Below are positions 1-41,435 of a stretch of 41,435 nucleotides of DNA, piece after piece. The DNA is from an uncultured Thiocystis sp. GTDB taxonomy: Bacteria; Pseudomonadota; Gammaproteobacteria; Chromatiales; Chromatiaceae. The notes below the pieces were generated by a model. It was not told the origin of the DNA and did no database searches. It was given only the letters and a program-made list of their open reading frames with translations. Numbering within the stretch: position 1 is the stretch's first letter; the number at the start of each line of letters is the position of its first letter. The position numbers were made by a program, and so were the translations under genes. Location: NCBI RefSeq assembly GCF_903866365.1, contig NZ_CAIPNF010000174.1, positions 1 through 41,435 of the forward strand, read 5' to 3'.

Positions 1-21
1 AGCCAGCACGGATCGGCCGGT

Positions 22-63
22 GGTCCGCGCAGCGGACCCTTCGTAGGGGCCGCTGCGCGGACC
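22..63. repeat. Long palindromic hairpin repeat
   Basis: A perfect 14-bp inverted repeat has its left arm GGTCCGCGCAGCGG at 22-35 and its right arm at 50-63. A further 4-bp inner stem (CCCT at 37-40 with AGGG at 45-48) leaves a TCGT loop. No T-tract follows, so it looks less like a classical terminator than an intergenic palindromic (REP-like) repeat. From memory, GC-rich palindromes containing the word CGTAGGG are frequent in Chromatiaceae-type genomes, but I saw no second full copy in this window. Confidence 0.7.
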
Positions 64-122
64 GAACAACGGTGTCCGGGCGATGATCGAAGCCAAACCG
101 CGCGGATCGCGCAGGACGCGGT

Positions 123-902
123 TTAGTCGAAGAGTCGCGCTGGATCATCCACCCGTGCGGCGGCCAGTAGCCAACGTTTCAGTTGTGTCCGGTCCCGACA
201 CCCGAGAATGCGCTCCCGACTGGCGGCGTCGATGCAGAGCCCACGGTCGGCGAGCAAGTCGAGGATCGACTCGGAGACGCCTCGATCGATCCCTTCGGTC
301 ATGCCACTTTCGCGAATGGCGTCGATACTCTCGTAGCCCGCGCGTTGCAGCAGATTGCGCAGCATCGCGCGATGGCTGGCATCGCGATCATAGAGCGCCT
401 CGACGGGCACTGGATTGCGCAGGATGCCGGGGGCGGTGAGGATCTCGCCGGGTCCGAGCACCCGCACCGGCTGTTTGGGGCAACGTACCTCGACACGCCG
501 CGGCCCCACCAGACGCACCACCCACACCTGTTGGGTGCCGTGATCGAGCAACTCGGCGATCTTGTTTTCCAGTTCCTGTTCGTCTTGCCCCGGCCCGCAA
601 TATTCGACGGCGAGCGGCGGCACGCCGGGGATCCAGCCCCGTTCGTCGCCTGCGGCAGCCACGGCGATATCCGGCGCGCGCAGGGTGCCGGTCGTCGGCG
701 TGAAACCGGCATCGACGCCCGCCCACTCCACGTCCGGGTCGGTTTCCAGCGCCCCGCCGCCGGACAGATTGCGCCCCGAATGGTCGCGCCCGGACGGGGC
801 GCAATAAATCGGGTGGCCATTGCTCAGTTCATAACGATCACCCTCGCGCAACTGATCGACGCGAAAGGGGCCATGCGGGATCGAACCTGTCTTCGTTGTC
901 AT
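123..902 (-). CDS. Uma2-family (DUF820) putative restriction endonuclease-fold protein
   Basis: A 259-residue protein. The central part has the Uma2/DUF820 pattern of the PD-(D/E)XK nuclease fold: APDIAVAA, then PLAVEYCGPGQ, then ELENKIAELLDHGTQQVWVV. The Asp of PDIA and the Glu of AVEY are in the expected places, but the usual downstream Lys of the E-x-K element is not obvious, so activity is uncertain. The C-terminal third (about residues 180-259) is helical and resembles tails seen on Uma2 and Rpn-like proteins. The start at 902 is preferred over longer in-frame extensions because AAGAGAG lies just upstream and the homology begins here. The gene is immediately downstream of a decayed DUF29 fragment, so the two were probably one transcript. 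The cellular role of Uma2 proteins is not established; they multiply in cyanobacteria and some phototrophs. Confidence 0.8.
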   Translation of the reverse strand: MTTKTGSIPHGPFRVDQLREGDRYELSNGHPIYCAPSGRDHSGRNLSGGGALETDPDVEWAGVDAGFTPTTGTLRAPDIAVAAAGDERGWIPGVPPLAVEYCGPGQDEQELENKIAELLDHGTQQVWVVRLVGPRRVEVRCPKQPVRVLGPGEILTAPGILRNPVPVEALYDRDASHRAMLRNLLQRAGYESIDAIRESGMTEGIDRGVSESILDLLADRGLCIDAASRERILGCRDRTQLKRWLLAAARVDDPARLFD

Positions 903-924
903 CTCGGATCTCTCTTGAAGCCGT

Positions 925-1053
925 TTACTCGCTCGCGTTCTGCGCTGCGGGGTAATCCTCCAGTTGGAGCAACTGCTCCAGTGAGTGCGGGCAATCGGTC
1001 GGAAATGTCGCCTCGTCGAGGTCGGTTTCCTTGACCGCCAGCAAGAGCGCCAT
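925..1053 (-). pseudogene. C-terminal remnant of a DUF29-family protein
   Basis: This is a 42-codon open stretch beginning MALLLAVKETDLDE. It matches the C-terminal end typical of DUF29 proteins, where an ET-x-L segment is followed by FP-x-x-CP-x-x-LEQLL (here FPTDCPHSLEQLL at residues 17-29). The same frame is closed by a TGA at 1069-1071, five codons upstream of the ATG, and the other roughly 100 residues of a DUF29 domain are absent. It ends 22 bases before the Uma2 start, so it may survive only as a leader for that gene. It could instead be translated as a small peptide. Confidence 0.55.
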
Positions 1054-1116
1054 GGGATAAGTCGGCAGTCATCGTCACTCCCGGCCACACGGGCCCGCGC
1101 TGGATAGATTCTCCAT

Positions 1117-1136
1117 GGGGAATCATTATAGTCCCC
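1117..1136. promoter_or_regulatory. Possible overlapping divergent -10 elements
   Basis: GGGGA (1117-1121) and TCCCC (1132-1136) form a short inverted repeat. It encloses TATAGT on the plus strand (1127-1132) and a consensus TATAAT on the minus strand (1130 down to 1125). The position suits divergent transcription of the HAD-tgt pair to the right and of the DUF29 remnant-Uma2 pair to the left. No convincing -35 hexamer stands at 16-18 bp for either direction. Confidence 0.3.
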
Positions 1137-1183
1137 GCACCGTCCCAGACTGCATTTGGCCCTCGACCCCGGTTCCAGGCACA

Positions 1184-3021
<1,838 letters not shown>

Positions 3022-3094
3022 ATCTGGAGAAACCGGCGGTCGATTCCCAGACGCTGAGTCGACGATGCGTAAAAGTGACAACCCGGTTCAGAGG

Positions 3095-4309
3095 TTATGG
3101 TTTGATCGAATGAAAACTGACATGATCGGATCCAGGGGCCATGTTGAACACCTCGCCACTCCCTGTCGCCACGGCGCTTCGTATGGACCAATAATTGTAT
3201 TCCTCGCTTGGAATCGCGATCGTTTTTTGATGACGCCCAGTAGCGTCGAACACGAAAACGTCAATGGCAATAGAGTCGTCCTGGTCGGCTTCCGTCTTCA
3301 CGTAGAAGCTCCCGCCCTGATCTTCTCCGAGAAACTCCGCCCCAATGACACCGCTCTTTGGAAGAGACACCGTAACAGAGCGGCCGTCCGGGTAATCGAT
3401 CCGAACGTTACCGACCTTGTTCCGCCAATCGACCGCGGGAACGAATCGCTGTCCGTCAGCACCAAGGAAACCCTTCGCCACGCCCTCTCCGAGTTGGGCC
3501 TCGGTCGGCTGGGCCAATGCCCCGGAGGCGATTGTGGCGATTGCTGTATCGCCTGCCCCATTTCCGCGTATGTAGATGTTACCGTCGACCACCCGCATCG
3601 GTCCCCGACTCTTCCATCGAGATGAATCGACTTTGATGGTTGTCAGCACATTGCCGTTTGCATCCAGTTGGCTCAGGGTGTCATCCGTCCCGTAGACGTA
3701 AATCAACCCGTCTTTGTCAAACACCACATCCTCGGGAACGATCTCTCCGAGAGCAATGCTTCGCAAATGTCGACCGTCCGGATCGTAAACCTGCAACCGA
3801 TGATTGACCGTATCGCAAACGAAAAGGTTGCCATGCTGGTCCACCGCAAAAGAAGCCGGTCCCTCGCTCGCGCCTTCAACGCCATCGACCGCGCCAAGTT
3901 GATCGTCGCCCGGCCCGTAGGCAACTGAAAAACCGCGTTCTTGACTCGTCGTCCGCTCGACTCCACGCCCGAGTACGATCACCTTCTCCAATTTCCGACC
4001 TTCCTCGGTCTGCCGGTAGACGAGCACATTGCTGGAACCGGCGAGCGCCTGGATCGCCTCATCCAGAGAAACCTCGTTAAAAATCCGGATGATCGGAGAG
4101 TTTGCCAAACTCGCGCTTTCGATCGTGAAGTCGATGCCGGTCTGACTGCCGAGCCGTTCCAGTGTGGCCGCCAGCGAGGCGCCATCCACGCGGCCCGTGA
4201 CCAAGCGATCCTTGACCGATAACTCCAGGACAGGATCGGCGGAAGCGGCCGCAATGCCTGGAAGGCAAAAACAGGTTACGAGAAGAATGCGTAATTTTGG
4301 GAGGATCAT
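3095..4309 (-). CDS. Secreted protein with N-terminal STN domain and NHL-type beta-propeller
   Basis: 404 residues. The signal peptide is at about 1-24 (ILLVTCFCLPGIAAASA, with likely cleavage after ASA). Residues about 28-120 look like a secretin/TonB short N-terminal (STN) domain: a beta strand, LAATLERLGSQTGIDF, then VSLDEAIQAL and KVIVLGRG. From about 140 onward there are NHL-like repeats typical of a beta-propeller, such as FAVDQHGNLFVCDTVNHRLQVYD and DVVFDKDGLIYVYG. STN domains usually sit at the N-terminus of secretins or TonB-dependent receptors; here there is neither a barrel nor a secretin core. It starts only 4 bases after the RIO-kinase stop, so the two are almost certainly co-transcribed. 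The function is unknown; a periplasmic binding or scaffold role is my inference. Confidence 0.75.
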   Translation of the reverse strand: MILPKLRILLVTCFCLPGIAAASADPVLELSVKDRLVTGRVDGASLAATLERLGSQTGIDFTIESASLANSPIIRIFNEVSLDEAIQALAGSSNVLVYRQTEEGRKLEKVIVLGRGVERTTSQERGFSVAYGPGDDQLGAVDGVEGASEGPASFAVDQHGNLFVCDTVNHRLQVYDPDGRHLRSIALGEIVPEDVVFDKDGLIYVYGTDDTLSQLDANGNVLTTIKVDSSRWKSRGPMRVVDGNIYIRGNGAGDTAIATIASGALAQPTEAQLGEGVAKGFLGADGQRFVPAVDWRNKVGNVRIDYPDGRSVTVSLPKSGVIGAEFLGEDQGGSFYVKTEADQDDSIAIDVFVFDATGRHQKTIAIPSEEYNYWSIRSAVATGSGEVFNMAPGSDHVSFHSIKP

Positions 4310-4313
4310 CGGA

Positions 4314-5171
4314 TTAATCCTTGACGATCAGAGTGGTGTCTCGGGCATGACGTCTCATTTCATCCTCCCGCGCATCATTGATTTCTCTCAGGATGCTGTC
4401 GAGATCGACCTTTTTATGCTGACCTTTGAAGTGACCGGTGAGTTTCATGTCAGGCGACAGATTGCCGCTCTCGTACAGGTGCCAGATCTCCTTGCCGTAA
4501 CTGGTGGTCAGCAGTTCGGGCGCGAACTGACCGAAGTAGGCAGCCAGATTGTCGACATCCCGCTCCAGCATCCGGGCGGCGTGATTGTTTGCCGCCGCGT
4601 CAATCGCCTGGGGCAGATCGATAATCACCGGACCTTGCGCGTCAATGAGCACATTGAATTCGGAGAGATCGCCATGCACTAATCCTCCGCAGAGCATTTT
4701 CACGACCTCCCCAATCAGTAAGCGATGGTACTCCAGGGCCTGTTCCCCGTTCAATTCAAGGTCATTCAGGCGGGGTGCCGCGACACCCTGTTCATCCATG
4801 ATCAACTCCATGATCAAGACGCCTTCGAGAAAGTGATAGGGTTGCGGTACCCGCACGCCCGCGGCGGCCAGTCGATACAGGGCATCGACCTCGGTATTTT
4901 GCCAGACGTCTTCCTGTTCCCGGCGCCCATAGCGGGTGCCTTTTTCCATCGCGCGGGCCTGCCGGCTATTGCGCACTTTGCGGCCTTCGCGATACAGCGA
5001 CTGCTTATGAAAGCCACGTTTATTGGCCTCTTTATAGACTTTGGCGCAGCGCACCACACCCTCGGAGAGCACCACGTAGACCGCGGCCTCCTTGCCACTT
5101 TTGAGCGGCCGAATGACTTCATCGATCAGACCGTCCTGCAATAGCGGTTCAAGACTTTTTGGAACTTTCAT
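4314..5171 (-). CDS. RIO-type serine/threonine protein kinase
   Basis: A 285-residue atypical protein kinase of the RIO1-like bacterial group. The nucleotide-binding loop is IRPLKSGKEAAVY (residues 20-32), the catalytic Lys is K44 in RCAKVYK, the catalytic loop HGDLSEFN (166-173) contains Asp168 and Asn173, and the metal-binding Asp is D185 in IIDLPQ. The C-terminal tail from about 250 is charged (FKGQHKKVDLD). The start at 5171 is preceded by AAGGG; the longer frame upstream to 5795 overlaps the divergent DUF427 gene and shows no homology. In archaea and eukaryotes RIO kinases act in ribosome maturation; the bacterial targets are poorly known. Here it leads a two-gene unit with the secreted STN-NHL protein. 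Confidence 0.93.
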   Translation of the reverse strand: MKVPKSLEPLLQDGLIDEVIRPLKSGKEAAVYVVLSEGVVRCAKVYKEANKRGFHKQSLYREGRKVRNSRQARAMEKGTRYGRREQEDVWQNTEVDALYRLAAAGVRVPQPYHFLEGVLIMELIMDEQGVAAPRLNDLELNGEQALEYHRLLIGEVVKMLCGGLVHGDLSEFNVLIDAQGPVIIDLPQAIDAAANNHAARMLERDVDNLAAYFGQFAPELLTTSYGKEIWHLYESGNLSPDMKLTGHFKGQHKKVDLDSILREINDAREDEMRRHARDTTLIVKD

Positions 5172-5426
5172 CGTCGCCCTTGTGAGCGATGCACGCTTGG
5201 CGCTCCCGGATCGGGCTGGGGCGGATTGGCATCGCGAATGATCGTTGCTGGTAAAACGCACGGAACCGACTCGTCCGATCCGCGTCCGTGGGTCCGACCT
5301 TCGCCAGACCGGCATCCCGGAAGGCGCGGTCAAACGAGGCGTCGCAGGCTGGAAACGGAAGGTTGCTGACACAATGTGCGTTATATTGACAGCATCGACA
5401 CGGTATCGCCAATGAGGGTTTGCGCC

Positions 5427-5711
5427 ATGGCCAAAGCGGTTTGGAAGAATCAGACGATCGCCGAAAGCGACACGGTCGTGGAAGTGGAGGGCAACCTCTA
5501 CTTTCCCCTGGACGCGGTCCGCCGCGAGTTCCTGGAGCCGAGCGAGCGGACGACCCGGTGCCCCTGGAAGGGCGAGGCGCGGTATTACCACATCGTGGTG
5601 GGGAACGATTGTAACGTGGATGCGGCCTGGTTCTATCCCAACCCCAAGCCCGCGGCCTCGAACATCAAGGATCATGTGGCATTCTGGCGCGGCGTCGCCG
5701 TGGAACGCTAA
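5427..5711 (+). CDS. DUF427-family small protein
   Basis: A 94-residue protein starting MAKAVWKNQTIAESDT. The family pattern is clear: a Trp-rich beta fold with VEVEGNLYFPLDAV, then TTRCPWKGEARYYHIVV, then DAAWFYPNPKPAASNIKDHVAFW. ATG 5427 is preferred over 5376 and 5412 because GAGGG at 5414-5418 gives 8-base spacing and homology begins at MAKA. DUF427 proteins are small soluble proteins of unknown biochemistry. It diverges from the RIO kinase and lies 138 bases upstream of the bilin-reductase/PCP fusion, reading the same way, so the two may share a transcript. Confidence 0.92.
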   Translation: MAKAVWKNQTIAESDTVVEVEGNLYFPLDAVRREFLEPSERTTRCPWKGEARYYHIVVGNDCNVDAAWFYPNPKPAASNIKDHVAFWRGVAVER

Positions 5712-5849
5712 GGCGTCAGGCGAATTGTGGAAAAGCGCAGACTCGGATTGCATCCGTTCGTGGTTGTCCTGCGTCGTCCGCACCCACTTTGCCAAGCAAC
5801 CAGTGCATCGCTATAGTCCTGGAATTCAAGTGCGAGGATGGAAGACGGG

Positions 5850-6800
5850 ATGCCCGAGGATCGAACGCCAGACGCGGAAGCGTCGCTGTGGGACCGCTTC
5901 GAGGCGTTGTTCCTCGACCGTTTGCAGGGTTGTCTGGAACGTCACGACTTCACCGAATACAGCAGCCATCGTCAGGCCGCCGAGACGCGGATCCTGGCCC
6001 GTTCCCGCATCTACCAGGGCGAGAAGCTCGATCGGGCGATGATTCATCAGTACACCCTGAAACCGGGTCGGGGCGGTCTGGTGATCTTCGCCTACCCGCG
6101 CCTGGAGTACGCGATTCCCTCCTTTCTGCTGCACATTGGCGGCATGCCGCCGGCGCGGACGCTGCTTATCCTGGATCTCGCGCCCTGCGCCGCGTCGCTG
6201 GACATGGCCCCTTTCGGCGCGGTGGCGCGGGCGCAGCGAGCGGCGCTGGAACTCCCCGACGCCGAGGTCGAGTGGTTGCGCCCGGTCACCTCGCCTCACC
6301 TCCTGTACTGCCCACTCAAGCCGCTGGAACCCGAGCGTTTTCTTCCGGCCTTCGCGGCCGTCGTCGAGACCTGGCGCGCGGCCTATCTCGAACCCGCCGC
6401 GCGCGACGAGGACGCGGCATCCATGAAGGCGCGTGGCGACGCGGTGCTGGCGTTGAAAAAGGTACTCTTTCGCAACGATCCGGCCTTTCCGGTCTTTACC
6501 CGCGCCTTCGGTCAGGGGATGTCCGACGTGTTCGCCGAGGCCGCGTTCGGGGGCGATCCGGGGCTGTCGATCGCCGACGCCATCGAGCCGCTGCCCACGC
6601 CGGGGAGTTGGGTCAACAAGAAGCTCGGGGTGAGCTGGCGCGCGGACGCCCAGGAACGGGTGCACGAGGCGCCGGCCTTCCTGCGGCCGATCATCCGACG
6701 CATCATCGAAAAAGAGGCGGTCAAGGAAGGGACGCCCGTCGTCACGCTGGAACTCGTCCTGCGCTGCGAAAAGAAATATCGCGGAAATATGGAGCTGTGA
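5850..6800 (+). CDS. Bilin-reductase-like (FDBR/RCCR) protein fused to a PCP-reductase C-terminal domain
   Basis: About 316 residues. Residues about 10-235 follow the outline of ferredoxin-dependent bilin reductases and plant red chlorophyll catabolite reductase: RSRIYQG, then VIFAYPRLEYAIPSFLLHIGG, then LLILDLAPCA (Asp109 sits where the family has a conserved Asp), and a final FTRAFGQGMSDVFAEAAFGG resembling the FG...LFD end. Residues about 261-312 (SWRADAQERVHEAPAFLRP, then IRRIIEKEAVKEG, then TLELV) match the PCP_red domain that ends BchB/ChlB of dark protochlorophyllide reductase. The two together suggest a tetrapyrrole-binding reductase or chaperone acting on linear or chlorophyll-derived pigments. 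No cofactor is predicted, so electrons would come from ferredoxin. ATG 5850 is favoured (GGAAG 6 bases upstream); 5838 is the alternative. The domain calls are by eye, and the PCP part is the firmer one. Confidence 0.7.
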   Translation: MPEDRTPDAEASLWDRFEALFLDRLQGCLERHDFTEYSSHRQAAETRILARSRIYQGEKLDRAMIHQYTLKPGRGGLVIFAYPRLEYAIPSFLLHIGGMPPARTLLILDLAPCAASLDMAPFGAVARAQRAALELPDAEVEWLRPVTSPHLLYCPLKPLEPERFLPAFAAVVETWRAAYLEPAARDEDAASMKARGDAVLALKKVLFRNDPAFPVFTRAFGQGMSDVFAEAAFGGDPGLSIADAIEPLPTPGSWVNKKLGVSWRADAQERVHEAPAFLRPIIRRIIEKEAVKEGTPVVTLELVLRCEKKYRGNMEL

Positions 6801-6879
6801 AGCGAGCGAATCGCATCCAGAGGCAAAGCCTTAAAAGCCGCCGAGTTTCGTGTGGCCCGGTCCAGCCTTGAGAAACCAT

Positions 6880-6905
6880 GACCGTCAGTCCGGTCAACAA
6901 CTTTT
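6880..6905 (+). terminator. Weak candidate rho-independent terminator
   Basis: GACCG (6880-6884) and CGGTC (6891-6895) form a 5-bp stem followed, after ACAAC, by a short T run at 6902-6906. It lies about 80 bases after the bilin-reductase-like gene and would end that transcript before the convergent ribD remnant. The stem is short, so confidence is low. Confidence 0.3.
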
Positions 6906-6911
6906 TCAGGG

Positions 6912-7332
6912 TCAAAGCAAACGCAGCGGCGCCTGCACGGGTTCGTCCTCCGCCGTCGGATTGCCACGCTCGCCCCGCAGATCGAAGTCCCACGGCAGAT
7001 CCTCGCCCATCCGATACAACCGGTAAGGCGGACGCCGACACGTCTTCACGGTCGGCGACGGCGGCAGACTGATCCCAGAGCGCCCGGACCCGATGAGCAC
7101 GGGCGCGGTCGCAATCTGCAGACGGTCGAGCTTGCCCGCCATCCTCCAGCGCGACACGGTCACGCCGCCGCCTTCGATGAAGAGGACATGCGGGCCGCGT
7201 GCGCGCAGCGCCGACAGCGCATGTTCCAGCGAGTGACCGTCGACGTCCGTGGAGAGGCCGATCATGCGCTCCTCCCAGTCCTCCGCGCGCAACCGCGCAA
7301 CCGCGTGGACTCGCAGACGATCAGGGTCGGCG
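6912..7332 (-). pseudogene. 3' fragment of a RibD C-terminal-like reductase gene, frameshifted
   Basis: The translated minus strand reads PTLIVCESTRL, then RAEDWEERMIGLS, then the diagnostic HVLFIEGGGVTVSRW, DRLQIATAPVLIGSG and YRLYRMGEDLPWDFDLR. This is the C-terminal half of a RibD-family (dihydrofolate-reductase-like, NADPH-dependent pyrimidine reductase) protein. The N-terminal half, including the start of the NADPH-binding fold, is missing and replaced by transposase sequence upstream. A perfect tandem duplication of the 8-mer GCGCAACC (7287-7294, 7295-7302) shifts the frame; removing one copy restores STRLRAEDW in a single frame. The only in-frame start left is a TTG at 7292. It is probably non-functional. 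Confidence 0.75.
7287..7302. repeat. 8-bp tandem duplication causing a frameshift
   Basis: Two adjacent copies of GCGCAACC. Deleting one copy joins the two open frames of the RibD-like remnant, so this is most likely a replication-slippage insertion that followed inactivation of the gene. Confidence 0.75.
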
Positions 7333-7640
7333 CCTCGCAGATCGCCTCGGCATCGACCGCGTCGTTCTGGTTGGATTTCACGAACGGCTTGACGAACGCG
7401 GGGCGATGCCGGCCAGGGTGGCGGCGCGAATGCCGTCCGCCTGGCTGCCCTGACTGGCTGCGTGGACGAGGCAAAAGGCCAGCTCGTCCAGCAGGATCAA
7501 CGCGGAAAGGTTCTTGAAATGATGGACATCGTCGTAAAAGGTGTTGGCCTCGCTGGTGTCGCCCTCCAGGCCATGGACGGCGAGATTCCTCTTGGCCAGC
7601 CGGATCCTGGTTCCGGTCTGCTTCCGACCGTGGAAAGTCG
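7333..7640 (-). mobile_element. IS110-family transposase N-terminal remnant
   Basis: Two minus-strand frames together resemble the N-terminal (DEDD RuvC-like) part of IS110-type transposases. The first carries RIRLAKRNLAVHGLEGD, a degraded form of the usual G-I-D-L-A-K-N...VHG opening. The second carries AFVKPFVKSNQNDAVDAEAICEA, the conserved K-x-N-K-N-D-A-x-D-A-E-A-I block. The frames change near 7395-7400, so there is at least one frameshift, and the catalytic C-terminal Ser region is absent. The element breaks off at about 7332 directly into RibD-like coding sequence. No inverted repeats or target duplication are visible; IS110 elements commonly lack both. It sits within about 65 bases of the end of the MoxR gene. 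Confidence 0.7.
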
Positions 7641-7702
7641 ACCTGATCCGGGCACGGGCTCGGTGCCCCCGCAGGGGCGGCGTGCCGTCCCTGCACAAGA
7701 TC

Positions 7703-8659
7703 TCAAAGGGGTACGTTATTCAGGATGTGGGAGGCCACTTCATCCCCTCCAATCCGCTGCCCCGGTTCACCGCCTGTCAGGCGGTGTGTGACGCAGGCGG
7801 ACAGCACGGCCTGGATATCCTCTGGAATCGTATAGTCACGATCCGCAAGCAGAGCCCAGGCTTTGGCCGCGCGCAGGATCCCCAGCCCCGCGCGGGGCGA
7901 AAGTCCATAGGCGAAGCGCTCGGAGCCGCGGGTGAACTGGAGAATGGCGTGTACGTAGTCGATGATGGGCCGCGCCGCATGGATGTCGGCGACCCGCTGC
8001 TGAAGCTCCAGAAGTTGAACATTGCTGAGCACTGGCGCCTGGCGCGCGACCATGGCGCGGCGATCCTCGCCGGCGAGCAGCCGCTTTTCCTGCTCGGCGT
8101 TCGGATAGCCCAGGTGGATACGCATCAGGAAGCGGTCCAACTGGGACTCGGGCAGCGGAAAGGTGCCGACCTGAAAGAGCGGATTCTGGGTGCCGATGAC
8201 GAAGAAGGGTTCCGGCAGGGGGCGGGTCTCGCCCTCGACCGTCACCTGGCGTTCCTCCATCGCCTCCAGCAGCGCGCTTTGGGCCTTGGGCGTGGCCCGG
8301 TTGATTTCGTCGGCCAGCACCAGTTGCGAGAAGATCGGGCCGGGATGGAAGCGGAAACCCTCGGCGGCGCGGTCATAGACCGAGACCCCGATAACATCGG
8401 CGGGCAACAGATCGCTGGTGAACTGGATGCGCGCATAGTCCAGACCCAGCAGGCGCGCGAGCAGGTGGGCAAGGGTAGTTTTGCCCACCCCCGGTAGATC
8501 CTCGATCAGCAGGTGGCCGCGCGCCAGCAGGCAGGCGAGCGCGAGTCGCAGTTCGCGATCCTTGCCGAGGATCACGGCGCTGGCGCTGTCCAGGATCGCG
8601 TCCGGGAGACTGACGTCGCGTTGCGGTTGCCGCTGCGGCTGGCGGTGCGACAGGCTCAT
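7703..8659 (-). CDS. MoxR-family AAA+ ATPase
   Basis: A 318-residue AAA_3-type ATPase. Walker A is [10 protein letters not shown], Walker B is [10 protein letters not shown], sensor 1 is FFVIGTQNP, and [14 protein letters not shown] is the characteristic MoxR segment; the lid domain includes [18 protein letters not shown]. MoxR proteins act as chaperone-like ATPases, usually encoded in front of a DUF58 von Willebrand-type protein, a transglutaminase-like protein and membrane partners. None of these follows here: the gene ends at 7703 and IS110 debris begins at once, so its partner genes were probably lost or moved. The C-terminus (HILNNVPL) is close to full length for the family. It is divergent from mnmG. 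Confidence 0.9.
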
Positions 8660-8781
8660 CGGTCGCTCGCTCCGGTGCGGACGCGTTGGCGCCCGGAGGC
8701 GAAAAAGTCTCTCTTTTCAATCGGCTCAGTCGTCCCGATTTGGGTTACACTAGCAGGCTTCATTGGCTCAGGCTTCCTGTC

Positions 8782-10656
8782 ATGATGGCGAGCGATCAAT
8801 ACGATGTGGTGGTGGTTGGGGGCGGTCACGCCGGCACCGAGGCGGCGCTGGCGGCGGCTCGCTGCGGGGCGCGCACCCTGCTGCTGACCCAGAATATCGA
8901 GACGCTCGGCCAGATGAGCTGCAACCCGGCGATCGGAGGCATCGGCAAGGGGCACCTGGTCAAGGAGATCGATGCACTCGGCGGTCTCATGGCCCGTGCC
9001 GCCGATCGCGGAGGCATCCAGTTCCGCATCCTCAACGCCAGCAAGGGGCCGGCGGTGCGCGCCACCCGCGCCCAGGCGGATCGCGCGTTGTACAAGGCCG
9101 CCGTGCGGGTCGCGGTCGAGAATCAGCCCGGTCTGTCGCTGTTTCAGCAGACGGTCGATGACCTCCTCGTCGAGCAGGATCGCGTGATCGGCGTCCAGAC
9201 CCGGATGGGCCTGCGTTTCATGGCCCGCGCGGTCATCCTCACGGTCGGCACCTTTCTCGGCGGGCGCATTCATGTGGGGCTCTCCAACGATGAGGGCGGG
9301 CGGGCCGGCGATCCACCCGCCAATGCCCTGGCGCGGCGTCTGCGCGAGCGGCCCTTTCGGGTCGAACGGCTCAAGACCGGGACGCCGCCGCGCATCGACG
9401 GGCGCACCATCGATTACAGCCGGCTCGTCGCGCAGCCCGGCGACGAGCCGGTGCCGGTCTTTTCCTACCTGGGGAGCGCCAGCGATCATCCGCGCCAGAT
9501 CAGTTGTCATCTCACGTCCACCAATGAGCGCACACACGACATCATCCGCTCCGGTCTCTCCCGCTCGCCGCTGTTTACGGGGCTGATCGAAGGTGTCGGC
9601 CCGCGTTATTGTCCATCGATCGAAGACAAGATCGTGCGTTTCGCCGACAAGACCTCGCATCAGGTGTTCGTGGAGCCGGAAGGGCTTGAGACCCATGAAG
9701 TCTATCCGAACGGCATTTCCACCAGCCTGCCCTATGATATTCAGGAGTCGCTGGTACGTTCCATCCCGGGGTTCGAGCGGGCGCATCTGACGCGCCCCGG
9801 TTATGCCATCGAATATGACTTTTTCGATCCGCGCGATCTGTCGCCGACGCTGGAAACGCATCATCTGCGGGGGCTCTTTTTCGCCGGGCAGATCAACGGC
9901 ACCACCGGCTACGAAGAGGCCGGCGCCCAGGGTCTGCTGGCCGGCGCGAACGCGGCCCTGCGGGTCCAGGAGCGCGAACCCTGGCTGCCGCGCCGCGACG
10001 AGTCCTATCTGGGGGTGATGGTCGACGATCTCGTCACCCGCGGAACCAGCGAACCCTACCGGATGTTCACCAGCCGCGCCGAGTATCGGCTCACGTTGCG
10101 CGAGGATAATGCCGATCTGCGTCTGACCGAGACCGGCCGCCGGCTCGGTCTGGTGGGCGAGGCGCAGTGGCGGCACTTCGCGTCCAAGCGCGAGGCGATC
10201 GAGCGCGAGCGTCAGCGGTTGCGCGAGACCTGGATCCGGCCCGACACCATCGATCAGACCCTCGCGGCCGAGGTGCTCGGCGAGCCCCTGCGCCGCGAGG
10301 CGCGGGCGCTGGAACTCCTGGCCCGTCCCAATGTGGGCTACCAGGGTATCCGCCGGTTGATTGGCGAGCCGCCGGAGCCGGTCGCGGCGGCGGTGAGCGA
10401 GCAACTGGAGATTCAGTCCCGCTATGACGGGTACATCACGCGCCAGCGCGCCGAGATCGACCGTCAGCGCGAGCAGGAAAGCAAGGTGCTGCCCGAGGGG
10501 TTCGATTTCGATCGGGTGCGCGGTCTCTCGAAGGAGGTGTGCGAGAAATTCAAGCGGGTCCGGCCCGTCACCGTGGGGCAGGCCGCGCGCATCCCCGGCG
10601 TGACCCCGGCGGCGGTCTCGCTGCTCCTGATCCACCTCAAGCGTCAGTCCGCCTGA
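8782..10656 (+). CDS. mnmG: tRNA uridine-5-carboxymethylaminomethyl synthase subunit MnmG (GidA)
   Basis: A 624-residue FAD-dependent subunit of the MnmEG complex, which makes the cmnm5 modification at wobble U34. The N-terminal dinucleotide-binding motif is [14 protein letters not shown], followed by [24 protein letters not shown]. The central FAD signature is [29 protein letters not shown], and the C-terminal part has [16 protein letters not shown] and an [11 protein letters not shown] helical domain. ATG 8782 or 8785 fits the family N-terminus; the longer frame to 8686 has no homology and runs into the promoter region. A TACACT at 8746-8751 may be the -10 box, with no good -35. The stop overlaps the rsmG start. 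Confidence 0.97.
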
Positions 10657-11303
10657 TGGGAGCGGGCGCGGCCGAACCGTCGGCGATCGAGGAGCGGCTG
10701 GTCCTGGGGGCCGCGCGGTTGGGACTGACGCTGACGCCGGACCAGCAATCGCGGCTGCTCCAGTTTCTGGCCCTCCTGGCGCGCTGGAATCAGGTCTACA
10801 ATCTGACTGCGGTTCGCGATCCTCTTGAGATGGTCGCGAAACATCTGCTCGACAGTCTCGCGATCCAGCCCTTCCTGTTCGGCGACAGCGTGCTCGACAT
10901 CGGGACCGGCGCCGGTCTGCCGGGGTTGCCGCTGGCGATTCTGGAGCCGGCTCGCCGCTTCGCGCTGCTGGACGGCAACGGGAAAAAGATCCGTTTCGTG
11001 CGCCAGGCGGCGATGGAACTCGGGCTCGACAACGTCGCGCCCGTCCAGGCGCGCATCGAGACGTACCGACCGGATCGAAAATTTAGTACCATCGTCAGCC
11101 GCGCGGTCGCGGAAGCCGATCTTCTCTGTGTCCTGAAGGCCGATCTGCTCGCGTGTCCTGGCCGGCTGCTCTTGATGAAGGGGCGCCATCCGGACGCATC
11201 GCCAGTGAATCGGGGATGGCCGTCTACAGCACTGACTGTCCACCGTCTGAATATTCCTTTCCTCGACGTACCCCGTCATTTGATCGAACTCCGGAGTGAC
11301 TGA
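10656..11303 (+). CDS. rsmG: 16S rRNA (guanine527-N7)-methyltransferase RsmG (GidB)
   Basis: 215 residues with the RsmG layout: [29 protein letters not shown], then the SAM-binding motif [17 protein letters not shown], then [16 protein letters not shown] and STIVSRAV. It methylates N7 of G527 in 16S rRNA. The ATG at 10656 shares its first base with the last base of the mnmG TGA, the classical gidA-gidB coupling. The start at 10539 in the same frame is inside mnmG and without homology. Seven bases separate its stop from the parA start, so the four genes mnmG-rsmG-parA-parB read as one unit. Confidence 0.96.
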
Positions 11304-11310
11304 GCCGACC

Positions 11311-12099
11311 ATGGTCAACATCATCGCGATCGCCAATCAGAAAGGCGGTGTCGGCAAGACCACGACGGCGGTCAATCTGGCCGCCTCGCTGGCGTCCATG
11401 AAGCATCGCGTGCTGCTCGTGGATCTGGATCCCCAGGGCAATGCCACCATGGGCTGCGGGATCGACAAGCACGCGCTCGACTCCACGGTCTGCGATCTGC
11501 TGTTGAGCGACATCTCTCCCGCCGACTGTCTGAAGCGTATTGACGAGCCGTCGCCAGGGTTCGATCTGCTGCCCTCGAATGCCGACCTGACCGCCGCCGA
11601 GATCGGCCTGCTCGATTCGCCCGACCGCGAGCGGCGTCTGCTCAAGGTGCTGGCCAGCGTGGCGGGCGCCTACGAGCTGGTCATCATCGACTGTCCGCCG
11701 TCCCTGAACATGCTCACGGTCAACGCGCTGGTCGCGGCCCAGGGGGTGCTGATCCCGCTTCAGTGCGAATACTATGCGCTGGAGGGGCTGTCTTCCCTGA
11801 TCGACACCATCGAGCAGATCCGCGTGAGCCGCAATCCGGAACTGCGGATCGAAGGCATCCTGCGTACCATGCACGATCCGCGCAACAATCTGGCCAATCA
11901 GGTCTCGACGCAGCTCATCACCCATTTCAAGGACCAGGTCTACCGTACCGTGATCCCGCGCAATGTGCGTCTGGCCGAGGCGCCGAGCCACGGTCAGTCG
12001 GTGCTACTCTACGATCCGTTGTCCAAGGGGTCCATTTCCTACTTGGCGCTCGCCAGCGAAGTCCTGCGGCGCCTGGATAAACGCCTGCATGCCGCCTGA
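11311..12099 (+). CDS. parA: Chromosome partitioning ATPase ParA (Soj)
   Basis: A 262-residue ParA/Soj ATPase. The deviant Walker [17 protein letters not shown] has the signature first Lys, motif A' is [19 protein letters not shown], and Walker B is [20 protein letters not shown]. There is no N-terminal helix-turn-helix, which fits the chromosomal (type Ib-like) class rather than plasmid ParA. ATG 11311 gives the family N-terminus [13 protein letters not shown]; a GTG at 11296 in frame would add five residues. It drives segregation of the origin region with ParB. It follows rsmG by 7 bases and precedes parB by 13. Confidence 0.96.
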
Positions 12100-12112
12100 C
12101 CAGACACGCACC

Positions 12113-13072
12113 ATGGATATCGATCACAAGCAACCGATGAAAAAAAGGGGACTGGGCCGAGGGCTGGATGCGCTGCTGGGCGCCGCGCGCGCGCCCGAGG
12201 TGCCGATCGCGTCGTCCGCGGGGACGCTCGTCGAAGACCCTGCGTCTGACGCGCGTCCGCATCTCCCGAACAGCGAGCGCCTCACGCATTTGCCACTGGA
12301 GCGGATCCAGCGGGGACGCTATCAACCGCGTCGGGACTTCGATCAGGAGGCGCTGCGTGAACTGGCCGATTCCATCGTCGCCCAGGGCGTGATTCAGCCG
12401 ATCGTGGTCCGTCCCCTGGCCGGGGCGTCGGCGGGCGAGCAACGCTATGAAATCGTTGCCGGCGAACGTCGCTGGCGCGCCTGCCAGATCGCGGGTCTCG
12501 CCGTCATTCCGGCGGTGGTCCGCGAGGTGGACGAGCCGACGGCGCTCGTGATCGGACTGATCGAGAATATTCAGCGTGCCGACCTCAATCCGCTCGAAGA
12601 GGCTGCTGCGCTGGATCGGCTCATCACCGAGTTCGGCCTGACCCATCAGCGGGTCGCCGAGGCGGTGGGTAAATCCCGCACGACGGTCACTAATCTGCTG
12701 CGGCTACTGGACCTCAATGCCGATGTCAAGACCCATGTGGAGCAGTCGCACCTGGAGATGGGGCACGCCCGCGCGCTGCTTGGTCTGAAGGGCGCCGCGC
12801 AGAGCAAGGCCGCCGAGCAGGCGGTCGCCGCCGGTCTGTCGGTGCGCGAAACCGAGCGGCTCGTGCGTCGCCTGCAGCAGAGCGATGACTCCAGCGAACC
12901 CGTCGCGCGGCCGTCGGATACCGACCCGAACATTCATCGTCTGCAGACCGATCTGACCGACCGGCTCGGCGCCCAGGTCCAGATTCGCCATGGCAGCCGG
13001 GGGGCGGGAAAGCTGGTGATTGCCTATCACAGTCTGGACGAGCTCGACGGCATCCTCGCGCATATCCAATGA
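12113..13072 (+). CDS. parB: Chromosome partitioning protein ParB (Spo0J), CTP-dependent clamp
   Basis: 319 residues. The N-terminal KKRGLGRGLDALLG motif is typical of chromosomal ParB. The ParB/Srx CTPase domain runs from about 60: LPLERIQRGRYQPRRDFD, ELADSIVAQGVIQPIVVRP, EIVAGERRWRA and LIENIQRADLNPLEEA. The helix-turn-helix follows (TEFGLTHQRVAEAVGKSRTTVTNLLRLL), and a C-terminal dimerisation segment ends the protein. ATG 12113 is used; ATG 12137 (MKKRGLGRG) is a good alternative and neither has a strong ribosome binding site. ParB loads at parS, but I found no consensus parS site in this window. Confidence 0.95.
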   Translation: MDIDHKQPMKKRGLGRGLDALLGAARAPEVPIASSAGTLVEDPASDARPHLPNSERLTHLPLERIQRGRYQPRRDFDQEALRELADSIVAQGVIQPIVVRPLAGASAGEQRYEIVAGERRWRACQIAGLAVIPAVVREVDEPTALVIGLIENIQRADLNPLEEAAALDRLITEFGLTHQRVAEAVGKSRTTVTNLLRLLDLNADVKTHVEQSHLEMGHARALLGLKGAAQSKAAEQAVAAGLSVRETERLVRRLQQSDDSSEPVARPSDTDPNIHRLQTDLTDRLGAQVQIRHGSRGAGKLVIAYHSLDELDGILAHIQ

Positions 13073-13161
13073 GTGCGGCGAAACCGCCCGCGTCACGCGG
13101 GGCGTCGTTGCACAGGATCCCGAATCCGGCGATCGGCGCTGTTTAAAACGCATGGGTTGCG

Positions 13162-13190
13162 TTGACCCTCTATCGGCAACCCCTTATACT
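13162..13190 (+). promoter_or_regulatory. atp operon promoter (sigma70 type)
   Basis: TTGACC at 13162-13167 and TATACT at 13185-13190 are separated by exactly 17 bp, each matching consensus at 5 of 6 positions. Transcription would start around 13197, about 40 bases before atpI. It lies in the only sizeable gap (about 160 bases) between parB and atpI. Confidence 0.75.
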
Positions 13191-13234
13191 GCGCGCTCGG
13201 TGAACGGCGTGCTCACCCCACTGAAGACGATCTC

Positions 13235-13615
13235 ATGCAACAGCCGGGGGCTTTCCAGGCCAAAAGGATTCTGAAAATCCAGTTTGCGTTTGGATTGGCG
13301 ATGACGATTCTCGCCCTGCCGTTCGGCAATTCGGTTGCCATTTCCGTTCTGGTCGGGTCGGGAACCTGTCTGCTTGCAAATAGTTTGCTTGCGGTCTGGG
13401 TCTTTCGCGAATATCGGGCAGCCGAGACCGCGCGCCTGGCCATGCGCTTTTATCGCGGCGAAGCCGCTAAGATCGCATTGATTCTCGGCTTGTTTGCCAC
13501 CGCTTTCGCGGTGATCGATAACCTTAATCTTCCGGTCATGCTTGGGGCCTATGTTGCCGTCCAAGTCATACCAACCCTGATCGCCGCCCAATTCGGCAGT
13601 CGAAACATGACGTGA
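13235..13615 (+). CDS. atpI: ATP synthase subunit I (accessory membrane protein)
   Basis: A 126-residue integral membrane protein with four likely membrane segments (around residues 15-33, 35-52, 78-95 and 98-115). AtpI is encoded first in most bacterial atp operons and helps assemble the c-ring or supply magnesium; sequence conservation is low, so the call rests on length, hydrophobicity and position before atpB. It starts 45 bases after the -10 box of the operon promoter and ends 10 bases before the atpB ATG. Confidence 0.9.
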   Translation: MQQPGAFQAKRILKIQFAFGLAMTILALPFGNSVAISVLVGSGTCLLANSLLAVWVFREYRAAETARLAMRFYRGEAAKIALILGLFATAFAVIDNLNLPVMLGAYVAVQVIPTLIAAQFGSRNMT

Positions 13616-13622
13616 GAGATGA

Positions 13623-14495
<873 letters not shown>

Positions 14496-14511
14496 TCAAC
14501 GGCGTGCTTGA

Positions 14512-14883
<372 letters not shown>

Positions 14884-14965
14884 TCGACGTCCCGCTCCCG
14901 CCAGGGTCGCGGCGTATCCGCCGGTCACCCTGATTCGGCACGAGGCATAGGCACGAGGCAACGCT

Positions 14966-15436
14966 ATGAATATCAATCTGACTCTGTTTGCCCAGATGAT
15001 CGCCTTCGCGGTGTTCGTCGGGTTCTGTATGAAGTATGTCTGGCCGCCCATCGTCAATGCATTGGCGGAGCGCAAGACCAAGATCGCCGAGGGCCTTGCC
15101 GCTGCCGAGCGTGGCCATCAGTCAAAGGCGTTGGGCGAACAGCGCGCGCTGGAACTGATGAAGGACGCCAAGGCCGCGGCGGCTGAGATCGTCGGTCAGG
15201 CCCAGAAACGGGCCACCGAGATCGTCGAGGAAGCCAAGGGCGACGCGCGCGCCGAAGGCGGTCGTCTGGTGGCCTCCGCGCAGGCGGAAATCGATCGCGA
15301 GACCAATCGCGCCCGCGAGGAACTGCGTGAGCGGGTCGCGTCGCTTGCCGTTGCGGCGGCGGAAAAGATCCTCCAAAAAGAGATCGATGTCGCGGCGCAC
15401 CGTTCGCTCGTCGACTCGTTCGCCAAGCAGCTCTAG
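14966..15436 (+). CDS. atpF: F0F1 ATP synthase subunit b
   Basis: 156 residues. There is one N-terminal membrane helix ([24 protein letters not shown], residues 5-28), then a long charged coiled coil rich in Ala, Glu and Lys, ending in [18 protein letters not shown]. It forms the peripheral stalk as a homodimer; only one b gene is present, with no b' paralogue as found in cyanobacteria and purple non-sulfur bacteria. It ends 9 bases before atpH. Confidence 0.96.
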
Positions 15437-15445
15437 GGATCACCC

Positions 15446-15985
15446 ATGGCCGGAGACATAACCACCATCGCACGTCCCTATGCCGAAGCGGTGTTCGAGC
15501 GCGCCAAGGAGACCGGACAGATCGATGCCTGGTCGCAGGCGCTGGAACTGCTGGCGGCGGTGACCGCGGATGCCAATCTGGCCGCCCAGATCGGCAACCC
15601 GAACATCCCTCGGGAGCGCGTGCTCGAAATCATCCTTGAGGTCTGCGGAGAGGGTCTTCATGCGGAGGCCGCGAATTTCCTGCGCCTGCTGTCGCGCAAT
15701 GCGCGTCTGACCGCAATGCCCGAGATTGCACGCCTCTTCGAGGTCAGCCGCACCGCCGATCAGGGTGTGAGTCATGTGCTGATCCGCAGTGCCTTCGATC
15801 TCGGCGACGATGAGCTGGAGTCACTCTCCGCGGCGCTTACCAAGCGCTTCGGCGGTCAGGTCGACCTGACGGTCGAGACTGACAGCGCGCTGATCGGTGG
15901 GATCGAGATTCGCGCCGGGGACCTCGTCATCGACGACTCGGTTCGCGGAAAGATCAAGCAACTGGCCCACGCTTTGCAATTCTGA
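15446..15985 (+). CDS. atpH: F0F1 ATP synthase subunit delta
   Basis: A 179-residue delta subunit that ties the peripheral stalk to the top of the F1 head. The N-terminal domain begins [18 protein letters not shown]. The C-terminal family signature is near residues 145-160: [25 protein letters not shown], with the conserved G-G-x-x-(I/V) and D-x-S-x-R-x-(K/R)-L pattern. It follows atpF by 9 bases and precedes atpA by 13. Confidence 0.96.
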
Positions 15986-15998
15986 ACTGGACACCGCC

Positions 15999-17540
15999 AT
16001 GCAATTGAATCCATCCGAGATCAGCGATCTCATCAAGCAGAAGATCGAGAAACTCGACCTTCAGACCGAGGCCCGGACCGAAGGTACCATTGTCAGCCTG
16101 ACCGACGGTATCGTTCGTATTCACGGCCTGTCGGACGCCAAGTACTACGAAATGCTGGAGTTTCCGGGTGGTGCCAGTGGTCTGGCGCTGAATCTGGAGC
16201 GCGACTCGGTCGGCGCGGTCATTCTCGGTGACTACACCCACCTCTCCGAAGGTGACTGGGTTCGTTGTACCGGTCGTGTCCTGGAAGTACCGGTTGGCGA
16301 AGGGCTGCTCGGTCGCGTCGTGGACTCGCTCGGCGCCCCCATCGATGGCAAGGGACCGATCAATGCCTCTGGAACCTCGCCGATCGAAAAGGTCGCGCCA
16401 GGCGTCATTGCCCGTCAGTCGGTCGATCAACCCGTGCAGACGGGGATCAAGGCGATCGACGCCATGGTTCCGGTGGGCCGCGGTCAGCGCGAGCTGATCA
16501 TCGGTGACCGCCAGACCGGCAAGACCGCAGTCGCCGTCGACGCCATCATCAACCAGAAAAATACTGGCGTTAAGTGTATTTATGTCGCCGTGGGGCAGAA
16601 AAACTCCTCCATCGCGGCCCTGGTGCGCAAGCTCGAAGAGCATGGCGCCATGGATCACACCATCATCGTGGCCGCCGCCGCCGCCGAATCCGCCGCCATG
16701 CAGTTCATCGCGCCTTACGCCGGCTGTACCATGGGCGAGTATTTCCGCGACAAGGGCGAGGATGCCTTGATCGTCTATGACGACTTGACCAAGCAAGCCT
16801 GGGCCTATCGTCAGGTCTCGCTGCTGCTGCGTCGTCCACCAGGCCGCGAAGCCTATCCGGGTGACGTCTTCTATCTCCACTCCCGTCTGCTGGAACGCGC
16901 CGCGCGCGTCAATGCCAACTACGTGGAGAAGGCGACCGGCGGCAAGGTCACCGGCAAGACCGGCTCGCTCACCGCGCTGCCGATCATCGAGACTCAGGCC
17001 GGCGACGTGTCCGCCTTCGTGCCGACCAACGTGATCTCGATCACCGACGGCCAGATCTTCCTGGAAACCGACCTCTTCAACTCCGGTATCCGTCCGGCCA
17101 TCAACGCGGGCCTCTCGGTGTCGCGTGTCGGCGGCGCGGCCCAGACCAAGATCATCAAAAAGCTCGGTGGCGGTATCCGTCTGGCGCTGGCCCAGTATCG
17201 CGAGCTGGCGGCCTTCTCGCAGTTCGCCTCCGATCTCGACGAAGCGACCCGCAAGCAGTTGCAGCGTGGCGAGCGCGTCACCGAACTCATGAAGCAGACC
17301 CAGTACTCGCCCATGGGCGTGGGTCAGATGGCGGTCTCGCTGTTCGCCGCCAACGAAGGCTATCTGGACGACGTGGATGTCAAGAAGGTCGTGGATTTCG
17401 AGCGCGCCCTGCAAAGCTATATGAAGTCGGCCCAGGCCGAGTTGCTCGCGAAGATCGACGACACCGGCGATTACTCCGATGACATCCAGCAAGCGATGCA
17501 TGCGGCGATCAAGGACTTCAAGGCCAACAATACCTGGTAA
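15999..17540 (+). CDS. atpA: F0F1 ATP synthase subunit alpha
   Basis: 513 residues, the normal length. The N-terminal part carries the [19 protein letters not shown] helix that binds delta. Walker A is [11 protein letters not shown], the conserved [19 protein letters not shown] precedes it, and [17 protein letters not shown] and [27 protein letters not shown] are the hallmark blocks. [17 protein letters not shown] is the alpha/beta family signature. It is a non-catalytic nucleotide-binding subunit. The frame could be extended back to 15897 inside atpH, but ATG 15999 matches the family start. Confidence 0.98.
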
Positions 17541-17548
17541 CGGCCGTC

Positions 17549-17671
17549 AGCCACCAGCCACCAGCCTCCAGCAAAGAGGTCGGCGGCTGGCAGACTGCGT
17601 CTCGACATCCATCGAACCTCTGCGAGCCACCAGCCCACCGGCTGGCGGCTGGAAGCTGGAGGCTGGGAGCT
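17549..17671. repeat. Heptad-repeat inverted element between atpA and atpG
   Basis: The left arm (17549-17572) consists of 7-base units AGCCACC, AGCCACC, AGCCTCC. The right arm (17641-17671) consists of GCTGGCG, GCTGGAA, GCTGGAG, GCTGGGA. The two arms are roughly complementary. An inner pair, AGAGGT (17575-17580) with ACCTCT (17616-17621), would continue the fold. The right arm supplies GGGAG at 17665-17669, seven bases before the atpG ATG, so the element provides the atpG ribosome binding site and could hide it in a stem with the left arm. Tandem CCAGCNN-type heptads recall intergenic repeats I associate with some proteobacterial genomes. Confidence 0.75.
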
Positions 17672-17676
17672 AAGCA

Positions 17677-18540
17677 ATGGCAGGCGCCAAAGAAATCCGT
17701 ACCAAGATCGCAAGCATCAAGAGTACGCAGAAGATCACCAAGGCCATGCAAATGGTCGCGGCCTCGAAGATGCGCAAGGCTCAGGAGCGCATGTCGGCCT
17801 CTCGGCCCTATGCGGAAAAGATGCTTCAGGTGATCAGTCACCTCGCAAAAGCCACGCCCGAATACCGTCATTCCTTCATGGCCACGGAGCGTGAGATTAA
17901 GCGTGTCGGCTATATCGTGGTTTCCTCCGATCGCGGTCTCTGCGGCGGTCTGAACAGCAATCTGCTTCGCCGCCTGGTGGCCGATGTCAAGGAACGTCAG
18001 GCGGCGGGGGTCGAGCCCGTGTTCTGCGCCATCGGTTCCAAGGCGCTCGGCTTTTTCAAGCGTTTCGGGGGGCAACTCATCAGTCAGGCGACGCATCTGG
18101 GCGACAAGCCGCATATCGAGGATCTGATCGGCACGGTCAAGGTCATGCTCGATGCCTACGAGGCCAAAGAGATCGATGCGATCTATATCGTGGGCAATGA
18201 GTTCGTGAACACCATGACGCAGCGTCCACTGATCCGCCAACTGGTTCCGATCGCTGGTGAGGCGCGGGATCCGATGCCCTACCACTGGGATTACATCTAC
18301 GAGCCGGATGCGCGCACGGTCCTGGATGCGTTGCTCACCCGCTATCTCGAATCGCTCGTCTATCAGGCGGTGGTCGAGAATAGCGCCTGCGAGCAGGCCG
18401 CCCGGATGGTCGCCATGAAGTCCGCCTCGGACAATGCCGGCAATCTCATCGGCGAGCTTCAGCTCGTTTATAACAAAGCGCGCCAGTCCGCGATCACGCA
18501 GGAAATCTCCGAGATCGTGAGCGGCGCCGCCGCGGTCTAA
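17677..18540 (+). CDS. atpG: F0F1 ATP synthase subunit gamma
   Basis: A 287-residue central-stalk subunit. The N-terminal helix begins [48 protein letters not shown] is the conserved middle block, and the C-terminal helix includes [29 protein letters not shown], the family signature. The chloroplast-type regulatory Cys insert is absent. Its GGGAG ribosome binding site lies within the heptad-repeat element just upstream. Confidence 0.97.
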
Positions 18541-18562
18541 CCGCCGGTGGCTGACGCGGATG

Positions 18563-18595
18563 ACCCGCGCCCGATCGACCGATCAGGGCGCGGGT
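18563..18595 (+). other. Intercistronic hairpin between atpG and atpD
   Basis: ACCCGCGCCC (18563-18572) pairs with GGGCGCGGGT (18586-18595), and GATCG (18573-18577) pairs with CGATC (18580-18584), leaving a 2-base loop and one bulged A. No T-run follows, so it is probably not a terminator. It may set mRNA processing or stability, which differ among atp cistrons in other bacteria (inference). Confidence 0.6.
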
Positions 18596-18597
18596 GA

Positions 18598-20046
<1,449 letters not shown>

Positions 20047-20058
20047 GGGGGATCTCCC

Positions 20059-20484
20059 ATGGCAATGACAGTACGTGTCGATATCGTGAGCGCCGAGGGC
20101 GCCATCCACTCCGGCCTCGCCACCATGGTTTACGCGACCGCGGAGATGGGCGAGGTGGGTATCGCCCCCCGTCACACGGCCTTTATCAGCCGGCTCAAAC
20201 CGGGCGACGTGCGGGTCGAGAACGAGCAGGGCGAGCAGGAACATTTCTATGTCTCCGGCGGCATGTTGGAAGTTCAGCCAAATGTGGTGACGGTCCTGGC
20301 CGACACCGCGATCCGCGCCCGCGACCTGGACGAGGCGGCGGCCATGGAAGCGAAACGCCGCGCCGAGGATGCGCTCGCCGGTCAAACCGCCAAGTTCGAG
20401 TACGCCAAGGCCCAGGTCGAATTGGCCGAGGCTGTGGCGCAACTGCGGGCGATCGAGAAGCTGCGTAAAATGAAGGGGCGCTGA
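20059..20484 (+). CDS. atpC: F0F1 ATP synthase subunit epsilon
   Basis: 141 residues. The N-terminal beta-sandwich (VRVDIVSAEGAIHSGLATMVYATAEMGEVGIAPRHTAFISRLKPGDVRV) is followed by the two-helix C-terminal domain (DEAAAMEAKRRAEDALAG, then AQVELAEAVAQLRAIEKLRKM) that can inhibit hydrolysis. GGGGGA precedes the ATG. It is the last gene of the atp operon and is followed within 50 bases by a strong terminator. Confidence 0.96.
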   Translation: MAMTVRVDIVSAEGAIHSGLATMVYATAEMGEVGIAPRHTAFISRLKPGDVRVENEQGEQEHFYVSGGMLEVQPNVVTVLADTAIRARDLDEAAAMEAKRRAEDALAGQTAKFEYAKAQVELAEAVAQLRAIEKLRKMKGR

Positions 20485-20534
20485 TTCGCTGTCCCCGCCA
20501 GCCTAGCCAGCCACGGTTGCTGGCACTCTGACAG

Positions 20535-20571
20535 ACGCCCCCGGTCAAGACGACGGGGGCGTTTGCGTTTT
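20535..20571 (+). terminator. Rho-independent terminator of the atp operon
   Basis: ACGCCCCCG (20535-20543) pairs perfectly with CGGGGGCGT (20554-20562) around a 10-base loop, followed by TTGCGTTTT. It sits 50 bases after the atpC stop and only 16 bases before the slyD start, so slyD must be transcribed by read-through or from a promoter within the terminator region. Confidence 0.85.
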
Positions 20572-20586
20572 CGCGTGGAGGTACGC

Positions 20587-21087
20587 ATGAGCATGTCGGA
20601 TCAAACGATTGACGACGGCAAGCTGGTCTCGTTGACCTACCGCATCGTCGATGCGGCGGGTGCCATCCTGGAGCAGACGGATCTGCCCGTCACCTACATT
20701 CAGGGCGGTCAGACCGAACTCATCGGCGGGATGGATGCCGCGATCCGCGGAAAATCCGTGGGCGACGAGGTCGAACTGCGGCTTGGTCCCGATCAGGGCT
20801 TTGGCCCGCATGATCCAAGCCTGACCTTTACCGACGACCTGGAGAATGTTCCGCCGGAATTCCGCTTCGTCGGCGCCGAAGTCCAGATGCAGAGCGACAC
20901 CGGCGAGGTTAAATCCTTTTATGTCACCCGCATCGAGGACGGCAAGCTCACGGTCGACGGCAACCACCCGCTGGCCGGTAAGTTGCTCCTGGTCCATGTC
21001 CGGATTCATGAGGTGCGCGACCCCACGCACGCGGAGTTGAGCGCCGAGTTGGGCGTCTGCAACCTGCCGGGCGGAAGTCTTCATTGA
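20587..21087 (+). CDS. slyD: FKBP-type peptidyl-prolyl isomerase, SlyD-like
   Basis: 166 residues. The FKBP core is [57 protein letters not shown], and [16 protein letters not shown]. The insert-in-flap chaperone domain lies between ([15 protein letters not shown]). The His/Cys-rich nickel-binding tail of E. coli SlyD is absent; the protein ends [15 protein letters not shown]. The start at 20587 has GGAGG 5 bases upstream. It is placed between atpC and glmU, a pair that is usually adjacent. Confidence 0.9.
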
Positions 21088-21091
21088 TTCT

Positions 21092-21110
21092 GAAATTCTT
21101 AAGGAATTTC
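21092..21110. promoter_or_regulatory. AT-rich palindrome between slyD and glmU
   Basis: GAAATTC (21092-21098), TTAAG, GAATTTC (21104-21110) is a perfect 7-bp inverted repeat in an otherwise GC-rich region, 48 bases before the glmU ATG. It could be an operator or a weak hairpin. No T-run follows. Confidence 0.35.
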
Positions 21111-21157
21111 CGAATGTCTGGAAATCGCTTCGAGATCAAACAGAGGACTTGCAACGT

Positions 21158-22522
21158 ATGAAACTAGGCGTCGTGATACTGGCCGCGGGTCTCGGTAAAC
21201 GGATGCGTTCCAGTCTGCCGAAGGTACTCCATCCGCTCGCCGGTCAGCCACTGCTGGCGCATGTGCTCGACGCCGCGAACCAACTCGGCGCCGCACGGCG
21301 GGTCGTGGTCTTCGGTCACGGCGGCGAACAGGTCCAGGCGTCTCTGAGCGGGCACGACTGCCTCTGGGTCGAACAGGCCCGGCAGCAGGGCACCGGCCAC
21401 GCGGTGCTCCAGGCGATGCCGGCAATGACCGGGATGGATCGGGTACTGGTGCTGTACGGCGATGTGCCGCTGATTACCTCCGAGACCCTCTGCCGCCTGC
21501 TCGCCGTGAGCGCGGACACCCGTCTGGGTCTGCTGACGGCCGAGCTGTCCGATCCCACCGGCTATGGCCGCATTCTCCGCGATGCGCAGGGCCGCGTGAC
21601 CCGCATCGTCGAGGAAAAAGACGCTACGCCGACGGAGCGGGGCATCCGCGAGATCAACACGGGGTTTCTGGTCGCCGAGCGCGCCGGTCTGGACGACTGG
21701 CTGAACCGGATCGGTCACGACAACGTGCAGGGCGAATATTATCTGACCGACATTACCGCGCTGGCGGCCCAGGATGGCGTCCAGATCGCGAGCGCCCAGC
21801 CGGACACGCTCGCGGAAGTAACTGGCGTGAACGATCGGGTTCAACTCGCCGAGTTGGAGCGCATCCATCAGCGCGCGGCGGCGGAGCGGCTGATGCGCGC
21901 GGGCGTGACCCTGGCCGATCCGGCGCGTTTCGATTTGCGCGGAATCCTGCACGCCGAGACCGATGTCAGCCTGGACATCAATGTCATCGTCGAGGGCGAG
22001 GTTCGGCTCGCCGCCGGGGTTCGCGTCGGCCCCAACTGTCTGCTGAAAAACTGCATGATCGGTTCCGGGACTGAAATTCTGGCCAATTGCGTCATCGAAG
22101 GCGCCGAGGTTGGTGCGAACGCCCGCATTGGACCCTTTGCGCGACTGCGTCCAGAGGCCAAACTTGCCGCGAACACCCATGTCGGAAATTTTGTCGAGAT
22201 CAAGAAGACGACCCTGGGGCAGGGCAGCAAGGTCAATCACCTGACCTATCTTGGCGACGCAACGGTTGGGGCGGGTGTGAATATCGGCGCCGGCACCATC
22301 ACGTGCAATTATGATGGCGTCAACAAGTTCATGACGCAGATCGAGGATGGCGCCTTTGTCGGCTCCAATACGGCCTTGGTCGCGCCCGTGACCGTTGGCA
22401 GGGGAGCCACGATCGGCGCCGGATCAGTGATTACCCGCGATGCTCCTCCCGATCAACTCACGCTCTCCCGCAGCCGTCAAGCCACCATCTCAAGTTGGGA
22501 GCGGCCTCGCAAGAAAACATGA
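21158..22522 (+). CDS. glmU: Bifunctional GlmU (GlcN-1-P acetyltransferase / GlcNAc-1-P uridyltransferase)
   Basis: 454 residues. It makes UDP-GlcNAc, the precursor of peptidoglycan and lipopolysaccharide. The uridyltransferase domain (about 1-228) has [42 protein letters not shown] and EINTGF. The acetyltransferase domain (about 250-454) is a left-handed beta-helix of hexapeptide repeats ending in [13 protein letters not shown]-type sequence (here [17 protein letters not shown]) and [16 protein letters not shown] 21158 is used; GAGG at 21143-21146 has somewhat long spacing, and TTG 21149 is possible. The C-terminal tail ([10 protein letters not shown]) is normal. Confidence 0.97.
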
Positions 22523-22646
22523 TGGTTGAGACTGTTCCGGCTCGACCGCCCGCGAACTGTACGCAGGTTCGATTGCATGCCAGGGCGTGCGTGACGAGAG
22601 TTTTCGGCTGGTATAGCCTTCACATCCGCTATCCAGATGTGGCTTT

Positions 22647-22681
22647 GGCGTAGTGACGGGTTTAAAACGCGCCACTACGCC
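22647..22681. terminator. Hairpin between convergent glmU and ATP-grasp gene
   Basis: GGCGTAGTG (22647-22655) and CACTACGCC (22673-22681) form a perfect 9-bp stem around a 17-base loop that itself contains GTTTAAAAC. The right arm overlaps the stop codon of the ATP-grasp gene. There is no T-tract on either strand, so termination is possible but unproven. The rest of 22523-22646 shows nothing I recognise. Confidence 0.4.
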
Positions 22682-24000
22682 CGGCTATGACGTTCAACGT
22701 CCATAACATCCGCGCGCACGTGATTGGATGACCGAAAGAGTTTTTTATACAGAGCCCAAGGCAATTTATAAAGCTTCCGTCCGAAATCAATTCCATAGAG
22801 CGCCGGTATTGGGTCGTCCCAGGCGAAGTCAGGGTAAACTTTTTTACCGGCTAACGATTTACGCCATTCCCGGAAGTTCAGTTTGCCTTCCCTTCTGTAT
22901 GTCGCAAAAGAATAAAAATCCATATATCGATTAACCCATTTAATCCCAGTTTGAAATGATTCGATCGGAGCGGGGGTTTGGTTCGAGATGTCGAGATAAT
23001 TCAAGTAAGGGAAATTCATGTTGCAGACGGTGGAAAGGTAATTTTGCTGCCAGTAACGCGGGTTTAATTCGATGAGTTTTAATTTTCCGTCCCGGTTGTC
23101 ATATTTGAATTCCGCCGAGCCTATCCCTTTGAAGCCAATCCCTGAAAATAATTTTCTTCCCTCTTCGATCAATTCCGCGTTTTGAATGCTTTCCACTGCG
23201 GAGCCAACGCCAAAGCGGACCGGATACTGACGAATTTTACGAAGCGTGAACTCGGCGAATATTTTGCCGTCGGACGATGTATAACTGCAATATTTGAGAT
23301 GGTTGGTGTCGGGGCCCGCGATGACTTCCTGTAAAATCACAGGAACGTCGTTCCGAAGAATCGGAGCGATTTTTTCGCGCAGATCATGATCGTTTTCGAC
23401 TTGAAATCCCTTGATGGCGCCACCCATGACTCTTCTCCATGAGTTGACATCCTGACCTTTAATGAAGGCGGGGTAAAGCATGGTATCTGGAAGCGTGTCG
23501 AGGTCCGCGGCTTTAGTGATCGGCCAAGTTGCCGGTACATTGACTCCCGCTTTCGTCGCAATCTGAAACTGGCAATGTTTATCGGCGATGCACTGAATCA
23601 GATCATGCTCGGCGAGGTTGAAAACAAAATGCTTGCTTAACAGGTTTCTGTTCCGGGAAAAAGAAATAAGAAAGTCGTCGGAGGTGAAGAACGCGGCGGG
23701 TTTCAGGCTCCAGTCGGAGAAATTTTCCTGGATCCAGTCCAGAAAAGACTGTTCCTGACGAAGCGGGTCAGGGCAGTGTAATGGTTTTGAATAACGCGAA
23801 TACCAGCCGATGTCTTTCTTGTAATCGATGCCATACACCTTGACACCCTGCTGGCCGAGACTGCGGATGACGCCGAGACCGGTTTCAAAGAGTCCAAAGA
23901 CGACGGCAGTCGCGTTCTCCTGGTTCGCGCGCCAGGGGAGCATCGCGTTGCCTCGCGACGACCGGGCGGCTTCTCGGTTTCGTTCTTGAGGTTCGGACAT
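22675..24000 (-). CDS. ATP-grasp family carboxylate-amine ligase
   Basis: 441 residues. The N-terminal pre-grasp fold is TAVVFGLFETGLGVIRSLGQQGVKVYGID. The central part resembles D-aspartate ligase/carbamoyl-phosphate-synthase-like ATP-grasp enzymes, with YPAFIKGQDVNSWRRVMGGAI, VILQEVIAGPDTN and the metal-binding GSAEFKYDN and LIELNPRYW. The substrate is unknown; such enzymes often build cell-surface or peptide products. I chose ATG 24000 because AGGAG stands 7 bases upstream; the longer form to 24045 would overlap hemF. The gene is visibly richer in A and T than its neighbours, which suggests acquisition. It follows hemF by 28 bases on the same strand. Confidence 0.85.
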   Translation of the reverse strand: MSEPQERNREAARSSRGNAMLPWRANQENATAVVFGLFETGLGVIRSLGQQGVKVYGIDYKKDIGWYSRYSKPLHCPDPLRQEQSFLDWIQENFSDWSLKPAAFFTSDDFLISFSRNRNLLSKHFVFNLAEHDLIQCIADKHCQFQIATKAGVNVPATWPITKAADLDTLPDTMLYPAFIKGQDVNSWRRVMGGAIKGFQVENDHDLREKIAPILRNDVPVILQEVIAGPDTNHLKYCSYTSSDGKIFAEFTLRKIRQYPVRFGVGSAVESIQNAELIEEGRKLFSGIGFKGIGSAEFKYDNRDGKLKLIELNPRYWQQNYLSTVCNMNFPYLNYLDISNQTPAPIESFQTGIKWVNRYMDFYSFATYRREGKLNFREWRKSLAGKKVYPDFAWDDPIPALYGIDFGRKLYKLPWALYKKLFRSSNHVRADVMDVERHSRA

Positions 24001-24028
24001 CCGATTGCTCCTGTCAGAAAGACGGTTT

Positions 24029-24955
24029 TTATCTTGATCGATCATTTAGCCAGTCTTGAGGGACGAGGAAACGCTCATAGAGTTCAGCCTCGGGGCTATC
24101 TGGTTCAGGCCGGAAGTCGTAGCGCCAGCTCACCTCGGGCGGCATGGAGACGAGGATGGACTCGGTGCGCCCGCCCGACTGGAGTCCGAACAATGTCCCT
24201 CGATCATAGAGCAAATTGAACTCGACATAGCGTCCGCGCCGGTATTTCTGAAAGGCGCGCTCGCGCTCGCCATAGGTTTTGGCCCAGCGGCGCTGCACGA
24301 TAGGGAGATAGCCCGGCAGGTAGCCATCGCCGATCGCGCGCAGGAAGGCGAATCCGCGGTCGAACCCGCCCTGATCGAAGTCATCGAAAAAAAGCCCGCC
24401 GACGCCGCGGGGTTCGTTGCGGTGCTTCAGGAAAAAATACTCGTCACACCCGCGTTTCAGACGTGCATAGAGATCCTCGCCAAACGGCTCGCAAATCGCG
24501 CGCGCGTTGCGGTGCCAGTGCACGACGTCTTCCTCGAAGCCATAGTAGGGCGTGAGATCGAAGCCGCCGCCGAACCACCAGACCGGCTCGGCCCCGGCCT
24601 TTTCGGCGATGAAAAAGCGCACATTGAGATGCGACGTGGGGACATAAGGATTCCAGGGGTGCGCGACCAGCGAGACGCCCATGGCCTCGAAGCGGCGCCC
24701 GGCCAGCTCGGGCCGACGGGCGCTGGCGGACGGCGGGAGCCGTTCCCCGAAGACATGCGAGAAATTGAGCCCGCACTGCTCGAAGACCATGCCTTCACAC
24801 ATCACGCGGGTGCGCCCGCCGCCGCCGTCCGGACGCTCCCAGGCATCCTCTCGAAAGCCCGCGCCGCCATCGGTGTCTCGCAGGGCATCGCGGATCTTGT
24901 CTTGCAACGCCATCAGATAGCGTTTGACGGACTCGGTATCGGGTTGGTTCGGCAT
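24029..24955 (-). CDS. hemF: Oxygen-dependent coproporphyrinogen III oxidase
   Basis: 308 residues. It decarboxylates coproporphyrinogen III to protoporphyrinogen IX with oxygen, in haem and bacteriochlorophyll synthesis. The family blocks are [79 protein letters not shown] and [35 protein letters not shown] strong AGGAGG lies 7 bases before ATG 24955. An aerobic enzyme in a presumed phototroph implies growth under at least some oxygen; an anaerobic hemN would be expected elsewhere. Confidence 0.97.
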
Positions 24956-25049
24956 CGCGGGCCTCCTTGGAGAGTTGGCAATCGTGAGAAGATAGGGACG
25001 ATCCGCACGAATCGTTATTCCGGTTCGCCAACCAAGAGTTCAAACGCCA

Positions 25050-27506
25050 ATGTCGCGACGCATCCTCATCCCGGTCTTGTCCATCCTGCTGATCCTTGCC
25101 GTGACCGGCGCCGCGAGTCTGTACTGGCTTGCCCGGCAGGCCGAGCCGGTCTACCGCGGCACGCTGACCCTGCCCGGCTTGACCGGCCCGGTGCGCGTCG
25201 GCTTCGGGCCGCATGCGGTGCCGACCATCGCGGCGGACACTCTACCGGATCTGCTGTTCGCCCAGGGTTATGTCGTCGCCTCCGAGCGTCTGTGGCAGAT
25301 GGACACACTTCGCCGACTGGCCAGCGGTCGTCTGGCCGAGGTGTTTGGCGCGGGCGCGCTTCCGGCGGATCGTTTTTTTCGGACCGTCGGACTCGCCCAC
25401 GAGGCCCGGCGGACGCTGGAAAGCCTGGATGCGTCCGACCGCGACCTGCTCGCGGCCTATGCGGCCGGGGTGAATGCCTATCGGGACGAGGCACGCGCGC
25501 GGCTACCGCTGGAGTATCGGATCGCCGGTTTCGCGCCCGCCCCCTGGCAGCCGGAGGATAGCCTGGTCATCGGCGGTTACATGGCCTGGACCCAGTCGTT
25601 TAACCTGCGCGCCGAGCTGACCTTTCTGCGTCTGGCGGCGCGGATCGGCCCCGCGCGGGCGCGTGAATTGTTCCCGACCGACGAGGGGATTCCTGCCCCC
25701 GAGGTGTCTCCGGAGCTGGTCCGGTATCTGTCCGCGAATCGCCTGAACCGCCCGTCGCGCATGGGCCTGACGGAGGCGCCTTCGCTGGATGCAGCCTTCC
25801 AGTTGCCGGCGCGCTTCGGCCTGCCGATCCCCGGCGCCGCCAGCAACGCCTGGGTCGTCACCGGGGCGCGCACCGCGACCGGGGCGGCCATGCTCGCCAA
25901 CGATCCCCATCTAGCCCTCTCCATGCCGGCGATCTGGTATGAATTGGAGCTGATCACGCCTGAGCTGCATCTGTCGGGCGTGACCCTGCCGGGCGTGCCC
26001 TTGATCCTGATCGGTCATAACGAGCAACTCGCCTGGGGTTTCACGAGTGCGATTGCCGATACGCAGGATCTCTTTGTCGAGCGCGTTACGCCGGATGGCC
26101 GGGTGGAACGCGCGGGGAGCGACCCGGAGCCGATCCTGTCGCGCATCGAGCGCATTGCCGTCAAGGACGCGGCGCCGGTCGAACTGGCGGTTCGCCGCAC
26201 CACGCACGGGGTTATCGTCAACGGGATCCTGGGCGACGCGACCGGCAGCCCTATGGATCTGCCGGGTCTGAACACCGCCGATCTGCTGGCGCTGCGTCAG
26301 AACAACGATCTGCCGGATCTGAGCTTCGCGGCCATCCACCGGCTCACACGGTCCCGCACCCTGAGCGAGGCGCGCGCGGCGGCCACCGGATTCCGGCAAG
26401 TCGCGCTGAATCTGATGCTGGCCCATCGCGACGGCGGCATTGCCTGGCAGGTCACGGGTCTGCTGCCGCAGCGCGGCAAGGGGTCCGGCGCCTTTCCGTC
26501 GCCGGGCTGGCTGCCGGAATACGCCTGGCGGGGGTTCGTCCCGCAAAATCGCAACCCCGCCCAGACCGATCCCGCGGGCGGCGCCTTGATCACCGCCAAC
26601 AACCGCACCATCCCGGCGGATTATCCGGTCGGGGTCAGCCGCGCCTGGATGGCGCCCTATCGCGCCCAGCGGATCGCCGAACTGCTCGCCGGGGCACCGC
26701 CGCTGACGCCTGCGTCCATGGCCGACATCCAGCGCGATCGCCTGAGTCTTCAGGCGCGTTTGATGCAGCGGTCGCTGCGTCGGATCGAGATGGATCTGCG
26801 GGCGGTCGACGCGCGCGCCTGGGACATCGCCAGCGACTCGCTGCTCGACTGGAACAGCGTCATGGATGGCGACAGTCCTTCGGCGGCCTTGTTCGTCCTG
26901 CTGGAACCGGCGTTGTACGCGGCGCTCTATGGAGACGAACTGGGCGCGGATCTGGCGGCGCTGATGGAGATGGCGATGGTCGCCTACAACCCCTTGCAGG
27001 AGACGCTGCGCTCCGGCCAGTCCAGCTTCTGGGACGATGTCACGACACCCGCGCGCGAAACGCCGGCCGACATCTGGGCGCGGGCGATCCTGGCGGCAAC
27101 GGCGGACCTGAAGTCCCGCTCCGGGGTCTCGGGCAAGGCGCCTCTGGAACGCATCCGCACCCTGACCTTTCCGCACGCCTTCGACAAGCTGCCCATCCTC
27201 GGACGCGGGTTCAGCGTCGGTCCCATCGGGGTGGGCGGCGGCACGGATACCGTCAATGTCATGAAAACAACGCCGCTGAAGCCCGAGCAGGCGCTGTTCG
27301 CGCCCTCCATGCGCATGATCGCGACCCCCGCGGACTGGACGCAGACCCGCGGCACCCTTCCGCTCGGCCAATCGGGACACCGCTTTTCGCCCTATCGAAC
27401 CGATCAGCTCGACGACTGGCTGGCGGGAGACAGCCATCCCTGGCCCTGGAACGGCCCGGTCGATGGCGATGTGTTGGGCCAACTCCTGTTGCTGCCGCGC
27501 GATTGA
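25050..27506 (+). CDS. Penicillin acylase family (Ntn-hydrolase) protein
   Basis: 818 residues with an N-terminal membrane anchor or signal (IPVLSILLILAVTGAASLYWL, residues 7-27), so exported to the periplasm. The alpha chain includes VPTIAADTLPDLLFAQGYVVASERLWQMDTLRR. The self-cleavage site is GAASNAWVV, giving Ser265 as the probable N-terminal nucleophile of the beta chain, preceded here by Ala rather than the more usual Gly. LANDPHLALSMPAIWYELEL and GVTLPGVPLILIGHNEQLAWGFT are the conserved beta-chain blocks. Members cleave penicillins, acyl-homoserine lactones or other amides; specificity cannot be read from the sequence. Divergent from hemF. Confidence 0.9.
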   Translation: MSRRILIPVLSILLILAVTGAASLYWLARQAEPVYRGTLTLPGLTGPVRVGFGPHAVPTIAADTLPDLLFAQGYVVASERLWQMDTLRRLASGRLAEVFGAGALPADRFFRTVGLAHEARRTLESLDASDRDLLAAYAAGVNAYRDEARARLPLEYRIAGFAPAPWQPEDSLVIGGYMAWTQSFNLRAELTFLRLAARIGPARARELFPTDEGIPAPEVSPELVRYLSANRLNRPSRMGLTEAPSLDAAFQLPARFGLPIPGAASNAWVVTGARTATGAAMLANDPHLALSMPAIWYELELITPELHLSGVTLPGVPLILIGHNEQLAWGFTSAIADTQDLFVERVTPDGRVERAGSDPEPILSRIERIAVKDAAPVELAVRRTTHGVIVNGILGDATGSPMDLPGLNTADLLALRQNNDLPDLSFAAIHRLTRSRTLSEARAAATGFRQVALNLMLAHRDGGIAWQVTGLLPQRGKGSGAFPSPGWLPEYAWRGFVPQNRNPAQTDPAGGALITANNRTIPADYPVGVSRAWMAPYRAQRIAELLAGAPPLTPASMADIQRDRLSLQARLMQRSLRRIEMDLRAVDARAWDIASDSLLDWNSVMDGDSPSAALFVLLEPALYAALYGDELGADLAALMEMAMVAYNPLQETLRSGQSSFWDDVTTPARETPADIWARAILAATADLKSRSGVSGKAPLERIRTLTFPHAFDKLPILGRGFSVGPIGVGGGTDTVNVMKTTPLKPEQALFAPSMRMIATPADWTQTRGTLPLGQSGHRFSPYRTDQLDDWLAGDSHPWPWNGPVDGDVLGQLLLLPRD

Positions 27507-27568
27507 ATTTGGCCGGCCACGCGCGATCAGGCGACGAACGGTCCAAACCATCCCGACCGAAATGGGTC

Positions 27569-27594
27569 TATAAAATACTGGGTAATGTTACCCA
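27569..27594 (+). promoter_or_regulatory. Promoter -10 and palindromic operator of the desaturase gene
   Basis: TATAAA at 27569-27574 is followed by a perfect palindrome, TGGGTAATGTTACCCA (27579-27594): two 7-bp arms around a 2-base centre. The palindrome would cover the transcription start, the usual place for a repressor operator. It lies 31 bases before the desaturase ATG. A related half-site ATGGGT occurs at 27562-27567. No consensus -35 is present. The binding regulator is not encoded nearby. Confidence 0.55.
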
Positions 27595-27624
27595 TGTCTC
27601 TCTTTCATCCCATTAGGAACTTTG

Positions 27625-28812
27625 ATGACTCTCCATGGCATGCTCGATGTCAGCCTCTGGCAGGCAGTGCTTTTCACCCTCGCGTTCACCCATCTCACCA
27701 TCGCTGGCGTGACCATTTATCTGCACCGGGCGCAGGCCCATCGCGCACTCGATCTGCATCCCAGCGTGGCGCATTTTTTTCGCTTCTGGCTGTGGCTGAC
27801 CACCGGCATGGTGACCCGCGAATGGGTGGCGGTGCATCGCCGGCATCACGCCAAGTGCGAAACCGCCGAGGATCCGCATAGCCCGCGAGTGCTGGGGCTG
27901 CGTAAGGTTTTGACCGAGGGGGCGGAACTCTACGCCGAGGCCGCCGCCGATCGGCCGACGGTGGAGCGCTATGGCCAGGGCGTCCCCAACGACTGGCTGG
28001 AGCGCCAGCTTTACAGCCGCTTCCGCTGGCAGGGATTGGGTCTGATGCTGATCCTGGATCTTGTCTTGTTCGGCCTTTATGGTCCGGTGGTGTGGGCGGT
28101 GCAGATGCTGTGGATCCCGGTATGGGCCGCCGGCGTCGTCAATGGCGTCGGGCACTTTTACGGCTATCGCAGCTACGAGTCGCCGGACGCCTCGACCAAT
28201 TTCCTGCCCTGGGGCATCCTGATCGGCGGCGAGGAACTGCATAACAACCATCACGCCTATCCGAGTTCGGCGCGTCTTTCCTCGCAGTGGTGGGAATTCG
28301 ACATCGGCTGGCTGTATATCCGGATCCTCGGCGCACTGGGTCTGGCCCACATCCGCCGGGTCGCGCCCCAGCCGCGGGTCATCGCGGGGAAGCGTCAACT
28401 GGATATGGAGACCCTGAGTGCCGTCATCGTGAGCCGGATGCATGTGTTTGCCCGCTATGGCAAAGAGGTCATGCGGCCGGTTTCGCGGGCTGAATTGTGC
28501 CGTGACGCCGAGCATTGCCGACGCCTGGTCCGTAGCGCCCAGCGTCTGCTGATCAAGGAGGGAAGCCGGCTCGACGCGAGCGCCAGGGAGCGTCTGGAAC
28601 AACTGCTGGCGCGGCATCGGACCCTGGCCATCGTCTATCAGTTTCGGGAACGTCTTCAGGAGGTCTGGGATCGTCAGGCGTCGTCTCAAGAGGCGCTGCT
28701 GGCCGCCCTGGGGGATTGGTGTCAGCAGGCCGAAGCCAGCGGTATCGAGGCGCTGGAACGCTTTTCCCGCAATCTGCGTGGCTATTCGCTACAAGGCGCG
28801 TCCGCGGTTTAG
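27625..28812 (+). CDS. desA: DesA-type acyl-lipid/acyl-CoA delta-9 fatty acid desaturase with C-terminal extension
   Basis: 395 residues. The di-iron histidine boxes of membrane desaturases are present: HRAQAHRALDLH (residues 34-45), HRRHH and ELHNNHHAYP. Membrane segments lie around 10-30, 50-68 and 140-180. The enzyme introduces a cis double bond in membrane acyl chains. From about residue 255 to the end is a soluble helical extension (LEQLLARHRTLAIVYQFRERLQEVW, then WCQQAEASGIEALERFSRNLRGY) that resembles the C-terminal end of ISL3-type transposases; from memory, a similar tail occurs in Pseudomonas DesA-like proteins. ATG 27625 has AGGA 6 bases upstream. A palindromic operator precedes it. 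Confidence 0.88.
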   Translation: MTLHGMLDVSLWQAVLFTLAFTHLTIAGVTIYLHRAQAHRALDLHPSVAHFFRFWLWLTTGMVTREWVAVHRRHHAKCETAEDPHSPRVLGLRKVLTEGAELYAEAAADRPTVERYGQGVPNDWLERQLYSRFRWQGLGLMLILDLVLFGLYGPVVWAVQMLWIPVWAAGVVNGVGHFYGYRSYESPDASTNFLPWGILIGGEELHNNHHAYPSSARLSSQWWEFDIGWLYIRILGALGLAHIRRVAPQPRVIAGKRQLDMETLSAVIVSRMHVFARYGKEVMRPVSRAELCRDAEHCRRLVRSAQRLLIKEGSRLDASARERLEQLLARHRTLAIVYQFRERLQEVWDRQASSQEALLAALGDWCQQAEASGIEALERFSRNLRGYSLQGASAV

Positions 28813-28864
28813 GCCGCCCGGCTCTCGCGTGGCGAGTCGCGCGCAACCGCTCGGGATCAAAAAC

Positions 28865-28891
28865 AGAAAACCCGCGTTCAACGGGTTTTCT
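28865..28891. terminator. Bidirectional rho-independent terminator
   Basis: AGAAAACCCG (28865-28874) pairs perfectly with CGGGTTTTCT (28882-28891) around CGTTCAA. Rightward it is followed by TTGTTG; leftward the minus strand continues TTTTCTGTTTTTG, an even better U-tract. It serves the convergent desaturase and rpmB-rpmG transcripts. Confidence 0.88.
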
Positions 28892-28938
28892 TGTTGCGGC
28901 AAGCTGTCAGGCCAACCACGGTCACGGGAAGGACCAAG

Positions 28939-29106
28939 CTATTTGATCTTGCCTTCCTTGTACATCACATGCTGGCGGACGACGGGATCGAATTTTTTGA
29001 TCTCCATCTTGCCCGGCTGATTGCGCTTGTTCTTGGTGGTCGTGTAAAAATGACCGGTGCCGGCGCTGGAGTTGAGGCGGATCTTGTCGCGTGCTGCCTT
29101 GGCCAT
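28939..29106 (-). CDS. rpmG: 50S ribosomal protein L33
   Basis: 55 residues beginning [16 protein letters not shown]. The family pattern [35 protein letters not shown] is complete. It contains no Cys, so it is the zinc-independent (C-minus) form. It lies 15 bases after the rpmB stop on the same strand, the usual rpmB-rpmG pair, and ends about 50 bases before the bidirectional terminator. Confidence 0.97.
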
Positions 29107-29121
29107 GGATAAATCCTCCGG

Positions 29122-29358
29122 TTAGACCCGTTCGCCGCGGGCGCGGATCTCACCGAGCACGGTGTCGATCCCTTTTTTGTCGATGGTGCGCATCCCGTTG
29201 GCGGAGACGCGCAGCTTCACGAAGCGTTTCTCGGTCGCGACCCAGAAACGGTGATCGTGGAGATTCGGCAGAAAGCGGCGTTTGGTCTTGTTGTTCGCGT
29301 GCGAGACGTTGTTGCCGGTGAGGGGACGTTTACCGGTAACCTGGCATACCTTGGACAT
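29122..29358 (-). CDS. rpmB: 50S ribosomal protein L28
   Basis: 78 residues, [33 protein letters not shown] and [21 protein letters not shown] being the standard blocks. The start at 29358 is fixed by the [10 protein letters not shown] family N-terminus; a longer frame to 29439 adds unrelated sequence. It is the first gene of rpmB-rpmG. Confidence 0.97.
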
Positions 29359-29410
29359 GGCGGGAATCCCTGCAAGTCGGCGAGTGTGATTCGGTACAGA
29401 AAGAAGCGGA

Positions 29411-29439
29411 ATGCTATCAGCGGATTGAGTGCAGCGCAA
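29411..29439 (-). promoter_or_regulatory. Candidate rpmBG promoter
   Basis: On the minus strand TTGCGC (29439 down to 29434) and TAGCAT (29416 down to 29411) are 17 bases apart. The match to consensus is moderate (4 of 6 at the -10). It lies about 55 bases before the rpmB ATG. The remaining part of the gap, 29440-29589, shows no other recognisable signal. Confidence 0.4.
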
Positions 29440-29589
29440 GCCCTGCCTTCTTTTGTTGATATCCTCTAACCCGGAGTGGCGCGCGCGTCAGGGCGAGCAG
29501 GATGACATAATCGATCCGCAAAGGCCCAACGGGAGCGCACCGCAGCCGAGCCGTCTGGACAGACCGACTCATTTTGGAACACTCGACGC

Positions 29590-32500
29590 ATGGGAGCATC
29601 GCCGCGCATGGCCAGCACGGACAACTTCAAGCCGCTGTTCAACCGGCGACTCCTGGACGAAGCGCAACGCGGTTTCACGCCCGCCCTCGACACGGAGCAG
29701 CGTCAGATCGCCGCGAGCTGGGCCGCAAGCGCCGGCACGGGCGCGCTGCTCGGTCAGAAGGAAAAGCCGCTCCAGGGTCAATTCCTGAGCCAGGTCATCG
29801 ACCGCCTGCTCGGCTATCGGCAGATCGTCGGCGCCGACGGGCTGCACCATCTCGAACCCGAAACCAGTTCCAAGGCGGTCAAGGGCTATCGTCCGCCGGA
29901 TGCCCGACTCGGCTGGTACGGCGCCGGTGCGAGCGCGGGCGCGCGCATCGAGCGCACCCGCGCCGTGCTGGAGCTGAAATCCCCCGGCGCCGATCTGGAC
30001 GCCCGGCAGGCGGCGGGCTATGGTCGGCTCACTCCGGTCGAGCAGGCGTTCGGCTATGCCGCCAGGGTCGACGGCTGCCGCTGGGTGCTGGTCGGCAACT
30101 TCATCGAGCTGCGTCTTTATCGCACCGATCGCGGCCAGGGCTATTGCCAGCGTTTCGACCTCGGCGCGCTCGCCGATCCCGAGCATCTGCGCACCTTCCT
30201 GTTCCTGCTCGGCCGCGAAAACCTATTCGGAACCACGCCGGACAGCGAGAGCGCGGTCGAGCGTCTGGCCACCCACACCCATGTCGAAGAGGAGCGCATC
30301 GGCAAGGCGTTTTATGTCGTCTATCGCGATCTGCGCCTCGATCTCTTCGATCAGTTACGCCGCGACAACCCGCCGCCCGTCGACCGGGAGACGGATGCGC
30401 ATGGCGTCCGTCTCCTGGAGCTGACCCAAAAGATCCTCGATCGCTGTCTCTTCATCTGCGTCTGCGAGGACACCGGACTCTTGCCGCCCAAGGTGCTCCA
30501 GCAGGCGCTCGGCACCAAAAGCGAGGGCTTCGTCCCGGTCTCGCGCTGGCAGCAGTTGTGCGGACTCTTCCGCGCCGTCGACCAGGGTCATCCGCCCCTG
30601 CGCATCAACGCCTACAACGGCGGTCTGTTCGCCGCGGATCCCGCGCTCGACGCCCTGCGGGTGGCCGACGCGGGTCTGGATGGCATCGCGGCCCTGGCCG
30701 GTTACGACTTCGAGACCGATCTCAACGTCAACATTCTCGGGCATATCTTCGAGCAGTCGATCAGCGACCTGGAGTCGTTGCGCGCCGAGATCCGCGGCGA
30801 GAACGTGGACCGGCAGCGCTCGCGGCGCAAGCGCGACGGCATCTTCTACACCCCCGAGCCGATCACCCGCTTCATGGTGTCGCGCACCATCGGCGGCTGG
30901 CTCGCCGAGCGTCACGCCGAGATCGAGACCCGTCACCGCACCGGCAAGCCCGGCCCGCTGTCGAACGAGACCCGCCTGAAGGTCTGGATCGATCTGCTTG
31001 AAGTACTGGGCCGGATCAAGGTGCTGGATCTGGCGTGCGGCTCCGGGGCCTTCCTGGTCGCCGCCTTCGATTTTCTGATCGGCGAATACGAGCGGGTCAA
31101 CCGCGCCATCGCCGAACTGCAAGGGACGCCCGCGCAGTTGGGGCTGTTCGACCTGAACCGCCAGATCCTGCAAGACAACCTCTTCGGCGTGGACCTCAAC
31201 CCCGAATCGGTCGAGATCACCAAACTCAGCCTCTGGCTCAAGACCGCGCGCCAGGACAAGCCGCTCAACAACCTCGACGCCAACATCCGCTGCGGCAATT
31301 CGCTGGTGGAGCCGCCGCCGACGGATGCCCCGCCGGCCCTCGTCGACGCCTTCGCCAAGCTGCCGGCGGATACCCGCGCCTTCGACTGGCACGCCGCCTT
31401 TCCCAAGGTCATGGCCCAAGGCGGCTTCGACATCGTCGTCGGCAATCCGCCTTACGTGCGCCAGGAATCGCTCGGCCCGCTCAAGCCCTATCTGGCCGCG
31501 CGTTACGCCAGCTATCACGGGGTCGCCGACCTCTATGTCTATTTCTACGAGCGCGGCCTGGAACTGCTCGCCCCCCAGGGCAAACTGAGCGACATCGTCA
31601 CCAACAAATGGCTGCGCGCCGGCTATGGCGAGCCGCTGCGCCGACTGTTCGCCGAACGCGCCGAGATCGAGGAGATCCTGGACTTCGGCCACGCGCCCAT
31701 CTTCGAGGATGCCGACACCTTTCCCTGCATCCTGATCGCCCGCCACCGCTCCCCCGAGCCCGCGTCGGAGCCATGCGTGGTGCGGGTCTGCCCGGTCCCG
31801 CGCGACCGTTCGGCCGAGCTGTCGCTGGACAACTATGTCCACGAGCACGGCTACCCGGTGCCCTGGTCGCGCTACGGCGCCGAACCCTGGAGCCTGGAGC
31901 CGCCCGAGGTCGAGACCCTGATGGGCCGGCTGCGCGAGCGCGGGGTGCCGCTGGCCGAGTTCGTTGGAGTCAAACCGTACCGAGGTGTTTTGACCGGATT
32001 CAACGAAGCCTTTTTGATCGACGAGGCGACCCGCGCCGAGTTGATCCGCGACGATCCGGGCTGCGCGGAGGTCATCAAACCCTATCTGCGGGGTCAGGAC
32101 ATCGGGCGCTGGGTGCCGGATTGGCAGGGGTTGTGGATGATCTTTGCGCGTCGTGGTTTTGAGATCGATGCCTATCCGTCGATCCGGGCGCATCTGGAAC
32201 GCTTCCGCGAGCGACTTGAGCCAAGGCCGGGCGATTGGGACGCGGCCAAGGATGGTGACTGGTCTGGAAGGAAGCCGGGCCGCTATGCTTGGTACGAGAT
32301 TCAGGACAGCGTCGAGTATTGGGAGCAGTTCGAGCGACCGAAGATCGTCCACACCGACATTGCCTGGCGCCCTCAGTTCGCTTACTCAGCAGAGCCGCTT
32401 TATTTCCTCAACACCTGCTATATCTGGGGAACATCAGACCTTTACGCTCTCGCCGTCATGAACTCCCCGGTGATGTGGGCCTATATGTGGCGTCACGCTC

Positions 32501-32976
32501 AACACGGCAAGGATGAAGCGCTGCGTCTGTTCAACTCTTTCACGACGACCCTCCCAATCGCCGACCCGCCCCCCGCGCTTCGCCGCGAGGTCGAGGAGCA
32601 CGCCGCCGCCGCCCTGGAGCTGACGCGCGTCACCCAGCAGGAATCCCGCGAACTGCTGACCTGGCTGCGTCTGGAACTCGGCGTCGACAAGCCCGGTCAG
32701 CGTCTGGAGACCTTCGCCGACCTGACCGGCGAGGCGTTCGCCGCCGAGGTGCGTAAACGCCGCCCGAGGGGTGCGCCCCGCCTTACTCCCAAGACCCTGA
32801 CCGAGCTGACCGACACCCATCGCCGCTACGCCACCGCCGAACAGGCACGCGCCGCCCGGCTCCGCGCCCTGGAGCGGCGGATGTCCGATCTGATCATCCA
32901 GGCGTATCAACTCACCGACGCGGAGATCGACCTGCTGTGGCGCACCGCCCCGCCGCGGATGCCGGGCGCGCGATGA
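29590..32976 (+). CDS. Type IIG-like restriction-modification protein (Eco57I-class DNA methyltransferase with N-terminal nuclease)
   Basis: 1128 residues. The N-terminal part has a nuclease-like AVLELKSPGADLD (residues 125-137; Glu128 and Lys130 fit a PD-(D/E)XK E-x-K). A helical region follows, then RDGIFYTPEPITRFMV and the amino-methyltransferase core: SAM motif I VLDLACGSGAFLVAA (from about 478), DNLFGVDLNPESVEITKLSLWL, and catalytic motif IV IVVGNPPYVRQE (NPPY at 619-622), typical of N6-adenine methylation. The C-terminal third holds the presumed target-recognition region (KPYLRGQDIGRW, KIVHTDIAWRPQF) and a coiled-coil end. Cutting and methylation in one chain would need no separate specificity subunit. 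ATG 29608 is an alternative start. It is followed with an ATGA overlap by a small gene. Confidence 0.88.
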   Translation: MGASPRMASTDNFKPLFNRRLLDEAQRGFTPALDTEQRQIAASWAASAGTGALLGQKEKPLQGQFLSQVIDRLLGYRQIVGADGLHHLEPETSSKAVKGYRPPDARLGWYGAGASAGARIERTRAVLELKSPGADLDARQAAGYGRLTPVEQAFGYAARVDGCRWVLVGNFIELRLYRTDRGQGYCQRFDLGALADPEHLRTFLFLLGRENLFGTTPDSESAVERLATHTHVEEERIGKAFYVVYRDLRLDLFDQLRRDNPPPVDRETDAHGVRLLELTQKILDRCLFICVCEDTGLLPPKVLQQALGTKSEGFVPVSRWQQLCGLFRAVDQGHPPLRINAYNGGLFAADPALDALRVADAGLDGIAALAGYDFETDLNVNILGHIFEQSISDLESLRAEIRGENVDRQRSRRKRDGIFYTPEPITRFMVSRTIGGWLAERHAEIETRHRTGKPGPLSNETRLKVWIDLLEVLGRIKVLDLACGSGAFLVAAFDFLIGEYERVNRAIAELQGTPAQLGLFDLNRQILQDNLFGVDLNPESVEITKLSLWLKTARQDKPLNNLDANIRCGNSLVEPPPTDAPPALVDAFAKLPADTRAFDWHAAFPKVMAQGGFDIVVGNPPYVRQESLGPLKPYLAARYASYHGVADLYVYFYERGLELLAPQGKLSDIVTNKWLRAGYGEPLRRLFAERAEIEEILDFGHAPIFEDADTFPCILIARHRSPEPASEPCVVRVCPVPRDRSAELSLDNYVHEHGYPVPWSRYGAEPWSLEPPEVETLMGRLRERGVPLAEFVGVKPYRGVLTGFNEAFLIDEATRAELIRDDPGCAEVIKPYLRGQDIGRWVPDWQGLWMIFARRGFEIDAYPSIRAHLERFRERLEPRPGDWDAAKDGDWSGRKPGRYAWYEIQDSVEYWEQFERPKIVHTDIAWRPQFAYSAEPLYFLNTCYIWGTSDLYALAVMNSPVMWAYMWRHAQHGKDEALRLFNSFTTTLPIADPPPALRREVEEHAAAALELTRVTQQESRELLTWLRLELGVDKPGQRLETFADLTGEAFAAEVRKRRPRGAPRLTPKTLTELTDTHRRYATAEQARAARLRALERRMSDLIIQAYQLTDAEIDLLWRTAPPRMPGAR

Positions 32977-33443
32977 GCGAGGAGCGACAGCCAGAGCGCC
33001 AGGCGGCGCGCGCGGCCTTGATCCAGGCGCGCGAGAATCCGCGATGGCCAATCAACAACATGAACCGCAACAAAAAAGAAACCGAGAAACTGCTGACTCT
33101 GCTTGATCCTCACCAGCAAGTCCAAGAGGTCGCCGATTTTATACAGCGAGTGCGAAAGGCTCCCGCCAGTGTCGACAGCCGTCAACTACACTATATGAGG
33201 AAGCGATATCTTGATGGCGTCGCGTTGCGCGATATGGATGACATGGACGCGCTCTATGGTCGGATTTTGAGCGATCCGGATGCGCAGGTTTATCGTCAAG
33301 CGGGCCGGCGGTATCAAGTCCGCTCGCCGCGCGAAGGCTGGATTGCGGTCTATGATCCTGACGGGACGCGGATCAGCCTCTACCATGACCTGGATGACGA
33401 CTTTGGAGATGCATTATGGACATTAAGCGATCTGATCCGCTAA
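32973..33443 (+). CDS. Uncharacterised protein coupled to the RM gene
   Basis: 156 residues, not recognised. The start overlaps the RM stop as ATGA, so translation is coupled; ATG 33060 (MNRNKKETEK) is an alternative. The N-terminal 30 residues are Arg/Ala-rich and charged. The middle is helical (KLLTLLDPHQQVQEVADFIQRV). The C-terminal part, GRRYQVRSPREGWIAVYDPDG and TRISLYHDL, looks like a compact beta-rich domain of the sort seen in small toxins or nucleases, but I cannot name a family. It overlaps the next gene by 28 bases. Confidence 0.7.
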   Translation: MSEERQPERQAARAALIQARENPRWPINNMNRNKKETEKLLTLLDPHQQVQEVADFIQRVRKAPASVDSRQLHYMRKRYLDGVALRDMDDMDALYGRILSDPDAQVYRQAGRRYQVRSPREGWIAVYDPDGTRISLYHDLDDDFGDALWTLSDLIR

Positions 33444-33754
33444 AGCGCTATGAAGAATACGCCTTTTTTCAGTTCTCAATGGATGGGGAGGGGCGTGGAA
33501 TGCGTCAGGCGCGCGCGGCGCTTGCCCCGTCGCTCGCGCAGTCCCAGGAAGTGCGAGACCTCGATGAAATTGTCATCGAAGCGGTTCAAGTCAACGACTA
33601 CATCGATCCAGTGCTCCTGGAAGACGACCCATCGCAGCCGCTCGATCATTGGTGGTGGCACCTCGGCAAGCTGCGCCACCGGACCTATCCCGCCCATCTG
33701 CTCCCCGAGCATCTGCGGGCCGTTTATGAGCAGGCGGCGGACGAGGCTGCCTGA
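33416..33754 (+). CDS. Small acidic uncharacterised protein
   Basis: 112 residues, not recognised. GGAG stands 8 bases before ATG 33416, which lies inside the end of the previous gene in another frame. The sequence is acidic in the middle (VRDLDEIVIEAVQVNDYIDPVLLEDD) and has a WWW run in DHWWWHLGKLRHRTYP, then a helical end. The tight overlap and acidic character would suit an antitoxin- or immunity-like partner of the preceding protein, but this is inference only. Confidence 0.65.
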   Translation: MDIKRSDPLKRYEEYAFFQFSMDGEGRGMRQARAALAPSLAQSQEVRDLDEIVIEAVQVNDYIDPVLLEDDPSQPLDHWWWHLGKLRHRTYPAHLLPEHLRAVYEQAADEAA

Positions 33755-33827
33755 TTCGCTGGGCAATCCGATCGCGCCACCACGGTCGTCTCGGATTTGA
33801 ACGAGAGGGCGGACATCCGACAGGCAC

Positions 33828-34151
33828 ATGGAAACGATCTTTGACCACGACCCGACACCCGAGGAGCTGCGGTATCTGGCTGAACCAGACGCCGAGGCGT
33901 ATCGGGCGGACATCACCGAAGATGAGGCTTTGGAGCAGCTTTGCCTGCTGTTTGCCATGCGTGGCGATGCCGAGCGATCAGCAGCCTACAAGCGGCGAAT
34001 CTCCGACCGGGCTTACGTCTTTTTCAATTTTGACTGGGATGCGTTGATCCCACCGGACCCGGATCAACCGATCTTTCCGCACTTTCCGAAGCGACGGAAG
34101 GCCACCAAGCCGACCAAGCGGCCCAAGACCTCCAAGCGGTCGCGCCGATAG
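33828..34151 (+). CDS. Small uncharacterised protein with basic tail
   Basis: 107 residues, not recognised. The first two thirds are acidic (METIFDHDPTPEELRYLAEPDAEAYRADITEDEALEQL, given here only as an outline of its acidic helices), then FFNFDWDALIPPDPD, and then a strongly basic Lys/Arg/Thr/Pro tail (about residues 85-107) that could bind nucleic acid. It lies 73 bases after the previous gene and ends 5 bases before a shared terminator, so it is probably the last gene of the RM transcript. Confidence 0.6.
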   Translation: METIFDHDPTPEELRYLAEPDAEAYRADITEDEALEQLCLLFAMRGDAERSAAYKRRISDRAYVFFNFDWDALIPPDPDQPIFPHFPKRRKATKPTKRPKTSKRSRR

Positions 34152-34156
34152 AACCC

Positions 34157-34184
34157 GATAAGGGATGGCGGCGAATCCCTTATC
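34157..34184. terminator. Bidirectional terminator shared by convergent small genes
   Basis: GATAAGGGA (34157-34165) pairs perfectly with TCCCTTATC (34176-34184) around a 10-base loop, followed rightward by a pyrimidine-rich TTCCTC. Its right arm contains the stop codon (34180-34182) of the minus-strand gene, which supports that gene being real. Confidence 0.7.
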
Positions 34185-34464
34185 TTCCTCGCCTTCCCGC
34201 CTTAAAGCGCGTGGCAATCTCCTGCTTACTCTTCCTCAGCAATGCGATCTCGGATTCTGTCAGCATCCGGGGAGCGCTCAAGGTGCGAGCCTCCGATTGA
34301 GTAAGGCAGTCGAAGCCGTCACCGAATCGGTCTCGCCACCAGTCTTCAAGTGCTTGTCCATGTTTCGCCCTCAGTGCCGCGAGCTGTTGCGCGGTTGGCT
34401 CCAGAACAGACGAATAGGGTTTGCCGGTCAGAACCGTCGCGCCGATGACCGTTCCGCCGTTCAT
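34180..34464 (-). CDS. Small uncharacterised protein
   Basis: 94 residues, MNGGTVIGATVLTG at the start, then EPTAQQLAALRAKHGQALEDWW and a Lys/Arg-rich C-terminus (ALLRKSKQEIATRFKAGRRGR). No family recognised. AAAGG lies about 9 bases before the ATG, and the stop is embedded in the terminator hairpin shared with the RM-linked small genes. It is divergent from the flagellin gene. It may be a remnant or a partner of the island. Confidence 0.55.
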   Translation of the reverse strand: MNGGTVIGATVLTGKPYSSVLEPTAQQLAALRAKHGQALEDWWRDRFGDGFDCLTQSEARTLSAPRMLTESEIALLRKSKQEIATRFKAGRRGR

Positions 34465-34590
34465 TTCGATATGGCCTTTCAGATTCGCCAGCGTTCCGCT
34501 CTACGATTCCGCCCAAAATACCCTAAACCGTCGCAAGCACCGGTATCCATACTCTCACGCAGACGAAATTTGGAATTGGGACCGGTCGCC

Positions 34591-34619
34591 GGTACGTATC
34601 GCGTACCATTCTCTATACT
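34591..34619 (+). promoter_or_regulatory. Candidate flagellin promoter region
   Basis: TATACT at 34614-34619 is 34 bases before the flagellin ATG. Upstream an inverted repeat GGTACG (34591-34596) / CGTACC (34602-34607) occupies the -35 area. I see neither a sigma28 (TAAA...GCCGATAA) nor a sigma54 (-24 GG/-12 GC) element, which flagellin genes normally use. The rest of the 34465-34653 gap is unremarkable. Confidence 0.3.
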
Positions 34620-34653
34620 GTTTCACATCCAGCACACAACAGAGGTGACCGCG

Positions 34654-35472
34654 ATGGTGGGAATCAACAATCAGATGGCGCTGGGCGCGCAGAGCCTCCT
34701 CAACCGAAGTCAGGGTACCCTGGAGACGACGCAGGAACGCCTGGCTTCCGGCAAGCGGGTCAACAGCGCCGCCGACGATGCCGCCGGATTGGCGCTCATC
34801 TCGCAGTTCGCCGCCCAACTGACCGGAGATACGCAGGGGGTTCGCAATCTCAGCGACGGGATTTCGATGGTGCAGACGGCGGAAGCCGGGGTCAGCCAAA
34901 TCAGCGACGCCGTGCAGCGGATCCGCGATCTGAGCCTCCAGGGCATGAACGGCACGCTCTCCGACTCGGATCGCGCCGCCCTTCAGACCGAGGCCAGCGC
35001 GTTGCAGGAGCAGATCGCCCAGGACATCGAAGGCACCGCGTTCAATGGGGTTCAGTTACTCACGCAGGAAGGTGAGGTGACGCTCCAGGCCAGCGCCAAG
35101 GCGAACGATTCCATGACCGTGAACACCCGTGACCTTCAGGGGCAGATGAAGACTTTTGGTCTCGACAGCATCGACCTTTCCACCGCCGCCGGCGCCGCCA
35201 GCGCACTCAAGGTGCTGGACCAGAGCAGCGACTATCTCAGCGGGATACAGGGAGAGTTGGGCGCCGCCCAGAACCGCTTCGACGCCAGCATTCGCAATTT
35301 GGAGCAGGGCAACGTCAACACGGCGGCGGCCCGGAGCCGCATCCAGGACACCGACTACGCGCGCGCGACGGCGGAGCAGAGCCGCAACCTTATCCTGAGC
35401 CAGGCGAACATGGCCATGCTCGGCCAGGCCAACAACATCTCCTCTCAGTTCGTCTCGCAGTTACTGGCTTGA
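34654..35472 (+). CDS. fliC: Flagellin (short form)
   Basis: 272 residues. The N-terminal D0/D1 region is VGINNQMALGAQSLLNRSQGTLETTQERLASGKRVNSAADDAAGLAL, and VQRIRDLSLQGMNGTLSDSDRAALQTE is typical D1. The C-terminal D1/D0 is ARSRIQDTDYARATAEQSRNLILSQANMAMLGQANNISSQFVSQLL. The variable surface domains D2/D3 are almost entirely missing, giving a minimal flagellin. AGAGGTG stands 7 bases before ATG 34654; the long upstream frame to 34165 has no homology. No fliD, flaG, fliS or other flagellar genes are adjacent, so it is an orphan copy here. Confidence 0.93.
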   Translation: MVGINNQMALGAQSLLNRSQGTLETTQERLASGKRVNSAADDAAGLALISQFAAQLTGDTQGVRNLSDGISMVQTAEAGVSQISDAVQRIRDLSLQGMNGTLSDSDRAALQTEASALQEQIAQDIEGTAFNGVQLLTQEGEVTLQASAKANDSMTVNTRDLQGQMKTFGLDSIDLSTAAGAASALKVLDQSSDYLSGIQGELGAAQNRFDASIRNLEQGNVNTAAARSRIQDTDYARATAEQSRNLILSQANMAMLGQANNISSQFVSQLLA

Positions 35473-35528
35473 TGCCGCTTCGGGCTTTCGCCCGGAGACT
35501 CCGTCGACCGGGGCTTGATCTCCCAAAC

Positions 35529-35552
35529 CGACCTGGGTCCAAGCCCAGGTCG
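35529..35552. terminator. Hairpin between convergent flagellin and radC genes
   Basis: CGACCTGGG (35529-35537) pairs perfectly with CCCAGGTCG (35544-35552) around TCCAAG, 57 bases after the flagellin stop and 50 before the end of radC. No strong T-tract follows, only ATGGTTCTAT. A bidirectional terminator is the simplest reading. Confidence 0.55.
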
Positions 35553-35601
35553 ATGGTTCTATGCCGCGCCATGAATCCCGCGGAGCGTTGGTGCGGGGGG
35601 A

Positions 35602-36276
35602 TCACAACAACCCCCGCTCGGCGAACGAGACGCCGTCGCCATCCCCGACGATGACGTGATCGAGTACCCGTACCTCGAACAGATCGAGCGCAGCCTTGAG
35701 CCGTTGCGTGATGCGCAGGTCCGCCTGACTGGGCTCGGCGACACCGGAGGGGTGATTGTGCGCGAAGATCACGGCGGCGGCGTTGGTCTCCAGCACCCGC
35801 CGCACGACCTCGCGCGGATGCACGCTCGCGCCGTCGATGGTGCCGCGAAACAGCTCCTCGAAACAGATGATGCGATGGCGGTTGTCGAGAAAAAGGCAGG
35901 CGAAGATCTCGTGCGGCGAGCCATAGAGCCGCATCTTCAGATAGTCGCGGGTGGCCTCCGGGCTGGTCAGCACATCCTGGTCGTTGATGCGCGTCATGAG
36001 ATACCGGCGGCTGAGTTCGAGCACGGCCTGCAATTGGGCGAATTTGGCCGCGCCGAGCCCTTTGCCCTCGCAGAAACGCCGTTGATCGGCGGCCAGCAGC
36101 CCGGCGAGGCCGCTGAACTCCTGTAGAAGATCGCGGGCCAGATCCACCGCGCTCTTGCCGGGGATTCCGGTCCGCAGAAAGATCGCCAGCAGTTCGGCGT
36201 CGGAGAGTGCCGCGGCGCCCCGTTCCAAGAGTTTTTCCCGCGGCCGCTCGCCTTCCGGCCAGTCCTTGATTGCCAT
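35602..36276 (-). CDS. radC: RadC family JAB1/MPN-domain protein
   Basis: 224 residues. The N-terminal helix-hairpin-helix-like part ([32 protein letters not shown]) is followed by the JAMM metal site: the Glu of [15 protein letters not shown] with both His, and the Asp in SQADLRIT. The family was once linked to DNA repair; its biochemical role remains unclear. AAGGAG stands 6 bases before ATG 36276, chosen over the longer form to 36309. It is divergent from coaBC, and the 59 bases between them must hold both promoters (a TACACTT-like sequence at 36290-36297 reads towards coaBC). Confidence 0.94.
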
Positions 36277-36335
36277 GCATTCTCCTTCGGCTACACTTGC
36301 GCCTTTCATGTCAGCCTAGAATACACGAAACGCCA

Positions 36336-37547
36336 ATGGATCAACACCAGGATTCGCGGTTGCTCCTCGGGATCGGCGGCGGCATCTCCGCCTATAAGTC
36401 CGTGGATCTCGTGCGCCGTCTGAAGGAGCGCGGTTTCGATGTCCGCGTGGTCATGACGCAGGCGGCGACCGCCCTCGTCACGCCGCTGACGTTTCAGGCC
36501 GTCTCCGGCCATCCGGTCCGCACCACGCTGCTCGACCCCACCGCCGAGGCGGGCATGAGTCATATCGAACTGGCGCGTTGGGCGGACTGGCTGCTGATCG
36601 CGCCCGCCACCGCCGATCTCATGGCGCGCCTGGCCGCCGGCATCGCCGACGATCTCCTGACGACCCTGGCCCTGGCCACCGAGGCGCCGTTGTGTCTGGC
36701 GCCCGCCATGAATCAGCACATGTGGCGCCATCCGGCGACGCGGGAGAATCTGGAGGTTCTGCGCGAGCGCGGGGCGCGCATCCTGGGGCCGGCCGAGGGC
36801 GATCAGGCGTGCGGCGACGTGGGGCCGGGGCGCATGCTGGAGCCCATGGAGATTGCCGAGGCGATGCGTCCGTTGGCCGAGCGTCTGCTGGCGGGGACGC
36901 GGGTGCTGCTGACCGCCGGACCGACCCGCGAGCCGCTCGATCCGGTGCGCTATCTGGGCAATCGCAGTTCGGGCCGCATGGGTTATGCGCTGGCGTCGGC
37001 CCTGAGCCATCTGGGCGCCCAAGTCGTGCTGGTCAGCGGACCGACCGCACTGCCCGCGCCGAACGTCGCCGAGTCGACCCAGGTCGAAACGGCGCTGGAG
37101 ATGCGGGCGGCGGTCATGGAACAGGTCGCGTCCTGCGATCTCTTCGTGGCAACCGCGGCGGTCGCGGATTATCGGCCCGCCGAGCCGACCGACCGGAAGA
37201 TCAAGAAGGATGCCGAGGCGTTGACGCTGCGTCTGGTGCGCAATCCGGATATCCTCGCCGAGGTCGCGGCCTTGACGCCGCCGCCCTTCACCGTCGGCTT
37301 CGCGGCCGAGACCGACGAGGTCGAGCGGCATGCGCTCGCCAAGCGGACAGCCAAGGGGCTGGATATGATCGCCGCCAATCGGGTCGGCGGCGAGCGGGGC
37401 GGATTCGAGCGCGACGAGAACGCGCTGACGGTGTTCTGGGACGGCGGGCGCCGCGAGCTGCCGATGATGAGCAAGACCCGGCTCGCGCGGGAGCTGGCCG
37501 CACTGATCGCCGAACGGTATCTGGAGCGCCATGTTGCATCGACTTGA
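36336..37547 (+). CDS. coaBC: Bifunctional phosphopantothenoylcysteine decarboxylase / phosphopantothenate-cysteine ligase
   Basis: 403 residues, two steps of coenzyme A synthesis. The CoaC flavoprotein domain (about 1-185) has [30 protein letters not shown] with the catalytic His, and [10 protein letters not shown] (the PxMNxxMW motif). The CoaB domain has [48 protein letters not shown] and [12 protein letters not shown] 36336 matches the family start. The last 17 bases overlap dut, the common gammaproteobacterial coaBC-dut pair. Confidence 0.97.
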
Positions 37548-37989
37548 GGTCAGAATTCTCGATCCGCGGCTGGGCCGCGAGTTCCCGCTGCCGCACTACG
37601 CGACCGAGGGCTCGGCCGGGCTCGATCTGCGGGCGATGCTGGAGACGCCGCTGGATCTGGCGCCAGGGGGTTGCGAACTGCTGCCGACCGGGTTGGCGGT
37701 GCATATCGCCGAACCGGATGTCGCCGGGATGATCCTGCCCCGCTCCGGGCTTGGGCATCGGCATGGCATCGTGCTCGGCAATCTGGTGGGCCTGATCGAC
37801 TCCGACTATCAGGGGCCGCTGCTGGTGTCCTGCTGGAACCGGAGCGACACGGCCTTTCGGATCGAGATCGGCGAACGGATCGCCCAATTGGTGCTGGTGC
37901 CGGTCCTGCGCGCCGATCTCGTGCTGGTCGATGAGTTCCAGTCATCGTCGCGCGGTAGCGGGGGGTTTGGGCATACCGGGAAGCGGTAG
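37531..37989 (+). CDS. dut: Deoxyuridine 5'-triphosphate nucleotidohydrolase
   Basis: 152 residues, a homotrimeric dUTPase. The five motifs are present: SAGLDLRA (1), ILPRSGLG (2), GLIDSDYQG with the catalytic-water Asp (3), GERIAQLV (4) and the C-terminal [10 protein letters not shown] (5) that closes over the active site. It starts inside the end of coaBC. It lowers dUTP and supplies dUMP for thymidylate synthesis. Confidence 0.97.
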
Positions 37990-39009
<1,020 letters not shown>

Positions 39010-39023
39010 AAGAGGTTTTGACC

Positions 39024-39968
39024 ATGCTGGCGAACCTGCTTTCAGGTATCGGCAAGTGGCTTCCCCGCAAGTCGGTTCCGCTCGGTCGCCATGATATTGA
39101 GTGGGAGAAGATCGGAACCTGCCAAGAGCGCCAGGAATGCCTGGCGCGGGCAGAGTCCGAAATTTCAGCGCAGCGGTCGGTCGAGCGTCATCTCGTGACC
39201 GCTAACGACCGGTTCGGCGTGGCGGGAACCTGCTACGTCTGCTCGCGGCAGGTCGATTTCGAGGTGTCGTTCGAGCATGCCTACCCAGTCGATGGCATCC
39301 TGACGCCAAACTGGCGAGAGTCGCTCAAATGTCCGTCCTGTGGTTTGAATAACCGGATGCGTGCGGTCATTCATCTGCTCGATCAGCATCTTGGGGGATT
39401 AAGTGGTGAAGTCTATATCACCGAGCAAACGACCGACTTGTACAAGACCCTCGCCGGTCGCTATTCCGCGACTTTGATCGGAAGCGAATTCCTGGGACCC
39501 GATAGGCTCTGTGGCGAGATCGATGCGCGTGGGCTTCGCCACGAGAACGTCACGCGGCTGTCCTTTGGCGACGCGCGCTTTACCAAGGTACTGAGTTTCG
39601 ACGTTCTGGAGCATGTGCCTGACTATCGCAAGGCATTACAGGAGTTTCTGAGATGCCTCGCTCCCCGCGGTCATTTGATCATGAGTGTGCCGTTTCGCAG
39701 CGATTGCGCGGACAATCTTGTGCGGGCCAGGATGCAAGAGACTGGCGAGGTCTTGCATCTGCTGCCGCCGGAATACCATGGCGATCCAGTCAGGGACGAG
39801 GGCTGTCTCGCGTTCTATCATTTCGGCTGGCGTTTGCTGGAGGAGATGCGGGATCTGGGATTCCACCAGGTAGAGGCTTTGTATTACTGGTCACGGGAGT
39901 TCGGTTATCTCGGTCGGGAGCAGATGCTGATCGTCGCCCGGAAACCCGGTCGGGCTTTCGGTTTTTGA
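39024..39968 (+). CDS. SAM-dependent methyltransferase with zinc-knuckle N-terminus
   Basis: 314 residues. Two CxxC pairs (CYVC and CPSC, about 28 residues apart in the N-terminal third) look like a zinc ribbon. The C-terminal half is a class I methyltransferase with VLSFDVLEHVPDYRKALQEFLRCLAPRGHLIMSVPF (post-motif I through motif III) and LLEEMRDLGFHQVEALYYW. The substrate is unknown; similar proteins occur in glycan and surface-polymer loci. AGAGG lies 8 bases before ATG 39024. It is only 14 bases after argB, and its stop codon is the end of a terminator T-run. Confidence 0.85.
   Translation: MLANLLSGIGKWLPRKSVPLGRHDIEWEKIGTCQERQECLARAESEISAQRSVERHLVTANDRFGVAGTCYVCSRQVDFEVSFEHAYPVDGILTPNWRESLKCPSCGLNNRMRAVIHLLDQHLGGLSGEVYITEQTTDLYKTLAGRYSATLIGSEFLGPDRLCGEIDARGLRHENVTRLSFGDARFTKVLSFDVLEHVPDYRKALQEFLRCLAPRGHLIMSVPFRSDCADNLVRARMQETGEVLHLLPPEYHGDPVRDEGCLAFYHFGWRLLEEMRDLGFHQVEALYYWSREFGYLGREQMLIVARKPGRAFGF
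39941..39966 (+). terminator. Terminator embedded in the end of the methyltransferase gene
   Basis: GAAACCCG (39941-39948) pairs with CGGGCTTTC (39951-39959) with one bulge and a 2-base turn, followed by GG and five Ts (39962-39966), the last of which begins the TGA stop. The hairpin is translated as part of the protein's C-terminal KPGRAFGF. Confidence 0.6.
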
Positions 39969-40137
39969 CGTGTCTCACCGCTTTTCATGGCGATGTCCGG
40001 AAATCGTCCGACTCGCATCCGCGACGACATGTCTCGTTGCGAGCGATCGGTCGGGTGGCTCCGTCTGAACGGGCGCGGTTTGGAAACGTTGGCACGTTTG
40101 TTTTCTCGTTGGCTCTTTGTTACTCTTCGCCGCTTGC

Positions 40138-40155
40138 GTTCGGGTGCGCCCGAAC
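40138..40155. other. Short palindrome upstream of the 4.5S RNA gene
   Basis: GTTCGGG (40138-40144) and CCCGAAC (40149-40155) form a 7-bp stem around TGCG, ending 10 bases before the RNA start. It overlaps the expected promoter and may be a regulator site; no clear -35/-10 pair is readable. The remaining 39969-40137 sequence shows no gene. Confidence 0.35.
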
Positions 40156-40165
40156 ATTGCGTTAT

Positions 40166-40280
40166 GGTGGCCTGCGTCGGTCCCCTCGCAACGCGAAACC
40201 GTGAACCCGGTCAGGCCCGGAAGGGAGCAGCCGCAGCGGTTGAAGCGTGTGCCGGGGTGTGGCTGGCGTCGGCCGCCGCC
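40166..40280 (+). ncRNA. ffs: 4.5S RNA (signal recognition particle RNA)
   Basis: The conserved domain IV core is present: GGTCAGGCCCGGAAGGGAGC (40209-40228), followed by AGCCGC and GTGTGCCGGG, very like E. coli 4.5S RNA. The ends GGTGGCCTGCG and CGGCCGCCGCC can pair, giving the single long hairpin of about 115 bases. It binds Ffh in co-translational membrane targeting. The ends are inferred from pairing. Position just upstream of dnaX is common in gammaproteobacteria. Confidence 0.93.
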
Positions 40281-40450
40281 ATTACCTTGAATCCTGACAG
40301 ATACTCCGTTCGCGGCTTTTCCCGCGAGGCCGGGACGGTGCGCAGACCGCGCGTGCCATGCCCGAGACGGTTTCGACAGGGCGTCATCTGTTACACTGGC
40401 GCGCATTCCAAGCGCCCGCTTATCACCAAACCAGCCGATTCGACTCGCGC

Positions 40451-41435
40451 ATGTCCTACCAGGTGCTCGCCCGCAAATGGCGCCCCAAATCGTTCGACGA
40501 CATGGTCGGACAGCAGCATGTCGTGCGCGCGCTGTCCAATGCGCTCGACCGCGACCAGCTTCATCACGCCTATCTGTTTACCGGGACACGCGGTGTCGGC
40601 AAGACTACGCTGGCGCGGATCCTGTCCAAGGCGCTGAATTGCGAGGAGGGCATCAGCTCCCGGCCCTGCGGTGTCTGCTCGGCCTGCCGGGAGATCGATA
40701 GCGGACGGTTCGTGGATCTGCTGGAAGTGGACGCGGCCTCCCGCACCAAGGTCGATCAGACCCGCGAACTGCTCGACAATGTCCCTTATGCCCCGGCGCG
40801 GGCGCGTTTCAAGGTGTATCTCATCGACGAGGTGCACATGTTTTCCTCCCACAGTTTTAACGCGCTGTTGAAAACGCTGGAGGAGCCGCCGCCGCATGTC
40901 AAGTTTCTGCTCGCCACCACGGATCCGCAAATGGTGCCGGTCACGGTGCTCTCGCGCTGTCTGCAATTCAATCTGCGTCGTCTCCTGCCGGGCGAAATCG
41001 CGGAGCGTCTGCGTCATGTCCTGAGCACCGAGGGTCTCGACTTCGAGTCGACGGCGCTGCCATTGCTTGCCCGCGCCGCCGATGGCAGTATGCGCGACGG
41101 TTTGAGCCTGCTCGATCAGGCGATCGCCTTCGGCGGCGGACGGGTCATCGAAGACGAAGTGCGGGCCATGCTCGGGACCGTCAGCGGCGACCTGGTGCTC
41201 GATCTGCTGGATGCGCTGGCCGCGGCCGACGGTGCGCGTCTGCTCGCCGACATCGAACGGGCCGCCGCGCTGACGCCGGACTTCGGTGAATTGTTGCGCG
41301 AGACGATCGCCCTGCTGCATCGGATTGCGCTGATCCAGCAGGTGCCGGGAATCCTGGCGGCGGACGATCCGGACCGGGCGCGATTGGCCGCGCTGGCCGC
41401 CGCGCTCCCCGCCGAAGATGTCCAGCTCTACTATC
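40451..41435 (+). CDS. dnaX: DNA polymerase III subunit gamma/tau (5' part)
   Basis: The gene is open to the window edge (328 codons seen), so the product is incomplete here. Clamp-loader AAA+ features: MSYQVLARKWRPKSFDDMVGQ at the start, Walker [15 protein letters not shown], zinc-binding Cys residues in NCEEGISSRPCGVCSAC, Walker B VYLIDEVHM, and LLATTDPQMVPVTVLSRCLQF with the SRC arginine finger. DGSMRDGLSLLDQAIAFGGG is sensor 2. Any programmed frameshift site that yields the short gamma form would lie beyond the window. A TACACT at 40392-40397 may be its -10 box. Confidence 0.97.
   Translation, partial: MSYQVLARKWRPKSFDDMVGQQHVVRALSNALDRDQLHHAYLFTGTRGVGKTTLARILSKALNCEEGISSRPCGVCSACREIDSGRFVDLLEVDAASRTKVDQTRELLDNVPYAPARARFKVYLIDEVHMFSSHSFNALLKTLEEPPPHVKFLLATTDPQMVPVTVLSRCLQFNLRRLLPGEIAERLRHVLSTEGLDFESTALPLLARAADGSMRDGLSLLDQAIAFGGGRVIEDEVRAMLGTVSGDLVLDLLDALAAADGARLLADIERAAALTPDFGELLRETIALLHRIALIQQVPGILAADDPDRARLAALAAALPAEDVQLYY

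Follow-up and report, generated by a model that had tools for sequence, protein, structure and literature searches.

The closest described systems for the protein considered here are the ferredoxin-dependent bilin reductases (FDBRs; PcyA, PebA, PebB, PebS and HY2; Pfam accession: PF05996), of which PcyA reduces a vinyl group of biliverdin; the RCC reductases of plants (RCCRs; Pfam accession: PF06405); and the chlorophyll enzymes BchB/ChlB and BchZ, which end in a small PCP_red domain (Pfam accession: PF08369). In purple sulfur bacteria we know of no use for a bilin reductase, nor, to our knowledge, has a route of bacteriochlorophyll turnover been established. Asp105, together with Glu76 and His88 in PcyA, is counted among the important catalytic residues of FDBRs, and FDBR-type proteins that lack the classical residues are found in heterotrophs and can still show activity, as described for the pre-PcyA proteins in the main text of Rockwell et al. 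2023 (PMC10151467).

The window analysed here, a 41,435-nucleotide stretch of DNA from an uncultured Thiocystis sp. (Chromatiaceae; contig NZ_CAIPNF010000174.1), encodes a protein in which an FDBR/RCCR-fold domain is followed by a PCP_red domain, with relatives in its own family and in a second gammaproteobacterial family, that of genome G574, designated f182. The features of the locus are as follows:

5789..5817, + strand: promoter-like element TTGCCA-N17-TATAGT, present in this or a closely similar form upstream of 11 of 14 copies examined
5838..6800, + strand: two-domain ORF in its longest reading (320 aa), a 320-codon open frame
5949..6539, + strand: FDBR/RCCR-fold domain, Fe_bilin_red match, residues 38-234 (Pfam and AlphaFold/Foldseek)
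6132..6134, + strand: codon of His99, aligned with PcyA Asp105 (His in 15/15 Chromatiaceae rows, Gln in 11/11 f182 rows)
6477..6479, + strand: codon of Asp214, aligned with PcyA Asp220 (Asp in 26/26 rows of both families)
6603..6629, + strand: linker G256-S-W-V-N-K-K-L-G264; W258 and N260 kept in both families
6636..6761, + strand: PCP_red domain, residues 267-308 (Pfam and structural match to 2kru)

Residue numbering of the ORF counts from 5838; the real gene is probably 5850-6800, encoding 316 aa, because the alignment of several relatives begins at the second ATG, at 5850. Comparison with two relatives at 95% identity gave dN/dS values of 0.12 and 0.14, with 0.12-0.16 in either part of the gene, and the window gene is under purifying selection. 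The three copies, among the 14 examined, that are missing the upstream promoter-like element all belong to Allochromatium.

In Pfam searches PCP_red matched the window protein at 46.3 bits (E 4.2e-12), over the cut-off of 32.5, and Fe_bilin_red (PF05996) at 27.2 bits (E 3.8e-6), just below a curated cut-off of 31 that eight tailed f182 relatives pass; no third family, RCC_reductase (PF06405) included, was matched up to E 10. A C-terminal PCP_red is thus held in common with BchB/ChlB and BchZ, but their nitrogenase component 1 domain (Pfam accession: PF00148) was not matched in the window protein. NCBIfam models for BchB matched the tail only (E 3e-5 and 1e-4), no NCBIfam family covered the whole protein or matched at E <= 1e-5, and sequence matches in the PDB were to PcyA1 (8xks, E 4e-4) and to the PCP_red domain of BchB (2kru, E 0.004). 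Among the open-licence PMC matches listed, titles and abstract beginnings held nothing on a fusion of Fe_bilin_red and PCP_red, and 'PCP_red' as a search word in the same collection returned unrelated papers only.

A first AlphaFold2 model (m07957360018f), built from 15 aligned Chromatiaceae rows (all 17 full-length copies except L006 and L011), reached pLDDT 86.1 and pTM 0.84, and a second (m89c3bba41b8d), built from 24 rows of the two families, reached 87.9 and 0.82. Foldseek comparison with the PDB returned 45 matches at E <= 0.001 per model (E down to 8e-10), exclusively PcyA, PebA, PebB, PebS, HY2 or RCCR, two of them being PcyA1 chains of a Chlamydomonas motor complex, placing the protein with the FDBRs by fold. 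PcyA and PebB came first by E-value, followed by HY2 and then RCCR, with PebS behind RCCR; TM to target, over both models, was 0.69-0.76 for PcyA, 0.65-0.68 for PebB, 0.64-0.66 for HY2 and 0.58-0.64 for RCCR. The likeness to FDBRs extends over about 230 residues, with an identity to most solved members of only about 15-17%. The tail superposed on 2kru, the NMR structure of the BchB PCP_red domain, with a TM to target of 0.74 in both models (rmsd 0.8 over 49 columns and 2.8 over 56); the Foldseek E-values of only 0.34 and 0.18 are weak because the target is short.

A first-pass annotation, made from the sequence alone, had read the outline of an FDBR followed by a final 50 residues resembling BchB/ChlB, an order for which it knew of no characterised enzyme. 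Domain content and order are both borne out by the Pfam matches, as is the likeness of the tail by its bit score and fold; both models carry the FDBR fold, the absence of which had been named as evidence against the reading, and the want of an NCBIfam family spanning the whole protein is in line with the remark on novelty. The accompanying RCCR label is weakened: RCCRs share the superfamily fold and stand among the matches at E <= 0.001, but with lower TM than PcyA, PebB or HY2 and with no PF06405 match to the sequence.

A match was found in 26 of 194 Chromatiaceae genomes, 17 of them with a full-length copy, one with a remnant (G091) and eight by the PCP_red end alone; the 16 other full-length copies are 55-95% identical to the window protein. 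A profile search of the 210 genomes of the order recovered the same 17 and G091, plus 38 matching only near the end, and a pattern-limited scan of one genome per species (84,980 species) gave 12 loci, all in Chromatiaceae genera (Thiocystis, Chromatium, Thiococcus, Thiorhodococcus, Imhoffiella and Allochromatium). BchB scored over its cut-off in 75 of the 194 family genomes, all 17 carriers among them, and the full-length gene was found in none of the 119 without it (Fisher p 2.8e-8 across 194 genomes, kinship not corrected for). A full copy is missing from 58 of the 75 BchB genomes, and the gene therefore has no core role.

Remnants were observed at two loci. In G091 (L085 9533-9724) a 65-codon frame retains the PCP_red end, with the FDBR part absent within 20 kb around; its flanks are RIO1 and a small gene, an arrangement also seen in Chromatium okenii LaCa. 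The second remnant, in G165 (L061 1381-1590), is one of the 38 matches near the end and aligns at 49% with residues 213-274 of the copy in A. humboldtianum; it follows a phosphoglucose isomerase gene, the position occupied by the complete gene in Allochromatium relatives, indicating that the gene is also being lost. An origin from phages or plasmids was rejected, the window protein being without a match in plasmids (E <= 0.01) or phages (E <= 1); the pattern-limited scan of viral contigs yielded no confirmed homologue, and a relative, L073, drew three weak phage records (best E 0.07).

Beyond the family, PF05996 was detected in three of 369 genomes of the class and in one of 398 drawn from the phylum, the window's own. 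The f182 genome G574 has three PF05996-type proteins of the FDBR superfamily: L070, FDBR-like; L073, of the window type without a tail, which shares most with the window protein; and L074, RCCR-like, with Glu at the Asp105 place. A profile including L073 returned 14 matches from 196 genomes of G574's order, all in f182, of which L103 (E 6e-4) is of the different, RCCR-like type; among the remaining 13, eight carry a C-terminal tail (L092, L093, L095 and L097-L101), L090, L091, L094 and L096 stop before it, and L102 is cut short. The eight tailed proteins score 35.7-78.6 bits for Fe_bilin_red, all over the cut-off, and PCP_red was matched in seven of them at E <= 0.001, always below its cut-off (22-32 bits), the exception being L092. 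Seven of the tails (L101 not compared) are 30-38% identical to that of the window protein and have a W-x-N-x-x-L linker in common, the W and N of which also occur in L101; at the level of sequence, the whole fusion is homologous in both families.

The reaction-centre family (Pfam accession: PF00124) was found in one of 14 f182 genomes (G1060, with an untailed copy), against four of four Chromatiaceae tested alongside, and in none of the eight with a tailed copy; these are listed as 70-98% complete, so that absence is likely, if not proven for each. Confinement of the two-domain protein to phototrophs was accordingly rejected. The link to phototrophy drawn in the first-pass annotation stands within Chromatiaceae, where every carrier has BchB, but not for the same architecture in f182; the annotation had named homologues spread widely in non-phototrophs with another proven role as evidence against its reading, an objection that applies in part only, to the f182 homologues in genomes without a detected reaction-centre gene, for which no role is proven.

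Catalytic residues were mapped by HMMER alignment to PcyA and by a joint alignment of 35 sequences (among them 15 Chromatiaceae and 11 f182 rows, the latter without L101 and L102). They are not those of classical FDBRs: His or Gln stands for Asp105, Val replaces His88 in all 26 rows, and the Glu76 place is His, Asn or Ser in Chromatiaceae and Glu in f182. Elsewhere the Asp105 place is occupied by Asp in five of five phage FDBRs, Glu in the RCCR-like L074 and L103, Ala in L071 and Phe in L070. The Asp214 place, which we take to be that of a second catalytic Asp in several FDBRs, is also Asp in L070, L071, L074 and L103. Of the five phage FDBRs, two have Asp there, two others Thr and Lys, and one a gap, so that this Asp is no universal mark of FDBRs. 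Sixteen positions are invariant in 24 rows, including Val82, Gly101, Gly102, Asp113, Trp179, Lys207 and Asp214; at the place of the A-ring Arg of PebB and HY2 (PMC6755814), Leu, Ile or Val is found here in the HMMER alignment. The pre-PcyA proteins, likewise FDBR-type and some of them gammaproteobacterial, include a pre-1 group also without the classical catalytic residues, and the activity described for such proteins in the main text of PMC10151467 makes activity of the window protein plausible; the PCP_red tail sets the latter apart, the term being absent from that main text.

By profile comparison in hhalign, the Chromatiaceae FDBR part aligned with phage FDBRs at E 2e-6 (probability 89%) and with the RCCR-like L074/L103 at E 1e-6 (91%), but with L071 at E 0.34. 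L071 (G452), a gammaproteobacterial protein, passes the cut-off for PF06405, the plant RCC reductase family, with 56.7 bits; membership of the RCCR family was rejected on the E-value of 0.34 together with the lack of any PF06405 match up to E 10. In a 32-row tree (L071, PebS and PcyX left out; solved plant RCCR, PebA, PebB and HY2 not included) both families fell on one side of a branch whose support, 69/91, is not decisive; a clade of Chromatiaceae with the RCCR-like proteins was not rejected (p-AU 0.295), and one of Chromatiaceae with PcyA and L070 was weakly disfavoured (0.0725). A 35-row tree including the longest branches grouped the f182 rows with L071 (support 37/66) and did not show the two-family grouping, being spoiled by those long branches. 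We treat the lineage as a separate branch within the FDBR/RCCR superfamily, probably apart from PcyA-type phage enzymes and outside the RCCR family.

The PCP_red domain recurs on a range of redox proteins. In the window genome its two other hosts are BchB (621 bits, TIGR01278) and BchZ (807 bits, TIGR02014), and a radical SAM/SPASM protein of G135 (L026 397-2520) has three copies, its nearest families being NirJ2 (302 bits) and the haem synthase AhbD (281 bits), both below cut-offs of 500. A further radical SAM/SPASM protein with PCP_red copies was seen in G005 (L023), and frames of about 675-710 aa in other family genomes, some without BchB over the cut-off, look like the L026 protein. The 14 f182 genomes searched gave one to four PCP_red matches each, on fusions with Rieske and VanA_C domains (L075, L106), with flavin-reductase-like proteins (L076, L107, L128) and with DUF169 (L126). 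Two f182 genomes, G1031 (L132 9608-14185) and G1037 (L136 5398-9992), in neither of which a reaction-centre gene was found, also hold a four-gene nitrogenase-like cluster made up of a pair of NifH/BchL-like ATPases and two component-1 subunits, one of which ends in PCP_red and in G1037 scores 150 bits for BchB (TIGR01278, cut-off 490) and 99 bits for BchZ; this cluster is possibly a new nitrogenase-like tetrapyrrole reductase. Since BchB, BchZ, and the radical SAM and DPOR-like hosts are active on tetrapyrroles or resemble proteins that are, a substrate-handling role for PCP_red is supported; because it is also found on Rieske, flavin-reductase-like and DUF169 proteins, the domain may be a general docking rather than a tetrapyrrole module.

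Gene neighbourhoods, in which families were defined by clustering and given names from the Pfam matches of one or two representatives, vary between loci. The gene follows that for phosphoglucose isomerase in seven of 12 named loci, with an SNF2 helicase gene between in six; it follows Lon in A. warmingii, is preceded by a metallophosphatase and an AAA_27 ATPase in Thiococcus, and diverges from RIO1 in the window, in G132 and at two Chromatium loci. The named neighbours in the window are RIO1, DUF427, a RibD_C fragment, AAA_3 (MoxR type), NHL and TGT, and include no haem oxygenase, V4R, Fe-S or globin gene, in contrast to the pre-PcyA clusters described in the main text of PMC10151467; the other loci differ. 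A partial RibD_C frame lies at 6915-7292 on the - strand of the window, and short frames at about 7262-7700 look like broken remnants, perhaps of a transposase. An operon reading was dropped, as neighbours vary while the promoter-like element recurs upstream, and since that element is kept across gene settings the neighbours are taken as map position rather than pathway. None of the neighbours identified goes with the gene consistently, and no neighbourhood names a pathway. In two f182 genomes the tailed FDBR gene has a Rieske + VanA_C oxygenase gene nearby, at distances of about 5 and 3 kb, a pairing not seen by eye at the tailed-gene loci L137, L141 and L143:

L140, 2197-3105 and 8218-9441: the two genes of this pair
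L135, 5425-6525 and 9532-10422: the two genes of this pair

Haem oxygenase (Pfam accession: PF01126) is present in the window genome on another contig, and in 57 of the 194 family genomes; it occurs in 13 of 17 genomes with the gene, those without being G032, G044, G049 and G101, and in 35 of 58 BchB genomes lacking the gene (p 0.26). This distribution argues against strict dependence on biliverdin from this kind of haem oxygenase, a dependence which was left unsupported, and the bacteriochlorophyll-turnover or bilin route proposed at first pass is weakened, neither neighbours nor haem oxygenase tracking the gene.

The reading preferred here, to which we give a probability of about 0.5, is that of a tetrapyrrole reductase that receives its electrons from ferredoxin, belongs to a separate FDBR/RCCR lineage and uses PCP_red as a substrate-handling module. 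Domains, predicted fold, residue conservation, distribution and selection are what the data establish, whereas the enzymatic nature, the ferredoxin feed, the tetrapyrrole substrate and the role of PCP_red are what we infer. A tetrapyrrole would be held in the FDBR-fold pocket, a small ferredoxin would supply single electrons, and protons would come from the kept Asp214 and perhaps from His99 at the classical Asp105 place; the PCP_red module would help to hold or gate the substrate, a role suggested because the domain is present on protochlorophyllide, chlorophyllide and, by resemblance, haem-precursor enzymes. The substrate is probably not obligately biliverdin, the leading guess being a compound derived from haem or (bacterio)chlorophyll, either open-chain or ring-oxidised. 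It is possible, as a more tentative proposal, that the protein represents a distinct class of tetrapyrrole reductase, in which an FDBR pocket and the substrate module of the nitrogenase-like chlorophyll enzymes act on a non-biliverdin substrate derived from haem or (bacterio)chlorophyll, in an undescribed route common to f182.

An ordinary biliverdin reductase feeding a phytochrome or bilin-binding globin, like the pre-PcyA of heterotrophs, would fit the FDBR fold of both models and the haem oxygenase of the window genome and most carriers, and pre-1 pre-PcyA is also without Glu76, His88 and Asp105, one tested protein having seemingly reduced biliverdin inefficiently (main text of PMC10151467). 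Such a function is nevertheless rather unlikely, given that four of 17 carriers are without PF01126, that haem oxygenase is not significantly commoner with the gene and lies on another contig in the window genome, and that none of the genes typical of pre-PcyA clusters (globin, V4R, Fe-S) is among the named neighbours; it also leaves PCP_red without a role. An RCCR-like reductase of a bacteriochlorophyll catabolite in purple sulfur bacteria would account for a tail as in BchB/BchZ and for BchB in every carrier, and is consistent with the RCCRs among the structural matches, the unrejected grouping with L074/L103 and an hhalign score as close to these as to phage FDBRs; the lack of a PF06405 match, the E of 0.34 against the bacterial PF06405 protein, and the same architecture in genomes without a detected reaction-centre gene make it a doubtful candidate.

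Loss of the classical catalytic residues, in a gene that stands alone while its neighbours shift, could instead point to a non-catalytic tetrapyrrole carrier, chaperone or sensor using the FDBR fold for binding only, which the invariance of Asp214, of Gly101 and Gly102 beside His99, and of Lys207 renders distinctly improbable. Least probable by far is a ring-substituent reductase of bacteriochlorophyll synthesis, for example a further kind of 8-vinyl reductase: the FDBR fold with a BchB module, found only alongside BchB in the family, would suit such a step, but 58 of 75 BchB genomes are without a full copy, homologues occur in genomes without a detected reaction-centre gene, and chlorophyllide reductase can itself carry out the 8-vinyl step.

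For purple sulfur bacteria, a conserved reductase-like protein with a BchB tail provides a concrete gene for genetic study, and, should the undescribed route be real, it would be shared with f182, whose genomes are mostly without reaction-centre genes (14 tested) and carry PCP_red on Rieske, flavin-reductase-like, DUF169 and DPOR-like proteins. That PCP_red turns up on redox proteins of several kinds offers a way to ask what the job of this small domain is, and points to an unexplored set of tetrapyrrole-like enzymes in bacteria without a detected photosynthesis gene.
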